Source: Paenisporosarcina sp. FSL H8-0542 (GTDB lineage: Bacteria; Bacillota; Bacilli; Bacillales_A; Planococcaceae). Taken from it: DNA of 64,000 bases. Below the pieces are notes generated by a model. It was given only the letters and a program-made list of their open reading frames with translations, made no database searches and was not told where the DNA came from. Positions 1 through 64,000 of this stretch are shown in pieces. Numbering within the stretch: the first letter of the stretch is position 1; the number at the start of each line of letters is the position of its first letter. The DNA lies in NCBI RefSeq assembly GCF_038632915.1, contig NZ_CP152050.1, positions 879,501 through 943,500 on the forward strand. Direction: 5' to 3'. The position numbers and the translations under genes were made by a program.

Positions 1-512
1 GAATTCTTATTACATTGGGAATACTGGATTATTTTGAATTTGCATATAGAGACTGGTTGAAATTATGGCCGATTTTATTTGTTGCTATAGGTGTACATCA
101 ACTATTCAAACGGCCTTTACAAGAGAAAAAGAAGAAAATCATTACAATTAATACATCAAAAAATAGTGAAAAGAAATCTTTTCACAGTCCTGATTGGGAA
201 TTAGGGCCTCTACAATTAACAAAAAATGTGGCTGAATATTTTTTTGACTTTTCAAAGGCAATTATTCCGCCTGGCGAGACTCCGATACAATTAACTGGTT
301 TTGTAGGAGAAATCCATATGTTAATCCCTGAACATATCGGTGCTCATATTACGATTAAAGCGAATGTAGGTGAAGTTGAATTATTCGACCAACTGGATAA
401 AGGACTTGGTTCAGACCTCGTTTATGAAACACCAAACTTTGAAACTTCAGAAAAACGTCTGAGAATATTCATTAAGTACAATGTCGTCGATGTTAAAATT
501 CATGGCGTCTAG
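1..512 (+). CDS. liaF: LiaF-like envelope stress protein (5' partial)
   Basis: The reading frame is open to the left window edge (codons from base 3), so the 5' end and the N-terminal membrane helices are missing. What remains is a hydrophobic segment (WPILFVAIGVHQLF), a basic linker and a C-terminal beta-rich domain like that of LiaF/VraT proteins. LiaF is a membrane protein that keeps the LiaS kinase inactive in the absence of cell-wall damage. liaS and liaR follow directly, which supports the call. The TTG at 15 is only an in-frame codon and probably not the true start. Confidence 0.8.
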   Translation, partial: ILITLGILDYFEFAYRDWLKLWPILFVAIGVHQLFKRPLQEKKKKIITINTSKNSEKKSFHSPDWELGPLQLTKNVAEYFFDFSKAIIPPGETPIQLTGFVGEIHMLIPEHIGAHITIKANVGEVELFDQLDKGLGSDLVYETPNFETSEKRLRIFIKYNVVDVKIHGV

Positions 513-527
513 GAAGGAAGAGTAGGA

Positions 528-1601
528 ATGAAGTCATTTCATGTTGAATCAATTAAACAAGGCTGGCGGCTTGCACGTGATGTCTCCATTTTCCTATTCG
601 CCATTCTTCAACTATATGTTTATTTCATTCCGTACCCATTTATTACTATAAAAGGTTCTATTGTAGTGCCTATCATCGTTTTTATAGTAATCGCTACGTA
701 CGAAATGATCCGGGGATATCGAAGGGACAATCATTTATCAAGTCGCCACCGCGATCTACTGGCCGGTTTTGGCATGTTGCAAAACGGCAAATACCGTACC
801 CGTCTTCCCGTTCAAGGAAATGACGAGCTTGGGTTGCTCGAAGAAGGTTTTAATGAGTTGGCAGAACAAATGAATGTCCAATTAAGAACTTTACAACGTC
901 TAGTGGATCAGAATGTCATGATGATCAAACAAGCTGAACAAGCTGCAATGACGGAAGAACGTCAAAAAATTGCACGTGAATTGCATGATGCTGTCAGTCA
1001 GCAATTGTTTGCCTTATCGATGCTGTCCTCTGCTGCAGAGAGAACAGTTCTACAAAATCCTGAAAGAGCTGTATCCATTATTCAGCAAATATCTGTTCTA
1101 TCCGTTAAAACCCTCAATGAAATGCGAGCTCTATTGCTTCATTTAAGACCAATGGATTTACAAAATAAAACCCTCTTTGTGGCACTTTCAGAGTTACTCG
1201 AAGAGTTGGAGACGAGGACTGATGTTAAATTCGACCTTAAATTCCCAGAAGAGTCCTGCTTGTCTCAAGGAAGTGAAGAGCATGTGTACAGAATTGTGCA
1301 GGAAGTGCTTGCCAATTGTCTTCGTCATGCAGAAGCCACACATGTAAAAATTTTAGCGGAACTCAGTAGTTCACAATTTGTATTGACTATCAGAGACGAC
1401 GGAAGAGGGTTTGATTCGGCAAAGAAGAAGCAAACATCATATGGATTGATGACGATACGAGAACGCTGTGAAGAAGTAGGCGGCACTGCCCGTTTGCACT
1501 CAAAAGAAGGGGAAGGAACGGAGTGGCTTTTCCAGATTCCTTGCCAACCTTTAAAAGGAGGTATGCGTGATGAAACCGATTCGAATTGGCATAACGGATG
1601 A
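528..1601 (+). CDS. liaS: Sensor histidine kinase LiaS/VraS type
   Basis: A 357-residue kinase with two N-terminal membrane helices (about residues 18-36 and 43-62) and almost no extracellular loop, as in intramembrane-sensing kinases. A HAMP-like linker (about 64-118), a HisKA_3 dimerisation domain with the phospho-acceptor His153 in ELHDAV, and a HATPase domain with N and G boxes (VLANCLRHAE, DDGRGFD) follow. It should autophosphorylate during cell-envelope stress and pass phosphate to LiaR. The start has a GGAAGGA ribosome site. The 3' end overlaps liaR by 32 bases, so the two are probably translationally coupled. Confidence 0.92.
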   Translation: MKSFHVESIKQGWRLARDVSIFLFAILQLYVYFIPYPFITIKGSIVVPIIVFIVIATYEMIRGYRRDNHLSSRHRDLLAGFGMLQNGKYRTRLPVQGNDELGLLEEGFNELAEQMNVQLRTLQRLVDQNVMMIKQAEQAAMTEERQKIARELHDAVSQQLFALSMLSSAAERTVLQNPERAVSIIQQISVLSVKTLNEMRALLLHLRPMDLQNKTLFVALSELLEELETRTDVKFDLKFPEESCLSQGSEEHVYRIVQEVLANCLRHAEATHVKILAELSSSQFVLTIRDDGRGFDSAKKKQTSYGLMTIRERCEEVGGTARLHSKEGEGTEWLFQIPCQPLKGGMRDETDSNWHNG

Positions 1602-2214
1602 TCATGAAATGGTCCGACTGGGATTGGTATCTTATTTTATGACAGAACCGGGAATCGAAGTTGTTGGAGAAGCGAGAAGTGGTAAAGAAGGAATCGCCTT
1701 AGCTAAAAAACATCTGCCCGATGTGATGCTGATGGACTTGTTAATGGAAGATGGCAATGGAATCGAAGCGACAAAAGAAATCCTGGCTTTTCATCCAACA
1801 TGTAAAATCATGATATTAACGAGCTATTATGATGAAGAACAAGTATTTCCAGCGCTCGAAGCAGGGGCTTTCAGCTATTTATTGAAAACGTTACCAGCCC
1901 ATAAAATTTCTGAGGCGATTCATGATGCCGTTAAAGGGCAGGCGACGATTGCCCCTAAAGTGACTGACTTGATGATGAAAAAGCTGCGTCCTAAAGAGCG
2001 GTTTCTTCACGATGATTTAACGGAGCGGGAATTGGATGTATTAAAATGCCTAGGGGACGGGCTTAGTAACCAGGAAATTGGGGGAAAGTTATTCATTGGC
2101 ATCAAAACAGTGAAGACTCACGTGAGCAATATTTTAGGGAAGCTTGAATGTGCCGACCGTACTCAAGCGGCTGTTTATGCCAATCGCAATGGGATCTTGC
2201 ACGGGAAAGAATAA
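1570..2214 (+). CDS. liaR: Response regulator LiaR/VraR type
   Basis: A NarL/FixJ-family regulator of 214 residues. The receiver domain has acidic residues near position 10 and the phosphorylated Asp56 in VMLMDLL. The C-terminal LuxR-type helix-turn-helix contains LTERELDVLKCL and IKTVKTHVSNIL. ATG 1570 is preferred over GTG 1567 because the AAAGGAGGT site is then about 8 bases away. It is the output partner of LiaS and should activate envelope-stress genes. No LiaI or LiaH gene is visible in the window, so its targets lie elsewhere. Confidence 0.92.
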   Translation: MKPIRIGITDDHEMVRLGLVSYFMTEPGIEVVGEARSGKEGIALAKKHLPDVMLMDLLMEDGNGIEATKEILAFHPTCKIMILTSYYDEEQVFPALEAGAFSYLLKTLPAHKISEAIHDAVKGQATIAPKVTDLMMKKLRPKERFLHDDLTERELDVLKCLGDGLSNQEIGGKLFIGIKTVKTHVSNILGKLECADRTQAAVYANRNGILHGKE

Positions 2215-2241
2215 ACTGACTTTCACATTGAGGAGTGTCGA

Positions 2242-2718
2242 ATGATGCCTGTTATCATACACATTACTTACATAAAAGCACCGATTGAAGTGTGTTTCAA
2301 TCTTGCCAGAAGCGTTGAAGCGCATATGCAAACTACCTCTCAAACAAATGAAAGGGCAGTTGATGGCGTAATAACAGGATTATTGGAAAAAGGTGATTGT
2401 GTCACTTGGGAAGCCACTCATTTTGGAGTGAAACAGAGGTTAACTGCCAAAATTATAGAGATGGTTAGACCCAATTTTTTTATAGATGTTCAAGTTAAAG
2501 GAGCTTTTCAATCATTTACACATACGCACGAATTTACGGAAATCCATTACGGAACAATGATGAAAGATACATTTGTCTATCATGCACCATTCGGCATCAT
2601 TGGGCGCGTGGCAGATAAACTGTTTTTGGAAAAGTACATGCAAGGATTTATTGAATCCCGTTCGAATGAGCTAAAGCATCTGGCAGAATTACGAATGAGG
2701 GAAATGAAGTCAGAATAA
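2242..2718 (+). CDS. SRPBCC-fold protein
   Basis: A 158-residue protein whose opening (IIHITYIKAPIEVCFNLARSVEAH), central VTWEATHFGVKQRLTAKI and closing amphipathic helix (YMQGFIESRSNELKHLAE) follow the polyketide-cyclase/START-like SRPBCC layout. Such proteins bind small hydrophobic ligands; the ligand here is unknown. It begins 27 bases after liaR with a GAGGAG ribosome site and could be cotranscribed with the stress operon. No catalytic residues can be assigned. Confidence 0.75.
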   Translation: MMPVIIHITYIKAPIEVCFNLARSVEAHMQTTSQTNERAVDGVITGLLEKGDCVTWEATHFGVKQRLTAKIIEMVRPNFFIDVQVKGAFQSFTHTHEFTEIHYGTMMKDTFVYHAPFGIIGRVADKLFLEKYMQGFIESRSNELKHLAELRMREMKSE

Positions 2719-2825
2719 ACCTGTTACAATGGACATTTCAAATTTCGAGGATTGGAAATTTCATATCACCTTTGCCACACCCCATCCATACAATATGGGT
2801 ATTGATTGAAAGGAGTGTGGCATGA

Positions 2826-3059
2826 ATGGATGATCAACAACAGTCCGTAGAATTTGTCAGCAATTTTGATCCTTTTGTGTACCAGACGTTAACGTCAGCT
2901 GTAGGAGGAAAAATTGTTGTTCAATTATCAAATAACAGTGTGGTCACAGGTGTACTTAAAGAGGTTGTGCCCGATCATATCGTAGTAGAAAAAAATGGAA
3001 CACCATTTTACGTTCGTATCCAACAAATTATTTGGGTGTCTCCAGCTTCTCATAAATAA
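2826..3059 (+). CDS. DUF2642 protein (YuzF-like)
   Basis: A 77-residue protein. Residues 17-72 (YQTLTSAVGGKIVVQLSNNSVVTG onward) form a small Sm-like beta barrel typical of DUF2642 proteins in spore formers. Some family members are linked to the spore coat, but nothing here proves that. AAGGAGTG lies about 8 bases before the ATG. An inverted AAATTTC/GAAATTT pair lies upstream near 2740-2765. It stands alone between the Lia genes and the catalase. Confidence 0.75.
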   Translation: MDDQQQSVEFVSNFDPFVYQTLTSAVGGKIVVQLSNNSVVTGVLKEVVPDHIVVEKNGTPFYVRIQQIIWVSPASHK

Positions 3060-3138
3060 TAATTTAATATATTCACTTACTGCACACACGGGAAGAGTCG
3101 AATTCGTTTAATTATCAAATTTGAGAGAAGGAGATTCC

Positions 3139-4032
3139 ATGTTTAAACGCGTAAATAGGCTGGCAATCGAGTTGCCTGTACCCGAATATGGCGATGCAAA
3201 CGCAGCCGCAGCCGTTCAAGAACTTTTGGGTGGTAAATTCGGAGAAATGTCGACTTTGAATAACTATATGTATCAGTCATTCAATTTTCGTCAAAAAACG
3301 AAATTTAAACCATTTTATGACTTAGTCGCAAGTATTACCGCTGAAGAATTTGGACATGTTGAGCTGGTTTCCAATACCATCAATATCTTGAACAAAGGTA
3401 TTTCTTTTGCAGGTGATCCTGATTTGACACCATTGCAAAATGGTAAAGATTTACGAAATACTTACGCGCTCATAGCAACCGCCCAAACTTCGATGGCAGG
3501 GGATTCCATGGGTAATCCATGGCGCGGTGACCATGTGTTTTCTAGCGGAAACTTAGTGCTGGATCTGTTGCATAATTTTTTCTTGGAATGTGGAGCAAGA
3601 ACCCATAAAATGCGCGTTTATGAAATGACGAGTCACGAAACAGCGAGAGAAATGATTGGTTATCTTCTCGTACGCGGTGGCACGCACGTACTTGCGTATG
3701 CGAAAGCCATTGAAATGGCCACCGGTGTTGATATAACAAGAATGCTTCCAATACCGAATCTGGATAATCGGTCATTTGATCATGCGGTAAAATATGAAGA
3801 TCGTGGTTTAGGAAATGTTCTCTTTACATGGAATGATGAAGGGCAGTATAAAGATATTCGCTCTATCTGGAAAGGCGATAATCCGAGTAACGGTCAGCCA
3901 CTTGTTGTTCAAGATGGTATTCCTAAAGGTGGCCCAATTCCGGACCTTGACGATTTACCCGAAGAGTTTGCCCCAGGCATTGGGCCGGATGAATATCAAC
4001 AAATTGCCAAACGTTTAATGGCTAACATGTAG
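3139..4032 (+). CDS. Manganese (non-heme) catalase
   Basis: A 297-residue protein matching dimanganese catalases, which convert hydrogen peroxide to water and oxygen. The expected metal ligands fall at family spacing: Glu36 (GEMSTLNNY), Glu70 and His73 (AEEFGHVE), Glu150 (FLECGA) and His183 (GGTHV). Spore-forming bacilli carry similar enzymes, often associated with the spore coat. ATG 3139 follows GAAGGAG at good spacing; the upstream TTG at 3121 would place the ribosome site inside the gene. The gene is monocistronic and ends before a two-copy 21-bp repeat and a shared terminator. Confidence 0.92.
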   Translation: MFKRVNRLAIELPVPEYGDANAAAAVQELLGGKFGEMSTLNNYMYQSFNFRQKTKFKPFYDLVASITAEEFGHVELVSNTINILNKGISFAGDPDLTPLQNGKDLRNTYALIATAQTSMAGDSMGNPWRGDHVFSSGNLVLDLLHNFFLECGARTHKMRVYEMTSHETAREMIGYLLVRGGTHVLAYAKAIEMATGVDITRMLPIPNLDNRSFDHAVKYEDRGLGNVLFTWNDEGQYKDIRSIWKGDNPSNGQPLVVQDGIPKGGPIPDLDDLPEEFAPGIGPDEYQQIAKRLMANM

Positions 4033-4077
4033 GGTTTTAAACGATTTCTCAAGAAGTTAACTTGCTTGTGAACCGAG

Positions 4078-4111
4078 TTTGAGCGATAAAGTGTTTGATT
4101 TGAGCGATAAA
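4078..4111. repeat. Two-copy 21-bp intergenic repeat
   Basis: The 13-mer TTTGAGCGATAAA occurs at 4078-4090 and again at 4099-4111, exactly 21 bases apart, with looser similarity between. It lies between the catalase gene and the terminator. A different tandem repeat in this window (14861-14945) also has a 21-base period. Confidence 0.75.
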
Positions 4112-4150
4112 AATTTCACGAAATTATTATTAAGAAATCCATAGCCATCA

Positions 4151-4184
4151 AAAAAGCGCCGTTCCCTTGGGAATAGGCGCTTTT
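4151..4184. terminator. Bidirectional terminator, catalase/hmoB
   Basis: AAAAGCGCC pairs with GGCGCTTTT and an inner TTCCC pairs with GGGAA. A- and T-tracts on both sides let it serve the catalase gene on + and hmoB on -. Confidence 0.85.
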
Positions 4185-4192
4185 CAATATTA

Positions 4193-4711
4193 TTAAGCTT
4201 CGTCTGTCTTTTTTGCAGTTTTATAAGTTGTAACATAAGAAGCACTTGAGAAGATATTTGGACGTTTGTCGATGCCTTCATCGGTACCTCGTTTTTCATG
4301 TGCCTTGTTATAAGCTTGTGAATTCTGCCAAGCTTCGAATGAGCCTGCACCAGTCCATTCCGTCAAAATGATGTATGTGTCCGAACCGACTGGACGCAAT
4401 ACGCGGATTGCAATAAATCCTGGCTCATTTTCAATAGCACGCGGACGATTTGTGAATCGGTGTTCAAAAATCGGGCGACCTTCTTCCGTTACTGGGATAT
4501 TGTTGAAAACGAAGTAGCCCTGGTCACTTAATTCACCTGAAGAGTCGATGACTTCATACTTACGCGGTGTTTGAAAAACTGTTTTGCCACTTGTTTCATG
4601 AAGTAGCACTGCATTTCCTTGTCCGTGTAGGACGACCATCTTTTCTCCCGCATGTTTTTCCTTTAAAGAATTCATGAATTCAGGTGTACCTGACGTCAAA
4701 TAAATATTCAT
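4193..4711 (-). CDS. hmoB: Heme-degrading monooxygenase HmoB
   Basis: A 172-residue protein ending in an antibiotic-biosynthesis-monooxygenase (ABM) ferredoxin-like domain (about 78-165: NNIPVTEEGRPIFEHRF, GFIAIRVLRPVGSDTYIILTEW). It resembles B. subtilis HmoB (YhgC), which opens the heme ring and releases iron. The N-terminal half is a degenerate copy of the same fold. It is divergent from hemE, so heme breakdown and heme synthesis share one upstream region. B. subtilis has pbpF between yhgC and hemE; that gene is absent here. Confidence 0.88.
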   Translation of the reverse strand: MNIYLTSGTPEFMNSLKEKHAGEKMVVLHGQGNAVLLHETSGKTVFQTPRKYEVIDSSGELSDQGYFVFNNIPVTEEGRPIFEHRFTNRPRAIENEPGFIAIRVLRPVGSDTYIILTEWTGAGSFEAWQNSQAYNKAHEKRGTDEGIDKRPNIFSSASYVTTYKTAKKTDEA

Positions 4712-4812
4712 TCAAAATCCCTCCATTCTATAAGTACATTATAATCTTCCCCAGTTAAAAGTGCTCAAAACAACACTTTGTCAAAAGAGTGTCGTTGAAT
4801 CAAGACAATTCT

Positions 4813-4841
4813 ATGACAATTGCACTTGAAATCTATACAAT
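4813..4841 (+). promoter_or_regulatory. Sigma-A type promoter for hemE
   Basis: ATGACA and TACAAT are separated by 17 bases, about 80 bases before the hemE start. This is a reasonable vegetative promoter, read by eye. Confidence 0.5.
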
Positions 4842-4923
4842 AGTGTAGAGAACGTCTATATTTAGAACGAATATAACAAGGACGACCCCAAATATGTAAT
4901 GTTGAAAGGCAGGAAGGCAATTC

Positions 4924-5973
4924 ATGAGACAGATTAACGACACTTTTTTACGCGCAGCGAGAGGCGAGAAAGTAGATTACACACCTGTATGGTATATGCG
5001 TCAAGCAGGACGTTCACAACCGGAATATCGCAAAATTAAAGAAAAATATTCTTTAGAAGAAATCACGCATCAACCAGAACTTTGTGCATACGTCACACGC
5101 TTACCGGTTGAAAATTACAATGTGGATGCCGCGATTTTATATAAAGATATCGTGACACCACTTCCTGGAATCGGCGTTGATGTGAAAATCAAATCAGGCG
5201 TGGGTCCTGTTATTTCTAATCCGATTCGAACAGTGCAAGATGTAGAAAAACTTGGTGAACTTTCGCCTCAAGATCACATCCCATTTGTTCTTGAAACCAT
5301 CAAAATTTTGACTGAAGAACAACTGGATGTTCCGTTAATCGGTTTCTCTGGAGCTCCGTTCACGCTTGCAAGTTACATGATTGAAGGCGGGCCTTCTAAA
5401 AATTACAACAAAACGAAAGCATTCATGGTCTCTGAGCCTCAAGCGTGGTTTGCATTAATGGACAAGCTTGCTGATATGATTATCATTTATACTAAAGCAC
5501 AAATCGATGCTGGTGCTAAAGCCATTCAAATTTTTGATTCATGGGTTGGCGCATTGAATATTGAAGATTACCGTATTTTCATCAAACCGGTAATGACACG
5601 AATTTTTACTGCTATTAAAGAACAAGGTGTACCTGTAACGACATTTGGTGTTGGTGCAAGTCATTTAGCAAAAGAGTGGCATGATCTGCCGGTGGACGTA
5701 GTAGGTCTAGACTGGCGCTTATCAATCAAAGAAGCTCGAGCAATGGGCTTAACAAAAACGCTTCAAGGAAACTTGGACCCATCTCTTTTGTTGGCAGATT
5801 GGTCTGTCATTGAAGAACGTGCTAAAGAAATCATCGATCAAGGAATCGCTCATCCTTCACACATTTTCAATTTAGGACATGGCGTATTCCCTGAAGTAAA
5901 TCCAGATACATTAAAACGATTGACGTCATTTGTCCATGAATACAGCCGTGCACAAATCAAAGCACATTCATAA
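4924..5973 (+). CDS. hemE: Uroporphyrinogen decarboxylase
   Basis: A 349-residue enzyme converting uroporphyrinogen III to coproporphyrinogen III. The diagnostic [16 protein letters not shown] motif is at residues 21-36, and the substrate loop [17 protein letters not shown] is central. Length and motifs are normal. It heads the hemE-hemH-hemY operon, as in B. subtilis, and has its own promoter. Confidence 0.97.
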
Positions 5974-6046
5974 GGCTTACATGTTCGCGCAATGAAATTG
6001 AACCTAGCAAAATGAAGATTGTAAATTAATGAACGAGGTGATCAAG

Positions 6047-6982
6047 TTGACTAAAAAAACAATGGGACTGCTTGTGATGGCTTACGGTACGCCCTATAAA
6101 GAAGAAGATTTAGAGCGTTATTATACACATATTCGTCATGGTCGTCCGCCAAGCCCAGAAGCTCTTATCGATTTAAGAGACCGCTATCGTGCAATCGGTG
6201 GAATTTCTCCTTTGGCAAAAATTACAGACGACCAAGCGACTGCACTTCGTGACCGTTTGAATGCCGTTCAAGACGAGATTGAATTCAAATTATACGTTGG
6301 GTTAAAACATATTGAACCGTTTGTTGAAGATGCCGTGGAGCAAATGCATAAGGATGGAATCACAGAAGCGGTTTCCATTGTACTTGCACCTCATTTCTCA
6401 ACATTCTCGATTAAGTCGTATAACGGACGCGTACAAGAAACTGCTGAAAAATTAGGTAGTCTACAGATCACTTCAGTAGAGAGTTGGTACGATGAACCAA
6501 AATTCATTCAATATTGGTCTGAAAAGGTTTCCGAAACTTTCAATTCGATGTCGGCAGAACAACGTGAAAAAGCTTGTTTAATCGTTTCTGCACACTCATT
6601 ACCTGAAAAAATTATCGCAAATGGCGATCCATATCCAGATCAATTAAAAGAAACGGCCAACTTAATCGCGCAATCAGCTGGTATTGAAAACTACGAAGTC
6701 GGTTGGCAAAGTGCTGGTCAAACGCCAGAACCTTGGATTGGACCAGACGTTCAAGACCTTACTCATGAATTGCACGAACAAAAAGGCTATTCTACATTTG
6801 TCTATACGCCAGTAGGGTTTGTCGCAGATCATTTAGAAGTGTTATTCGACAATGATTATGAGTGTAAAGTGGTGACTGATGAAATCGGTGCCAATTACTA
6901 CCGACCTGAAATGCCTAACACACAACCATTATTTATTGATGCTATGTCCGATGTTGTATTGAAACATTTAGATAAAAAATAA
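6047..6982 (+). CDS. hemH: Coproporphyrin/protoporphyrin ferrochelatase
   Basis: A 311-residue ferrochelatase that inserts iron into the porphyrin; in Gram-positive bacteria the substrate is usually coproporphyrin [29 protein letters not shown] with the metal-site His, and [13 protein letters not shown] with the conserved Glu are all present. TTG 6047 is chosen because GAGGTGA lies 6 bases upstream and the protein then starts MTKKTMGLL like its relatives. ATG 6029 has no good ribosome site. It follows hemE by 73 bases. Confidence 0.95.
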
Positions 6983-6999
6983 GGAAACTGAAATCGAAA

Positions 7000-8418
7000 G
7001 TGATGATGACTGTGTCTCAAGGAAAACGAAAAGTAGCGATAGTTGGTGGGGGAATTACTGGATTGGCAGCTGCATATTACTTGCAGAAAGAAGCGAAAGA
7101 AAAAGGGTATCCTCTTGAAGTAGTTTTGATAGAAGCTTCCCATCGACTCGGAGGGAAAATCCAAACAGTCCGCAAAGATGGATTTGTCATTGAACGGGGA
7201 CCTGACTCGTTTTTGGCACGTAAAAAAAGCTTTGGCATTTTAGCCGAGGATCTTGGCATCAGTGACCAACTTGTCAGCAATGCAACTGGACAGGCATATA
7301 TTCTGGTCAATGACGGGCTGCACCCAATTCCTGGAGGGTCTGTCATGGGCATCCCTACACAAATATCGCCTTTCGTCACCTCAGGATTGTTCTCATGGAG
7401 CGGGAAATTTCGCGCGGCTGGAGATTTTATTTTACCTAAGTCCTCTGTTAACGGAGATCAGTCGGTTGGACAATTCTTACGTAGACGTTTCGGCGGTGAA
7501 GTGGTTGAAAATTTAATTGAACCTTTATTATCAGGCATCTACTCAGGAGACATTGATAAAATGAGCCTTCAGGCTACGTTTCCCCAGTTTTATAAACTGG
7601 AACAGGAACATCGAAGTTTGATAATCGGTTCGAAAAAAACGACACCAAAACAGCCGATTGTTAAGTCAAAAGAAGGTATTTTCCGTACATTCAAAAATGG
7701 ATTGGAAACTGTTGTGGAAGCAATTGAAGAACAGCTTGAACCAGGTTCAGTTATGAAGGGTGTTCGTGTGGAACGTTTCGAACGAGTTGGGGAACAAGTG
7801 AATTTGTTCCTAAACAACGATTCAGAAATGCTTCTCGATCAATTGATTTTTGCAACACCACATCTCGCCGCTCTGCCATTATTTGAAGAGCACGGATTGA
7901 TGGCTGATTTCGAGGAAATGCCTGCTACTTCAGTGGCGACTGTTGCACTGGCTTTTAAAGAAGAAGCAGTCAAACAAGATAAAGAAGGCACTGGCTTCTT
8001 AGTGTCTCGAAACAGTGATTACTCCATCACTGCCTGTACATGGACACATCGTAAGTGGCCAACAACAACACCAGAAGGGCATGTATTGCTTCGAGGATTT
8101 GTTGGTCGGGCAGGCGATGAGTCTGCGGTTGAATTATCAGACAGCGAACTTGAAAAAATCGTTCTCTCGGACTTACGCAAAACGATTAACATTGATCAAG
8201 AACCTCTATTTTCGGTCGTCACTCGATGGAGAAATGCTTCTCCCCAATATGTGGTAGGGCATAAAGAGCGCGTGGCTAAAGCGAAAAGAGAGATTCAAGA
8301 GCGTTTTCCAATGATTAAGCTAGCAGGAAGTTCTTATGAAGGACTTGGGCTACCTGATTGTGTCGATCAAGGGAAAGCCGCTGTCAGTGAAGTTTTGGAT
8401 GACTTGTTTGTTAAATAA
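7000..8418 (+). CDS. hemY: Coproporphyrinogen III oxidase (HemY/CgoX)
   Basis: A 472-residue FAD enzyme that oxidises coproporphyrinogen III (and protoporphyrinogen IX in vitro). The N-terminal dinucleotide motif is VAIVGGGITGLAAAYYL and the C-terminal FAD motif is SYEGLGLPDCVDQGKAA. Three candidate starts (GTG 7000, ATG 7003, ATG 7006) cannot be separated by the weak ribosome site. It is the last gene of the heme operon and is followed by a terminator. Confidence 0.95.
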   Translation: MMMTVSQGKRKVAIVGGGITGLAAAYYLQKEAKEKGYPLEVVLIEASHRLGGKIQTVRKDGFVIERGPDSFLARKKSFGILAEDLGISDQLVSNATGQAYILVNDGLHPIPGGSVMGIPTQISPFVTSGLFSWSGKFRAAGDFILPKSSVNGDQSVGQFLRRRFGGEVVENLIEPLLSGIYSGDIDKMSLQATFPQFYKLEQEHRSLIIGSKKTTPKQPIVKSKEGIFRTFKNGLETVVEAIEEQLEPGSVMKGVRVERFERVGEQVNLFLNNDSEMLLDQLIFATPHLAALPLFEEHGLMADFEEMPATSVATVALAFKEEAVKQDKEGTGFLVSRNSDYSITACTWTHRKWPTTTPEGHVLLRGFVGRAGDESAVELSDSELEKIVLSDLRKTINIDQEPLFSVVTRWRNASPQYVVGHKERVAKAKREIQERFPMIKLAGSSYEGLGLPDCVDQGKAAVSEVLDDLFVK

Positions 8419-8427
8419 ATGAATGTG

Positions 8428-8456
8428 AAAGGGCAACTCCTCGGAGTTGTCCTTTT
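8428..8456 (+). terminator. Terminator of the hemEHY operon
   Basis: AAAGGGCAACTCC pairs with GGAGTTGTCCTTT around a short TC loop and is followed by TTGTTT. Confidence 0.85.
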
Positions 8457-8632
8457 GTTTACGTTTATTGTAGAGTTATTATAAAAGATTAGAGTGGTAT
8501 AAAATACCAATTTTCGCTGCGGTAGCTTCGGAGGAATGGTCATGACCAAATAACCTTTAGTAAAAGTAAACGGAGCCTTTTGATTAAGCAGAGAGTACAA
8601 GGATAATAGTACCTGCCATATTCACAAAAAAG

Positions 8633-9604
8633 TTATGAAAAACCAAGTGAAACATCGCGATAATACGATAGAATGTCCTGTATTGACTCCTCAAATGATA
8701 TGCTAGGTTGCCATCCAAGTTTATTGATTGAATTAGGTCTAAGAGGTTTAACTACTTCAAGGTAATTGCCCAATGTTTGAATCTCAAATTCAACAGAAGA
8801 ATAAAGACGGAGAGTATTTATCAGGTCTTTTAAGTACTTGTATTTTCCAGACGATATTACATACATTTTGCCAGGAATACCTTTTTGAAATAATGTATCG
8901 TACGCCAAAATAGCATCTCTAACATCCAAAAAATCGAGTCTCGCATGTAAGTTAATTACTTTAAGTATTTTTTCGGCATTAGTGAATTCCATTTCAACTA
9001 CTTTTTTTGCAAGGATTGAGCATTGCCCGAAAGAAATGCCCGGACCGATAAGATTAGAAGGCTTTGCGATAATAACATTCATTCCATAAAGCATTTCCCA
9101 GGACTGTGCAATCAATGTTTGAAGAGTTTTCGATAAAGCATAGGGATGGTGAGGAGCGGAGAAGTCGGCAGGATTGAATTCCAGCGAGGATCCAACAACT
9201 ACAATTCTACAATCAGATTCTTCATTTCGCAGGGCTTCCAATAAATATGCAGTAGAGAAAACATTTGCCTCGAGAGAGCCAAGTGGATCACTCCAGGATG
9301 CTTCAACATGGTTCTGACCTGCCAAATGAAGAAGAAAATCGGGTTTTGTTTTTTTGATTAGCATTTTAACTGCCTGTTTATCTGTAAGTTCACATTTTTC
9401 ATAGGTTATTAAGCGATTTGAAATTTGATTGGTTGCCATTCTCGTTACTGCAATCACATGATAGTTCTCATTCATAAAGTATTGGCATGCGTGTTTCCCC
9501 GTAAATCCATTTGCTCCTGTAATTAAAATCCTCGGTTTCCCCAATGGTATAGCATTTAGCGGGAACTGGCTTGATGACTCGTTATTTTGCGTCAAATCCT
9601 CCAC
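8633..9604 (-). CDS. NAD-dependent epimerase/dehydratase (extended SDR)
   Basis: A 323-residue sugar-nucleotide oxidoreductase. The Rossmann motif ITGANGFTGKH is at residues 29-39, then GSSLEF with the catalytic Ser, PYALSK with the Tyr-x3-Lys pair, and RLDFLDVRDA near the substrate site. It resembles GDP-mannose 4,6-dehydratase or GDP-6-deoxymannose reductase types; the substrate is unknown. All key residues are present. The start is unclear: GTG 9604 touches its AGGAG site, and the first 25 residues look like a linker. It runs against the flanking heme-locus genes and lies where B. subtilis has hemY next to yhgD. A glycan role, possibly on the spore surface, is inference. Confidence 0.8.
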   Translation of the reverse strand: MEDLTQNNESSSQFPLNAIPLGKPRILITGANGFTGKHACQYFMNENYHVIAVTRMATNQISNRLITYEKCELTDKQAVKMLIKKTKPDFLLHLAGQNHVEASWSDPLGSLEANVFSTAYLLEALRNEESDCRIVVVGSSLEFNPADFSAPHHPYALSKTLQTLIAQSWEMLYGMNVIIAKPSNLIGPGISFGQCSILAKKVVEMEFTNAEKILKVINLHARLDFLDVRDAILAYDTLFQKGIPGKMYVISSGKYKYLKDLINTLRLYSSVEFEIQTLGNYLEVVKPLRPNSINKLGWQPSISFEESIQDILSYYRDVSLGFS

Positions 9605-9935
9605 TCCTATCGGAATGAAAATTGAAAGGACCTAAAAATGAACGGTCAATTAGATCGATAAAAGCATGGGTATCATTCATTCCCTTTTGGATTTTAACGA
9701 TAGGATCCCAATATAGCCCTTGATGTGCGTTTTTATTAAAAAGACAACTATGTTTGATATCTACATCCGGAGAAGCAGTATGGAGTGGTTGCATATTAAT
9801 ACCATTAATATCTGCCAGTAACTTGAAAAGCTCATTGATGGAAGATTTTTTCGCCGTACTTACTCCTGACAAAATGAACGCGTCAAATAAATGGGAACTA
9901 ATAAATCCGGCTTTTCCCGTGACAACAACTTTCAA
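9582..9935 (-). pseudogene. Internally deleted NAD-dependent epimerase remnant
   Basis: A 117-codon frame that joins the start of a GalE-like epimerase (KVVVTGKAGFISSHLFDAF) directly to its C-terminal part (VSTAKKSSINELFKLLADI, then DIKHSCLFNKNAHQGLYW). About 200 central residues, including the Ser and Tyr-x3-Lys catalytic region, are missing. The usual GGAGFIGSHL motif also has changed glycines (GKAGFISSHL). The likely TTG start at 9935 has AAGGATG upstream. The 3' end overlaps the next epimerase gene by 23 bases, so the pair was probably once one operon. It is unlikely to be active. Confidence 0.8.
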
Positions 9936-9960
9936 TTCACAAACATCCTTTTGTTTTTTA

Positions 9961-9987
9961 CATTGTATGTAGTAGGTGACTATGAGT
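9961..9987 (-). promoter_or_regulatory. Possible SigK-like promoter for the epimerase pair
   Basis: Reading the minus strand, AC is followed after 16 bases by CATACAATG, close to the late mother-cell consensus AC-N16-CATANNNTA. It lies just upstream of the epimerase remnant. The motif carries little information, so it is only a hint of spore-stage expression. Confidence 0.25.
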
Positions 9988-9995
9988 TTAGGCAT

Positions 9996-10361
9996 TCGAA
10001 TTTTTACATATAGACCTTCACTTATCGTAGGTAACTAATAGAAGATAAGTTTAAGTTACAGAACACAAATGTATTTTTATTGGGATGGAATTTAAGCAAT
10101 GGATTGTGAGGAATTGAGTGAATTTGGGTAATGATTTGAGAATTTTCCCCTTTATTTGTTCAACCTTTGTCGTCACGAGTTCCGGTTAGAATTAGAATTA
10201 TAGGAAGTTAATCCAGATAAAAGTTAATTATAATAGTTGGCGCTAATCTGTTTTGTGTTTTTTCAATTGTTGAAAGTAAGGGCTTTTTTAAAAAAGCTCT
10301 TTAAATTGTATTATAGTGTTTAGTAAATCTATCAAAAATTGTAATAGTAGGTGGGAAAACT
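9996..10361. other. Gene-free AT-rich stretch
   Basis: No credible coding frame is seen in these 366 bases between the epimerase remnant and the next small gene. The only structure noted is a self-complementary segment at about 10278-10302 (GGGCTTTTTT facing AAAAAAGCTC). It lacks a following T-run, so a terminator role is unsure. Confidence 0.6.
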
Positions 10362-10550
10362 ATGTATCTTATTATGAAATTTATGATTTTCATCATTTTA
10401 ATCTGGTGTTTTGATTTTCTGTTGAAGATTATGATTTTCCATCCTTTTGGTGCTGATGGCATTATGAGTCTATTCATTCGCTCCATTATTGCAACCATTT
10501 TAGCCATTATCAGTTCATACTATATATTAAGAAGGATTAATGATTTATGA
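10362..10550 (+). CDS. Small two-helix membrane protein
   Basis: A 62-residue, very hydrophobic protein with two likely membrane helices (about residues 5-25 and 36-56) and a basic tail (RRIND). A GGTGGG ribosome site precedes the ATG. I do not recognise the family. It is on the same strand as yhgD, about 115 bases upstream, and ends before the putative YhgD operator. Confidence 0.55.
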   Translation: MYLIMKFMIFIILIWCFDFLLKIMIFHPFGADGIMSLFIRSIIATILAIISSYYILRRINDL

Positions 10551-10616
10551 ACAAATAGTGACAGTAATGAATTGCCTATTGTAAAAAACATAAGAATCTA
10601 TTATGATTATGACTAG

Positions 10617-10642
10617 ATGACCAATATGGTTTTTTAGTCAAT
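10617..10642. promoter_or_regulatory. Putative YhgD operator 1 (upstream of yhgD)
   Basis: The 26-base site reads ATGACCAAT-N11-GTCAAT and is imperfectly palindromic (TGAC facing GTCA). The same pattern with identical spacing recurs upstream of yhgE at 11255-11280. A TetR-family repressor encoded between the two sites is the obvious candidate binder. Confidence 0.6.
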
Positions 10643-10664
10643 TTTATGAGATGAGGTGAAAGAA

Positions 10665-11234
10665 TTGGATCGCAGACATGAAATTTTAGAAGCAGCAACT
10701 AAATCATTTTCTTTATTTGGTTATAAAGCGACCACCATGGATCAAGTGGCGAAGGTTGCAAATGTAGGAAAAGGGACGATTTATACATTTTTTGCAAATA
10801 AAGAAGAATTGTTTCATGAAATTGCCTTTACGATGATTAATGAAATGAAGGCAGAAAAAGATGCCATCATTTCGGATCAGTGCTCTTTCCAGAAAAATGC
10901 CCATCTCGTATTAATGAAAATGCTGGAATTCCGGGAGCGACACGCTTTACTTGCAAAGTTGATTGCTGAAGAAAAAGATATGAAAACGCCTGTCGTTCAG
11001 GCTGTTCTTGTAAAGGTTGAACAAGAAATTGTACGATATATAGCAGAGCATATCGAGCGGGCGATTGCCAAGAATGAAATAAGAGTAGTAGATGTTGAAC
11101 TAGTCGCCTATTTAATTTTTAAAGCCTATATGGCCTTTGCTGTTGATTGGCAAAAAACTCATGAGCAAGCGCTGCCGGAAGAAAAAATAGTGGATGTATT
11201 TCGTGACACTATATTCCGAAGTCTCATTAAGTGA
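10665..11234 (+). CDS. yhgD: TetR-family regulator YhgD
   Basis: A 189-residue TetR-type repressor. The N-terminal helix-turn-helix (KATTMDQVAKVANVGKGTIY and TFFANKEELF) is textbook, and the C-terminal helices form the ligand-binding domain. It matches B. subtilis YhgD, which lies between the heme operon and yhgE there too. TTG 10665 is preferred because GAGGTGA then sits 6 bases upstream; GTG 10656 overlaps that site. It probably controls itself and yhgE through the matched sites at 10617 and 11255. Its stop codon lies inside a terminator. Confidence 0.88.
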   Translation: MDRRHEILEAATKSFSLFGYKATTMDQVAKVANVGKGTIYTFFANKEELFHEIAFTMINEMKAEKDAIISDQCSFQKNAHLVLMKMLEFRERHALLAKLIAEEKDMKTPVVQAVLVKVEQEIVRYIAEHIERAIAKNEIRVVDVELVAYLIFKAYMAFAVDWQKTHEQALPEEKIVDVFRDTIFRSLIK

Positions 11235-11246
11235 GACTCTTTTTTT
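11220..11246 (+). terminator. Terminator overlapping the yhgD stop codon
   Basis: AGTCTCA, loop TTAAG and TGAGACT are followed by C and a T-run. The TGA stop of yhgD is the first part of the right arm. It separates yhgD from yhgE, so yhgE needs its own promoter. Confidence 0.85.
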
Positions 11247-11254
11247 GAAACAAA

Positions 11255-11280
11255 ATGACCAATTGAGAAATTCGGTCAAT
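11255..11280. promoter_or_regulatory. Putative YhgD operator 2 (upstream of yhgE)
   Basis: ATGACCAAT-N11-GTCAAT, with the same 26-base length as the site before yhgD and a better palindrome (ATGACC facing GGTCAAT). It lies 20 bases before the yhgE start. Confidence 0.6.
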
Positions 11281-11300
11281 AAGTATTAGGAGGAAATTAG

Positions 11301-13487
11301 ATGATAAAACAAGAATTTCTAAACATTGTTAAGAACCGTAAATTACTTGTTCCAATCCTAGCGGTTTTATTCATTCCGGTATTGTATGCGGGGATGTTCT
11401 TATGGGCGTTTTGGGATCCCTATGAACAGTTAAATGAACTGCCAGTAGCAATAGTTAACGAGGATGCGGGAGCTGAATTGGATGGGGAACGCATAACGGT
11501 CGGGAAGGATCTCACGAAGAACCTGGTAGATAGTCAAGAGTTCCATTTTGTGGAAGTGTCAAAAAAACAGGGAGAAGAAGCTCTGAAAAAACAAGACTAT
11601 TATATGGTAATTGAGATTCCTTCGAATTTTTCTCAAAATGCAACGACACTTTTAGATGAGAAACCTGAAAAATTGATGATTGAATACAAACCGAACGAAG
11701 GGTTTAATTTCTTATCCGCACAAATTGGTGAGTCAGCAATTGAACAAATTCGTGCAGAAGTAAATAAACAAGTCGTCGCTAGTTACTCTGAAAATCTTTT
11801 CGCTTCCATTTCTAAAATGGGCAATGGGTATGGGGAGGCTGCAGACGGAGCTGAGAAATTATCGGCTGGAGCAGATAGTCTTACTTCTGGAGCGACGGAT
11901 TTGAAAGGTTACTTGGAACAATTGGCAAGTGGATCGGTACAATTGGCTGATGGGTCAACAGCACTTGCTTCAGGAGCCGTAAAAGCATCAAATGGAGCAA
12001 CAGAATTAAATGAAGGACTTGGGAAACTTACAGCAGGAGCGGGTCAGTTACAACAAGGTGCTGGCAAAGCAGCAGATGGAGCAGGCCAACTGCAAGATGG
12101 AGTTGCGTCTTATACGCAAGGTGTCGCAAAAGTATCAAATGGATTAGCGGCGGCAAATGAAAAAGAACAGCAACTCAATGAAGCGCTAAGCCAACTGCAA
12201 CAAGGTGCCACCATGACGAATCAATCTGTTGGAAAATTGGCAGGGGGGTCTACTCAAGTAACAGCTGGTTTAGAGACTTTATCTGAACAAATGGCTCCGA
12301 TTCTCGCATCCCTTCCAAAAGAGCAACAAACCGCTTTGAAAGGGGCACTTGAGCAACTTCAACAAGGAAGTTCACAAGTTTCTCAAGGTTTAGGTGAGTT
12401 ACAAGTCGGAACAGAACAGCTAAGCGGCGGCATGAGTCAAGCATCATCTGGTGCAGAGAAATTAGCTACAGGTCATCAGGAGCTTGCGAATGGATTGTCT
12501 ACCTTAACTCAATCTTCCGAAGCATTAAATACAGGGGCTGCATCTTTAGCATCTGGAAGTGACACCCTTTCGACTAAGTTGGGAGATTTGAAAAACGGGT
12601 TGGCAAGTGCCTCTACGGGCAGTAATGAACTTTCAAACGGGTTGCAACAACTTGTTCAAGGTTCGAACGAGTTAACTTCAGGTACATCACAAATTGCATC
12701 AAAATCTGGAGAACTTGCTGCTGGATCCACTGAGCTTGTTGATGGGACAGCGAAACTAGCTGAAGGTACGTCTTCTTTACAAGAAAAACTTGCAGATGCT
12801 TCTACTGAAGCAAGCGCAGTAAATGCTAACGAAGATACTATTGACATGGCTTCTTCTCCAGTTGGCGTAACAAAATCAGCTGTCAATCACGTGCCAAACT
12901 ATGGAACAGGATTTGCGCCATATTTCTTGTCACTTGGATTGTTTGTGGGAGCATTGCTAATTTCGATCGTTTTCCCTCTGGTGCAAACAGCTATCCCACC
13001 GACAAGTGGTTTTGCATGGGCAACGAGTAAAATGACCGTTCTCGGTATCGTTGGCGTTGTGCAAGCACTGATTGCGGTAGCAATCCTAATTTTCGGATTA
13101 GGATTAGATCCAGAAAATCTTGGATGGTTTATTGCGATTGCCATCATGACGAGTTTCACCTATTTAGCCATCGTGCAATTGCTCGTCTCAGTTCTTGGTG
13201 ACAGTGGTCGATTTGTCGCCATCATCATTCTTATTTTGCAACTGGTGACAAGTGCAGGAACGTTCCCGCTCGAAATGATTCCGCAACCATTGCAAATATT
13301 TAACCAATGGTTGCCGATGACCTATTCCGTACAAGGATTCAAAGCTGCGATTTCCTCAACGGATATTGACTTTATTCAGTGGAATATCGGAATATTGCTG
13401 GCATTCTTTATAACAGCAGCTGCATGCACGATGACTTATTTCGTCATTTTGTTCAAGCGACGCTATTCAAAAGTCCAGGAAGCATAA
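11301..13487 (+). CDS. yhgE: YhgE/Pip-family membrane protein
   Basis: A 728-residue membrane protein: one N-terminal helix (about 14-36), a long outside region, and about five C-terminal helices (about 540-720) of ABC-2 type. The outside part from about residue 175 to 510 is built of many short repeats of the form LxxGxxxLxxGA. This is the phage-infection-protein layout, also seen in type VII secretion accessory proteins. Its substrate is unknown. It has an AGGAGG site, its own operator and a strong terminator, and is probably induced when YhgD is released. Confidence 0.88.
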   Translation: MIKQEFLNIVKNRKLLVPILAVLFIPVLYAGMFLWAFWDPYEQLNELPVAIVNEDAGAELDGERITVGKDLTKNLVDSQEFHFVEVSKKQGEEALKKQDYYMVIEIPSNFSQNATTLLDEKPEKLMIEYKPNEGFNFLSAQIGESAIEQIRAEVNKQVVASYSENLFASISKMGNGYGEAADGAEKLSAGADSLTSGATDLKGYLEQLASGSVQLADGSTALASGAVKASNGATELNEGLGKLTAGAGQLQQGAGKAADGAGQLQDGVASYTQGVAKVSNGLAAANEKEQQLNEALSQLQQGATMTNQSVGKLAGGSTQVTAGLETLSEQMAPILASLPKEQQTALKGALEQLQQGSSQVSQGLGELQVGTEQLSGGMSQASSGAEKLATGHQELANGLSTLTQSSEALNTGAASLASGSDTLSTKLGDLKNGLASASTGSNELSNGLQQLVQGSNELTSGTSQIASKSGELAAGSTELVDGTAKLAEGTSSLQEKLADASTEASAVNANEDTIDMASSPVGVTKSAVNHVPNYGTGFAPYFLSLGLFVGALLISIVFPLVQTAIPPTSGFAWATSKMTVLGIVGVVQALIAVAILIFGLGLDPENLGWFIAIAIMTSFTYLAIVQLLVSVLGDSGRFVAIIILILQLVTSAGTFPLEMIPQPLQIFNQWLPMTYSVQGFKAAISSTDIDFIQWNIGILLAFFITAAACTMTYFVILFKRRYSKVQEA

Positions 13488-13533
13488 AAAAACGGCCGTT
13501 CAGGAGGTAAATCCTGAACGGCTGTTTTTTTAA
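13487..13533. terminator. Terminator of yhgE (and yhfH on minus)
   Basis: AAAAAACGGCCGTTCAGGA pairs with TCCTGAACGGCTGTTTTTTT around GGTAAA. The A-tract on the left also allows termination of the convergent yhfH. Confidence 0.88.
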
Positions 13534-13659
13534 TTAAATAGTATTACATTTATCGCATGTATTACCGTAACATTCATGCTGTTCTTCGATTTTTTCTCCA
13601 CATTGGGCACATTGCTTAGGGGGAAGGTTCTTGAAAAACTCTACTACATTCTCAATCAT
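13534..13659 (-). CDS. yhfH: YhfH-like 41-residue zinc-ribbon protein
   Basis: A small gene read on the minus strand, starting ATG at 13659 with a full AAGGAGGT site 7 bases upstream. The 41-residue product has CAQC at 17-20, then Cys30 and CDKC at 35-38, suggesting one structural zinc. The segment EEQHECYGNTC is strongly YhfH-like, and B. subtilis yhfH also lies next to lplJ (yhfJ). Its function is unknown. It has its own promoter and shares the yhgE terminator. Confidence 0.85.
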   Translation of the reverse strand: MIENVVEFFKNLPPKQCAQCGEKIEEQHECYGNTCDKCNTI

Positions 13660-13705
13660 GTCGGTGACCTCCTTTTTCTGTACTAGTACTGTTATCGTAT
13701 ATGGT

Positions 13706-13735
13706 ATTGTATTATAACAGTTAAACGAATGTCAA
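13706..13735 (-). promoter_or_regulatory. Promoter of yhfH with flanking inverted repeat
   Basis: On the minus strand TTGACA (13730-13735) and TACAAT (13706-13711) are 18 bases apart. An 8-bp inverted repeat, ACTGTTAT at 13688-13695 and ATAACAGT at 13714-13721, brackets the -10 box and could be an operator. Confidence 0.5.
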
Positions 13736-13793
13736 CACAAACGCCTAATATTCCTATATAATATGAATAACATCTAAAAGGAGCGATACCCTC

Positions 13794-14783
13794 ATGTATT
13801 TTATTGATAACAAAGGAATTACAGATCCTCGCATAAATTTGGCGATTGAAGAATATGCACTAAAAACAATGGACATAGAAAAGGATTCTTTCTTTCTGTT
13901 CTATATCAATGAACCAGCTATTATTATCGGCAAGAACCAGAACACCATTGAAGAAATTGATACAGATTACGTAGATATTAACGGTATTCACGTAGTACGC
14001 AGACTATCTGGTGGCGGAGCTGTTTATCATGATTTGGGTAATTTAAACTTCAGTTTCATCACGAAAGACGATGGGGACAGCTTCAGAAACTTTAAGAAAT
14101 TTACGCAACCAATTGTGGATGCGCTGAAAGAAATGGGCGTTGATGCAGAACTGTCAGGACGCAATGATATCTTAGCCGAAGGTAGAAAAATTTCTGGAAA
14201 TGCCCAATTCACAACAAAAGGCCGTATGTTCAGTCATGGTACATTAATGTTCAATACTGAAATTGATGCAGTGGTTTCTGCATTAAAAGTACGCAAGGAC
14301 AAAATTGAATCAAAAGGAATTAAATCAATTCGCAGTCGAGTGGCAAATATTACCGAGTTTTTGGACAAGCAAATTACAATTGAAGAGTTTCGTGTGAAAT
14401 TGCTCCACTCAATTTTTGGTGGAGAAGAAGTTAAAACAATTGAATTGACTGAAGAGGACTGGGCAAATATCAAAGCCCTATCAAAAAAACGTTATGGAAA
14501 TTGGGAATGGAATTATGGCAAGTCTCCGGCATTCAATATGTCCCATTCAGAAAGATTCCCAACTGGTGGAATTGACGTGAGATTGCAAGTGAAAAACGGA
14601 GTCATTGAAGATGCTAATATTTATGGTGATTTCTTCGGAGTAGGCGATGTTGCAGATATCGAGAAGCGAATCATCGGTGTGACTTACGATAAAGCGGCGA
14701 TTTCTGACGCGCTAGGTGATATGGAAATCTCAACGTACCTTGGCGGAATTACAAAAGAAGAATTCCTACAGTTGATTTATTAA
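13794..14783 (+). CDS. lplJ: Lipoate--protein ligase LplJ
   Basis: A 329-residue ligase that activates lipoate with ATP and attaches it to the lipoyl domains of 2-oxoacid dehydrogenases and GcvH. RRLSGGGAVYHDLGNLNFSF and the GRNDILAEGRKISGNAQ segment with the lipoyl-AMP lysine region are present, plus the C-terminal accessory domain. It has an AAAGGAG site and a strong terminator, so it is transcribed alone. Confidence 0.95.
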   Translation: MYFIDNKGITDPRINLAIEEYALKTMDIEKDSFFLFYINEPAIIIGKNQNTIEEIDTDYVDINGIHVVRRLSGGGAVYHDLGNLNFSFITKDDGDSFRNFKKFTQPIVDALKEMGVDAELSGRNDILAEGRKISGNAQFTTKGRMFSHGTLMFNTEIDAVVSALKVRKDKIESKGIKSIRSRVANITEFLDKQITIEEFRVKLLHSIFGGEEVKTIELTEEDWANIKALSKKRYGNWEWNYGKSPAFNMSHSERFPTGGIDVRLQVKNGVIEDANIYGDFFGVGDVADIEKRIIGVTYDKAAISDALGDMEISTYLGGITKEEFLQLIY

Positions 14784-14794
14784 TATTCATTACG

Positions 14795-14822
14795 AAAGCC
14801 TGACTTCGGTCAGGCTTTTTTT
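14795..14822 (+). terminator. Terminator of lplJ
   Basis: AAAGCCTGAC, loop TTC, GGTCAGGC and a T7 run. Confidence 0.9.
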
Positions 14823-14860
14823 ATGGACAAGAGGTAGCAGGATGGTCGTCCAAATCCAAT

Positions 14861-14945
14861 TTGTGCAACCTGGAAGGCCAAACTATCTACCTAGAAGGCG
14901 ATTCTGTCTACCCGGAACACCAAACTGTCTACCTGGAATTACGCC
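14861..14945. repeat. Four-unit degenerate 21-bp tandem repeat
   Basis: Units start near 14862, 14884, 14905 and 14926. The consensus is TGTCTACCTGGAAGGCCAAAC with 2-6 changes per copy. The last three units are spaced exactly 21 bases. The array lies between the lplJ terminator and the Bce-type module, with no coding frame of note. Confidence 0.8.
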
Positions 14946-15046
14946 ATTGTTCCATTCTCTCCTTTCATCGGAATAATCTACATAGAGTAGCACTTCGAGC
15001 TGTTCTTAAGTACAATTAAGAAAAAGATATTAAGGGGGAGGACAAG

Positions 15047-15754
15047 ATGTCGACACATCGCATTTATATCGTTGAAGATGATCGGAAAATCGCCTCGCTG
15101 CTTGCCGATACGTTACGTAAATATCATTATGAAGTGCAAACGGTTCAAGACTTTGAACTGATTTTAGAAGAATTCGAAGCGTTCGATCCGCACCTCATTT
15201 TGCTTGACATTAATTTACCTTCTTATGATGGATACTATTGGTGTCGTCAGTTCCGCATGAAGACGACGTGCCCGATTATTTTTATCTCAGCACGTTCTGG
15301 TGACATGGACCAAGTGTTTGCGCTTGAAAATGGTGGGGATGATTTCATCACGAAACCTTTCCACTATGAAATCGTCCTAGCCAAAATAAGAAGTCATTTA
15401 CGAAGAACTTACGGTGAATATGCAGCGAAACAAGAAGAACGAACGATAAAAACGGGCAAACTCTGTTTATATTTGGAGCGCATGGAACTTCATACTTCTT
15501 CGCAAGAAATTCCACTGCAAAAACGTGAGTGTACAATACTTGAGCTATTAATGACCCAGTCACCAAAAGTGGTCACTCGTGAGCAATTACTGGAAGAACT
15601 TTGGGACGACCAAGCGTTTGTCGATGAGAACACATTGAACGTTAATATGACTCGTGTAAGGAAGAAATTACAGGACTACGGAATCACCTCAACTATTGAA
15701 ACAGTAAGAGGGGCTGGGTACCGTTTCATATTAAGTGTGGAGGAGTCGTCATGA
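15047..15754 (+). CDS. BceR-type response regulator
   Basis: A 235-residue OmpR-family regulator with a receiver domain (Asp10 and Asp11, phospho-acceptor Asp54 in LILLDINLP, and FITKPF) and a winged-helix C-terminus (ENTLNVNMTRVRKKL, RGAGYRF). It resembles BceR/YxdJ regulators that activate peptide-antibiotic transporters. AGGGGGAGG precedes the ATG. It is the first of four overlapping genes making one sensing and detoxification module. Confidence 0.88.
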   Translation: MSTHRIYIVEDDRKIASLLADTLRKYHYEVQTVQDFELILEEFEAFDPHLILLDINLPSYDGYYWCRQFRMKTTCPIIFISARSGDMDQVFALENGGDDFITKPFHYEIVLAKIRSHLRRTYGEYAAKQEERTIKTGKLCLYLERMELHTSSQEIPLQKRECTILELLMTQSPKVVTREQLLEELWDDQAFVDENTLNVNMTRVRKKLQDYGITSTIETVRGAGYRFILSVEESS

Positions 15755-16830
15755 ATTTCCGGCTTTTTGTGAAAGAACATGCTGCTTACTTGATTTTTCA
15801 ACTTATTATGGTGCTCTTTATTATGTTGCTGTATTGGTTGGATGGATTTCGCAATGTCGATACGGCTATTTATTCAGTTGTCATCAGCACGTTACTGATT
15901 TTATCGTTTTTATTTGGTCGGTTCGTGAAACGATACGCATTTTATCAAAAAGTATTGTCTCCACCCAAGCACATGGAAGAGGCTTTGCAGCGTGATGGGA
16001 AATCACCCGAACAACAACAAATAGAGGCGTATTTACAGGGCTTGTATAGACTGTACCAAAATGAAGTTCAAGCACTCTACGCCAACCAGCATCGCCATCT
16101 TCAATTCATGAATCAATGGGTGCATCAAATGAAAACACCTCTATCTGTCGTGGAATTGCTATTGCAAGAAGATGGCAATGTCGATAAGAAAAGTATGCAG
16201 GAAGAGATTGACCGCTTGAAGCGCGGACTTGATTCTGTCTTGATGAATGCTCGCTTGGATACGTTTGAACAGGATATGCAAATTGAACAAGTACATCTAA
16301 AGACATTGGTGTCGGAAGTAGTGTCGGAAAATAAACGCTTGTTCATTACACATCATGTGTATCCAGTGATTGCGATTGATGATGAATTTATCGTGCCAAC
16401 AGATGAGAAATGGATGAAATTTGTGATCGGTCAATTTATCACGAATGCCGTAAAATACACGTTTGAAGAAGGCAAGAAAGTAAATGTTCAAGCAACCTGT
16501 CAACAAGGACAAGTTCTCCTTTCTGTTCAAGATGAAGGAATCGGTATTCCTGCGACCGATCTTCCCCGCGTCTTGAAAGCTTTTTTTACGGGGGAAAATG
16601 GTCGGAAAACAGGAGAAAGTACAGGAATGGGCTTATATTTAGCTAATGAAATTTGTGGGAAACTCGGTCATGAAATGAGTGTAATGTCTGAGCAGGGCAA
16701 AGGCACGACAGTATCGGTTTTATTCCATAAACATGAAGCTGCAAAGCGAGGTGTAACAGAAGATGAGCATATTGAAAATGGACGAAGTGACGAAAGTGTA
16801 CGAGGGGAAAGTGACGCATCGTGCAATTAA
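15751..16830 (+). CDS. BceS-type intramembrane-sensing histidine kinase
   Basis: A 359-residue kinase with two membrane helices (about 12-30 and 38-56) joined by a very short loop. The H-box is QWVHQMKTPLSVVE with His125, followed by a HATPase domain (FITNAVKYTFEEG, DEGIGIP, GMGLYLANEI). Kinases of this type do not bind peptide themselves but read the state of the partner BceAB transporter. The start overlaps the regulator stop by four bases (ATGA). A hydrophilic tail of about 25 residues overlaps the next gene. Confidence 0.88.
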   Translation: MNFRLFVKEHAAYLIFQLIMVLFIMLLYWLDGFRNVDTAIYSVVISTLLILSFLFGRFVKRYAFYQKVLSPPKHMEEALQRDGKSPEQQQIEAYLQGLYRLYQNEVQALYANQHRHLQFMNQWVHQMKTPLSVVELLLQEDGNVDKKSMQEEIDRLKRGLDSVLMNARLDTFEQDMQIEQVHLKTLVSEVVSENKRLFITHHVYPVIAIDDEFIVPTDEKWMKFVIGQFITNAVKYTFEEGKKVNVQATCQQGQVLLSVQDEGIGIPATDLPRVLKAFFTGENGRKTGESTGMGLYLANEICGKLGHEMSVMSEQGKGTTVSVLFHKHEAAKRGVTEDEHIENGRSDESVRGESDASCN

Positions 16831-17536
16831 CCAAATAAGTTTTGAAGTGGGAAAAGGTGAATTTGTTGCTGTCATGGGCCCGTCAGGTAGCGGGAAAACT
16901 ACCCTGCTCAATCTAATTTCAACGATTGATACGGCAACTTCAGGTACCCTCACGATTGATGGGCTACGTCCAGATGAAATGTCAAAAACCGAGCTTGCTC
17001 TTTTTCGTCGGAGACAGCTCGGTTTTGTCTTTCAGGATTTTAATTTATTGCAAATGCTTACAGTGGAAGAAAACTTGGTTCTCCCATTAACACTGGATGG
17101 ACTTCCACTAGATGAAATGAAGCGACGTATAGAGGATTTGGCGAAGAAATTGAACTTGGAACAAATACTTGAAAAACGACCGAATGAAATTTCTGGAGGA
17201 CAAGCACAACGGACTGCGATTGGGCGGGCGCTCATTCATCATCCCGCCTTTATTTTAGCCGATGAGCCAACCGGGAACTTGGATTCTAAAGCTTCTCGTG
17301 ATGTGCTAGAACTATTGGCAAAGGTAAATCAGGAACAAAAAACAACGATACTCATGGTCACACATGATCCAATTGCCGCAAGTTACTGTGACCGTGTCAT
17401 TTTCATAAAAGACGGTGAGTTTTTTAATGAAATTTATAGCGACAATCGCAGGCAAACCTTTTTCCAACGTATTTTGAACGTGCTGTCTTTGCTAGGAGGC
17501 AATGTCAATGACCTTTCGACAATTCGCCTATCGTAA
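16763..17536 (+). CDS. BceA-type ABC transporter ATPase
   Basis: A 257-residue ATPase with Walker A GPSGSGKTT (about 38-46), the Q-loop in FVFQDFNLL, signature ISGGQAQR, Walker B FILADEPTGNLD and the switch His in MVTHD. It energises the BceB-like permease. ATG 16763 overlaps the kinase gene by 68 bases; ATG 16778 is an alternative that keeps the whole fold. A tail after the nucleotide-binding core (NRRQTFFQRILNVLSLLG) runs into the permease start. Confidence 0.9.
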   Translation: MSILKMDEVTKVYEGKVTHRAINQISFEVGKGEFVAVMGPSGSGKTTLLNLISTIDTATSGTLTIDGLRPDEMSKTELALFRRRQLGFVFQDFNLLQMLTVEENLVLPLTLDGLPLDEMKRRIEDLAKKLNLEQILEKRPNEISGGQAQRTAIGRALIHHPAFILADEPTGNLDSKASRDVLELLAKVNQEQKTTILMVTHDPIAASYCDRVIFIKDGEFFNEIYSDNRRQTFFQRILNVLSLLGGNVNDLSTIRLS

Positions 17537-19442
17537 TGTCATTCGAAATCGTCGAATATATGCCGCTTTTTTTATGGCGAGTATGTTTTCAGTCATGGTC
17601 TTTTTCATGTATTCCATGTTACTATTTCATCCGAAAATCGAAGATGAATTTTTAAGGGAATTTGCGGCCTCAGGGATGATTGTAGCGGAAATAATATTGT
17701 ACATATTTACGCTGTTTTTCCTGTTCTATTCCATGAGCGCTTTTTTACAGGCCCGTTCCAAAGAGTTTGGGTTGCTACTTCAGCTTGGTATGGAGAAGAA
17801 GCAATTGAATAAATTGATTTTCCTAGAAACGATGTTGATTGGTGCTGTATCTGTAGCAACCGGAATCTTTTTTGGGTATGCCTTTTCCAAATTCTTTTTT
17901 ATGATTGTGCGCGAATTGCTTCAATTGGAAAGTTTACCTTTATATGTATCAGTTAAGCCCTTTGCCTTGACAATTGGGGCATTTTTCAGTCTTTTCGTCA
18001 TCATTGCGATGACGAGCGTCGTGTTCATACGAGAGCAAAAAATAATCGAACTGATACGTGGTTACTGGAAGAACGATGAACTACAAAGTTACTCGACGGT
18101 GAAAGCGATTCTAGGCATTGCCATGTTATTGTTTGCGTACGGAGCGGCCGCGTTTACATCGATGAATGTGGTACTGGCTTTGGCCATTGTTTTACCACCT
18201 CTTGCTGCACTAGGTACGTATTTCTTCTTTACACATAGTGTGTTGTTTTTGCTTCATCAAGTACGCAAACGCAAGTCTCTTTACTGGCATCCGTATCGCA
18301 TGATCGCCGTTTCGGAAGTGGCTGTAAAGCTCCGTGAAAATGCACGTATGTATTTTATCGTCACCATCGTTTCGACTGTTGCTTTTTTATCAGTTGGAAC
18401 ATTAACATCTCTGTCTTCCTATACAGGGCAGTTTCGTGAAATAAACCCGCTTTCGCTAATTTATTCGAGTGAAATGAATAATCCATATGAATCGGACCAC
18501 ATTTCATTATTGCGTAAGGAATTGGAAGAGCAGGGGTTATCCTACACGCTTGTGCCGTTCTTAATTAAACAGCAAACTTCATCCTTTTCACGGAACTCGG
18601 TGGATATTTTAAGAGAGTCGGATGTCAATAGTTTAGCACTAGCACTCGGTTCGCCACTCATTGAATTGGCTCCTGGAGAAGCCATGTTTATTCCGTATTC
18701 TGAGGAATCAATCGGCAATTTAAAAGGTAAAGAAATTCAGACTGTTTTGGAAGAAAGCAATGTCCCGATTAAAATCCATGGTGTATATCCGAAGATGTTA
18801 TTTCCTTCAATGATTATAGGATCAAACATTGTGGTAGTAGACGACATAGACTATCGATTGATAGACGAACCGTTTGCAGGAAGAACAATGCTTAACTCAT
18901 CGTATAAATTTTTTGCTTTCCATGTAGCCGAATGGGAACGTACAAAATCAATCGGATTAGATATAGACTCCCAAGTGACGAACGCAATTTATGATGGAGG
19001 TTTTACCACTCTGCCATTTTACTTTGAAAATCCAGGATTGAACTACAGTGTTATACGGGCAACATTTTCGTTGTTATTGTTTACAGGGTTAATGGTTGCA
19101 GCCGTTTTGTTATTGGCTGCCGGAAGTTTTGTTTACTTTAAACTATATACGGGACTGGAGCGGGACAAACGACAATTTGATGTGTTGAAAAGGATGGGCT
19201 TGACCGAACCGGAAATCATCAAAATCGTCAATCGCCAACTGGTTCCTCAGTTTTTCCTACCCTGGGGGATTGCGATGTTACACAGTGCATTTTCATTTTT
19301 GTCACTGCAAGTCATTTGGAGGAACTTGGCGGAAGTCTCCATTTTGAGCGAAATGATTTTAGTATTGATTGGTTTCACATTAATTCAGGTCGTTTATTAT
19401 TTTTTAATACGCTGGCGTTATATTGCACATGTCCGAGCATAA
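17508..19442 (+). CDS. BceB-type ABC transporter permease
   Basis: A 644-residue FtsX-like permease with about ten membrane helices and a large extracellular domain (about residues 300-505) between helices 7 and 8. This domain marks transporters that sense and remove cell-wall-acting peptides such as bacitracin or cationic peptides. The true ligand cannot be read from sequence. ATG 17508 is preferred because AGGAGG at 17494 is then 8 bases away; ATG 17502 is too close. It overlaps the ATPase gene by 29 bases and ends the module. Confidence 0.9.
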   Translation: MTFRQFAYRNVIRNRRIYAAFFMASMFSVMVFFMYSMLLFHPKIEDEFLREFAASGMIVAEIILYIFTLFFLFYSMSAFLQARSKEFGLLLQLGMEKKQLNKLIFLETMLIGAVSVATGIFFGYAFSKFFFMIVRELLQLESLPLYVSVKPFALTIGAFFSLFVIIAMTSVVFIREQKIIELIRGYWKNDELQSYSTVKAILGIAMLLFAYGAAAFTSMNVVLALAIVLPPLAALGTYFFFTHSVLFLLHQVRKRKSLYWHPYRMIAVSEVAVKLRENARMYFIVTIVSTVAFLSVGTLTSLSSYTGQFREINPLSLIYSSEMNNPYESDHISLLRKELEEQGLSYTLVPFLIKQQTSSFSRNSVDILRESDVNSLALALGSPLIELAPGEAMFIPYSEESIGNLKGKEIQTVLEESNVPIKIHGVYPKMLFPSMIIGSNIVVVDDIDYRLIDEPFAGRTMLNSSYKFFAFHVAEWERTKSIGLDIDSQVTNAIYDGGFTTLPFYFENPGLNYSVIRATFSLLLFTGLMVAAVLLLAAGSFVYFKLYTGLERDKRQFDVLKRMGLTEPEIIKIVNRQLVPQFFLPWGIAMLHSAFSFLSLQVIWRNLAEVSILSEMILVLIGFTLIQVVYYFLIRWRYIAHVRA

Positions 19443-19445
19443 GAA

Positions 19446-19583
19446 CTGATTGCGACGAAGCAGTGAAGCGATGCAACGCACTTTCATGTTTCGAAGCTAG
19501 CACAGCGATGCAGAAACAGGAGCATAATGTTTCCAATCAGTAACCCAGGAGCATAATCATTGCGACGAGTAACCGCAGGAGCA
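19446..19583. repeat. Degenerate array of a GCGACGA...CAGGAGCA repeat
   Basis: The best unit, 19555-19583, reads AATCATTGCGACGAG followed by TAACCGCAGGAGCA. It is the reverse complement of two copies at 35974-36039, with one mismatch in 29. Decayed relatives precede it: ATTGCGACGA at 19449, CAGGAGCATAATG near 19517, and CAGTAACCCAGGAGCATAATC near 19538. The array lies directly after the permease stop codon. Confidence 0.75.
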
Positions 19584-19605
19584 CCGTGAAAGTTCACGGT
19601 GCTTA
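19581..19605 (+). terminator. Terminator of the Bce-type module
   Basis: GCACCGTGA, loop AAGT and TCACGGTGC form a perfect 9-bp stem. The following TTATTGT is a weak T-tract. Confidence 0.65.
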
Positions 19606-19634
19606 TTGTATTGACTGAACATTTCTTATATAAT
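19606..19634 (+). promoter_or_regulatory. Promoter of lcfB
   Basis: TTGTAT (19606-19611) and a perfect TATAAT (19629-19634) are 17 bases apart, upstream of the FadR-like box and lcfB. Confidence 0.6.
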
Positions 19635-19649
19635 GAATATATTGAATAA

Positions 19650-19667
19650 TGAGTGAGTATTCATTCA
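19650..19667. promoter_or_regulatory. FadR box before lcfB
   Basis: TGAGTGAGTATTCATTCA matches the B. subtilis FadR (YsiA) consensus TGAATGANTANTCATTCA at all but one defined position. It starts about 15 bases downstream of the -10 box, a typical position for a repressor that is released by long-chain acyl-CoA. Confidence 0.75.
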
Positions 19668-19686
19668 ATACAAAGGGGATAGTCAG

Positions 19687-21240
19687 ATGAATTTAGTATC
19701 TCGGGTTCGTGAAACGGCTTTGCAACAACCATCTAAAACGGCTTATCATTTTATGGGGAAAGATACATCCTATGCAGAATTCGATCAATCAATTGCTCGT
19801 TTTGCGTCAGCTTTGCGTGAACAAGGTGTGGAAAAAGGAGACCACGTAGCATTATTGCTCGGCAATACACCACACTTCTTGATATCTCTTTACGCAACGA
19901 TGCGTTTGGGAGCTACAGTAATACCAATCAATCCAATCTATACACCTGATGAGATTTCCTACATCCTTCAAGATAGTGACGCGAAAGTAGTAATAGCACT
20001 TGATATGCTTTTGCCATTTGTTGTGAAAGCAGCAGGAGCATTTCCGTCAGTCCATACATATGTAATTTGTGAAACTTCTCCAGATATGGAAGAGAAGCTG
20101 GCTGCTCTTCCTAAAGAGCTTCGCGGAAAAGTGAAATCTTTTACACAACTAGTCATGTCTGCTTCACCTGACGTTTTACCTGTTGATATTGACCAGAATG
20201 ACAATGCCGTTATTTTATATACTTCAGGAACGACGGGTCGTCCTAAAGGGGCTATGTTAACGCACGGAAACTTGTATTCAAATGCACGTGATTCAGCTGA
20301 CTATTTAGGCTTTTCCTCATCAGATAAAGTGCTCGCAACTTTACCTGTATTTCACGTATTTGCACTGACAGTTGTCGTGAATGCGCCACTATTAAAAGGT
20401 GCTACGATATTACTAGTGCCTCGCTTTAACCCGCAAGATGTTTTTGAATTAGCGAGGGAAAAGCAAGCAACTGTCTTTGCAGGGGTTCCGACAATGTACA
20501 ATTTCCTGTATCAATTCCCGCAGGCAAATGTCGAAGATTTCTCAACGATTCGTTTGGCGATTTCAGGAGGTTCTTCTTTACCTGTTGCCTTGCTGCATAA
20601 CTTTGAAGATAAGTTCAATGTGCAAATTTCGGAAGGATACGGTTTGTCAGAAGCTTCACCCGTTACTTGCTTCAATCCATTAGATCGTAATCGTAAAGTA
20701 GGCTCAATTGGGACTTCAATCAGCAACGTTGAAAATCGGGTTGTGAATGAACTTGGCGAAGATGTAGGGGTTGGTGAAGTTGGCGAACTGATTGTCCGTG
20801 GACCAAACGTGATGAAAGGCTACTACAAAATGCCAGAAGAGACTGCCGCTACAATCCGTGATGGGTGGTTGTACACAGGTGATTTAGCGAGAATTGATGA
20901 AGATGGATATTTCTATATTGTGGACCGCAAGAAAGATTTAGTCATTGTTGGGGGCTACAATGTTTACCCACGTGAAGTGGAAGAAGTATTATTTGCTCAC
21001 CCGGGTGTCGTGGAAGCAGCCGTGATTGGTCTACCGGATGCCAACTTCGGAGAGACTGTCCATGCTTATGTGGTAGTTAAAGACGAAAGTCTCGACAGTG
21101 TAGCTCTGTCCAGCTATTGCGGAGAACATTTAGCAAAATATAAAATTCCACGTAGTTTTGAGTTTCTGACAGAATTACCGAAAAACACGACGGGTAAAAT
21201 TTTACGTCGTTCTTTAAGAGATCAGGCACTTGCTAAATAA
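19687..21240 (+). CDS. lcfB: Long-chain fatty acid--CoA ligase LcfB
   Basis: A 517-residue AMP-forming ligase. The ATP motif YTSGTTGRPKGAM is at about residues 178-190, then EGYGLSEASPV, GWLYTGDLARIDEDGYFYIVDRKKD and the C-terminal lysine motif PKNTTGKILRR. It activates long-chain fatty acids for beta-oxidation. It resembles B. subtilis LcfB (YhfL), whose gene also lies close to lplJ and yhfH; here the Bce-type module separates them. The FadR-like box implies repression when fatty acids are scarce. Confidence 0.93.
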   Translation: MNLVSRVRETALQQPSKTAYHFMGKDTSYAEFDQSIARFASALREQGVEKGDHVALLLGNTPHFLISLYATMRLGATVIPINPIYTPDEISYILQDSDAKVVIALDMLLPFVVKAAGAFPSVHTYVICETSPDMEEKLAALPKELRGKVKSFTQLVMSASPDVLPVDIDQNDNAVILYTSGTTGRPKGAMLTHGNLYSNARDSADYLGFSSSDKVLATLPVFHVFALTVVVNAPLLKGATILLVPRFNPQDVFELAREKQATVFAGVPTMYNFLYQFPQANVEDFSTIRLAISGGSSLPVALLHNFEDKFNVQISEGYGLSEASPVTCFNPLDRNRKVGSIGTSISNVENRVVNELGEDVGVGEVGELIVRGPNVMKGYYKMPEETAATIRDGWLYTGDLARIDEDGYFYIVDRKKDLVIVGGYNVYPREVEEVLFAHPGVVEAAVIGLPDANFGETVHAYVVVKDESLDSVALSSYCGEHLAKYKIPRSFEFLTELPKNTTGKILRRSLRDQALAK

Positions 21241-21253
21241 TTGAGCAAAACGA

Positions 21254-21290
21254 AAAGAAACGATTCCATCAATGTGGAATCGTTTCTTTT
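21254..21290. terminator. Bidirectional terminator, lcfB/nadA
   Basis: AAAGAAACGATTCCA pairs with TGGAATCGTTTCTTT around a short loop, with A- and T-runs at each end, between convergent genes. Confidence 0.88.
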
Positions 21291-21295
21291 TCTAT

Positions 21296-22390
21296 TTACA
21301 GCATTTTCTCCAAGGCCATGGTTGCTTCCACAGCTGTTTTTTTATCAACTGATATTTGGTTGATGATGCGACCTTCCAAGAGTTCCTCCAAAGCCCACGT
21401 TAAATGGGGCAAGTCAATGCGATTCATCGTCAGGCAAGGGCACATAAAGGGATTCAAGGACACGATATCACGGTCAGGATAGGTAGCGATTAAGCGGTTC
21501 ACTAAATTCATTTCCGTACCAATTGCCCATTTCGAACCTACTTCAGACGCCTCAATCATATCAATGATGTATTTTGTGGAACCAGCATAATCAGATGCGG
21601 CAACCACTTCATACGTGCACTCCGGATGGACTAAAATTTTGCGATCCGGCTCTTTTTCTCTTAAATTTGCCACGTGTTTAGGCAAGAAATTCATGTGCAC
21701 CGAGCAATGTCCTTTCCATAGAATTACTCGAACGTCTTCTAAAGCACATTGCAATTCCAGCTGGTTTTTAATCGGATCCCAAATTGCCATCGTTTCCAAA
21801 GGAATGCCAAGTTTCACGGCAGTGTTGCGTCCTAAATGCTGATCAGGTAAAAATAGCATGCGCTCTTTCTGGGAAAGTGCCCATTCCACCATTTCTTCTG
21901 CGTTAGAGGAAGTTACCGTCGCACCACCATTGCGACCGACAAATGCTTTAATCGCTGCAGTAGAATTGACGTACGTCAAAGGAACAATTGTATTACCGAA
22001 GCATTTTTGTAATTCAATCCAGGCACGTTCTGTTTGATCAATGTTCGCCATATCTGCCATTGAACAACCAGCTCTCATATCAGGCAAAATCACTGCTTGG
22101 TTTGGAGTAGTTAATATATCCGCGGTTTCCGCCATGAAATGGACGCCGCAAAAAATAATATAATCGGCCGTTTGTTTTGCTGCAATTTGCGATAACTGAA
22201 GCGAGTCGCCAGTCACGTCTGCAAAGGTAATGACTTCATCTTTTTGGTAATGGTGCCCCAAAATGTACAACCTTTCACCCAATAACTTCTTAGCCTTCAA
22301 TGCTCGTTCATGTAGTTCTTTTGCAGGCGTGTTCAAGTAATGGGCAGGTATTGGATCAGCAATTTGTAATTCTTCTAATAACGATGTCAT
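21296..22390 (-). CDS. nadA: Quinolinate synthase
   Basis: A 364-residue iron-sulfur enzyme that condenses iminoaspartate with dihydroxyacetone phosphate. Cys109 ([10 protein letters not shown]), Cys229 (WKGHCSVH) and Cys319 (MCPCLTM) fall at the spacing of the B. subtilis cluster ligands (110, 230, 320). It is the last gene of nadB-nadC-nadA and overlaps nadC by 4 bases. Confidence 0.95.
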
Positions 22391-23241
22391 GCGAAAACGG
22401 CCTCCTTGCTTGAAACGGTTAAATTCATGCTGATATCTATGTTTGAGACACTATGTGTTAGTGCGCCAATGGAAATAACATCGACTCCAGTATGACGGTA
22501 TGATGAAAGTTTATATAAATCAATTCCGCCAGAAGCTTCTGTACGAATGGAAGCTGGCACAAGTTTTGACCAACGTGTCATCGTCTCAGGCGTTTGATTA
22601 TCAAACATGATGACATGTGGTTTTGCCGCAATTGCTTCAAGTAATTGTTCTTCTGTTTCTACTTCCACTTCAATCATGACCATATGACCAAGCGAAGCAC
22701 GGACTTTTTCCACGGCTTGCGTAATGGAACCAGCCGCAGCGATATGATTGTCTTTCAACATCACCGCATCATATAAACCGATGCGATGATTAAACCCGCC
22801 TCCAGCCCGAACTGCATATTTTTCAAACATCCGGAGACCCGGTGTAGTTTTGCGAGTATCCACAATGCGTGTATGCGATGAGCCAAGTGCTTCCACACAT
22901 TTAGCTGTCAAAGTTGCAATGGCACTCATTCGCTGAACTAAATTCAATAGCACGCGTTCTCCTGACAGTAAGGAAGAAATCGGACCCTTCAATCGAACAA
23001 TAGCTTCACCAGATGCCACATGATCCCCATCTTTTTTTAACAGTTCTACTTCCACTGTGTTATCCAGTAAACCATAACCCCATGTAAAACACTGCAAACC
23101 AGCTACCACTCCATCCTCTTTAAGACGCACAATGGCCTCGCCGATGTCGGATTCCTGGAAGAGAACTGAGGACACGTCACGATCTCCTATATCTTCAATC
23201 AAGAAATTTTTTAACGCAGCTTCTACTTTTAAACGATTCAT
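22387..23241 (-). CDS. nadC: Nicotinate-nucleotide pyrophosphorylase (carboxylating)
   Basis: A 284-residue quinolinate phosphoribosyltransferase, making nicotinate mononucleotide from quinolinate and [44 protein letters not shown] and the TEASGGI phosphate loop are present. It overlaps both neighbours by 4 bases, so the operon is translationally coupled. Confidence 0.95.
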
Positions 23242-24776
23242 TTTACAGTCTCCTTACTTTCAATTTCACGTAATCTCGTCGATTCCCCTTGAATGGAACG
23301 TTCGATAACTTTTCCTGTCCATTCATCAGCCGACGTTGGATAATCATGTCGATAATGACCTCCTCGGCTTTCAGTTCGAAGGAAGGCGGATTTTGCAATT
23401 AAACTGCTAGCTGTATAACGGTGAATAAGCTGTATTTCTTCTTTTGTGTAGTTTGCAAGGTCAAGGCGAGAGAGAGGGAATTCTTGAATGAAATCTGCAA
23501 GACCGTTTCCCGTGCGAATAATTCCGACTTGTTCCGTCATTCGTAGTTGCATAGTCGTTAGAGAGACCTGAATGAATGAACAATCTACTTCTTCATCAAG
23601 TTGAACTCCTGAGCGAATCACGTTTTCTTGCAATCTCTTTGCCAATCGTTCTGCAAAAACGAGACCTTCCAATAATGAATTACTAGCTAAACGATTCGCT
23701 CCATGCACACCTGTAGAAGCTACTTCACCAATTGCATACAGCTGAGGAATGGATGTTTCTCCAATATCATTCGTTTGTATGCCACCCATATGAAAGTGAG
23801 CGCCTGGACGAACAGGTAATAACTCATGAAGTGGACTCACACCATAACTCATACAATTAGCATAGATTGATGGAAATTTTTTATCGAACCGGTGAATATG
23901 TCGAGCATCCAAATAAACGGGGTCGTTTTTTTGCCAATGCCACTCAATGACACGAGCGACAATATCCCGTGGTGCTAGCTCCATCAACGGGTGAACATCC
24001 TTCATCACACGAATTCCGTCTTGATTAACGAGGAAAGCACCTTCACCTCTTACGGCTTCAGAAATAAGACCGCACGATTTTCCATTCAACGTAAAAATGG
24101 TGGGGTGAAATTGAACAAATTCCAAGTCTTCCAAAATAGCACCCGCATGATAGGCAAGGGATAACCCATCTCCCGTTGCTACTGGGGAATTGGACGTCTG
24201 ACTATAAAGTTGACCAATACCACCGGTCGCAAGAACAACATGTCTCGCTTTAATAAGATGTTTGTGACCATTTGAATCACTAACGAACGCCCCAGTACAT
24301 TGCCCGTCATCAATTTGCAATTGCAGTACGGTATGAAAAGGGAGGCGGGTAACTTTTTCTTGTGTTTGTTCGAGCAAATAATGCATTAACATCTTGCCGG
24401 TCTGATCTCCACCAGCATGTAAAATCCTCCGTTGTGTGTGTGCTGCTTCTTGACCAAGTTCGGGTAAGCCATGCGAGTTAGCATCAAAAGGAAGTCCTTG
24501 TGCCATCAATCTTTCGATGAGTACTTTTCCCTCATGAACAAGAAGCTCCACGCGTGTATAGTGCGCATGATCAGCAGTAGCAAGTATTGTATCGACGGCA
24601 TGTGTTTCAGGGGAATCATAAGGAGCAAGTGATGCTGCAATTCCACCTTGAGCAAGTGCAGTATTACTAGTGAAAGGATTTTCTTTTGTGAGGATAGCAA
24701 TGGACATGGAAGCGGGGAGAGAATGAGCGAGCATTAACCCTGCGACTCCACCACCGATGATACAAATATCAAACAT
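23238..24776 (-). CDS. nadB: L-aspartate oxidase
   Basis: A 512-residue FAD enzyme oxidising L-aspartate to iminoaspartate, the first step of de novo NAD synthesis. The N-terminal dinucleotide motif is IIGGGVAGLMLAHSL; TALAQGGIAASL, HAGGDQTGK and GVHGANRLASNSLLEGLVF follow. It is the first gene of the operon and is divergent from nifS across 113 bases holding a likely NAD-responsive operator. Confidence 0.95.
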   Translation of the reverse strand: MFDICIIGGGVAGLMLAHSLPASMSIAILTKENPFTSNTALAQGGIAASLAPYDSPETHAVDTILATADHAHYTRVELLVHEGKVLIERLMAQGLPFDANSHGLPELGQEAAHTQRRILHAGGDQTGKMLMHYLLEQTQEKVTRLPFHTVLQLQIDDGQCTGAFVSDSNGHKHLIKARHVVLATGGIGQLYSQTSNSPVATGDGLSLAYHAGAILEDLEFVQFHPTIFTLNGKSCGLISEAVRGEGAFLVNQDGIRVMKDVHPLMELAPRDIVARVIEWHWQKNDPVYLDARHIHRFDKKFPSIYANCMSYGVSPLHELLPVRPGAHFHMGGIQTNDIGETSIPQLYAIGEVASTGVHGANRLASNSLLEGLVFAERLAKRLQENVIRSGVQLDEEVDCSFIQVSLTTMQLRMTEQVGIIRTGNGLADFIQEFPLSRLDLANYTKEEIQLIHRYTASSLIAKSAFLRTESRGGHYRHDYPTSADEWTGKVIERSIQGESTRLREIESKETVK

Positions 24777-24808
24777 TCTTCACACCAACTTTTCGAAAAG
24801 TTTACAGC

Positions 24809-24818
24809 TGTCTTGACA
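24809..24818. promoter_or_regulatory. Candidate NiaR/YrxA operator
   Basis: TGTCTTGACA is a palindrome in TGTC/GACA and matches the core I recall for the nicotinate-responsive repressor NiaR (YrxA) of bacilli. It contains a TTGACA -35 box for nifS, with GATACA 16 bases further on. No niaR gene is next to nifS here, unlike in B. subtilis. Confidence 0.6.
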
Positions 24819-24889
24819 CTATTAATGACATAAAGATACAGTGATTACAAGAAGAAAATCGTTTTTGGAAGGAAAATGGGTGAGTTTTG

Positions 24890-26026
24890 ATGATTTACTT
24901 AGATACAGCTGCCACATCACCAATGAGAAAAGAAGCGATTGACGCCTATGTAGAGGCGGCAACGATAGCGTTTGGAAACACACAAAGTTTGCACGATGCG
25001 GGTTCAATCGCTGCAGAATATTTATTATCTTGTAAGCAATTGTGGGCAAAATTATTAAATGGACGTGCGGAAGGGATTTACTTTACAGCCAATGCTTCAG
25101 AAGGAAATCAATTGACGATTCGATCCTTATTAAGAGGAAGACCTATTGAATATCGGGATATCGTCACAACCAAACTTGAGCATGCTTCCGTATTAACCGC
25201 ACTGCACGAATTAGAAAAAGAAGGCTACCGTATTCACTACATACCGGTAGACAAATATGGTGTAATCGATTTGCCATTGTTTAAGAAATCGGTGAAACAT
25301 AATACCGCTTTAGTCATCATGCAGCTAGTCAACTCGGAAATGGGAGCCATTCAACCGGTTGTATCATGTGCAACGCATGCCAAGCAATTTGGCGTGCCTA
25401 TTCATTGCGATATGGTGCAGGGAGTCGGGAAGATACCCGTGGATGTTCGTGCATTGAATGTAACGTCCGTCGTTTGCTCAGCGCATAAAATTGGAGGACC
25501 TAAAGGGGTAGGAATCGTTTATTTAGACCCGTCCGTACACTGGGAATCTGTTTATGAAGGTACCACGCATCAAAGTGGATTTCGAGCTGGCACAGTCGAT
25601 ATCCCAGCAATTGTAGCAGCGACAATCGCGGCAAAATATGCCTTTACGGAGCAAGATGGTGCCTATCAACAGGCGAGTCATTTACAAGATTTTATCTTGG
25701 CTAATCTACCTGAATCTGTCCATTTAGTAGGAAACCCAGCGACTAAGTCTCCTTTTATACAAGGATTAATTTTGCCACATGTAGAAGGGCAGTGGCTGAT
25801 GCTAGAATGCAATCGTCATCAGATTGCCATCTCCACTGGAACGGCTTGTAAAATTGGCTATGGAGAAGCAATTTCTGCTTTGAGCGCAATTGGCCTTGAA
25901 CGAGATATGGCAAGTAGATTTATAAGAGTTTCTTTTAATCACAAGACAACTGTGGAAGAAATTAATGCATTTTTACACGTTGTGCAAAATTCTTTAAGAG
26001 ATAACAAGACGAAAGCCACTCCATGA
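24890..26026 (+). CDS. nifS: Cysteine desulfurase NifS (NAD-linked)
   Basis: A 378-residue PLP enzyme taking sulfur from cysteine. The PLP lysine is Lys200 (VCSAHKIGGPKG) and the persulfide cysteine is Cys320 (ISTGTACKIGYG). Its position opposite nadBCA matches B. subtilis nifS, which loads the iron-sulfur cluster of NadA. ATG 24890 is preferred to TTG 24887, giving MIYLDTAATSP with GGTGAG upstream. Confidence 0.93.
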   Translation: MIYLDTAATSPMRKEAIDAYVEAATIAFGNTQSLHDAGSIAAEYLLSCKQLWAKLLNGRAEGIYFTANASEGNQLTIRSLLRGRPIEYRDIVTTKLEHASVLTALHELEKEGYRIHYIPVDKYGVIDLPLFKKSVKHNTALVIMQLVNSEMGAIQPVVSCATHAKQFGVPIHCDMVQGVGKIPVDVRALNVTSVVCSAHKIGGPKGVGIVYLDPSVHWESVYEGTTHQSGFRAGTVDIPAIVAATIAAKYAFTEQDGAYQQASHLQDFILANLPESVHLVGNPATKSPFIQGLILPHVEGQWLMLECNRHQIAISTGTACKIGYGEAISALSAIGLERDMASRFIRVSFNHKTTVEEINAFLHVVQNSLRDNKTKATP

Positions 26027-26043
26027 GAAGAGTGGCTTTTAAC
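26012..26043 (+). terminator. Terminator overlapping the nifS stop
   Basis: AAAGCCACTC and GAGTGGCTTT form the stem; the nifS TGA lies in the loop and TTTT follows. Confidence 0.8.
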
Positions 26044-26158
26044 ATTCCATTATATGGGCAATTGAGTATAAAAAATAAATTGTTAATAATTGAAACACAA
26101 ATGTGAGATATTGCGTATTCTATATATAAATAGAAACTTAAAGAGAGGGGGAAACAAA

Positions 26159-26320
26159 TTGAATATAGGTGACTTCTTTCTCACTATTATTGTGTTCATC
26201 ATTCCAGTACTCATCACTGGCCTCTTAATTTATATGTTCATGTCCTCGAAAAGCCGTAAAAATCACAACCAACTAAAAGACTCTTTATCAGAGGGCGTAT
26301 CCAAAAAACAAATCAAGTAA
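26159..26320 (+). CDS. Small single-helix membrane protein
   Basis: A 53-residue protein with one strong membrane helix (about residues 6-30, FFLTIIVFIIPVLITGLLIY) and a charged tail (SSKSRKNHNQLKDS). TTG 26159 is chosen because GAGAGGGGG precedes it; a longer frame from 26090 lacks a ribosome site. I do not recognise the family. It converges on the RRNPP regulator pair and shares their terminator. Confidence 0.6.
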   Translation: MNIGDFFLTIIVFIIPVLITGLLIYMFMSSKSRKNHNQLKDSLSEGVSKKQIK

Positions 26321-26370
26321 AAAAGCAGAGACTGCAATGGAATAAAAATCCCGGCAGTTTCTGCTTTTTT
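26321..26370. terminator. Bidirectional terminator, small gene/propeptide gene
   Basis: AAAAGCAGAGACTGC pairs with GCAGTTTCTGCTTTTTT around an 18-base loop. It starts at the stop of the + gene and ends 2 bases from the propeptide stop on -. Confidence 0.85.
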
Positions 26371-26372
26371 AA

Positions 26373-26513
26373 TTAGTTGTTTAGAGCAATAAATGTAGGT
26401 GATTTGATACTTGTGATTCTAGGTATTTGAGCTTCAGCAGATGTGTAGTCTTGAGTAGCAAAACCTAAAATAATAACTGAAGCCAATAACATAACTGCTA
26501 ATTTCTTTTTCAT
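26373..26513 (-). CDS. PapR/NprX-like secreted signalling propeptide
   Basis: A 46-residue product with a Sec signal (MKKK, then LAVMLLASVIILGFA) and an Ala-x-Ala site (AEA, residues 26-28). Cleavage there would release QIPRITSIKSPTFIALNN. In PlcR-PapR and NprR-NprX pairs the active signal is a C-terminal 5-8-mer of such a propeptide, here probably within SPTFIALNN. The ATG overlaps the regulator stop (TAATG), and the GGAGG ribosome site lies inside the last codons of the regulator, so translation is coupled. A terminator follows at once. The function is inferred from layout, not homology. Confidence 0.72.
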   Translation of the reverse strand: MKKKLAVMLLASVIILGFATQDYTSAEAQIPRITSIKSPTFIALNN

Positions 26514-27802
26514 TATAATTCCTCCAAGTAAGTAATAGATTTTTGTAAAAATTGATATTCTAATGCTTTTTGATACGTTAAAGACGAATTTTTGTATTTC
26601 CTGTGGTAACTATATAAATCAGCTAATTTAATAGCATATTTATTGGCGTGTCGATAATCTTTCGTTTTTTCAAAATAATCTATGGCCGATTTGTATAAGT
26701 TTACGTCCTTTAAATCATTATTATTCATAATTTCATAAATTTTAAAATGAAAATAATATGAATTGTTCTTTTCGGAAGGACTTGATTGTAATAAATCAAA
26801 TCCAGTTTTACACCATTCAATGATTTTCACTGTGTTTTTTTGTTTTGAGTATTCTTTAACTATTGAAAAAATTGATAATAAATAACCTTCAGTATTCTTG
26901 GGGCTATTAAAACTCTCGATATAAAATTCTATTGCCTTCAAATGATTATTCTTTTGAGAATACAAAAACCCTAAATTTTGAGTAATTATACCTTCATACT
27001 CTTTATACTTTAAATCATTTGCAAGTTTCTTTGCGAGTAAATAACTTTCTTCTGCACTTTTGTACTTTGCAGTATAGGCTTGAGCAATACCAATCACAAT
27101 ATAACAATCAATTGCTCTCTTAAAGATTAAATTATCTTTATAATAACTCAATGCTTTTGAAGAATATTCAATCGTATTTAACAAGTGATTGTTAGAGAGA
27201 TAAGAAATACTTAAAACGTTATAAAAGTCAGCTATTTCCCAGTCATCCAAATGGAATACAGTTATGAGTTCTAAAGAAGATTCAAGATAAATGAGGGATT
27301 CTTTGTATTCTTGCTCAACATGTAACAATATTCCACAGTTTGTATTGAAGAGAAAAAGTTGGCGATCATCAAAGTTTTCTTTCATTTGATTCAACGCTTC
27401 CATCAAATTTAACAATATTTCGTTATTTGTATCAGTTATTAAATGTAAACGGAAGAAATAAAGATTGTAGGTATAGAAGTTATGTTCATCTTTAAAAAGA
27501 AAATTTCTTTCCTTATAAGATTTCAACTTTTCCAGAATTTCTTCTTTATTTCGATTAATAATTGCATCTTTATAAAGAAGATAAAGCTCAGATAGGAACT
27601 CTGTTTCCTCTTCAGTGGAGAGATCCTCATAATCCAGATTTAATCTTTCCAATAAAAGCTGCAGGACATCTTCGCTTGGAACCGTCTGGTTATTCTCAAT
27701 CTTGCTTAAATAGGAGGTGGAACAGATTCCTTTTGCTAACGTAACTTGTTTCATATTTTGTTGTATGCGGGACATTTTGATGAGTAAACCGATATTATTC
27801 AT
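26513..27802 (-). CDS. RRNPP-type HTH/TPR quorum-sensing regulator (NprR/PlcR-like), copy 1
   Basis: A 429-residue protein. An N-terminal Xre-type helix-turn-helix (about 5-60) contains TLAKGICSTSYLSKIENN. The rest is helical with TPR-like pairs (ADFYNVLSISYLSNNHLLNTIEYSSKALSYY, GIITQNLGFLYSQKNNHLKAIEFY). Length is close to NprR (about 423 residues) and well above PlcR (about 285). It should bind a re-imported peptide through the TPR groove and then control transcription. AAGGTGG precedes the ATG. The secreted propeptide gene follows in the same transcript. Its paralogue is at 28475-29764. Confidence 0.85.
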   Translation of the reverse strand: MNNIGLLIKMSRIQQNMKQVTLAKGICSTSYLSKIENNQTVPSEDVLQLLLERLNLDYEDLSTEEETEFLSELYLLYKDAIINRNKEEILEKLKSYKERNFLFKDEHNFYTYNLYFFRLHLITDTNNEILLNLMEALNQMKENFDDRQLFLFNTNCGILLHVEQEYKESLIYLESSLELITVFHLDDWEIADFYNVLSISYLSNNHLLNTIEYSSKALSYYKDNLIFKRAIDCYIVIGIAQAYTAKYKSAEESYLLAKKLANDLKYKEYEGIITQNLGFLYSQKNNHLKAIEFYIESFNSPKNTEGYLLSIFSIVKEYSKQKNTVKIIEWCKTGFDLLQSSPSEKNNSYYFHFKIYEIMNNNDLKDVNLYKSAIDYFEKTKDYRHANKYAIKLADLYSYHRKYKNSSLTYQKALEYQFLQKSITYLEEL

Positions 27803-27836
27803 ATATCCACCTTTTATACTAATAGAGTCATTGAGT

Positions 27837-27865
27837 AATATCTACTACTTGTAGTTGGGAAACAA
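27837..27865 (-). promoter_or_regulatory. Possible promoter of regulator copy 1
   Basis: On the minus strand TTGTTT (27860-27865) and GATATT (27837-27842) are 17 bases apart. The -35 box overlaps the left GTTGGGAAAC arm, so occupancy of that arm would affect this promoter. Confidence 0.4.
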
Positions 27866-27915
27866 AACTTAAATACCTATAATAAAACGCGTGTTTTGGA
27901 AAAAAGTTTCCCAAC
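27854..27915. promoter_or_regulatory. Inverted GTTGGGAAAC / GTTTCCCAAC pair
   Basis: Perfect 10-bp arms lie at 27854-27863 and 27906-27915, centres 52 bases apart, in the divergent region between regulator copy 1 and the DUF3006 gene. A nine-base match recurs upstream of regulator copy 2 (29908). These are candidate binding sites for one or both RRNPP regulators. Confidence 0.55.
27855..27883 (+). promoter_or_regulatory. Possible promoter toward the DUF3006 gene
   Basis: TTGGGA (27855-27860) and a perfect TATAAT (27878-27883) are 17 bases apart. The -35 box lies within the left GTTGGGAAAC arm. The resulting leader would be about 180 bases long. Confidence 0.45.
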
Positions 27916-28068
27916 CTGTTTTTCTTTCTTATTCTATCTTAACGAATTATGATTATATTGTAACTAGTTAATGAATTAGTATTTCTTCAAATTCTACGTT
28001 TATTATGAATATTTAGCAATTTTTATCTTTCAACAAGCAAATTATCATTTAAAAAGGAGCTGTTCAGT

Positions 28069-28365
28069 ATGTTTACAGGTAGAATGTATAAATTGGATCG
28101 ATTTCAGGATGATTTAGCAGTTCTCTTGGAATTTCCTAGTGAATCAAATGTATTGGTCGTTCCAACAGATGATTTAACTTATGATATGAAAGTTGGCGAC
28201 GTATTACTAGTAGACATTCAGGAAGAAGGCTTTCATATCTCGAAAGTGAACAAACGTGCTGCAAATAAACAGAAAGAAACAGATTCTGTTTCCACTGCAC
28301 AAAAAATTAACAGTTACTATATTGATTACGAACACGGTTGTTTAGTTTATACAACGGCCAGCTGA
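28069..28365 (+). CDS. DUF3006-like protein with C-terminal extension
   Basis: A 98-residue protein. Residues 7-63 (YKLDRFQDDLAVLLEFPSES onward, through KVGDVLLVDI) follow the small DUF3006 beta domain. The rest (QKINSYYIDYEHGCLVYTTAS) is unfamiliar. AAAAGGAG precedes the ATG. It is encoded between the two RRNPP regulator genes and its promoter region carries their shared motif, so it may be a target. The function is unknown. Confidence 0.65.
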   Translation: MFTGRMYKLDRFQDDLAVLLEFPSESNVLVVPTDDLTYDMKVGDVLLVDIQEEGFHISKVNKRAANKQKETDSVSTAQKINSYYIDYEHGCLVYTTAS

Positions 28366-28411
28366 TTTTAGCGTTCAAAGGCACTGCCGCCAGTGTCTCT
28401 GACATATACCG

Positions 28412-28463
28412 AAAAGCCTGTAATTATTTCCCCCGACCTCGGGAAATAGTTACAGGCTTTTTG
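28412..28463. terminator. Bidirectional terminator, DUF3006 gene/regulator copy 2
   Basis: AAAAGCCTGTAA pairs with TTACAGGCTTTTT, and an inner ATTTCCC pairs with GGGAAAT. It lies 11 bases past the regulator stop. Confidence 0.88.
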
Positions 28464-28474
28464 ATTTGGTTGTT

Positions 28475-29764
28475 TTACAAATCCTCCCAGGATGTGTAAT
28501 TGTTTTTTAGAAACAGATACTTATTTGAAGCAGCGTAATATTTTGCAGCATTTTTATATTTATTGATCTCATTAAAATATTCCGCTAAAAAAATATAATA
28601 TTTATAAGTATATAGATAATCCTTTGCCTCTTTAAAGTATTGGATAGCATTAAGAACTACCTTTTCAAAGTTAACGTAATTCGAGTTCTTTGAAATGTAA
28701 ATATTAAAATGATGCTTGAAACGGATTAAGCCATTTTCATGTTGTTCATTCAGTAATTCAAGTCCTTTATTTGACCATTCGATTACTTTTAGAGAATTAG
28801 ATTGCTTTGAGTACTCTTGAACAATAGAAAGTACACTTATTAACTTTATTTCTGTTCTATCACTCAACGTCATACTCTCTAAATAGTTTTCAATCGCTTC
28901 TTTCGATTTACCCCGTAATGACATTACGGCACCAAGGTTATGGTAGATAACAGTGAATTGTTCTTCTAAATTAAGCTGTATTGCAATTCTCTTTGCTAGA
29001 AGCAATGTCTCTAATGCATCATCTAGTTTAAATGAGGTTTTTTGGGCAACGGCTAGAACTAAATAACACTCAACCGCACGAATGTAAAAGAAATTATCTT
29101 TAAAATAAGCTAATGCTTTTTGAATAAATTCAGTAGAGATCACCACTCTTTGATGTTGGATATAAATTATGCTCAGCATATAATAAAAATCTGCTGTTTC
29201 CCATTCTTCAATGGATAAATTTTGATGTTCTTTATAGGCTTTTTCAAACGCTGCTAATGATAATGAGAAGTCATGTTTGAAATAATAAAAGCTTCCTAAA
29301 CAAGAATTGAATAAAAACATCTGGTATTCATCAAAGTTACTGGATAGCTCGGATAATGCCATAATCAGTTCGGTTGTGTCATTTTGAGCATTTTGTACAA
29401 TTAAAGTCAATCTAAGGACCATGAGCTGATATGTATAAAAATTTGAAGAATCTTTAAATAAGTAACGTTCATTATTAATTTCTTTTAACGCTATAGCTGT
29501 GAGTTCGCGGTCTTTGTTCATGACGGCATTGAAATATATCTCACGAATTTGCTTCAGATAACTTTCGTCGTCTAAACTTTTGTTTTGGTTAATCGCAAGT
29601 TCGAGTCGGCTTAATAGTAAATTGACCACTTCTTGACTTGGAACGATGGAATTGTTTTCAATTTTACTTAGGTAGGAGGGAGTACAAATCCCTTGAGCTA
29701 ATGTAATTTGCTTCATATTCCTTCTAATTCTCTCAAGTTTAATCACATGTCCGAAGTTATTCAT
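28475..29764 (-). CDS. RRNPP-type HTH/TPR regulator (NprR/PlcR-like), copy 2
   Basis: Also 429 residues and clearly paralogous to copy 1: MNNFGHVIKLERIRRNMKQI, then LAQGICTPSYLSKIENN and IVPSQEVVNLLL, with similar TPR pairs (WETADFYYMLSIIYIQHQR, HNLGAVMSLRGKSKEAIENY). No propeptide frame follows; a terminator begins 11 bases after the stop. Yet the last codons, like those of copy 1, spell GGGAGGA, as if a coupled downstream start had been lost. GGAGGA precedes its own ATG by 11 bases. It may respond to the peptide of copy 1 or to another signal. Confidence 0.82.
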   Translation of the reverse strand: MNNFGHVIKLERIRRNMKQITLAQGICTPSYLSKIENNSIVPSQEVVNLLLSRLELAINQNKSLDDESYLKQIREIYFNAVMNKDRELTAIALKEINNERYLFKDSSNFYTYQLMVLRLTLIVQNAQNDTTELIMALSELSSNFDEYQMFLFNSCLGSFYYFKHDFSLSLAAFEKAYKEHQNLSIEEWETADFYYMLSIIYIQHQRVVISTEFIQKALAYFKDNFFYIRAVECYLVLAVAQKTSFKLDDALETLLLAKRIAIQLNLEEQFTVIYHNLGAVMSLRGKSKEAIENYLESMTLSDRTEIKLISVLSIVQEYSKQSNSLKVIEWSNKGLELLNEQHENGLIRFKHHFNIYISKNSNYVNFEKVVLNAIQYFKEAKDYLYTYKYYIFLAEYFNEINKYKNAAKYYAASNKYLFLKNNYTSWEDL

Positions 29765-29907
29765 GGTCGAAGCTTCCTCCTTTACTTATATTTTACATCT
29801 TTAAAATTCAATCTTTATCCTACTATACGTTCATTAAACTTAAAACAAAAGTTTAATCAAGAAATTTATTTCATAAAAATGATATATATATGCCCTGAAT
29901 GTGAAAA

Positions 29908-29917
29908 CTTTCCCAAC
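29908..29917. promoter_or_regulatory. TTTCCCAAC motif before regulator copy 2
   Basis: CTTTCCCAAC differs by one base from the GTTTCCCAAC arm near regulator copy 1. It lies between regulator copy 2 and the divergent small gene at 30004. A 9-bp inverted repeat (ATTAAACTT / AAGTTTAAT) is also present closer to the regulator, near 29830-29860. Confidence 0.45.
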
Positions 29918-30003
29918 ATTATCGACATTTTTCGACGTTTTTTTCATGTAAACTACTACTAGAGGAATTAAACGAGAGAATATAAAGGGGAGGTGAGTAG
30001 GAA

Positions 30004-30213
30004 ATGAAAAATACATCATTGATTTTGATTCAAATTGCTTTGGGCTTTTTTCTTCTAAGAAACAGAAGAAATATCACGAAACCCATACACATAATTGCGT
30101 TCGCTTTTTTTACCTTGCTCATGATCTATTCCATTTCAAATCTACTCCCTATTCTTGGTGAAGGTGTAACGGTTGTGAAAAAGCACATCAACACTGAAGT
30201 AATCAGATTCTGA
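30004..30213 (+). CDS. Small membrane protein divergent from regulator copy 2
   Basis: A 69-residue protein with two likely membrane helices (about 5-18 and 29-50) separated by a basic loop (RNRRNITK). GGGGAGGTGAG precedes the ATG. I do not recognise it. Its position opposite the second regulator makes it a possible target. It ends just before a hairpin and the dehydrogenase fragment. Confidence 0.55.
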   Translation: MKNTSLILIQIALGFFLLRNRRNITKPIHIIAFAFFTLLMIYSISNLLPILGEGVTVVKKHINTEVIRF

Positions 30214-30215
30214 AA

Positions 30216-30251
30216 CGAAAAACCATTTGTGTAAATCTGATCCACAAATGG
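30216..30251 (-). terminator. Minus-strand terminator-like hairpin
   Basis: CCATTTGTG and CACAAATGG pair around an 11-base loop. Reading the minus strand, TTTTTCG follows. It lies at the broken end of the dehydrogenase fragment. Confidence 0.5.
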
Positions 30252-30357
30252 CTGTAGAGGTAATACGAACAATAATATCATCTCGTTTTTGACGTTTTGG
30301 ATCTTCCACTCCTTTGACTTTGATATCTTTCGTGCCTTTAAACGTAATCGCCTTCAT
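30229..30357 (-). pseudogene. Truncated zinc-dependent alcohol dehydrogenase fragment
   Basis: Residues 1-43 (MKAITFKGTKDIKVK, then DDIIVRITSTAICGSDLH) are the start of a medium-chain zinc dehydrogenase of the glutathione-independent formaldehyde dehydrogenase type, with the catalytic-zinc Cys in ICGSDLH. Homology stops there, and the frame runs on into unrelated sequence to 30142. A normal enzyme has about 380 residues, so about 90 percent is lost. A ribosome site remains (GGAGGA). Confidence 0.78.
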
Positions 30358-30440
30358 ATACCATCCTCCTCAAACGGTGTTCACCGCCTAAAACTTTACC
30401 CATATGATTTTTTTCGAAACATTTACAAAAACAACATGTA

Positions 30441-30473
30441 AAAAGCAAGCAACTCTTTATAAGAGCTACTTGC
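30441..30473 (-). terminator. Terminator of yhfW
   Basis: On the minus strand GCAAGTAGCTCTT pairs with AAGAGTTGCTTGC (two G-U pairs) and is followed by TTTTTA. Confidence 0.65.
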
Positions 30474-30549
30474 TAGTGTGTGTGTTTAAACTTTCAATAC
30501 AAAACTGTCCTATTGAATATGTCCTAGACGTTGTTTCCAAAAAGTTAAT

Positions 30550-32094
30550 TTATCTGCGTTCTAATGGTTTCACGGCAGGACCTTCTAAAACTTCTCCTGT
30601 ATAAGAGAACCGTGAACCGTGACAAGGGCAGTCCCATGAACGCTCACTGTTATTCCAATGAACATCGCAGCCTAAATGGGTACATGTAGGTTTTACTAAA
30701 TGTATTTTCCCATGCTCATCTTTATATGCGCCTGTCTTGTGATGATCAATCATGACAATTTTGCCTTCGTCCACCTGTAAATTCTCAAGGGTATCAGAAG
30801 GTCTCGTGAATTTTCCTTTTACTAATTCTTTCGCCACATTTGAGTTTACTTTTACAAAGTTTTTCGTATCATGTTGTTTTAGTTTTGATCGAGTAGGTGA
30901 GTATAAATCTTTATTGGGATTAAATTTATTTTGGGCAAGATCGGCTAACAATAGACCTGCGGCCGTCCCATTTGTCATACCCCATTTCGCAAAGCCAGTT
31001 GCCACAAATACATGAGGCAATCCAGATGTCATTTCGCCGATATAGGGAATACGGTCGAGCGTTTCTAAATCTTGGGCAGACCAATGAGTGTCGATGGACT
31101 GGACAGGGAAATGCTGTTTGGCAAATTGTACGAGTGTTTCATAGCGTTCAACGGTAGAATCATCATGAGTAGTATCTTCATACTGCCCGGCTTTGTGACC
31201 TTCACCACCGACAATCACGTAGCTTTCTCCTTTATCACCTTTGGCTGTTCGAATTGAACGGGTAGGTTTTTCTACATTGATATACATGCCGTTCATATGC
31301 TCATCTGGAACTCTGACACACACCGCGTAGGAGCGTTGCGGCGACAATTTTGAAAAATACAAACCGTCTTTATCGTTAAACGGATAATGACTTGTAACAA
31401 GGACTTGCTTGGTCGTGATTTTCATTCCCTCCGTCGTTTCGATAATGATTTCATCATTATGTTTAAGGGAACTTGCTCGGGTTTCTTCGTGAAAAACGAC
31501 GCCAAGATTCTGTGCTTCTTTAACTAATCTGTTGATATATTTGACAGGGTGAAATTGCGCCTGTTTTGGTAAGGTTAATGTTTCACTTACCGGAAATGGG
31601 AGCTCATCCAAGGATATCGATAGTTCACCAGGAATACCAAGCTTGTCATAAGCTGCTTTCTCCGTATGTAATTGGTCAACACCCTGTGTAGTTTGTGCGT
31701 ACAGAACGGCATCTCGTTCTTCAAAATCACAATCTATGGAAAGCTCGTCTACCCACATTTGTATTTGTTCACGTGCTTGTTGATTTGCATCAAAATATTG
31801 GCGTGCCTTGGTCTTTCCGAATGTCTGTATTAACTCATCGTAAATTATTCCGTGCTGTGCGGTTATTTTCGCTGTAGTAAATCCAGTAGTTCCACTGGCG
31901 ATTTTGCTTCCTTCAATTACGATTACTTTTACGCCTGCCTTAGCGAGGACATATGCTGCAGTCACCCCGGTAATGCCAGCGCCTATAATACATACTTCTG
32001 TTGAGACATCCGATTCTATTTGTGGAAATGTTTTGTTTGATCGTACTTTTCTCCAATAGGATTTTGTGAATTTAGGCAATTCAAGTGCACACAT
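30550..32094 (-). CDS. yhfW: FAD oxidoreductase with C-terminal Rieske domain (YhfW-like)
   Basis: A 514-residue fusion. Residues 1-400 are a DadA/GlyD-type FAD oxidoreductase (VCIIGAGITGVTAAYVLAKAG). Residues about 425-512 are a Rieske domain whose [2Fe-2S] ligands are CTHLGC and CPCHGS. This is the layout of B. subtilis YhfW. The substrate is unknown. ATG 32094 is preferred because AGGAGGG precedes it; the longer frame to 32151 has no such site. Confidence 0.88.
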   Translation of the reverse strand: MCALELPKFTKSYWRKVRSNKTFPQIESDVSTEVCIIGAGITGVTAAYVLAKAGVKVIVIEGSKIASGTTGFTTAKITAQHGIIYDELIQTFGKTKARQYFDANQQAREQIQMWVDELSIDCDFEERDAVLYAQTTQGVDQLHTEKAAYDKLGIPGELSISLDELPFPVSETLTLPKQAQFHPVKYINRLVKEAQNLGVVFHEETRASSLKHNDEIIIETTEGMKITTKQVLVTSHYPFNDKDGLYFSKLSPQRSYAVCVRVPDEHMNGMYINVEKPTRSIRTAKGDKGESYVIVGGEGHKAGQYEDTTHDDSTVERYETLVQFAKQHFPVQSIDTHWSAQDLETLDRIPYIGEMTSGLPHVFVATGFAKWGMTNGTAAGLLLADLAQNKFNPNKDLYSPTRSKLKQHDTKNFVKVNSNVAKELVKGKFTRPSDTLENLQVDEGKIVMIDHHKTGAYKDEHGKIHLVKPTCTHLGCDVHWNNSERSWDCPCHGSRFSYTGEVLEGPAVKPLERR

Positions 32095-32192
32095 AATATA
32101 AACCCTCCTGCTCGTAGTTTCTTCATTATTACCCGTTTCCAGAAAATACAATCATGGATGGAAGAATTTGAACTGTAAGGAGGGTTTGAAAA

Positions 32193-32468
32193 TTATATTT
32201 CTTCCAAAATAATCATAACCCCGATCAAAATAGGCAAAAGGCAGACAAGGAATAAAATACTCCTAGCAAGCCAAATCGGCAGTTTTTCGAAAAATACTGC
32301 AATCAAGATTACGCCAATAAAGAAAAGAATGGAGACTATGATGCTGTCTGATGTAGGAGAGTCTATATAATTCAAATTGACTTTATCACGATCGTATTTG
32401 TACACCCAAAAATATATCCCCACTAAGCCTAGAAGAATCAATGCCATTCCACCTAGTATCCAAGCCAT
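32193..32468 (-). CDS. Small three-helix membrane protein
   Basis: A 91-residue protein with hydrophobic segments at about 2-20, 44-60 and 68-88, joined by a polar stretch (YKYDRDKVNLNYIDSPTSDS). GGAGG before ATG 32468 selects this start over a longer frame from 32591. No family is recognised. It is upstream of yhfW on the same strand but about 100 bases away. Confidence 0.6.
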   Translation of the reverse strand: MAWILGGMALILLGLVGIYFWVYKYDRDKVNLNYIDSPTSDSIIVSILFFIGVILIAVFFEKLPIWLARSILFLVCLLPILIGVMIILEEI

Positions 32469-32607
32469 AATAAAACCTCCAATTTTCATATAAATAACAT
32501 ACTGCATTAAATTTAAATAATCGATGGGAAAATTATGGTTCAGATTTAAAGGAAAACTCTTACGGATGTCGAAATAGGAATTATGTGACACCTAGGGAGG
32601 AAATTAA

Positions 32608-34584
32608 ATGTCAAAACGCAAATTAACTATAGAAGATTTAAATCAATTGGTTTCTGTTACTCAGCCTACTTTAGCACCAAATCAAAAAGAAGCAGTTTTT
32701 GTTCATACAAAAATAGACGACAAGGAAAATACATATCAAGCGAATTTATGGCATGTGGAATTGGATTCAAAGAAATTGACACAATGGACACATGGTAAAG
32801 AGAAGATTTCTTCTCCTACATATTCCATAGACGGCACGCAGCTTGCATTTTTATCTACTCGTGATGATAAGAATCAACTTTATGTATTGTCCACAAAAGG
32901 CGGAGAAGCACGTAAAGTGACTTCATTTGAAGCAGGTGTCAGCAGTTTTGTGTGGTCTCCATGTGGAAAGAAAATATGGTTTTCTGCTTCCTTAAAAGAA
33001 GGAAAGAAATTTACTGATGAACCGGATAAAGAGGAAAAGAAAAAACCAGAACCATACGTAGTGGATAAAATGAAGTACAAAATGGACGGTACGGGATTGC
33101 TGCCTCAAGACAGTTATAAACATATCGGTGTAATTAATCTTGAAAACGGGGAAGTAACACAATTTACGGAAGGCAATCATTTTTATACGCTACAGTCCGT
33201 TTCACACGATGGATCGAAACTGGTCTTCAGTGTCAATCGTTCTGAAAACCAGGATTTCGAATTCCGTCAATCATTGTATTTGGTGGATGTGGAATCGAAG
33301 GAAGAAACGGTTGTTATTGAAGAAGATGGTTACTTTGGTGGTGCTGCATTTTCTTTTGATGATTCGAAACTGGCATTTGTCGGTAGCGATGCATCTTTCA
33401 AGAACGCAACACATACAGAACTATACGTATATGATATCGAGTCAGGTTCACGCCAAAACCTGACTGAAGGAATTGATGCTCCAGTTGGGGATTATGTCGT
33501 AGCAGATACACAACAAGGGGCAAATGCGCCTAACGTTGTATGGACGAAAGATGACCACTTGTATTTCCAAGTATCTACTATGGGGGACGTTCGATTATAT
33601 GCCGCTTCATTGGAAGGGGAAATGTATCCGGCGACTGGCGACGATGAATATATATATGGCTATGGTGTTGCAAAATCTGGGGAGTTTGCTCTGGTAACGG
33701 TGTCCAATCCAACCAGCATTGGCGAACTATATGTACAAACGATTGCGACTGGTGAAAGACAAGCATTAACGACATTCAATGAAACATTTGAAAACGAGGT
33801 GGAATTGGTATCACCTGAGGCAATTGTTTATGAAGGTGCAGAAGGATGGAACGTTCATGGTTGGTTAATGAAACCGGCGGACTACGTACAAGGTGAAAAG
33901 TATCCATTAATTGTAGAGATTCATGGTGGTCCGCATGCTATGTACGCGAACACTTTTTTCCATGAGCTTCAGCTTTTAGCAGCACAGGGTTATGGCGTTC
34001 TGTATGTAAATCCACGTGGCAGTCATGGCTACAGTCAGCTATTCGTTGATGCGGTTCGCGGCGATTATGGCGGCGGTGATTATGAAGACATAATGAAAGG
34101 CCTCGATTCGGTACTTGCTGAAAACGACTGGATTGATGAAAATCGTCTTGGAGTAACTGGCGGAAGCTATGGCGGGTTCATGACGAACTGGATTGTCGGT
34201 CATACGAATCGCTTTAAAGCGGCGGTCACTCAACGATCGATTTCAAACTGGGTCAGCTTCTTTGGGGTATCTGATATCGGATATTATTTCAACGAATGGC
34301 AAATTGGCGCGGATATGACGGATGTTGAAAAACTGTGGAATCATTCCCCTCTGAAGTACGCCAAGAACATCGAGACACCATTATTGATTTTACACAGTGA
34401 AAAAGATTTCCGTTGTCCGATTGAGCAGGCAGAGCAACTTTACATTACATTGAAACAAATGAAAAAAGAAGCGGGCTTTGTGCGTTTCCCGGATGCAGAT
34501 CATAACTTGTCTCGAACGGGTTATCCAAATTTACGCTATGCCCGACTAGAGCAAATTACTGGTTGGTTTGATAAGTATTTATGA
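32608..34584 (+). CDS. S9-family acylaminoacyl/prolyl-oligopeptidase-type peptidase
   Basis: A 658-residue peptidase with an N-terminal beta-propeller (about 1-390) and a C-terminal alpha/beta hydrolase. The catalytic residues are Ser520 in GGSYGG, Asp600 in HSEKDFRCP and His632 in DADHNLS. It resembles B. subtilis YuxL and should cleave short cytosolic peptides; the propeller blocks large proteins. No signal peptide is seen. AGGGAGG precedes the ATG. Confidence 0.93.
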   Translation: MSKRKLTIEDLNQLVSVTQPTLAPNQKEAVFVHTKIDDKENTYQANLWHVELDSKKLTQWTHGKEKISSPTYSIDGTQLAFLSTRDDKNQLYVLSTKGGEARKVTSFEAGVSSFVWSPCGKKIWFSASLKEGKKFTDEPDKEEKKKPEPYVVDKMKYKMDGTGLLPQDSYKHIGVINLENGEVTQFTEGNHFYTLQSVSHDGSKLVFSVNRSENQDFEFRQSLYLVDVESKEETVVIEEDGYFGGAAFSFDDSKLAFVGSDASFKNATHTELYVYDIESGSRQNLTEGIDAPVGDYVVADTQQGANAPNVVWTKDDHLYFQVSTMGDVRLYAASLEGEMYPATGDDEYIYGYGVAKSGEFALVTVSNPTSIGELYVQTIATGERQALTTFNETFENEVELVSPEAIVYEGAEGWNVHGWLMKPADYVQGEKYPLIVEIHGGPHAMYANTFFHELQLLAAQGYGVLYVNPRGSHGYSQLFVDAVRGDYGGGDYEDIMKGLDSVLAENDWIDENRLGVTGGSYGGFMTNWIVGHTNRFKAAVTQRSISNWVSFFGVSDIGYYFNEWQIGADMTDVEKLWNHSPLKYAKNIETPLLILHSEKDFRCPIEQAEQLYITLKQMKKEAGFVRFPDADHNLSRTGYPNLRYARLEQITGWFDKYL

Positions 34585-34595
34585 GGTGAAATGAT

Positions 34596-35138
34596 TTGAT
34601 TGAGGCAAGTTCACAGGTCCACTTGCGACCTTTTTATGAAGAGGATTTATGTAGACTATGGGAAATGAGTGCGAAAGAAGAAAATCCCGAATGGAAGAAA
34701 TGGGATGCACCCTATTATCCATATTCACCAAAAACGTTTGAACAATTTTTATCCGATAAAGATCGTTATCTCAATAAGGAGCATATGTATGGGATTGAAG
34801 TGAATGACGAACTAATCGGGATGGTGTCCTATTACTGGGAGCATGAACCTTCTTTATGGCTTGAGATGGGAATCGTCATCTTTAAGCCGGAATATTGGAG
34901 CGGAGGCTACGGTGCAGAAGCCTTAAGAAAATGGACGAATCGTCTCTTTAAAACCATGCCGCTTGTACGTGTAGGCTTTACCACGTGGTCCGGTAATTAT
35001 CGGATGATTCGGGTAGGGGAAAAGCTTGGCATGACGATGGAAGCCCGTATCCGTAAGGTTCGTTACTACAATGGCACATACTATGACTCGATTCGCATGG
35101 GCATTTTACGTGAAGAATGGGAAGCACAATCTAAATAA
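34596..35138 (+). CDS. GNAT-family N-acetyltransferase
   Basis: A 180-residue RimJ/RimL-type acetyltransferase. VHLRPFYEEDLCRLWEM opens the fold, and acetyl-CoA contacts lie around WSGGYGAEALRKWTNRLF. The segment RMIRVGEKLGMTMEARIRKVRYYNG resembles B. subtilis YoaA. The substrate is unknown. TTG 34596 is used because GAGGTGA lies 6 bases upstream. It starts 11 bases after the peptidase gene, so the two are probably cotranscribed. Confidence 0.88.
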   Translation: MIEASSQVHLRPFYEEDLCRLWEMSAKEENPEWKKWDAPYYPYSPKTFEQFLSDKDRYLNKEHMYGIEVNDELIGMVSYYWEHEPSLWLEMGIVIFKPEYWSGGYGAEALRKWTNRLFKTMPLVRVGFTTWSGNYRMIRVGEKLGMTMEARIRKVRYYNGTYYDSIRMGILREEWEAQSK

Positions 35139-35142
35139 TATC

Positions 35143-35178
35143 AAGACCCCTTTCGCATAATTTGAAAGGGGTCTTTTG
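35143..35178 (+). terminator. Terminator after the acetyltransferase gene
   Basis: AAGACCCCTTTC pairs with GAAAGGGGTCTT around a 9-base loop and is followed by TT. Confidence 0.85.
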
Positions 35179-35232
35179 GAATTTAGGAGTAGAAATAACG
35201 GGTAAACTATGTTATAAATAAGTCAGTTAACC

Positions 35233-35259
35233 TAATACCAAGTAAACTTATTGGAATAA
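35233..35259. promoter_or_regulatory. Candidate CymR operator before yrrT
   Basis: TAATACCAA, 9 bases, TTGGAATAA: an inverted ACCAA/TTGG pair resembling the site of CymR, the cysteine-metabolism repressor that controls the yrrT operon in B. subtilis. It lies about 30 bases before yrrT. Confidence 0.55.
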
Positions 35260-35287
35260 TATATATAAATAAAAAGGAGGATTTACT

Positions 35288-35923
35288 ATGGGACGTGAAT
35301 TCGTAGATATTTTTGACGAGTGGGTACATTCTTATGATGCATCCGTTTCCGGAAAAGATCCAGAATACCGTGATGTGTTTGAAAAATATGAAGAGATTCT
35401 TTCTGCGGTTGCTTCTAAATCATTTGGCACAATTGTTGAATTTGGAACAGGGACTGGAAACTTGACGGCGAAATTAATAGATGCAGGTCATTCTGTTATT
35501 GGTATCGAACCAAATAAAGCAATGCGTACGGTAACAGCGAAACGTTTTCCAGAATTAGCAATACTGGATGGGGACTTATTGAAATTTGAAGCACCCGAGA
35601 AGGTTGATACATTTGTCAGCTCGTATGTATTTCATCATTTAAAAGATTTAGAGAAAGAAAATGCTTTGGTCACATATGCTACTATATTGCCGGTTGGTGG
35701 GAAAATTGTATTTGCAGATACTGTATTTGTTTCAGAAGAAGCAAAACAAGCACAGATTACAAAAGAACGCGCACGTGGTTTTAACAATGTGGCAGATGAT
35801 TTGGAACGCGAGTACTACACGACGATTCCTGTTTTGACTCAAGCATTTGAAAAAGCTGGCTTTGACGTTCAGTTTGAACAAATGAATGATTATGTGTGGT
35901 TAATGGACGCAACTAAAAAATAG
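35288..35923 (+). CDS. yrrT: SAM-dependent methyltransferase YrrT
   Basis: A 211-residue class I methyltransferase. GREFVDIFDEWVHSYDASVSG is a YrrT-type opening, and the SAM motif is VEFGTGTGNLTAKLIDAG. In B. subtilis yrrT heads the methionine-to-cysteine operon; here it is followed by luxS, mccA and mccB. The methyl acceptor is unknown. An AAGGAGG site precedes the ATG. It is followed by 171 bases holding a direct repeat. Confidence 0.88.
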   Translation: MGREFVDIFDEWVHSYDASVSGKDPEYRDVFEKYEEILSAVASKSFGTIVEFGTGTGNLTAKLIDAGHSVIGIEPNKAMRTVTAKRFPELAILDGDLLKFEAPEKVDTFVSSYVFHHLKDLEKENALVTYATILPVGGKIVFADTVFVSEEAKQAQITKERARGFNNVADDLEREYYTTIPVLTQAFEKAGFDVQFEQMNDYVWLMDATKK

Positions 35924-35973
35924 ACTCTGTTAAACAATGTTGTTGAACTTCAGGGAATCTGTGAAAAAAGCAT

Positions 35974-36039
35974 CTGCTCCTGCGGTTACTCGTCGCAAAG
36001 ATTAGAACACTGCTCCTGCGGTTACTCGTCGCAAAGATT
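35974..36039. repeat. Two identical 30-bp direct repeats
   Basis: Copies at 35974-36003 and 36010-36039 are identical in all 30 bases, starting CTGCTCCTGCGG and ending CGCAAAGATT, with a 6-base spacer (AGAACA). The reverse complement recurs at 19555-19583 with one mismatch. They lie between yrrT and luxS, inside a probable operon. Confidence 0.92.
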
Positions 36040-36094
36040 CCCACCTTCTCAATAAAAATCAACAGTAAAGAGTAAAAAATAAGGAGTGTTTTTG

Positions 36095-36565
36095 ATGAAA
36101 CAAATGAATGTTGAAAGCTTTAACTTAGATCATACAAAAGTAGTGGCACCTTATGTACGTCTTGCTGGTCGTAAAATGGGCACGAATGGCGACGAAATCC
36201 TGAAATATGATATCCGTTTCAAACAACCAAATAAAGAACATATGGAGATGGCAAGTTTGCATTCCATCGAGCATTTAATGGCTGAAAATATTCGCAACCA
36301 TACAGATCAAGTGGTTGATATGAGTCCAATGGGATGCCAGACTGGATTCTATTTGGCTGTAATCAACCATGACAATTATGAGGAAATCCTAACGATTCTT
36401 GAAAAAACGCTGGAAGATGTCCTTCAAGCTACGGAAGTTCCGGCTTGTAACGAAGTCCAATGTGGATGGGCTGCAAATCACAGTCTCGAAGGAGCGAAAG
36501 AAATTGCACGCGACATGCTATCGAAGAAAGATGAGTGGCGTAACGTATTTGCGGAGGAAGCATAA
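36095..36565 (+). CDS. luxS: S-ribosylhomocysteine lyase LuxS
   Basis: A 156-residue metalloenzyme that splits S-ribosylhomocysteine into homocysteine and DPD, the precursor of autoinducer-2. Metal ligands are His56 and His60 (HSIEH) and Cys123 (VQCGW), and the catalytic Cys81 is in [11 protein letters not shown] 36095 lies 8 bases after AAGGAG; GTG 36086 overlaps that site. It supplies homocysteine to mccA next door, overlapping it by one base (TAATG). Confidence 0.96.
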
Positions 36566-37503
36566 TGAACGTATACGGCAGCGTACATGAATTAATCGGC
36601 AATACACCGGTTGTTGAAATTAAAAATTGTGAAATTCCTAATAATTGCCGTATTTTTGCCAAGCTTGAATTCATGAATCCAGGTGGTAGCGTAAAAGATC
36701 GATTAGGCGTTTCTTTATTAAAAGATGCTGAAGAATCGGGAAAACTTCAACCAGGTGGCACTATTATTGAGCCGACCGCTGGCAACACAGGAATCGGTGT
36801 GGCTCTTGCCGCCATCGGCAAAGGTTACCAAGTGAAATTTGTGGTCCCGCAAAAGTTCAGTATGGAAAAACAAACTTTGATGCGCGCATTGGGCGCTGAA
36901 ATTATCAATACACCAACTGAACTTGGAATGAAAGGGGCTATTGAAAAAGCCGCAGAGCTTGTCAAAGAAACACCAGGCGCTTTTTCACCATCTCAATTTT
37001 CAAATCCAGCTAATCCTGAAACGTATGTCCATACTTTAGGACCTGAACTTTGGCGTGATTTGGACGGTCAAATTGACGTCTTTGTCGCAGGCGCAGGTTC
37101 TGGTGGAACCTTTATGGGAACTGCGAAGTATTTAAAAGGGCAGAATGCAGATATTAAAACAGTGATCGTAGAACCAGAAGGCTCTATTTTAAATGGTGGG
37201 GAACCTGGTTCGCATTACACGGAAGGCATCGGTATGGAATTTTTACCAGCCTATATGAACAAAGCATATTTTAATGCTATCCATACGGTTACGGATAAGA
37301 ATGCTTTTGAAAAACTGCGTGTGCTGGCTAAAGAAGAAGGTCTTCTCGTAGGCAGTTCGTCAGGAGCGGCATTTTATGCTGCACTGGAAGAAGCAAAGGT
37401 TGCAAAACCAGACAGCCATATTGTAACTATTTTTGCAGATTCAAGCGAACGTTATTTAAGTCAAAAAGTTTACGAATTATTGAAGGAGGATGAAGCAGAG
37501 TGA
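36565..37503 (+). CDS. mccA: Cystathionine beta-synthase-type MccA
   Basis: A 312-residue PLP enzyme of the cysteine-synthase fold. Lys44 in GGSVKDR holds PLP, and the phosphate loop is GAGSGGT. It resembles MccA (YrhA), which joins homocysteine with O-acetylserine to give cystathionine. Partner genes luxS and mccB make this role more likely than plain cysteine synthase. It overlaps both neighbours by 1 to 4 bases. Confidence 0.93.
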   Translation: MNVYGSVHELIGNTPVVEIKNCEIPNNCRIFAKLEFMNPGGSVKDRLGVSLLKDAEESGKLQPGGTIIEPTAGNTGIGVALAAIGKGYQVKFVVPQKFSMEKQTLMRALGAEIINTPTELGMKGAIEKAAELVKETPGAFSPSQFSNPANPETYVHTLGPELWRDLDGQIDVFVAGAGSGGTFMGTAKYLKGQNADIKTVIVEPEGSILNGGEPGSHYTEGIGMEFLPAYMNKAYFNAIHTVTDKNAFEKLRVLAKEEGLLVGSSSGAAFYAALEEAKVAKPDSHIVTIFADSSERYLSQKVYELLKEDEAE

Positions 37504-38633
37504 GACCGAAAACGAAATTAATTCACGCTGGAATAGTAGGAGACGAAACAACGGGTGCCGTTTCTACTCCGATTTACCAGGTAAGCACGTATAAACAGGA
37601 TGCCGTAGGTGATTTCCGTGGATATGAATATTCACGTACAGGGAATCCGACTCGCCATGCACTTGAAGTTTTAATTAGTGATTTAGAAGGTGGCCATGCA
37701 GGCTTCGCTTTCGGGTCAGGAATGGCAGCAATTAGTTCAGTCATGATGCTTTTCAATTCTGGTGATCATATCGTCATGACGGATGATGTATACGGTGGTA
37801 CATACCGTGTCATGACAAAAGTATTAAACCGTTTCGGAATTGAATCCACGTTTGTTGATTCTTCAAACGCAGCTGAATTTGAAGCGGCAATTAAAGAAAA
37901 TACAAAAGCGGTCTTTATTGAATCTCCAACCAATCCATTGCTGAAAGTAACGGACATTGCGGAAATTGCACAATTGGCAAAAGTAAAAGGTTTACTGACT
38001 ATTGTTGATAACACGTTTTTGACTCCTTACTTGCAACAGCCACTTTCACTTGGAGCAGATATTGTGTTGCACAGTGCAACGAAATATATTGGCGGCCATA
38101 GTGATGTAGTTGCTGGGTTGGTAGTTGTTGCGACAGAAGAGTTAGCGAAAGACCTACACTTTGTTCAAAACTCAGTAGGGGCAATTTTAGGACCACAAGA
38201 TTCATGGTTATTGATTCGTGGCTTGAAGACACTCGGAATCCGCATGGAAGAAACAAATTCAAATGCTAAGCGCATTGCTGATTTCCTAGTTGCTCATGAA
38301 GCTGTTAGAAACGTGTTCTATCCAGGATTGGAATCACATGCTGGGCACGGCATCATGAAGAAACAGGCATCTGGCTTTGGCGGAATGATTTCATTTGATG
38401 TGGGCAGTACTGAAAAAGCCGATCAGCTGATCAAGAAATTAAAATACTTCACACTTGCTGAAAGTCTGGGAGCGGTGGAAAGCTTGATCTCCACCCCGGC
38501 ACGGATGACGCATGCGTCAATTCCGGCAGAACGCCGCCAAGAACTTGGCATTCTAGACGGCCTTGTTCGTATTTCGGTTGGTATTGAAGACGTTGAAGAT
38601 TTAATTGAAGATTTAGAGCAAGGGTTAGTTTAA
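37500..38633 (+). CDS. mccB: Cystathionine/homocysteine gamma-lyase MccB
   Basis: A 377-residue Cys/Met-metabolism PLP enzyme. The PLP lysine is Lys195 (HSATKYIGGHSDV); EYSRTGNPTRHALE and the C-terminal SLGAVESLISTPARMTH are family marks. It cleaves cystathionine to cysteine. The GTG start overlaps the mccA stop (GTGA), with AAGGAGGA upstream. It ends the operon before a strong terminator. Confidence 0.94.
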   Translation: MRPKTKLIHAGIVGDETTGAVSTPIYQVSTYKQDAVGDFRGYEYSRTGNPTRHALEVLISDLEGGHAGFAFGSGMAAISSVMMLFNSGDHIVMTDDVYGGTYRVMTKVLNRFGIESTFVDSSNAAEFEAAIKENTKAVFIESPTNPLLKVTDIAEIAQLAKVKGLLTIVDNTFLTPYLQQPLSLGADIVLHSATKYIGGHSDVVAGLVVVATEELAKDLHFVQNSVGAILGPQDSWLLIRGLKTLGIRMEETNSNAKRIADFLVAHEAVRNVFYPGLESHAGHGIMKKQASGFGGMISFDVGSTEKADQLIKKLKYFTLAESLGAVESLISTPARMTHASIPAERRQELGILDGLVRISVGIEDVEDLIEDLEQGLV

Positions 38634-38649
38634 TATTCGTAGACATCAG

Positions 38650-38678
38650 CCACTCCATCGAGATATGGAGTGGTTTTT
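38650..38678 (+). terminator. Terminator of the yrrT-mccB operon
   Basis: CCACTCCAT pairs with ATGGAGTGG and is followed by TTTTTG. Confidence 0.88.
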
Positions 38679-38771
38679 GTTTGGCTTATGATAAACGATG
38701 TTGCTGATAATAAAATAGTCTTTCATCAATAAAAATTAACAGAGCGGTTTGTTTAATGAATTAGATACTAT

Positions 38772-38800
38772 TTATCCTCCTTATGAACATATTCTATAAT
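38772..38800 (+). promoter_or_regulatory. Promoter of the 127-residue secreted protein gene
   Basis: TTATCC and a perfect TATAAT are 17 bases apart, 18 bases before the start codon at 38818. Confidence 0.5.
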
Positions 38801-38817
38801 ATGGATAGGAGGTCGCC

Positions 38818-39201
38818 ATGAAAAAAATCAGTTTGGTTCTTTGTTTATTGTGCGTAATCCTTTGCACAATTTTGGGGGTGCGGTATGGTCATATCTTGGC
38901 TCAGGATGAAGGGACAATTCGACTTGGTTTGGCAGTTGCAGTTTTGGATGTCACTACACGTGAGTCTGTAAAGTTTCAGGAGACGGAATACGTGAAACGT
39001 TATGTTTCTGAATATACGGAAGAGGCGACATTTGACCATGTGAAGAAAATCATGAGTGATCTGGGATGGTCGTATGAAACACAAGAAGGAACGGCCTTAT
39101 TTTTCAAGAAAAATAAAGATACGATTGTGGTAGAAACCGCCATTTTTATAGACGATTATTTATTATGGGACATGCCTTTAGAAGCTATTGATTCAGAGTG
39201 A
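38818..39201 (+). CDS. Exported or membrane-anchored protein of unknown function
   Basis: A 127-residue protein with an N-terminal hydrophobic segment (ISLVLCLLCVILCTILGV), either a signal or an anchor, followed by a soluble domain of about 100 residues (TFDHVKKIMSDLGWSYETQEG). I do not recognise the family. ATAGGAGG precedes the ATG. It is encoded alone. Confidence 0.6.
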   Translation: MKKISLVLCLLCVILCTILGVRYGHILAQDEGTIRLGLAVAVLDVTTRESVKFQETEYVKRYVSEYTEEATFDHVKKIMSDLGWSYETQEGTALFFKKNKDTIVVETAIFIDDYLLWDMPLEAIDSE

Positions 39202-39301
39202 TATTTAATTTCCATTTTTTTCTGGACAGTGAGTGATAACAATTTTATATTTTTATTGAAGTCTATTTAAAACTTTAATCTCTATTTAGGAGTGTTCCCA
39301 G

Positions 39302-40339
39302 TTGTATCATACAATTGTCGTCGGTGCTGGTCAGGCTGGATTAGCTATGAGCTATTTTTTAAAGTCAAATGAGAAGGATTTTCTTGTTCTCGACAAAGGA
39401 TCATTCATTGGTGAGAGTTGGGTTAATCGATATGACTCATTGGTTCTTTTCACACCACGCCTTTATAATTCCCTTCCAGGCATGATAATGGACGGAGAGC
39501 CGCATGGATTGCCGTCGAAAGATGAAGTCAGCCGCTACTTAGCACTGTATGCCAAGAATTATCAATTCCCCGTTCAATTTAATACGGAAGTTCATGGAGT
39601 CGTTCAAAATGACGATCAGTCGTTTAAGGTAACGACAAATAATGGTGTTTTTCAAACAAAAAACCTCGTCATGGCAACTGGGCCTTTCCATAACAAGTTT
39701 GTTCCTTCAATGTCTAAATCAATTGATGATTATGTTGTTCAATTGCATTCATCCGAGTATCGCAACGAAAGTCAATTGCAGGAAGGCAATGTGTTGGTGG
39801 TAGGTGGTGGGAACAGTGGAGCACAAATTGCTGTGGAATTATCGAAATCAAAGAAAACATATTTGGCGGTCAGTAAAAACCCCGATTATATGCCGTTATT
39901 CATCATGGGAAAAAGCATTTTTTGGTGGTTGGATAAAGTGGGAATATTAAATGCGTCTTCAAATTCCATGCTAGGTAAATTCATACAGCGAAAAGGCGAT
40001 TTTATTTTTGGTCACGAGTTGAAAAATGCACTAAAACAAAATCGGGTTGTACTAAAATCAAGGCTCATTGAGTGCAAGGCGAATGAAGTAAGATTCCAAG
40101 ATGATTCCACCTTACATATACAAAATATCATCTGGTCCACAGGATTCAGATCTGACTACTCTTGTATTCAAATTAATGGAGCCATTAGTGAGAAAAATGA
40201 AGTGCTGCATCAACGAGGAATCAGTCCAGTAAAGGGATTGTATTTCTTGGGCTTGCCATGGCAAAGTAAAAGAGGATCCGCTATTCTTCAAGGTGTAGGA
40301 GACGATGCGGAATATGTGATGACTTTTTTAAAAGACTGA
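39302..40339 (+). CDS. CzcO-type flavin monooxygenase/oxidoreductase
   Basis: A 345-residue flavoprotein. The FAD motif is VVGAGQAGLAMSYFL at residues 6-20 and the NADPH motif is VLVVGGGNSGAQIAVEL around residue 165. IIWSTGFRSDY and GLYFLGLPWQSKRGSAIL are typical of the YrpB/CzcO group. The substrate is unknown; despite the CzcO name there is no sign of a metal-efflux locus. TTG 39302 follows TAGGAGTG. Confidence 0.88.
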   Translation: MYHTIVVGAGQAGLAMSYFLKSNEKDFLVLDKGSFIGESWVNRYDSLVLFTPRLYNSLPGMIMDGEPHGLPSKDEVSRYLALYAKNYQFPVQFNTEVHGVVQNDDQSFKVTTNNGVFQTKNLVMATGPFHNKFVPSMSKSIDDYVVQLHSSEYRNESQLQEGNVLVVGGGNSGAQIAVELSKSKKTYLAVSKNPDYMPLFIMGKSIFWWLDKVGILNASSNSMLGKFIQRKGDFIFGHELKNALKQNRVVLKSRLIECKANEVRFQDDSTLHIQNIIWSTGFRSDYSCIQINGAISEKNEVLHQRGISPVKGLYFLGLPWQSKRGSAILQGVGDDAEYVMTFLKD

Positions 40340-40371
40340 TTCTATTGAAACGTGGTAGTGAAGATACTACC

Positions 40372-40420
40372 AAAAAGAGCTATTCCAGAGGTAGTGTGAA
40401 ATCTCTGGAATAGCTCTTTA
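40372..40420. terminator. Bidirectional terminator, flavoprotein/enoyl-CoA hydratase
   Basis: AAAGAGCTATTCCAGAG pairs with CTCTGGAATAGCTCTTT around a 12-base loop, between convergent genes. Confidence 0.88.
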
Positions 40421-41197
40421 TTATTTCCCTTTAAAGACAGGCTTTCTTTTTTCGCCAAATGCAATCAAGGCTTCAACACGGTCTTCAGTAGGTATCGTTA
40501 TTTCATAGGCTTTTCGTTCAATGTTCAAGCCTGTATGTAAATCAGCGTTCATGCCGTGTTTAATAGCAAATTTCGCTTGTTGTACGGCAATCGGCCCGTT
40601 TGCTAAAATCAGATTGGCAAATTTCCCCGTTTCTTCTAGTAAGCTTCCGCTGGAAACTACTTTTGTTAAAACGCCGTAAGCCAGAGCTTCATCAGCAGTT
40701 AAGCGACGTGCAGTTAGGATTAATTCAAGAGCTTTTGCTTCTCCGATCAAGCGTGGTAGGCGCTGTGTACCACCGGCTCCTGGAATAATGGCTAAGCTCG
40801 TTTCAGTGAGACCAAGTAATATATTATCTGCTGCAATTCGGAAATCGCATGCTAGTGCAAGTTCCATTCCCCCACCGAATGCGTGACCATTCATCATGGC
40901 AATTGTAGGTTGTGGCAAGTTTTCAATCGCTGAAAATACTTCACCGATTTTGTAAATATTGCGTTTTACTTGTTGCTCTGTCAATGTTTTGCGTTCTTTT
41001 AAATCTGCACCTACACTAAATGCTTTTTCACCAGAACCTGTGAAAACAACGAGACGAACGTCTGGATTGATGCGAATGGCTTCGGCAACCTGACCAAGTT
41101 CACGTAACATATCATAGTTAAAGGCGTTCATAGAGTCCGGACGATTGAGTGTGATGATAGCTAAATTCCCGTTTTGTTCGTAGCGAATGGTGTCCAT
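40421..41197 (-). CDS. Enoyl-CoA hydratase/isomerase family protein
   Basis: A 258-residue crotonase-fold enzyme. The oxyanion-hole segments are AFSVGADLKE and HAFGGGMELALACDFRIA; the catalytic glutamates lie in the latter and in TETSLAIIPGAGGTQRL. Both glutamates are present, so hydratase activity is likely. It could act in fatty-acid or branched-chain amino-acid breakdown. AAGGGGGA precedes the ATG. It is a single gene. Confidence 0.92.
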   Translation of the reverse strand: MDTIRYEQNGNLAIITLNRPDSMNAFNYDMLRELGQVAEAIRINPDVRLVVFTGSGEKAFSVGADLKERKTLTEQQVKRNIYKIGEVFSAIENLPQPTIAMMNGHAFGGGMELALACDFRIAADNILLGLTETSLAIIPGAGGTQRLPRLIGEAKALELILTARRLTADEALAYGVLTKVVSSGSLLEETGKFANLILANGPIAVQQAKFAIKHGMNADLHTGLNIERKAYEITIPTEDRVEALIAFGEKRKPVFKGK

Positions 41198-41259
41198 GGT
41201 AAATCCCCCTTATAATGTTCACAATTTTGAAAGTTTTCCCCTTCAAAACATATCACTTT

Positions 41260-41289
41260 TTGGACGTTGTCGCCATCTCTCTCTATAAT
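41260..41289 (+). promoter_or_regulatory. Promoter of the AarF/UbiB gene
   Basis: TTGGAC and a perfect TATAAT are 18 bases apart, 23 bases before the start codon. An inverted TTTTGAA/TTCAAAA pair lies just upstream at 41225-41248, on the enoyl-CoA hydratase side. Confidence 0.6.
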
Positions 41290-41312
41290 GGTAGGCAAAG
41301 GAGGCGCTTGAA

Positions 41313-42935
41313 ATGGAACGTTTAGCAATTTATCGAATTTATCGCATTGTCTGGATGTCCGTAAAGTTTTTTACACAAGTAACGCTTTTTCAGCGCCGTT
41401 ATAAAGGTCGTTTTACACCGGTAATCAACGAAAAATGGGAGCGGCTTGTGACGAGGCAAGCGAAGGAATATAAACGGACCGCACTCAAACTTGGCGGATT
41501 AATGATTAAAATGGGACAGTTTTTATCGACACGTGCGGACATAATGCCGCCTTCATTTATTGCAGAGCTAGAAGGGTTGACCGACCGGGTTCCTGCTGTT
41601 CCGAGAGAGAAAGCAATTGATCTTCTCGAACAAGAGTGGAATGAAACTCATACGGATATTCTCATGAACCTATCGGATAAACCTGTCGCATCTGCATCGA
41701 TCGGTGAAGTCTATAAGGGCTCGCTGAAAGACGGGACGCCTGTGGCAGTGAAAATTCAACGCCCGGAAATCGAGCGCATTTTACGTGCTGATTTTCGTGC
41801 CATGAAAATTGTGATTTGGCTGGCAAAACGTTTCACGGCTTTTGGCAAACAAATTGATTTCAATCTGTTGTATAGCGAGATGGTCGATACGGTTGGGGCA
41901 GAGCTTAATTTTTTACAGGAACTACGTAATGGGCGCAGCTTTGCGGACCGTTTCGAATCAATGCCGGGTGTTCGTTTCCCTGTGTACTATGATGAATTTT
42001 CTACGCGTCGCGTTCTGGTGATGGAATGGATTGAAGGTGCCCGTATAACCGACCTTGCATTTATTGATTCTAATGGGATAAACCGTCGCGTTTTATCGGA
42101 GCGACTGTTTCGGTTGTTTTTAGAACAAGTGCTGGATGGTGGACAATTCCACGCGGATCCACACGGTGGAAATATCTTAATTAAACCCGATGGCACGATT
42201 GTGTTGATTGATTTTGGAATGGTCGGTTCTATCAGTAAAGAGGAAGCGCGTTCCGTGTTAAAAGTCGTTGAAGGTATACTGCTCAAACAGTATGACCAAG
42301 TATTGGATGGTCTGGAAGAGTTGAGATTCTTGTTGCCGCAGGCAGACCGCCGTTTACTGGCAGATGCAATTGCCAGAGTGGTTGCAGCGTATGAATCCGA
42401 AGAATTGACGCAAATGGACAGTTTTGTCGTCGACCGTTTACTGGATGACTTAAAAGGAATTGTCCGTACGCAACCTGTGCAACTGCCTGCGGAATTCGCC
42501 TTTTTCGGGCGGGCAGTTTCGACTTTTATTGGAGTTCTTCATGTTCTGGATCCGAAAGTGGATTTACTTGCTATTGCGCGGCCGCGTGTGCTCGAATGGG
42601 CAACAACCCAAAAAGAGGGGGACAAATCATTTTCGAAAGAGGATGCGGTACGCTTTGCATTAAATGCAATCGGACCATTGCGTGCTTTCCCACAAAAAGT
42701 AATTACTTTTCTTGATGAACCGACTCGAATGCGGGAATACATGCAAATTCGGGATGCAGAATCCAAAGTGGAACGATTCCAACTGCAAACGCGAATGTTT
42801 GCCGGAATCATATCTGTTTTGTCCTTGGCTACAGGGTTTTATGCGGTATGGGATGATCATTCTCCATTAATGGTTACATCCGGATTTTTCTTTATCGCTT
42901 CTGCTTGGGTTTATCGAGGGAAATCACATAAATAA
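41313..42935 (+). CDS. AarF/ABC1/UbiB-family atypical kinase
   Basis: A 540-residue protein. The KxGQ motif is in GGLMIKMGQFLSTRADIMP, the nucleotide Lys in VAVKIQRPEI, the catalytic loop in FHADPHGGNILI and the metal Asp in IDFGMVGSI. Two C-terminal membrane helices (about 495-535) follow a coiled stretch. UbiB proteins support ubiquinone or lipid transport; since bacilli make menaquinone, the role here is unclear. AAGGAGG precedes the ATG. Confidence 0.9.
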   Translation: MERLAIYRIYRIVWMSVKFFTQVTLFQRRYKGRFTPVINEKWERLVTRQAKEYKRTALKLGGLMIKMGQFLSTRADIMPPSFIAELEGLTDRVPAVPREKAIDLLEQEWNETHTDILMNLSDKPVASASIGEVYKGSLKDGTPVAVKIQRPEIERILRADFRAMKIVIWLAKRFTAFGKQIDFNLLYSEMVDTVGAELNFLQELRNGRSFADRFESMPGVRFPVYYDEFSTRRVLVMEWIEGARITDLAFIDSNGINRRVLSERLFRLFLEQVLDGGQFHADPHGGNILIKPDGTIVLIDFGMVGSISKEEARSVLKVVEGILLKQYDQVLDGLEELRFLLPQADRRLLADAIARVVAAYESEELTQMDSFVVDRLLDDLKGIVRTQPVQLPAEFAFFGRAVSTFIGVLHVLDPKVDLLAIARPRVLEWATTQKEGDKSFSKEDAVRFALNAIGPLRAFPQKVITFLDEPTRMREYMQIRDAESKVERFQLQTRMFAGIISVLSLATGFYAVWDDHSPLMVTSGFFFIASAWVYRGKSHK

Positions 42936-42940
42936 CGCTG

Positions 42941-42969
42941 AACCATCTCTTTTTTGAGGTGGTTTTTTT
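42941..42969 (+). terminator. Terminator of the AarF/UbiB gene
   Basis: AACCATCTC pairs with GAGGTGGTT (one G-U) around TTTTTT, followed by a T-run. Confidence 0.8.
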
Positions 42970-43121
42970 GACGAATATTTCATGTCATCTCACGATCAGG
43001 TTAACTTGAAGTGAGACGCAGCAACACTTCCAGCGAAATTCCCCTGATTTCCCACTTGTATTTTTTAAAAATGAGCGTACAATATAAAATACGAACAAAC
43101 GTTCTTTAAGGAGGCGAAAAC

Positions 43122-43487
43122 ATGCCGCTCATTCCCGCCGATAGTTTACCCTATTTTGAAAAAATGATTTATCTCCCCATGGTATTGACCATTTTGGAGC
43201 GCGACCGGGAAATCGTTGAAAAAGGCCCATTCAAGTTGAAGAGACCTTATGTGGCCATGATCGATCAAGCAGTGAAGGAAGCGCAGCGTGAATTGAAAGA
43301 CACCAAAATCTATTTGCGCCAACACAATATGAAAGTCATTCGAGGCAATCACGATGACACCTTTACCGAATATGTTTTTTTTCACAGTGGATACGAAGAG
43401 CATCGCCGCTATTTGAACGTGCGCTTGAGAAATCGAGTCGAGGAGCTGCTGAGTGTGTATCTGTCAATTGCAAAACAGGCTAATTGA
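43122..43487 (+). CDS. YhjD-like conserved protein
   Basis: A 121-residue, highly charged helical protein (YLPMVLTILERDREIVEKGP, then RNRVEELLSVYLSIA). It resembles the short YhjD family of bacilli, and its position beside comK agrees with B. subtilis, where yhjD lies near comK. The function is unknown. AAGGAGG precedes the ATG. Confidence 0.65.
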   Translation: MPLIPADSLPYFEKMIYLPMVLTILERDREIVEKGPFKLKRPYVAMIDQAVKEAQRELKDTKIYLRQHNMKVIRGNHDDTFTEYVFFHSGYEEHRRYLNVRLRNRVEELLSVYLSIAKQAN

Positions 43488-43520
43488 GTGAGTGGGGAAA
43501 TTGAGTGAAAATCAAAATAA

Positions 43521-43546
43521 TAAGCCCTTTCACAGAGAAAGGGCTT
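43521..43546. terminator. Bidirectional terminator, YhjD-like gene/comK
   Basis: AAGCCCTTTC, loop ACAGA and GAAAGGGCTT, between convergent genes. Reading minus, ATTATTTT follows. Confidence 0.82.
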
Positions 43547-43557
43547 AAGGGTATGTA

Positions 43558-44106
43558 TTATCTGATAGGATTTGTTTGGGTTGGTAAATATGTAAGCTTT
43601 GACTGAGAAAAAGGATGGTTCATTTGATCGCGTGTTTTTTGAAATTGATTCGTCAGGAAATGGGAAAGCACAAATTGTCTGCACATCGTTGTGTACGAAA
43701 CATTCACCGGTAGAATCTGCGAATTAGTGAAATGCACTAAACATTGGTTGTGGGAATTAATTGAATAGCTATCGATAGCAGAAAAGGATACCCATATATT
43801 TCCGTCTGATTCGGCAGATAGGGTCGGCATCATGATTAATGGAACTCCAAAATCATGTGAAATGATGAGAGGGACTTTATGCAAAGGGCCAATGGATTCA
43901 CGAGAGAAAAACGTAGCATGTTTATAAGAGTTTCCATAAAAAATAAGTGATTTTTTTATAATGGCCCCAGGCTTCATTCTAACGATAAATTCAATATGGT
44001 TTTCAATGACACGAGTGTAAAGATTATTCTCATTCCAGAACGGTACGAGAGCAATGGTGTTGAATGACACGATGTAATTCGAGGCAGCGGAGATTTTTTT
44101 ATCCAT
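43558..44106 (-). CDS. comK: Competence transcription factor ComK
   Basis: A 182-residue ComK-family activator. FIVRMKPGAIIKKSLIFYGNS matches the family core, as do VPLIISHDFGVPLIMMPTLS, LVHFTNSQILPVNVSYTTM and the closing FLTNQFQKTRDQ. ComK switches on DNA-uptake genes and its own gene. The protein is intact and of usual length. It is divergent from an IDEAL-domain gene. The promoter carries an AT-rich inverted site resembling a stretched K-box. Confidence 0.88.
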   Translation of the reverse strand: MDKKISAASNYIVSFNTIALVPFWNENNLYTRVIENHIEFIVRMKPGAIIKKSLIFYGNSYKHATFFSRESIGPLHKVPLIISHDFGVPLIMMPTLSAESDGNIWVSFSAIDSYSINSHNQCLVHFTNSQILPVNVSYTTMCRQFVLSHFLTNQFQKTRDQMNHPFSQSKLTYLPTQTNPIR

Positions 44107-44139
44107 CTATTCACATCCCTATTTTAGACTACAAACCCT

Positions 44140-44167
44140 ATTATAGAGAAAATTGGGAATTTTGCAA
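44140..44167 (-). promoter_or_regulatory. comK promoter with AT-rich inverted site
   Basis: On the minus strand TTGCAA and TATAAT are 16 bases apart. Between them lies AAAATTCCCAATTTT, a symmetric AAAA-N7-TTTT site. B. subtilis ComK boxes are AAAA-N5-TTTT pairs, so this is similar but two bases longer. Confidence 0.45.
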
Positions 44168-44233
44168 TACTTTTGACTAATTAGTACAAATATTAAGAAA
44201 AAATAAATCATACGTAATATTCAGAAAAAACAT

Positions 44234-44263
44234 TTGCAACTTCCTGGGTTTTTTATTTATAAT
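44234..44263 (+). promoter_or_regulatory. Promoter of the IDEAL-domain gene
   Basis: TTGCAA and a perfect TATAAT are 18 bases apart, 27 bases before the start codon at 44291. Confidence 0.55.
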
Positions 44264-44290
44264 AGAAAAAAGGCATCCGAGGTGATTGCA

Positions 44291-44530
44291 ATGGATAAGT
44301 ATTATTCATATGCTGATTTTCTGAAAGCGATGGGGCGAAATCAGACCGTTAGTGAAGCGGAGAAACTGTTGAACGATATCTACATGGATTTGTTCTTGAA
44401 CCATGTGCATCGCGAGCAACGGAAAGAACGCTTGCTGACCTTGATTGACGGAGCGCTCGATCTGAAAGATAAAGAATCGTTTGTGGCATATACAAGCGAA
44501 TTACGTCTGTTGCAACAAGAAAGTGTGTAA
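44291..44530 (+). CDS. IDEAL-domain protein
   Basis: A 79-residue helical protein. Residues about 37-75 (REQRKERLLTLIDGALDLKD, then FVAYTSELRLL) match the IDEAL domain, named for its I-D-x-A-L core and found in small proteins of bacilli. Some members modulate other proteins, but no role can be assigned here. ATG 44291 follows GAGGTGA; the longer frame from 44234 includes the promoter. Confidence 0.8.
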   Translation: MDKYYSYADFLKAMGRNQTVSEAEKLLNDIYMDLFLNHVHREQRKERLLTLIDGALDLKDKESFVAYTSELRLLQQESV

Positions 44531-44565
44531 TGATTAGATGATTAGTTCCTATAGACTTGTGAATT

Positions 44566-44600
44566 ATCCGCTCTTCGCGAAGAGCGGATTTTGTTTTTTT
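44566..44600 (+). terminator. Terminator of the IDEAL-domain gene
   Basis: ATCCGCTCTTCGCGAAGAGCGGAT is one continuous inverted repeat (ATCCGCTCTT facing AAGAGCGGAT) followed by TTTGTTTTTTT. Confidence 0.9.
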
Positions 44601-44606
44601 AGCAGA

Positions 44607-44620
44607 AAAACATACGTTCG
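44607..44620. promoter_or_regulatory. Candidate LexA (DinR) box before uvrB
   Basis: AAAACATACGTTCG agrees at 12 of 14 positions with a CGAAC-N4-GTTCG site. uvrB is SOS-controlled in B. subtilis. The left half is weak, so this needs footprinting. Confidence 0.5.
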
Positions 44621-44738
44621 CTTTTTATTCGTGTTCCATTGGGGAATATGATAAAATATGAACATTCAATAAAAATGGCCGAACCCCGCTAACCTTAACA
44701 AAAGTAGCGCTTTCCGCTTTATAAACAAGGAGGAAATT

Positions 44739-46721
44739 ATGGTACAGAATTTTGATTTGCAGGCTCCTTACAAACCCGATGGAGACCAACCGCAGGCGAT
44801 TCGCGAATTGGTAAAAGGAATTGAAGAAGGTCGGAAATACCAGACGTTACTTGGTGCAACAGGAACAGGTAAAACATTTACCGTGTCGAATGTAGTGACG
44901 GAAATCAAAAAGCCGACATTAGTCATGGCTCACAATAAAACACTTGCAGGACAACTGTACAGTGAGTTCAAAGAATTCTTCCCGAATAATGCGGTGGAGT
45001 ATTTTGTTAGTTTCTACGATTACTATCAACCGGAGGCTTATGTTCCACAAACGGATACGTATATCGAAAAAGATTCAAGTATTAATGAAGAGATTGATAA
45101 ATTGCGCCACTCCGCAACGTCGGCTTTATTTGAACGAGAGGATGTATTAATTGTTGCATCCGTTTCATGTATATATGGACTCGGAAATCCCGAAGAATAT
45201 CGGGAAATGGTGTTGTCCCTACGTACGGGAATGGAAATCGAACGCAATCAATTACTCCGTCGATTGGTCGATATTCAATATGAACGAAACGATATGAATT
45301 TCGTCCGCGGGAAGTTCCGTGTGCGAGGAGATGTCGTTGAAATTTTCCCGGCTTCCCGTGATGAACGGTGCATTCGTGTTGAGTTTTTCGGGGATGAAAT
45401 CGACCGGATACGTGAAGTGGATGCCTTAACAGGTGAAATTATCGGAGACCGTGAACATGTAGCGATATTCCCGAACTCCCACTTCGTTACCCGTGAAGAA
45501 AAATTGCTGAAAGCGATAGAAAATATTGAAATTGAATTAGAACAGCAACTGAAAGTTCTACGTGGCGCAGACAAATTACTAGAAGCGCAGCGTCTGGAAC
45601 AACGTACCCGCTACGACTTGGAAATGATGCGCGAGATGGGCTTTTGTTCAGGTATCGAAAACTATTCACGTCATTTAACACTGCGCGAATCTGGGGCCAC
45701 CCCATATACATTACTTGATTATTTTCCAGACGATTTCCTGATGGTCGTGGATGAAAGCCACGTAACATTGCCTCAAGTAAGGGGGATGTTCAACGGGGAC
45801 CAGGCTCGTAAGAAAGTGTTGGTGGATCATGGGTTCCGGTTACCATCAGCCATGGATAATAGACCATTGACATTCCAGGAATTTGAAGGTCATATGGGGC
45901 AAGCCATATTCGTTTCAGCGACTCCAGGACCTTATGAATTGGAACACACACCTGACATGGTTGAGCAAATCATTAGACCGACAGGCTTGTTAGACCCTAC
46001 AATCGATGTCCGTCCAATTGAAGGTCAGATTGATGATTTGATTGATGAAATCCGTCAACGGGCCGAGCGTAATGAACGTGTTCTTGTGACCACATTAACG
46101 AAAAAAATGTCAGAGGATTTAACCGATTATTTAAAAGAAATCGGCATTAAAGTTAATTATTTGCACTCGGAAATTAAAACACTTGAGCGAATTGAAATTA
46201 TTAGAGAACTTCGCATGGGTACGTATGATGTATTGATTGGCATCAACTTGCTCAGAGAAGGACTTGATATTCCGGAAGTTTCGCTAGTGACGATTTTGGA
46301 TGCGGACAAAGAAGGGTTTTTACGTTCCGAGCGTTCACTTATTCAAACAATTGGACGGGCAGCACGTAATGCCAATGGACATGTCATCATGTATGCGGAT
46401 CGCATGACGGATTCAATGACCAAAGCAATTGGTGAAACGCAGCGACGCCGCGATATCCAAATAGAGTATAACGAAAAACATGGCATTACCCCGCAAACAA
46501 TTCAGAAGAAAATTCGCGATGTCATTCGTGCTTCTCATAATGCAGAAGAAACATCGACATATATGGAAAAAGTAACAAAAGGCAAAAAATTGACCAAAGA
46601 CGAGAAAGCGACATTATTGCTGACTTTGGAAAAAGAAATGAAAGACGCAGCGAAAGCACTCGATTTCGAACGTGCAGCTGAACTGCGTGACACGATTTTG
46701 GAACTGAAAGCGGAAGGATGA
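44739..46721 (+). CDS. uvrB: Excinuclease ABC subunit B
   Basis: A 660-residue helicase-like repair protein that opens DNA at lesions delivered by UvrA and loads UvrC. Walker A is GATGTGKTF, the damage-sensing beta-hairpin is [15 protein letters not shown], helicase motif VI is QTIGRAARN, and the C-terminal UVR domain is [21 protein letters not shown] precedes the ATG. It forms an operon with uvrA, 6 bases away; csbA, its upstream neighbour in B. subtilis, is absent. Confidence 0.97.
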
Positions 46722-46727
46722 ACCGAT

Positions 46728-49628
46728 TTGAAAAACCAGGAAATTCGTATACAAGGTGCACGTGCACATAATTTGAAAAACGTAGATTTAACAATTCCAC
46801 GAGACAAGCTTGTTGTCATGACAGGCTTATCGGGATCGGGTAAATCTTCACTTGCTTTCGATACGATTTATGCAGAAGGACAACGACGTTATGTCGAGTC
46901 ATTGTCTGCCTATGCACGACAGTTTTTAGGTCAAATGGATAAACCGGACGTAGATGCCATTGAAGGCTTGTCACCTGCCATTTCCATTGACCAAAAAACA
47001 ACAAGCCGCAATCCTCGTTCCACTGTGGGGACAGTAACGGAAATTTATGATTATTTACGACTGTTATTTGCACGTGTCGGGAAACCGATCTGTCCAAATC
47101 ACGGGACTGAAATTACATCACAGACCATTGAGCAAATGGTTGACCGTTTGATGGAATTCCCAGAACGTACGCGGATGCAAATTTTAGCGCCGATTGTTTC
47201 CGGTCGTAAAGGTACTCATGCAAAAATGCTGGAAGATGTGAAGAAGCAAGGCTATGTACGAGTGCGTGTAAACGGTGATTTAATGGATCTGGATGACGAC
47301 ATTAATTTAGACAAAAATAAAAAGCATGACATTGAAATTGTTATTGACCGTGTCGTGATGAAGGATGATGTTGCAGCACGACTGGCAGATTCATTGGAGT
47401 CCGCGTTAAGACTGGCGGATGGTCGTGTCTTGATTGATGTAATGGAACATGAAGTATTACTGTTCAGTGAACATCATGCATGTCCAATTTGTGGATTTTC
47501 AATTGGGGAACTAGAACCACGCATGTTTTCATTCAACAGTCCATTTGGTGCCTGTCCGGAATGTGATGGTCTAGGTACGAAGCTTGAAGTGGATCCTGAA
47601 CTTGTGATTCCCGATTGGTCAAAATCGTTGAATGAAGGAGCGATTGTACCGTGGGAACCGACCAGTTCTCAATACTATCCACAACTTTTGGCGGCAGTAT
47701 GTAAACATTACAAAATCGATATGAAAAAACCCGTGAAAAAACTGCCGAAAGAACAAATGGATAAAATTCTTCATGGCTCTGGCAAGGATAAAATTACATT
47801 CCGTTATGAAAATGATTTTGGACAAGTTCGGAGCAATGAGATTTATTTTGAAGGCGTATTAAAAAATATCGAACGCCGTTATAAAGAAACGTCGTCGGAT
47901 TATATTCGCGAGCAAATGGAAAAATATATGGCCCAACAAGATTGCCCAACATGTGAAGGCTATCGTCTGAAACCTGAAACATTGGCAGTAAAAGTAGCTT
48001 CACTACATGTCGGACAAGTGACGTCTTTCTCCATTCAGGAAGCTGATGCATTTTTCAAATCACTCGAGTTATCCGAAAAAGATATGCAAATTGCACGACT
48101 CATTTTACGTGAAATCGATGAACGACTTGGGTTCCTTATTAATGTGGGACTGGATTATCTAACGTTGAGTCGGGCTGCTGGAACATTGTCGGGTGGGGAA
48201 GCACAACGTATCCGTTTAGCGACTCAAATTGGTTCGCGTTTATCGGGCGTACTTTACATTTTGGATGAACCTTCAATCGGCTTGCATCAACGAGATAATG
48301 ATCGCTTGATTTCAACGCTTAAAAATATGCGAGATATCGGTAACACGTTAATTGTGGTTGAACATGATGAAGACACGATGATGGCTGCAGATTATTTAAT
48401 TGACGTGGGTCCTGGAGCAGGAGTACATGGTGGAGAAATTGTCGCTTCCGGAACACCGGCGCAGGTCATGAAAAACACGAAGTCCATTACCGGTCAATAT
48501 TTAAGCGGGAAGAAATTCATTCCGCTGCCTACAGAACGTCGTAAACCGGACGGTCGTTTGATAACGATCAAGGGAGCGACAGAAAACAATTTGAAAAATG
48601 TTACCGTGGATATTCCGCTGGGTGTTTTCACTTCGGTTACAGGTGTGTCAGGTTCAGGGAAAAGTACGTTGATAAATGAAATTTTGCATAAAGCTCTCGC
48701 TCAAAAGCTAAATCGAGCAAAATCGAAACCTGGACAGCACATAGAAGTAACAGGTATCGAACAATTGGAAAAAGTCATTGATATTGACCAGTCTCCAATT
48801 GGCCGAACACCAAGATCAAATCCAGCTACCTACACGGGTGTATTTGATGATATTCGTGATGTGTATGCGTCAACGAACGAAGCGAAAGTGCGTGGCTACA
48901 AAAAAGGTCGATTCAGTTTTAACGTTAAAGGTGGACGTTGTGAAGCTTGTCGTGGTGACGGTATCATCAAGATTGAAATGCATTTCTTGCCGGATGTCTA
49001 TGTACCATGTGAGATTTGCCATGGGAAACGATACAACCGTGAAACACTGGAAGTGAAATACAAAGACAAAAATATTGCAGATGTATTGAAAATGACAGTG
49101 GAAGACGGTCTGAAATTCTTTGAAAATATCCCGAAAATCAGCCGTAAACTTCAAACAATTGTCGATGTTGGCCTAGGCTATATGGAGTTGGGCCAGCCAG
49201 CTACGACGTTATCAGGTGGTGAAGCACAACGGGTTAAGTTGGCTTCGGAATTGCATAAACGCTCAAACGGAAAATCGTTCTATATTTTAGATGAACCGAC
49301 AACAGGACTTCATGCACATGACATTGCCCGTTTGCTTGTTGTCTTGCAGCGATTGGTTGAAAGCGGCGATACCGTTTTAGTAATCGAACATAACTTAGAC
49401 GTTATTAAAACTTCCGATTACTTGATTGATTTAGGGCCAGAAGGTGGCGATAAAGGCGGCACCATTTTAGCAGTGGGTACCCCTGAAGAAATTGCCAATG
49501 TCAAAAAGTCATATACAGGTCGCTATTTAAAACCTGTGCTAGAACGTGACCGTCAGCGCATGGAAGATCAAATCGCAAAAGCTTCCACAAAAAAGAAGGC
49601 GAAAAAAGAGACAGTTTCAGCTAAATGA
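46728..49628 (+). CDS. uvrA: Excinuclease ABC subunit A
   Basis: A 966-residue ABC-type damage sensor. Walker A motifs are GLSGSGKSS and GVSGSGKST, the signatures are LSGGEAQR (twice), and zinc modules show CPICGFS/CPECDG, CPTCEG and [15 protein letters not shown]. It scans DNA with UvrB in nucleotide excision repair. TTG 46728 has AAGGATG upstream. The lysine-rich tail ([12 protein letters not shown]) is an ordinary variable end. Confidence 0.97.
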
Positions 49629-49706
49629 AACCTTTTTGTGGATGAACCGTATGTATAAGGGAAGAACAAAGTTCCGCGCAAAGCGGCTTTGAAGGAGGCC
49701 AACTAT

Positions 49707-50867
49707 ATGCAAGAAGAACGTAAACGCATTTTAGATCTAGTTGAAAAAGGAACGATTTCTGCTCAAGAAGCGTTGGTATTACTAGAGGCTCTTGGAAATG
49801 ATAAGGCTAAACCTAGTGTGCCGGCATACGCTGGACCGGGAACGTCTGATGTGCATAACCATTCCACTCATACAAATTCTGAAACACACAACAAGAAAAC
49901 CACATCCTCTCAAGCAGAAGATTTTATGGAAGATATTAAAAGAGATTTTTCGCAATTCAGCGACCGTTTCATGCAATTTATGCAAACGGCTGTCGGTAAA
50001 ATGAAATCATTCGATTTCGATATGCCTTTCGGTGAACCGAACGAATTTCATCACACCTTTACAAAAGAGTTGGCAGATTTCAAAGAAGTCTCTGTCGACA
50101 TTGCCAATGGGAAGTTCGAAATTTATCCTTCACAAGACGGTCAAGTACGAGCGGAATGCCATGTGAAAGTGTATCGTGCTCCCAATGAAGAGGATGGGAA
50201 GAAAGATTTCTTTGAAAAATTTGTATTTGTCGTGGATCAACAAAGATTGCGCATTATCAGCGATATGAAAACAACTTCTGTCAATGTCGTCTTGTATGTT
50301 CCAAAACAAATGTATGATTCCATATCGGTTCGATTGTTCAATGGAGCCTTCATCAGCAAACATCTAGAAGTGGGACGCTTTAAAGTCAAAACCGCTAATG
50401 GCAAAATTGAATTGAAAAATGTTCAATTGGAGGATGGCGAAATCCAGACTGCCAATGGCGCCATTAATATTAAAGATGCCATTGGAAACAAGGTTGATGC
50501 AGAAACCATAAATGGTCGTATTTACATTGATGGCCATTTAAAAGATATTGAAGCACAATCTGTGAATGGTCATGTCGTTGTCACCACGAAAAATCCCGAA
50601 GCACGTAAAGTTGAGGGACGTGCAGTGGCTGGTACAGTAGAAATTTATGTCCCTTCCACGGTTGCCTTGCAAGGAGAAGTGGCTTCGAATTTCGGGAAAA
50701 TGGACGTATCATTGCCGGATGTGACACGTTTAAATGAGCAAGAGCATTTCTTGCAAAAAAATATCCGTTTTACAAAAGAACTCACAGATTCAACAGCAGC
50801 TCCTCTATATATTAAAGGGGAAGCAAAAACAGGCTCGATTGTCGTACGCTATACAACAGCTGAATAA
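49707..50867 (+). CDS. yvlB: YvlB-like DUF4097 protein
   Basis: A 386-residue protein. The N-terminal helix pair (ERKRILDLVEKGTISAQEAL) is a SHOCT-like segment, then a polar linker, then a DUF4097 beta-helix (about 130-385) with repeated rungs such as KTANGKIELKNV, QTANGAINIKDA and ETINGRIYIDGH. B. subtilis yvlB is in a LiaR/SigW-linked envelope-stress operon, so this protein may belong with the LiaFSR system at the left edge; that is inference. ATG 49707 follows AAGGAGG. Confidence 0.82.
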   Translation: MQEERKRILDLVEKGTISAQEALVLLEALGNDKAKPSVPAYAGPGTSDVHNHSTHTNSETHNKKTTSSQAEDFMEDIKRDFSQFSDRFMQFMQTAVGKMKSFDFDMPFGEPNEFHHTFTKELADFKEVSVDIANGKFEIYPSQDGQVRAECHVKVYRAPNEEDGKKDFFEKFVFVVDQQRLRIISDMKTTSVNVVLYVPKQMYDSISVRLFNGAFISKHLEVGRFKVKTANGKIELKNVQLEDGEIQTANGAINIKDAIGNKVDAETINGRIYIDGHLKDIEAQSVNGHVVVTTKNPEARKVEGRAVAGTVEIYVPSTVALQGEVASNFGKMDVSLPDVTRLNEQEHFLQKNIRFTKELTDSTAAPLYIKGEAKTGSIVVRYTTAE

Positions 50868-50871
50868 CTAG

Positions 50872-50915
50872 AAAATCCCCAAATCGAAAGTACAATCGAT
50901 TTGGGGATTTTTTTA
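50872..50915. terminator. Bidirectional terminator, yvlB/amidase
   Basis: AAATCCCCAAATCGA pairs with TCGATTTGGGGATTT around 8 bases, with a T-run. It lies between convergent genes. Confidence 0.9.
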
Positions 50916-50922
50916 TTCCTTA

Positions 50923-51465
50923 TTATAATGAACACAGTATACCGAAAACGATGGCTTGTGCACATTGCTGTTGATATCCTAGACTTTTTAACAAGTCTGC
51001 TTCTTTTTTATTTGTCATAAATCCACATTCCACTAATATGGCAGGCATCGTCGTTTCCCTCAGCACGGCTAAGTCTCCTTTTTTAACACCTCGATTTTTT
51101 CTATCTGTGCGCATGATCAAAGCTTGCTGCACAAAAGTAGCCATCCGAGTTGAAGTTTCGCTTGGGTTCAAACAAGTATACGTTTCAATGCCTTGAGCTT
51201 GGTTCCAATCATTGCCGAAAGCATTCGCATGAATCGATATAAATGCTGAAACTTTCAGTTTGTTCGCTAGAGATATGCGTTCTGAAAGTGCAACATCGCA
51301 AGAATTATTATGCGAAAATAGTACGGTAAATCCTTCAGCAGTTAAGAGTTTCTTGACATGTATAGCCGTGGCTACATTAAAAGTGAATTCCCGTAAGGCT
51401 CCATCAGGCGATCGTTTACCTGAAGTTTCTGGACCATGTCCAGCATCGATGATTATCTTCTTCAT
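50923..51465 (-). CDS. N-acetylmuramoyl-L-alanine amidase (Amidase_3), catalytic domain only
   Basis: A 180-residue zinc amidase cutting the bond between muramic acid and the stem peptide. Zinc ligands are His10 (DAGHG), Glu26 (LREFTF) and His79 (SIHAN), and the catalytic Glu146 is in VECGFM. There is no signal peptide and no wall-binding domain, unlike most vegetative amidases. Such a protein would act inside the cell, as mother-cell lysis amidases of the CwlC group do, or be released by lysis. AGGAGGG precedes the ATG. It is transcribed alone. Confidence 0.88.
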   Translation of the reverse strand: MKKIIIDAGHGPETSGKRSPDGALREFTFNVATAIHVKKLLTAEGFTVLFSHNNSCDVALSERISLANKLKVSAFISIHANAFGNDWNQAQGIETYTCLNPSETSTRMATFVQQALIMRTDRKNRGVKKGDLAVLRETTMPAILVECGFMTNKKEADLLKSLGYQQQCAQAIVFGILCSL

Positions 51466-51539
51466 TCTTCATCCCTCCTAATACTTACATAGGAAAAATG
51501 AAAGAAGAGAGATAATTTCGATAGAGATTACCTTCAATT

Positions 51540-51566
51540 TAGTACAATGAAATTAATGTTGTACTA
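51540..51566. promoter_or_regulatory. Inverted repeat TAGTACAA / TTGTACTA
   Basis: Perfect 8-bp arms are separated by 11 bases between the divergent amidase and hprK genes. No T-run follows, so an operator is more likely than a terminator. Confidence 0.4.
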
Positions 51567-51630
51567 TCAAAATGCTTGTCTAGCTCAAATTGCCATCCCT
51601 AACCTTCCAGCGCAGATGTACAGCAAAACG

Positions 51631-51665
51631 GCACTTTGCGCTTTTCTCAAAGTGCATGCTAAAAT
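51631..51665 (+). promoter_or_regulatory. Promoter of hprK with inverted repeat over the -35 box
   Basis: TTGCGC (51636-51641) and TAAAAT (51660-51665) are 18 bases apart. The perfect pair GCACTTTG/CAAAGTGC (51631-51638, 51648-51655) covers the -35 box and spacer, suggesting control of the operon. Confidence 0.45.
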
Positions 51666-51712
51666 AAAGGACATGACGGATAATTCGCATTTCGAAGAAA
51701 GCAGGTGATATT

Positions 51713-52648
51713 TTGGTACAAGTGACAACAAAAGATGTAATGGAAATGTTCGATTTAAAACTAGTCAGTGGCCAGGAAGGCATCGGCAGGCATATTGCCA
51801 TCAGCGATATCTCAAGACCAGGGTTAGAAATGGCCGGTTATTTTACACACTACCCAGCAAACCGTGTCCAACTACTCGGCACGACAGAACTGTCATTTTA
51901 TGATATGTTGCTGCCTCACGAACGAATAGATCGCATGAAAAAGTTATGCTCACCTGATACACCAGCTATTATTGTTTCACATGGTATGACCGTACCGGAA
52001 GAACTGAAGATTGCTTCGAATGAAGAGCACGTACCGGTATTGACTGCAAAAATGGCAACTACGAGGTTCTCCAGTTTGCTGACAAACTTTTTGGAAAGCA
52101 AACTCGCACCTACCACTGCAGTACACGGCGTACTCGTTGATATTTATGGGGTAGGCGTTTTGATTACAGGGAAGAGTGGGGTCGGTAAAAGTGAGACCGC
52201 TCTAGAACTTGTCAAAAGAGGTCATCGCCTCGTTGCTGACGATTGTGTGGAAATCAGACAAGAAGCCGAAAATACACTTGTAGGGAATCCACCAAAACTG
52301 ATTGAGCATTTACTAGAAATCCGTGGACTGGGCATTATTGATATCATGACTTTGTTCGGTGCAAGTGCAATACGCAGCTTCAAACGGATATCTCTAGTAA
52401 TTGATTTAGAGATTTGGGATGCACAGAAAACGTATGACCGTCTCGGGCTCGAGGAAGAAAAAATGAAAATTATTGATACGGATCTGACGAGACTGACGAT
52501 TCCCGTTCGACCTGGTCGGAACTTAGCAGTTATTATTGAAGTGGCAGCGATGAACTATCGTTTGAAACGTATGGGAGTCAATGCAGCAGAGGAATTTTCC
52601 AATCGTCTGAACGATGTCATTAGTCAAAATGAAGACGCTACATATTAA
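51713..52648 (+). CDS. hprK: HPr kinase/phosphorylase
   Basis: A 311-residue bifunctional enzyme that phosphorylates HPr on Ser46 or removes the phosphate, controlling carbon catabolite repression. The P-loop is GKSGVGKSE, preceded by the active-site His region ([11 protein letters not shown]), and the HprK signature is [15 protein letters not shown] 51713 follows AGGTGA. It heads hprK-lgt-yvoD-ppaX-yvoF, the same order as in B. subtilis. Confidence 0.97.
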
Positions 52649-52675
52649 AAGCAGGAAGTATGGAAGGGGTATAAC

Positions 52676-53488
52676 ATGAATTTTTTACTTGGAGCATTTG
52701 ATCCAATCGCGATTTCTCTTGGACCGATTGATGTACGATGGTACGGCGTCATTATCGCTTTTGGAATTGTTTTGGCATTTCTAGTAGCACAGCGTGAAAT
52801 GCTGAAACGAGGTTTTCACGAAGAATTCTTAACGGATTTATTGATATGGGCTGTCCCATTGGCAATTCTTGGGGCGCGTCTTTATTACGTAATATTTAAA
52901 TGGGAGTATTACTCCGAAAATCCCGGTGATATCCTTCAAGTTTGGGAGGGAGGACTTGCCATACATGGAGCATTGATTGCTTCATTCGTTACCGCTTATG
53001 TGTTTACGAAAAAACGCAAAGTCTCATTTTTGAAACTGGCGGACGTAGTGGCACCAAGTATCCTAATCGGTCAGACAATAGGACGTTGGGGTAACTTTAT
53101 GAATCAGGAAGCCCACGGAGGACCTGTATCACGTGCTTTCTTAGAGAATATGTTTTTACCAGACTGGATTATCGAACAAATGCGAATTGATGGGACGTAT
53201 TACCATCCCACTTTCTTATATGAATCTATATGGAATTTCATGGGTGTTGTTATCTTAATATTATTGCGTAGAGTTAATTTACTACGCGGAGAAATGTTCT
53301 TGTTTTATCTTATCTGGTATTCTGTGGGACGTTTCTTTATTGAAGGATTGCGGACTGACAGTCTGTACTTACTCGGGGAACTTCGCACGGCACAGGTAGT
53401 GTCTCTTATTACAGTTGTTGTTGCACTATTGATTGTTGTTTACCGTCGTATGACCATTAAAGATCCTGTGCGTTATAAAGACGCATAA
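52676..53488 (+). CDS. lgt: Prolipoprotein diacylglyceryl transferase
   Basis: A 270-residue enzyme with about seven membrane helices that transfers diacylglycerol to the lipobox cysteine of preprolipoproteins. The Lgt signature is GRWGNFMNQEAHGGP; HPTFLYESIWN and GRFFIEGLRTDSL are also typical. It acts on the outer face of the membrane and starts 27 bases after hprK. Confidence 0.96.
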   Translation: MNFLLGAFDPIAISLGPIDVRWYGVIIAFGIVLAFLVAQREMLKRGFHEEFLTDLLIWAVPLAILGARLYYVIFKWEYYSENPGDILQVWEGGLAIHGALIASFVTAYVFTKKRKVSFLKLADVVAPSILIGQTIGRWGNFMNQEAHGGPVSRAFLENMFLPDWIIEQMRIDGTYYHPTFLYESIWNFMGVVILILLRRVNLLRGEMFLFYLIWYSVGRFFIEGLRTDSLYLLGELRTAQVVSLITVVVALLIVVYRRMTIKDPVRYKDA

Positions 53489-53505
53489 ATAAGGAAGTAT
53501 CATAC

Positions 53506-54444
53506 ATGACTACAATAAAAAATGGACTGCTGGCGGGTCTTAAAACAACCTGGACGCTTAGCAAAATCATATTTCCAATTACACTGTTGCTGGTTATTTT
53601 GCAGTACACGCCAGTTCTTCCGTGGATTATTGACTTCGTTTCTCCCATCATGGGTTTATTCGGATTGCATGGCGATGCAGCGATTCCGCTAGTATTAGGA
53701 AACGTGCTCAATTTGTATGCAGGGATTGCCGGAATACTTTCACTCGAATTGACTGTGAAAGAAGTCTTTATTCTGGCAGTCATGTTGTCATTCTCTCATA
53801 ATATTTTTATTGAAACGGGAGTGGCATTAAAGGTTGGCGTAAAATTGTGGGTAGTTTTACTCGTAAGATTTGGTCTTGCAGCTATATCGGCAATCGTCAT
53901 AAACCTGGTGTGGTCTGGTGGTTCGCAAGTCGCTCAATATGGGATGGCACCAAAAATGGCTACCATGCCTGAAGGGTGGCTTGAAATCATCTTACTCGGA
54001 CTGCAAAAAGCAAGTTATGGGGTACTGCAACTCGCCCTGGTCGTTATTCCATTAATGGTTGTCATTCAATATTTGAAAGACAAACAGTATTTGCAGAAGT
54101 TTTCACAAAAAATAGCACCTTTTACAAAGTTGCTCGGAATTAAACCAAATGCTTCGATGACACTGGTATCTGGATTGGTTATCGGGTTGGCATTTGGTGC
54201 AGGCGTAATGATTCAGGCAGTACAAGAGGACGGGGTCAGCAAGAAAGATGCAACGCTGGTCTTTATCTTTTTAGTCGCCTGTCACGCAGTTGTAGAAGAT
54301 ACGCTTATCTTTATTCCTCTTGGAATACCGATTTGGCCATTATTTTTACTAAGGCTCGGCATCGCTTTTATATTGACGATTGTGGTCGCATCAATTTGGA
54401 AAAGAGCTGAGCAAACGAAAAGAAAGGAAGTACTTACATCATGA
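53506..54444 (+). CDS. yvoD: Nucleoside-recognition/gate domain membrane protein YvoD
   Basis: A 312-residue membrane protein with about eight helices and two Gate-type (nucleoside recognition) domains, the second from about residue 165. B. subtilis yvoD has the same position between lgt and ppaX. The transported substrate is not known. It overlaps ppaX by 4 bases. Confidence 0.85.
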   Translation: MTTIKNGLLAGLKTTWTLSKIIFPITLLLVILQYTPVLPWIIDFVSPIMGLFGLHGDAAIPLVLGNVLNLYAGIAGILSLELTVKEVFILAVMLSFSHNIFIETGVALKVGVKLWVVLLVRFGLAAISAIVINLVWSGGSQVAQYGMAPKMATMPEGWLEIILLGLQKASYGVLQLALVVIPLMVVIQYLKDKQYLQKFSQKIAPFTKLLGIKPNASMTLVSGLVIGLAFGAGVMIQAVQEDGVSKKDATLVFIFLVACHAVVEDTLIFIPLGIPIWPLFLLRLGIAFILTIVVASIWKRAEQTKRKEVLTS

Positions 54445-55097
54445 AATCTCAACCAATAACAACGCTTCTTTTCGATTTTGATGGTACATTGCTGGATACG
54501 AATGAGCTCATCATTCAAACGTTTTTAAGTGTTTTGGGTAAAAGATATCCCGGAAGATTTACTAAAGAAGACGCGCTGCAATTTATAGGACCGTCCTTAA
54601 AACAGACCTTTGATTCGATTGATGAAACATTGACAGAAGAGCTAATTAAAGAATACCGCGCATGGAATATTGAAATGCACGATCAAATGGCTGTCGAATT
54701 TGATGGTGTTACTGATACTCTCCGTATATTAAAAGCTCGAGGCCTTAAGATGGCGATTGTATCAACGAAAAGGCAAGGTATGATTCAGAAGGGATTAACA
54801 TTAATGGGGATTGAGGACATCTTCGATGTTGTGATTGCACTCGACGACGTGGTTACTCCAAAACCAGACCCTGAACCCATTCTTTTGGCACTTGAGCGTT
54901 TGAATGCAACGAAAGAAGAGGCAATAATGATCGGGGACAACTCCCATGATATCGAGGGTGGTCAAAACGCAGGTGTAAGAACAGCTGGTGTTGCATGGAC
55001 TGCTAAAGGCGAAGCATATTTAGCTACTTTTAACCCAACATATATGTTGCAGCATATAACGGATTTGCTTGAAATCGTGGACGGAACATCTTCATGA
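54441..55097 (+). CDS. ppaX: Pyrophosphatase PpaX
   Basis: A 218-residue HAD hydrolase. Motif I is FDFDGTLLDTNE with the nucleophile Asp, motif II VSTKRQ, and motif IV GDNSHDIEGG. PpaX splits the pyrophosphate that HprK makes when it dephosphorylates P-Ser-HPr, which fits its place in this operon. ATG overlaps the yvoD stop. Confidence 0.93.
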   Translation: MKSQPITTLLFDFDGTLLDTNELIIQTFLSVLGKRYPGRFTKEDALQFIGPSLKQTFDSIDETLTEELIKEYRAWNIEMHDQMAVEFDGVTDTLRILKARGLKMAIVSTKRQGMIQKGLTLMGIEDIFDVVIALDDVVTPKPDPEPILLALERLNATKEEAIMIGDNSHDIEGGQNAGVRTAGVAWTAKGEAYLATFNPTYMLQHITDLLEIVDGTSS

Positions 55098-55603
55098 GAA
55101 GGACGGAACGTTATCCCGTAGAAGGGGCAAACTCGTTGTGGCATATTTACCGAACGGTGCCTTTTTGGAAGGTGATGAAAAATTTTATCGTTATTCAACT
55201 GGGCAGATACAGCCCTTCATTACCACTGAAAAATTTCCTCTACCGACACTTTTTACATATGAAAGTTGGAGAGCAAACTTCATTTGCCTTGATGGTTATG
55301 CCTGATGTCATGTTTCCGGAGAGAATTACAATTGGAGAGAATACAATCGTCGGGTACAATACGACGCTTTTAGCTCATGAGTACTTAATTGACGAATATC
55401 GTATTGGAGACGTCATTATTGGGAATCGTGTTCTTATAGGAGCGAATTCTACCATTTTACCTGGAGTTACTATTGGTGATGGTGCGATCGTTTCCGCTGC
55501 TACTCTTGTGCATAAAGATGTACCAGAAGGCAGTTTTGTCGGGGGGAATCCCATGAAAATCATTTACACTGCTGAAGAAATGGCGACACGTCGCCTTATA
55601 TAA
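55094..55603 (+). CDS. yvoF: Hexapeptide-repeat acyltransferase YvoF
   Basis: A 169-residue left-handed beta-helix acyltransferase with repeats such as ITIGENTIVGYNTTLLAHEY and VLIGANSTILPGVTIGDGA and the tail GNPMKII. It probably moves an acetyl group from acetyl-CoA onto an unknown sugar or small molecule. The start overlaps ppaX (ATGA) and it ends the operon. Confidence 0.88.
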   Translation: MRRTERYPVEGANSLWHIYRTVPFWKVMKNFIVIQLGRYSPSLPLKNFLYRHFLHMKVGEQTSFALMVMPDVMFPERITIGENTIVGYNTTLLAHEYLIDEYRIGDVIIGNRVLIGANSTILPGVTIGDGAIVSAATLVHKDVPEGSFVGGNPMKIIYTAEEMATRRLI

Positions 55604-55607
55604 CCAG

Positions 55608-55651
55608 AAAAGACCTCATGAAGAGAATTCCAATGCTTCATGAGGTCTTTT
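55608..55651 (+). terminator. Terminator of the hprK operon
   Basis: AAAGACCTCATGAAG pairs with CTTCATGAGGTCTTT around 12 bases, then TTGT. Confidence 0.88.
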
Positions 55652-55654
55652 GTA

Positions 55655-55683
55655 TTGACGCACTCTATTAGTTACGTTAAAAT
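55655..55683 (+). promoter_or_regulatory. Promoter of the his operon
   Basis: TTGACG and TAAAAT are exactly 17 bases apart, immediately after the hprK-operon terminator and about 75 bases before hisZ. This is one of the best promoter matches in the window. Confidence 0.75.
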
Positions 55684-55702
55684 ATATTTTATTTCATTGT
55701 AG

Positions 55703-55720
55703 TAGCATGCTAGTGTGCTA
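55703..55720. promoter_or_regulatory. CTAG-centred inverted repeat in the his leader
   Basis: TAGCATGCTAGTGTGCTA is symmetric at 14 of 18 positions, with TAGCA/TGCTA arms around CTAG. It lies about 20 bases past the -10 box, a position suited to a repressor. TrpR-fold repressors favour CTAG-containing sites, and the Bacillus his repressor candidate YerC has that fold, but this link is inference. Confidence 0.45.
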
Positions 55721-55756
55721 AAGTAAAATATCCTTATTTTGGGAAGTGATGAAAGA

Positions 55757-56941
55757 ATGACGCCAATTCGAAAATTTGAGAAACCGCTAGGGATGAGAGA
55801 CTCATTTCCGTTAATAAATGAAAAAAAGGAAAATGTACGGGATGTCGGCAGAAAGTTTTTCCGAAATCACGGCTTTGATTTTATCAAAACACCTACTGTT
55901 GAATATTACGAAACCGTGGGGAAAGCCTCGGCAATTTCAGATTCATCATTGTTTAAATTAGTCGATCGCCAAGGTGAGACACTTGTCTTAAGACCAGATA
56001 TGACGACACCAATTGTTCGTGTGGCAACATCTAAGCTATTGAAGGAACAAATACCATTGCGTCTAGCATACTTTGCGAACGTCTTCCGTGCACAGGAAAA
56101 TGAAGGCGGAAGGCCCGCTGAATTCGAGCAAATGGGCGTGGAGTTAATAGGAGATTCTTCGGTTTTCGCAGATGCAGAAATGATTATAACCGCATCGGAT
56201 TTTGTACAGGAACTTGGAATTGGTGAATATCATTTAACGGTCGGACATGCTGGGTTATTGCAATCAATTTTGACGCAATTTACCGAATCCAAAGAACAAG
56301 TTAAAGAACTGCGTAAATTACTTGTGGAAAAGAACATGGTTGGATTTGAAGAGGCTGTACAATCGTATGGATTATCGAAAGTAGAAGAAGAACGCTTTAT
56401 TGAATTTATTGGACATGCTTCCAATGTGCAATCCATTCAATCATTACATCCTTTTATCGACCAATCAAATATTCAGCAAGTGAACATGTTTATGTATCTT
56501 AGTGACTTGTCCGTATTACTAGAAAATACAGGTCTTTCAAATCTGGTCACATACGATCTGACACTTACTAGTGAAATGAGTTATTACACTGGGATGTTAT
56601 TTGAAGTTTTTGCGAGTGGATCAGGCTTTCCGATAGGCAATGGAGGTCGCTATGACGGTTTGTTGCAGGAATTCAATTGTGATGTTGGTGCAACAGGTTT
56701 TGGATTGAGAGTAGACAGATTGCTTGAAGTGATGACTACATCGACAACACGTAAGCCACATACGTTAATATTTTTTGATGAAGCTAATTATATGGATGCA
56801 GTCAATGAGGCGAATAAATTTAGACAGCAAGGGATTCGGACAACTATTCAATATGTTAATGGTGTAGAGGACAGACAGGCTTATCAGGATAACTTTACAG
56901 AAGTATTGTGGTTAACAGAAGGAGATGGAAAAAATGAGTGA
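55757..56941 (+). CDS. hisZ: ATP phosphoribosyltransferase regulatory subunit
   Basis: A 394-residue paralogue of histidyl-tRNA synthetase that lacks charging activity and is needed by the short form of His[11 protein letters not shown] opens the catalytic-like core, and [12 protein letters not shown] and [13 protein letters not shown] are family segments. ATG 55757 is preferred over TTG 55739. It is the first gene of the eight-gene his operon and overlaps hisG by 8 bases. Confidence 0.93.
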
Positions 56942-57557
56942 ACTGACAATTGCGATGCCGAAAGGACGAATTTTTGAAGAAGCTTATGTGTTACTTCAAA
57001 AAGCGGGTTTTCAGTTGCCGGATGACTTTGAAGAATCACGGAAACTCATTGTTGAAGCTCCTGGTGAAAAGATTCGATTTATTCTTGCGAAACCGATGGA
57101 TGTACCTGTTTATGTGGAACATGGGGTTGCAGATATAGGAATAGCGGGTAAAGATGTATTACTTGAACAAAAACGAATTGTTCATGAGTTGCTGGATTTA
57201 AAAATCAGCGAATGCTATATCGCAACTGCAGGCTTGCCGAATACAGTCATGAATGAGATTGCGCCTCGTGTGGCAACTAAATATCCTGAAATTGCTTCGG
57301 CTTTTTACAAAGAAAAAGGGGAGCAAGTTGAAATTATTGGATTAAATGGTTCAATCGAACTGGCACCCATGATTGGGCTGGCCGATCGAATTGTGGATAT
57401 CGTATCTTCTGGCCGGACATTGAAAGAAAATGGACTTGTTGAATACGAACGCATTGTGGATGTGACATCGAGGTTAATTGCTAATCCCGTCAGTTACCGC
57501 CTAAAAAGCGAACGCATCCGCGATATGGTGAAGCGACTGAAAGATTCAATGGAGTAA
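56934..57557 (+). CDS. hisG: ATP phosphoribosyltransferase (short form)
   Basis: A 207-residue catalytic subunit for the first step of histidine synthesis, joining ATP and [17 protein letters not shown] opens the protein, and the PRPP loop is [16 protein letters not shown]. It is the short form without the regulatory domain, matching the presence of hisZ. ATG 56934 lies 9 bases after AAGGAG; ATG 56925 touches that site. Confidence 0.96.
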
Positions 57558-57569
57558 GGAGGATATTAT

Positions 57570-58856
57570 ATGCAAATCGTTTCTTTAACGAAAGATATAT
57601 CATTAAAACGACCTTTGGAAATGGGCAATGAGGAGCAATTGAACACCGTGAAAATGGTATTGTCCGATGTCAAAAAACGCGGTGACCAAGCAGTCGCGGA
57701 CTATAGCGAGAAATGGGACGGAATTAAACTAAGTGAATTTAGTGTTTCGATGGATGAAATTCAACACGCACTCGCCAATTTTGATGAAGAACTTAAAAAT
57801 GATTTGGAAGAAGCGGCAAAAAATATCCGCCTTTTTCATGAAATGCAAAAACGGTCATCTTATGAAGTTGACGTCAAAAATGGCTCATTTATTGGACAAC
57901 GAGTAAGTCCATTGGATGCAGTTGGTTTGTACGTGCCAGGTGGTTCCGCTGCTTATCCGTCATCGGTATTAATGAATGTCATTCCGGCACAAGTGGCTGG
58001 TGTTGAACGAATTGTCATTGTGTCACCTCCAAACGATAAAGGAGCACTACCAGACGCAGTATTGGTTGCGGCTTCGATTTTAGGAATTGAAGAAATTTAT
58101 AAAATGGGTGGAGCTCAGGCAATCGCTGCTCTTGCATATGGTACCGAATCCATTGCACCTGTAGATAAAATAACAGGTCCAGGTAATGTGTTTGTTGCAT
58201 TGGCCAAACGGGAAGTATTTGGTGAAGTGGCTATTGATATGATTGCAGGACCGAGTGAAATTGCCATCATCGCAGATGATACTGCATATGCGGACGAAAT
58301 TGCCGCCGATTTATTATCGCAAGCTGAACATGATCCGATGGCTTGTCCGATTTTACTGACGACGAGCAATGTATTTGCTCAGGAAGTTGCAATAGAAGTG
58401 GAGAAACAATTGCGAACGCTCCCGCGTGAGAAGATTGCACGGGCAGCTGTTGAAAAGTTCGGGAAAATTTATGTTGCAGAAACAATGCTGGATATTATTA
58501 AAGCTGTAAATAAATTGGCACCGGAGCATTTGGAAATCATGACAATCAATCCTCATGAAGTTGCACAACAAGTGAGACATGCAGGTGCGATTTTTATCGG
58601 TCGATACAGTTCGGAACCAATTGGTGACTACTTTGCAGGGACCAATCATGTTTTGCCGACAAACAGCACTGCTCGGTTCTCCAGTCCATTATCGGTGGAT
58701 GATTTTATCAAAAAAACAAGCATCATTTTTTACACAGAAGAAACATGGCAACAACATGCAGACAAAATAGCAAGACTGGCTAGAATGGAAGGGTTAGAAG
58801 CCCATGCAAGAGCTGTAGAATCAAGAGGCTGGAAAAAGGGGATGAATCAATCATGA
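57570..58856 (+). CDS. hisD: Histidinol dehydrogenase
   Basis: A 428-residue zinc enzyme doing the last two oxidations to histidine. GLYVPGGSAAYPSSVLMNVIP, GPGNVFVALAKREVFG, LLSQAEHDPMACPILLT and PEHLEIM hold the substrate and zinc residues. Length is normal. It overlaps hisB by 4 bases. Confidence 0.97.
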   Translation: MQIVSLTKDISLKRPLEMGNEEQLNTVKMVLSDVKKRGDQAVADYSEKWDGIKLSEFSVSMDEIQHALANFDEELKNDLEEAAKNIRLFHEMQKRSSYEVDVKNGSFIGQRVSPLDAVGLYVPGGSAAYPSSVLMNVIPAQVAGVERIVIVSPPNDKGALPDAVLVAASILGIEEIYKMGGAQAIAALAYGTESIAPVDKITGPGNVFVALAKREVFGEVAIDMIAGPSEIAIIADDTAYADEIAADLLSQAEHDPMACPILLTTSNVFAQEVAIEVEKQLRTLPREKIARAAVEKFGKIYVAETMLDIIKAVNKLAPEHLEIMTINPHEVAQQVRHAGAIFIGRYSSEPIGDYFAGTNHVLPTNSTARFSSPLSVDDFIKKTSIIFYTEETWQQHADKIARLARMEGLEAHARAVESRGWKKGMNQS

Positions 58857-59443
58857 CACGCGAAGCAACGATTAATAGAAAAACGAACGAAACAAAAGTG
58901 AAAGTTACGATGCAACTGGATGGAGAAGGACTGGCCACGATTGATACTGGCGTCCCTTTTATGGATCATATGCTTGATTTATTTGTGAAACATGGATTCT
59001 TTAATGCGACCATTCAAGCGTCTGGTGATACACATATTGATGATCATCATACAACTGAAGATATCGGGATTGTACTCGGGCAAGTTGTCAAAGAAGCGTT
59101 AGGTGACAAAAAAGGGATACGTCGATACGGTAATGCATTTGTGCCGATGGATGATGCACTGGCGCAAGTGATTGTGGATTGTTCAAACCGTCCTCACCTT
59201 GAATTCAGAGCGACATTCCCTAAAGAAAAAGTAGGGAATTTCGATACGGAACTTGTCCATGAATTTTTATGGAAATTCACTCTCGAAGCACGGATGAATG
59301 TTCATGTAATCCTTCATTATGGCCACAATACACACCACATGATTGAAGCCATATTCAAAGCTTTGGCAAGAGCGCTCGATGAAGCGGTATCCATTGATCC
59401 GCGTGTCAAAGGAGTGCCATCCACGAAAGGATTATTAACATGA
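58853..59443 (+). CDS. hisB: Imidazoleglycerol-phosphate dehydratase
   Basis: A 196-residue manganese enzyme of the single-function type, without a phosphatase domain. Metal-binding DDHHTTED and HYGHNTHHMIEAIFKALARAL are both present. Histidinol phosphatase and hisC are not in this operon, as in B. subtilis. It overlaps hisH by 4 bases. Confidence 0.97.
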   Translation: MTREATINRKTNETKVKVTMQLDGEGLATIDTGVPFMDHMLDLFVKHGFFNATIQASGDTHIDDHHTTEDIGIVLGQVVKEALGDKKGIRRYGNAFVPMDDALAQVIVDCSNRPHLEFRATFPKEKVGNFDTELVHEFLWKFTLEARMNVHVILHYGHNTHHMIEAIFKALARALDEAVSIDPRVKGVPSTKGLLT

Positions 59444-60093
59444 AAATTGGTGTAATCGATTACGGCATGGGCAATTTGTATAGTGTTGAACAAGCGCTGC
59501 TCCGACTAGGTTGTGAAGTTTCCATAACGGCAGATACAAACATCTTAAATCAAATGGATGGTTATGTTTTACCAGGTGTGGGGGCATTTCCAGATGCCAT
59601 GAGTCGTCTGCGTGAGTCTGGCTTAGATCAATATATTAAACAAATCGAGAACACCAACAAACCGTTACTTGGCATATGTCTGGGCATGCAGCTTCTATAT
59701 GAAGATAGTACAGAAAATGGATGGACGGAAGGTTTAGGTATATTAACGGGTCATATTCAGAAATTTGAACAACTGGATACAGAGCAAAAACGTATCAGAA
59801 TTCCTCATATGGGATGGAATCCATTATCTTTTACACATCAACCAGATTGGCTGAAGGGTCTCGATAAAGAAGATTCAACTCATGTCTACTTTGTCCATTC
59901 CTATTTGGCACAAAATACAATGCAAAAAGAAGTACTGGCAAGCAGTACATATGCAGGTCAGTTTGTTCCTGGACTTGTCCAGAAAGACTCAATCACTGGT
60001 ATGCAGTTTCACCCTGAAAAGTCTGGACCGTTCGGAAAGTACTTGTTGAAAAAATGGGTCGGTCAAGTAAAAGAAAGGAGTGAACAAAGATGA
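59440..60093 (+). CDS. hisH: Imidazole glycerol phosphate synthase, glutaminase subunit
   Basis: A 217-residue class I glutamine amidotransferase supplying ammonia to HisF. The nucleophile Cys is in [13 protein letters not shown] and the His/Glu pair in [10 protein letters not shown]. The start [14 protein letters not shown] is typical. It overlaps hisB and hisA by 4 bases each. Confidence 0.96.
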
Positions 60094-60833
60094 CAGTGAT
60101 TGAATTATTCCCTGCGATTGATATGCGTGGAGGCAAATGTGTGCGCTTATTTAAAGGTGATTATAATCAAGAGACGGTTTATGCGGAATCTCCTATTGAA
60201 ATGGCAAAAACGTTTGCATGCCAAGGAGCAAAGTGGATTCACATGGTAGATTTGGATGGCGCGAAAGATGGGAAACGAATTCATGATAAGGATGTAATCC
60301 GTGCGGCTACTGAGCTTGGTGTGAATGTGCAAATTGGCGGAGGAATACGCACTGAAGAAGATGTGAAATATTATCTGGATAATGGTGTGGCAAGAGTCAT
60401 CATCGGAAGCTTGGCTATTCAGCAACCAGAGCTAGCGGTCTCGATAATCCAAAAGTTCGGTGCAGAGAAAATAGTTATAGGCCTTGATGCAAAAGATGGC
60501 ATGGTTGCTACACATGGATGGTTGGAAACTTCCTCAAAATCCGCGATTGAAGTAGGGCAATATTTTGCAACTCATGGTGCGAAAACCTTTATTTTTACGG
60601 ATATAGCAACGGACGGAACATTAAGTGGACCTAATATTCTTGCGAATGAACTTCTTGCCGAAGCTACGGGAGCAGAAGTGATTGTTTCTGGGGGCATTAG
60701 TTCACTTTCAGACGTAAAGAAAGTTGCAAAAGCAGCCGCAGGTTCAAAAATTGGTGGCGTGATTATTGGTAAAGCACTTTATGAAAATCGCTTCACGTTA
60801 CCGGAAGCATTACGTGAGGTGGCTTCATGTTAA
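60090..60833 (+). CDS. hisA: ProFAR isomerase
   Basis: A 247-residue beta/alpha barrel enzyme isomerising ProFAR to PRFAR. The first catalytic Asp is in [14 protein letters not shown] and the second in [16 protein letters not shown]; phosphate loops are [11 protein letters not shown] and VSGGISS. It overlaps hisF by 7 bases. Confidence 0.96.
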
Positions 60834-61585
60834 CAAAACGAATTATTCCATGTTTGGATGTCAAAGAAGGACGAGTTGTAAAAGGGGTTCAATTTGTTTC
60901 ATTACGAGATGCAGGAGATCCGGTCGAACTTGCAAAATTTTATGATGAGCAAGGGGCAGATGAGTTAGTATTTCTAGATATATCGGCTTCGCATGAAGGA
61001 AAAGAGACGATGATTGATGTCGTACGTCAAACTGCCGTTGAACTGGCTATTCCTTTTACCGTTGGAGGCGGAATCCGAACACTGGATGATATGAAAAACA
61101 TGCTGCGGGCAGGTGCAGATAAAGTATCAGTCAATACATCTGCACTTGAACGTCCCGAATTGATTGCTGAAGGTGCGGCTTATTTCGGTTCACAATGCAT
61201 TGTCGTCGCTATTGATGCAAAATGGTCAGAAGATGACGGGACGTGGATGGTCTATACGCATGGTGGTCGACGGCTTACACAATGGACAGCAGTTAAATGG
61301 GCACAAGAAGCCACTCGATTAGGTGCAGGAGAAATTCTCCTGACGTCCATGAACAAAGATGGTGAAAAAAGTGGTTTTGATTTGGCGTTAACGAAAGCGG
61401 TTCGGGAGGCTGTCAATGTTCCGGTTATCGCAAGTGGTGGAGCAGGAAATGCCCAACACTTTTATGATGTATTCAATGAAGTGGATGTAGATGCGGCATT
61501 GGCGGCTTCCATTTTTCATTATAAAGAGACAAGTGTAGCAGAAGTGAAAAGTGTACTGCGAGAGAAGGGAGTGTCAGTCAGATGA
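60827..61585 (+). CDS. hisF: Imidazole glycerol phosphate synthase, cyclase subunit
   Basis: A 252-residue barrel enzyme closing the imidazole ring with ammonia from HisH. Catalytic Asp11 is in [16 protein letters not shown] and the second Asp in VVAIDAKW; phosphate loops are [10 protein letters not shown] and ASGGAGN. It overlaps both neighbours by a few bases. Confidence 0.97.
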
Positions 61586-62217
61586 CAAAAAACGTAATGG
61601 AAACCATTAAATTTGATGAGCAAGGACTGATACCGGTTGTTGTTCAACATGCACAAACAAAAGAAGTGTTGACGGTCGCTTATATGAATCGTCAATCAAT
61701 GGAAAAAACAATTGAAACGAAAGAAACATGGTTCTTCAGTCGTTCGAGACAAGAACTATGGCATAAAGGTACAACGAGTGGTAACAAGCAACAAGTAGTA
61801 GCCATCCGAACAGACTGTGATGAAGATGCATTAGTGGTGGAAGTGTTGCCAAAAGGCCCTGCTTGTCATACGGGTGAAGCCACTTGTTTTCATAAAGACA
61901 TCCTCTCTCCAGGACAAACTGTCGGCAGTTTCGGGATTTTGGCAGATTTGGTACAAGTCATTCAACAACGTGAAAAATCTATGCCAGAAGGTGCCTATAC
62001 GACCTACTTATTTGAAAAAGGCGTGGACAAAATCGGCAAGAAAATCGGCGAAGAAGCGACAGAAGTCGTAATTGCCGCAAAAAACCGTGATGCCGAAGAA
62101 TTGCAATGGGAAGCGGCTGACTTGATCTATCACTTATTAGTCTTGCTTCAAGAACAAAAAGTGAATTTGTATGATGTGTTGGAAGTTTTACAGAAACGAC
62201 ATGAGAGTAAATCATAA
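61582..62217 (+). CDS. hisI: Bifunctional PR-AMP cyclohydrolase/PR-ATP pyrophosphatase
   Basis: A 211-residue HisIE fusion. The N-terminal HisI half (about 1-112) has [27 protein letters not shown] and CHTGEATCF with zinc cysteines. The C-terminal HisE half has [17 protein letters not shown] and [12 protein letters not shown]. Together they do steps two and three. It is the last gene of the operon. Confidence 0.96.
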
Positions 62218-62224
62218 GCCAATG

Positions 62225-62233
62225 TGCTATAAT
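62225..62233 (+). promoter_or_regulatory. Extended -10 promoter before yvcD
   Basis: TGC-TATAAT is an extended -10 element with no good -35 box. It starts only 8 bases after hisI and 13 bases before a hairpin, so a transcript from here would meet that hairpin at once. Confidence 0.4.
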
Positions 62234-62245
62234 AGAGAGATACTG

Positions 62246-62279
62246 AAAAGGGACCTGTTGTGTTCCTTTTTATTTTTTC
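62246..62279 (+). terminator. Terminator of the his operon
   Basis: AAAAGGGAC and GTTCCTTTT (one G-U pair) form the stem with a 7-base loop, followed by TATTTTTTC. It ends 11 bases before the yvcD start and overlaps the region that would hold its ribosome site. Confidence 0.65.
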
Positions 62280-62290
62280 GGAGGCATTAA

Positions 62291-63817
62291 TTGGAGAAAA
62301 AACACAAACAACTCGCGAATGAAAACATCGTCTCGTTTATTCCTACAGGCGAATATTATTATCAAAAAGCGTTAGTAGCTCTGAATCGTGAGCATTTTGA
62401 AAAAGCGCATAAATATTTGAGACGTGCAGCGGAACTGAGTCCTGATGATCCGCTTATATTAATGCAATACGCAATTGTGGAAATGGAAGTGGAAAAATAC
62501 GACCATGCCCTTGAATTATTGCAAAGTGCGTACAGTCTTGATCCAAATGAAAGTGAAATTGTTTTCTTCTTGGCCGAAGTCAATGCTCATCTCGGTTTTC
62601 TTTCGGATGCCCATAAGTACGCCAAACAGTATATTGAATTGGATATGACGGGAGCTTACGCTGAGGAAGCGATGGAGATCATTGATTTCTCGGAACAAGA
62701 AGACTGGCCGTTATTTGAAGATGATAATATCGGAAGCGAAATTTTAGTCATTCAAGAAAAAGCAAGACGGATGATGGAACAAGGAAACTTTGAGAAGGCA
62801 ATTGAAGTTTTGGAGAATTTGATTGAAGAAAATCCGGATTTCTGGGCTGCATTCAACAATTTGGCGCTTGCTTATTTTTATATCGGCGAAGTCGATCAAG
62901 CAAAAGCTTTATTACATAAAGTGTTGGAAGAAAACACAGGGAATTTGCATGCATTGTGTAATTTGGCAGTCGTTCATTATTACGAAAAAAATGAGCAGGA
63001 ACTCTCTTATCTTTTGAATTTACTTGGGAAAATCCAACCGTATATGCTGGAACACCGCTACAAGCTGGGTGCAACTTTTGCTTTGGTTGGTAAATATGAA
63101 GATGCGTATAAATGGTTACGTTCACTTCAAAAACGCGGATACGAGGGCGACCCTGGCTTTTATTTCTGGTTGTCACATTCCGCATACTTTTCGGGACATG
63201 AAAAAGAAGCTCGTCAATACTGGAAACAACTGATTCAAATTGATCCCGAAAAACACGGACTGGAACCTTGGGCTGGCCAAAAAGAAGGCGAATCTTTAGA
63301 TGGCATGGAGCACAATCGTGATTTTATTGTAGAAAAGCTTGAAAATGCGTATCGCAGTGAGCGAATGTTCGGTTTGTTTTTGTTGGGTAAGACTGCACAT
63401 AAACAAGAAATTATCGCTCATCCTGAATGGGTAAATGTAGAAACGTACTCTACGATGGAAAAATGGTTGTTGGCCCATGCCCTTGGGCACGAATTTGAAA
63501 CTAGTCGACTTGCTGAACGTTCTTTTTTAAGAGCGGTCGAAGCAACAGAAGTGCTGTACCGGAAAAATCACCCGTTAACAATTGACGGATCATTCCTCTT
63601 TCAAATGTGGTTTGTGTTAATTGAGCGTGGTATTGATAAAGGCTATGCCTTTAAAAATCCTAAGGCTTTAGCGGCCGCTGCGGATTATATGTTCCAATCA
63701 TCACGTTCACAAGGCATTACAAAAAAAGCACTAGCGGAACGCTATGAGATTACCACACCAACCATCACAAAATATGTAAATGAACTTATTCAATTTTTAC
63801 CGCTTTTTGATACTTAA
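62291..63817 (+). CDS. yvcD: TPR-repeat protein YvcD-like with C-terminal HTH-like end
   Basis: A 508-residue protein with TPR units in the first 270 residues (YYQKALVALNREHFEKAHKY, AFNNLALAYFYIGEVDQAKA). The end (GITKKALAERYEITTPTITK) looks like a helix-turn-helix. B. subtilis yvcD lies between hisI and trxB in the same way. The function is unknown; TPRs suggest protein binding. TTG 62291 follows GGAGGC. Confidence 0.82.
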   Translation: MEKKHKQLANENIVSFIPTGEYYYQKALVALNREHFEKAHKYLRRAAELSPDDPLILMQYAIVEMEVEKYDHALELLQSAYSLDPNESEIVFFLAEVNAHLGFLSDAHKYAKQYIELDMTGAYAEEAMEIIDFSEQEDWPLFEDDNIGSEILVIQEKARRMMEQGNFEKAIEVLENLIEENPDFWAAFNNLALAYFYIGEVDQAKALLHKVLEENTGNLHALCNLAVVHYYEKNEQELSYLLNLLGKIQPYMLEHRYKLGATFALVGKYEDAYKWLRSLQKRGYEGDPGFYFWLSHSAYFSGHEKEARQYWKQLIQIDPEKHGLEPWAGQKEGESLDGMEHNRDFIVEKLENAYRSERMFGLFLLGKTAHKQEIIAHPEWVNVETYSTMEKWLLAHALGHEFETSRLAERSFLRAVEATEVLYRKNHPLTIDGSFLFQMWFVLIERGIDKGYAFKNPKALAAAADYMFQSSRSQGITKKALAERYEITTPTITKYVNELIQFLPLFDT

Positions 63818-63826
63818 GCAAAAAAG

Positions 63827-63855
63827 TTGAATGACTTGCATGAATCTTATACGAT
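63827..63855 (+). promoter_or_regulatory. Promoter of trxB
   Basis: TTGAAT and TACGAT are 17 bases apart, about 30 bases before the trxB start codon. Confidence 0.45.
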
Positions 63856-63874
63856 TTGTGATAGAAGGATTTAG

Positions 63875-64000
<126 letters not shown>

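Follow-up and report, generated by a model that had tools for sequence, protein, structure and literature searches.

The locus described here raises the question of whether a regulator of the HTH/TPR type and a very short gene lying directly behind it constitute a quorum-sensing system of the RRNPP kind and, in that case, which part of the short product carries the signal and what the regulator recognizes on the DNA. The window, i.e., the whole stretch of DNA that was analysed (64,000 nucleotides), belongs to Paenisporosarcina sp. FSL H8-0542. The reading favoured below, to which a probability of roughly 0.7 is given, is that the cassette is a quorum-sensing system of the NprR-NprX type, autoregulatory, in which paired half-sites would be bridged by a tetramer of the regulator.

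An initial annotation of the window had described a 429-residue HTH/TPR regulator on the minus strand, and the corresponding ORF indeed matches HTH_3 (9e-11) and TPR_12 (2e-8). The unlisted 46-codon gene with a Sec-like start that had been placed behind it is also present; its translation is MKKKLAVMLLASVIILGFATQDYTSAEAQIPRITSIKSPTFIALNN, and its Sec signal was judged by the basic N-terminus and a hydrophobic segment. The sharing of a single base by the regulator stop and the propeptide start, as TAATG, is found at base 26513, the ribosome site falls inside the last regulator codons as had been stated, and the unit is closed, again as described, by a terminator with a hairpin and a U-tract (-26.2 kcal/mol, z = -6.7; for a 68-nt stretch, z = -6.4). 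The sequence shows the regulator and its propeptide to form a single unit, coupled in translation and retained as a pair (Table 1).

Table 1. Positions in the window of the cassette, of the neighbouring orphan paralogue and of their predicted control sites.
Feature	Positions	Strand	Basis or remark
Regulator P0001	26513..27802	-	ORF and translation, 429 aa
Parts of P0001: HTH (about residues 4-53), then TPR superhelix		-	
Sec-type propeptide P0002, proposed signal precursor	26373..26513	-	ORF, 46 codons/46 aa
PRITSI core codons, proposed heart of the mature signal	26406..26423	-	Motif count, pN/pS
GGAGG ribosome site	26521..26525	-	Within the C-terminal LEEL codons of the regulator
Intrinsic terminator 3' of the propeptide gene	26310..26372	-	Hairpin and U-tract
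Operator-like element TTGGGAAA-N44-TTTCCCAA	27855..27914	.	Upstream of P0001; inverted half-sites
Orphan paralogue P0003	28475..29764	-	429 aa, no peptide gene; 39% identical to P0001
Fossil ribosome site GGAGG (TGGGAGGATTTGTAA)	28483..28487	-	Last orphan codons, no peptide gene behind
Terminator hairpin directly 3' of the orphan	28413..28460	-	Stretch 28405-28480, z = -6.8; stem listed on the + strand
Degenerate element TTGGGAAA-N44-TTTCTTGA	29857..29916	.	Upstream of the orphan; 3 mismatches
Tandem repeats ACGTCGAA-AAA-TGTCGAT, presumably Spo0A-box-like	29921..29938	-	Upstream of the orphan

The propeptide frame is found at the same overlap in 7 of the 7 regulator orthologues of at least 60% identity (the window, L058 and L009-L013), all of them with a basic, hydrophobic start of the propeptide; the small frame is thus conserved beside homologous regulators, and the proposal of an RRNPP-type receptor with a coupled propeptide is upheld by this pairing and by the modelled TPR fold. 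Among seven other genomes of the same genus, two (G001 and G002) contain no orthologue at this identity. A propeptide gene is also present in 12 of 12 Psychrobacillus-type rows (L062, L064-L068, L071, L075, L077, L096, L015 and L016), with regulators 44-47% identical. Since the pair is conserved in both groups, it is regarded as a real RRNPP pair, and a conserved receptor with a tiny gene for a secreted peptide very probably lets the cells sense their own density.

The wider family comprises ORFs with a length of 370-470 aa and a score of 50 bits or more, 103 regulators in all once entries sharing the same final 300 aa had been reduced to one; kinship among the rows inflates every count made on it. 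Of the 55 regulators whose score against P0001 reaches 155 bits, 31 were assigned a peptide gene and 24 were not; the caller accepts only frames with a ribosome site whose product has a basic N-terminus and a hydrophobic segment, and it misses some genes (L036 was scored as peptide-less, yet has a plausible propeptide). Of the 31 paired regulators, 29 carry GGAGG in their final 24 nt, versus 1 of 22 unpaired ones, two of the 24 having been dropped for too little downstream DNA. The nearest named relatives of the regulator are those of Paenisporosarcina sp. HGH0030 (84%) and P. quisquiliarum (82%), which places the window in or close to that genus (Caryophanaceae). The window's genome (3.63 Mb) contains eight regulator-family matches at E <= 0.001, and two of its three other close family members have a propeptide, the third being the orphan P0003; the propeptide of L002 ends in ...EEIPRPVIELK and that of L004 in ...DDMPGPKSVDIELIVKQSISNP, both in this genome. 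The largest number of family matches among the 61 genomes compared, 11, is found in another member of the genus (G003).

Upstream of the regulator gene, the half-sites TTGGGAAA and TTTCCCAA lie 52 nt apart, start to start, and the element is found at one spacing in 7 of 7 orthologues, with diverged intervening DNA. In a survey of the 57 regulators that score 150 bits or more, TTGGGA[AC]A was found within 450 nt upstream of 40, and in 0-6% of the mononucleotide shuffles of each region taken alone. For 39 of the 46 TTGGGAAA sites, a second half in which 6 or more of the 8 positions match lies within 12-89 nt (background 36%), and 35 of the 46 best second-half offsets, ties included, fall at 51-54 nt. 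With both halves required 50-54 nt apart, the element is present in 35 of 103 upstream regions, in none of 103 in-gene controls and in 1 of 2060 dinucleotide shuffles. The 35 regulators bearing it come from Paenisporosarcina, Psychrobacillus, Oceanobacillus, Exiguobacterium, Pontibacillus, Fictibacillus, Aquibacillus and others; neutral retention is unlikely because the extremes are about 30% identical in protein, with kinship still inflating the count. An exact second half is found at 33 nt instead in L030 and L026, and the first half-site is absent upstream of the paired regulators L002, L106, L062, L014, L071, L073, L019, L050 and L051. A reading of GTTGGGAAAC...GTTTCCCAAC as an RNA hairpin was rejected (z only -2.3, no Rfam match at the gathering threshold); because of the weak fold and the near-constant spacing, it is read as a DNA site. 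By analogy, the half-site spacing, about five helical turns, fits an NprR-type tetramer bridging two predicted sites.

Exiguobacterium offers an observation of its own: regulators without a called peptide gene keep TTGGGAAA upstream in 8 of 8 loci (L078-L081, L085, L087, L088 and L091), and most of these regulators end in WE or WD.

A scan of 398 Bacilli genomes gave 19 copies of the strict element, spread over 12 genomes, and six of the reversed pattern. Eight of the 19 stand before family regulators (G000, G300, G005, G206, G086, G225 and two in G409), three of these being shared with a divergent subtilase-like gene; four stand before further subtilases (PF00082; three in G374, one in G409), two, both in G409, before a PfpI-like and a PhoX-like ORF, the latter about 240 nt off, and five, near the control level, inside ORFs (G152, G343, G042, G218 and the second G225 copy). 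Genomes with the element before subtilase ORFs are G206, G086, G225, G374 and G409, and Peptidase_S8 was recognized by Pfam in 6 of the 6 subtilase ORFs run, the G086 ORF lying outside that set. When nine element-bearing genomes were searched again at 1e-20, family regulators were found in G374, G409, G225, G206, G086, G042 and G218 and none in G152 and G343; TTGGGAAA is absent upstream of 16 of the 21 family members in these nine genomes, including the best one of G374. Among plasmid relatives, of which 10 were found, the element is absent from all four examined. Given that it precedes subtilases in some relatives, an ancestral output of the system was probably density-dependent protease production.

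In the window's own genome the only strict copy is that of the cassette. At a gap of 44 nt and with up to three mismatches, 49 places were found versus 26 for the reversed control. Of the 49, 39 lie inside and six overlap an ORF of 100 aa or more; the other four are the cassette, the orphan and a pair of unremarkable places near genome positions 72,052 and 3,475,119. Other gaps were scanned with exact halves only, and exact halves of the two-half pattern gave seven matches, two of them the cassette locus, versus four for the control, the remaining five all falling within ORFs, as do the sites in 11 further loci. GTTGGGAAAC occurs at 10 sites, with no excess over the 10 of its reversed control, and a 20-bp dyad with up to three mismatches at 151 (control 94). 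Since the near-matches lie almost all in ORFs, the excess over control does not point to a regulon; none is visible in this genome from the element scans, nor was the element seen there before protease genes. The predicted protease link comes from the relatives, not from the window's genome.

A second kind of neighbour deserves description here. A divergent SigO/RsoA-like split sigma pair lies about 0.4-1.4 kb upstream of the paired regulator in eight loci (L062, L064-L068, L071 and L096, from Psychrobacillus and Bacillus sp. FJAT-22090); the family matches, examined for L064, are below the RsoA cut-off. Such a pair is possibly an output of the quorum system. In the window's genome, two SigO/RsoA-like pairs are located away from the cassette (L136 and L137).

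The presence of these pairs, beside the regulator in the eight Psychrobacillus-type loci and twice in the window's genome, lends some weight to the idea that TTGGGAAA-N44-TTTCCCAA is the site of another factor, e.g., the -35 of a SigO/RsoA-like sigma or the site of some other protease regulator, and a promoter-like hexamer pair does begin at 27855 (+), in a region no richer in such pairs than its shuffles. An inverted pair of half-sites whose spacing hardly departs from 51-54 nt is, however, unlike a promoter, TTGGGAA is absent from the loci of the window genome's two sigO-like pairs, the element is retained by Exiguobacterium regulators at about 30% identity, and the two genomes without a family regulator (G152 and G343) carry their single copy inside an ORF; a site for another factor is thus rather unlikely.

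As for the signal itself, the initial annotation had located it in the C-terminal SPTFIALNN, and this assignment is probably wrong. The motif P[RK][IPV][TI] is present in 24 of 31 propeptides (1000 shuffles: mean 0.2, maximum 3), and pN/pS over the seven orthologous propeptides is 0.51 overall, 0.48 in the signal part, 0.22 in the core and 0.78 in the tail, values drawn from seven sequences with non-independent pairs and synonymous sites near saturation. In the tandem-repeat propeptides of relatives the repeated unit has acidic residues before a proline: SEPDHPKIV is repeated three times in L147-L149, and other units are DEDYPDILGVVNPL (L109), DDNPPIAKSFL (L102) and SDNSPGIKSL (L161). The C-terminal position is the common rule for RRNPP pheromones, with NprX propeptides named as an exception in the text available of PMC10075063. 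Core constraint, tandem repeats and the NprX exception together place the mature signal probably around PRITS(I), residues 31-36.

That the pheromone is instead the tail, either SPTFIALNN or the last 5-9 residues, would agree with the common rule just cited, with the similar tail kept in 6 of 7 orthologues, in variants such as TFIALNN, TYVALNN, TFVTLSY, TFVTLSN and NFVASNN, and with the SF[IL]-like residues at the end of several Psychrobacillus peptides. Against this improbable reading stand the contrast in pN/pS between tail and core, the orthologue L012, which has no tail, the peptides of L002 and L106, which end at PRPVIELK, the proline-centred core contained in the tandem repeat units, and the exception made for NprX. 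The tail as sole signal is disfavoured by motif count and pN/pS; it may nevertheless belong or contribute to the signal. Tandem-repeat propeptides as such were seen behind family regulators in L032, L033, L102, L108, L109, L131, L147-L149, L161 and L216, with the presumed signal unit reaching nine copies (L161/L197).

On the receptor side, the E-values of a 61-sequence profile are 4.3e-56 for NprR (4gpk), 1.9e-45 at best for Rap proteins and 8.1e-12 for PlcR. The AlphaFold2 model of the regulator has a pLDDT of 92.8 and a pTM of 0.87; its best Foldseek E-value is to Rap (4gyo), apo NprR 5dbk_A has a TMt of 0.77, and the query-normalised TM-score is 0.53-0.65 to NprR chains and 0.34 to PlcR (PlcR target, 0.49). 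The TPR superhelix expected of the regulator is accordingly found in a confident model matching Rap and NprR, and its length, which had been called NprR-like, agrees at 429 aa with the about 423 aa of NprR (PMC5641580, as far as available), in line with profile and fold. By profile and predicted fold, the regulator is NprR/Rap-like and not PlcR-like.

When 17 functional residues of NprR named in the accessible part of PMC4970707 were mapped onto the regulator by alignment, not superposition, D107, F225 and Y410 were kept, a few were similar and most were changed. In the peptide site, R126 is replaced by D124, Y165 by Q164, H201 by S203, N306 by G306 and D309 by L309, with the class kept at W167 (aromatic, Y166) and R343 (basic, K345). 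Among the Spo0F contacts, D107 is kept (D105), Y118 is similar (F116), Y223 becomes L225 and E188 becomes I190, which adjoins E189; among the dimer and tetramer residues, Y410 and F225 (F227) are kept, and N407 (S407) and Y223 (L225) are changed. Since most of the mapped pocket residues differ, the binding mode may differ too: in build the regulator looks like NprR, and a likeness of the pocket is unsupported by the alignment.

A regulator that is mainly Rap-like, i.e., a DNA-independent inhibitor of sporulation (a Spo0F phosphatase) that the peptide inactivates, would account for Rap profiles and folds matching about equally with those of NprR and for the top Foldseek E-value being Rap; NprR itself is bifunctional (PMC4970707, in the part consulted), and the equivalent of D107 is retained, with F for Y118. 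This is nonetheless distinctly improbable, given that all nine invariant columns of the 61-sequence alignment are within the HTH part and that E188 and Y223 have become I and L. The likeness to plcR-papR and nprR-nprX claimed for the gene layout holds for gene order and does not extend to PlcR beyond it: a PlcR-PapR system, which has an identical gene order and a recognizable profile match (8.1e-12), is rejected, being next to impossible with that weaker match, a query TM-score of 0.34 versus 0.53-0.65 for NprR chains, and a regulator of 429 aa against a PlcR chain of 293 residues.

In the favoured NprR-NprX-type reading, the propeptide would be exported via Sec and cut by signal peptidase, following its usual cleavage rule, near the AEA/Q junction, and trimming would yield a short peptide containing PRITS(I). 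An oligopeptide permease would re-import the peptide, the window's genome encoding six SBP_bac_5 proteins, which we take to be of the OppA family, and the TPR groove would bind it. Binding would switch the regulator, as for NprR, to a tetramer bridging two half-sites; NprX converts the NprR dimer into a tetramer that has been suggested to bind two DNA sites simultaneously (PMC4970707, same part). As this tetramer would bridge half-sites in the regulator's own promoter region, the first target would be that promoter, in a feedback loop, the sign of regulation being likewise part of the proposed scheme.

The orphan paralogue next to the cassette adds a second potential receptor. A tree built on the 70 rows that score 105 bits or more groups all seven orphans of Paenisporosarcina in a single clade (support 100/100); because the tree is midpoint-rooted, the direction of the change, a loss of the peptide gene, is one that we infer. 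The window's orphan is the sole unpaired regulator of the 22 to retain GGAGG, the other six orphans having the same C-terminal residues with GAA for GAG, so that GGAGG is lost. Upstream of it stand a degenerate copy of the element and tandem repeats, which we take to resemble Spo0A boxes; ACGTCGAAAAATGTCGA (17 nt, in the repeats) is identical in all seven orphans aligned, and one Spo0A_C protein is encoded in the window's genome. The orphan may respond to the cassette's own peptide or to a sister one. Between the two regulators lies a DUF3006-like gene (28069-28365, +; 2.1e-7, just below the cut-off), an arrangement kept in L058. A 71-aa frame at 30142-30357 (-), also of 71 aa in L058, presumably resembles the truncated start of a zinc-dependent alcohol dehydrogenase.

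A broader reading, which is put forward tentatively and at somewhat less than even odds, is that of a distinct NprR-like branch with its own peptide code, [DE][DE]xP[RK][IP]TS, a tetramer-looped operator, subtilases as targets and a two-receptor circuit. The branch would span Caryophanaceae, Bacillaceae and Exiguobacterium; its peptide-induced tetramer would bridge half-sites five helical turns apart, bending or looping the DNA, and would regulate its own gene and drive subtilase genes in several genera. In Paenisporosarcina, the Spo0A-linked orphan would read the same signal and, with its degenerate operator, make up the two-receptor circuit.

If true, NprR-like quorum receptors would have an operator readable in the DNA, by which target genes could be predicted from genomes, and the two-site proposal for the NprR tetramer would become a testable spacing rule. 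The cassette would also argue for signals located within the propeptide, a point of importance since guesses at a pheromone commonly start from the C-terminal end, and the fossil ribosome site of the orphan would catch a possible eavesdropper in the making.

Literature searches returned no paper joining RRNPP, quorum sensing and Planococcaceae, and none joining Psychrobacillus and RRNPP; among the matches listed for Paenisporosarcina and quorum, none, in the portions at hand, concerned the cassette, and a text search for TTGGGAAA was uninformative among the matches listed. Words beginning with Planococc or Sporosarcina are absent from the main texts of PMC9765709, PMC10075063 and PMC12700828, as far as those texts were available; NprR is reported in 21 genera in the available part of PMC9765709, so that relatives may be listed there.

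Among the known systems, PlcR-PapR shares gene order, HTH and a secreted propeptide with the cassette, and differs in its shorter regulator, of a five-TPR clan (PMC12700828, in part), and in its much weaker match. Rap-Phr shares the nine-TPR superhelix and the secreted propeptide, whereas a DNA-binding HTH is present in the regulator here; Rap receptors without a pheromone gene have been discussed as eavesdroppers (PMC9765709, same part). In Priestia koreensis FS-1, two plasmid systems are labelled NprR-NprX in the available text of PMC10075063, one of which, we infer, is the 27% identical plasmid regulator of that strain; its propeptide carries EEEFPEPT, like EEEVPRPT, and the TTGGGAAA element is absent upstream. 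The closest counterpart is NprR-NprX of the Bacillus cereus group, from which the cassette differs by an identity of 17-19% over the aligned fold, by the change of most NprR pocket and Spo0F-contact residues, by R following P where K precedes P in NprX, and by the paired TTGGGAAA element, for which no NprR counterpart was found in the parts of the literature searched. Shared with NprR-NprX are the regulator followed by its propeptide gene, the length of HTH plus nine TPRs with a profile match across the whole TPR part, a putative protease link, seen here in relatives, and a P-x-I pattern common to PRITS and the NprX signal SKPDIVG (PMC5641580, in part). The cassette, which had been called new-looking, is hence half new: the peptide code is its own, and the receptor falls within the known NprR/Rap group.
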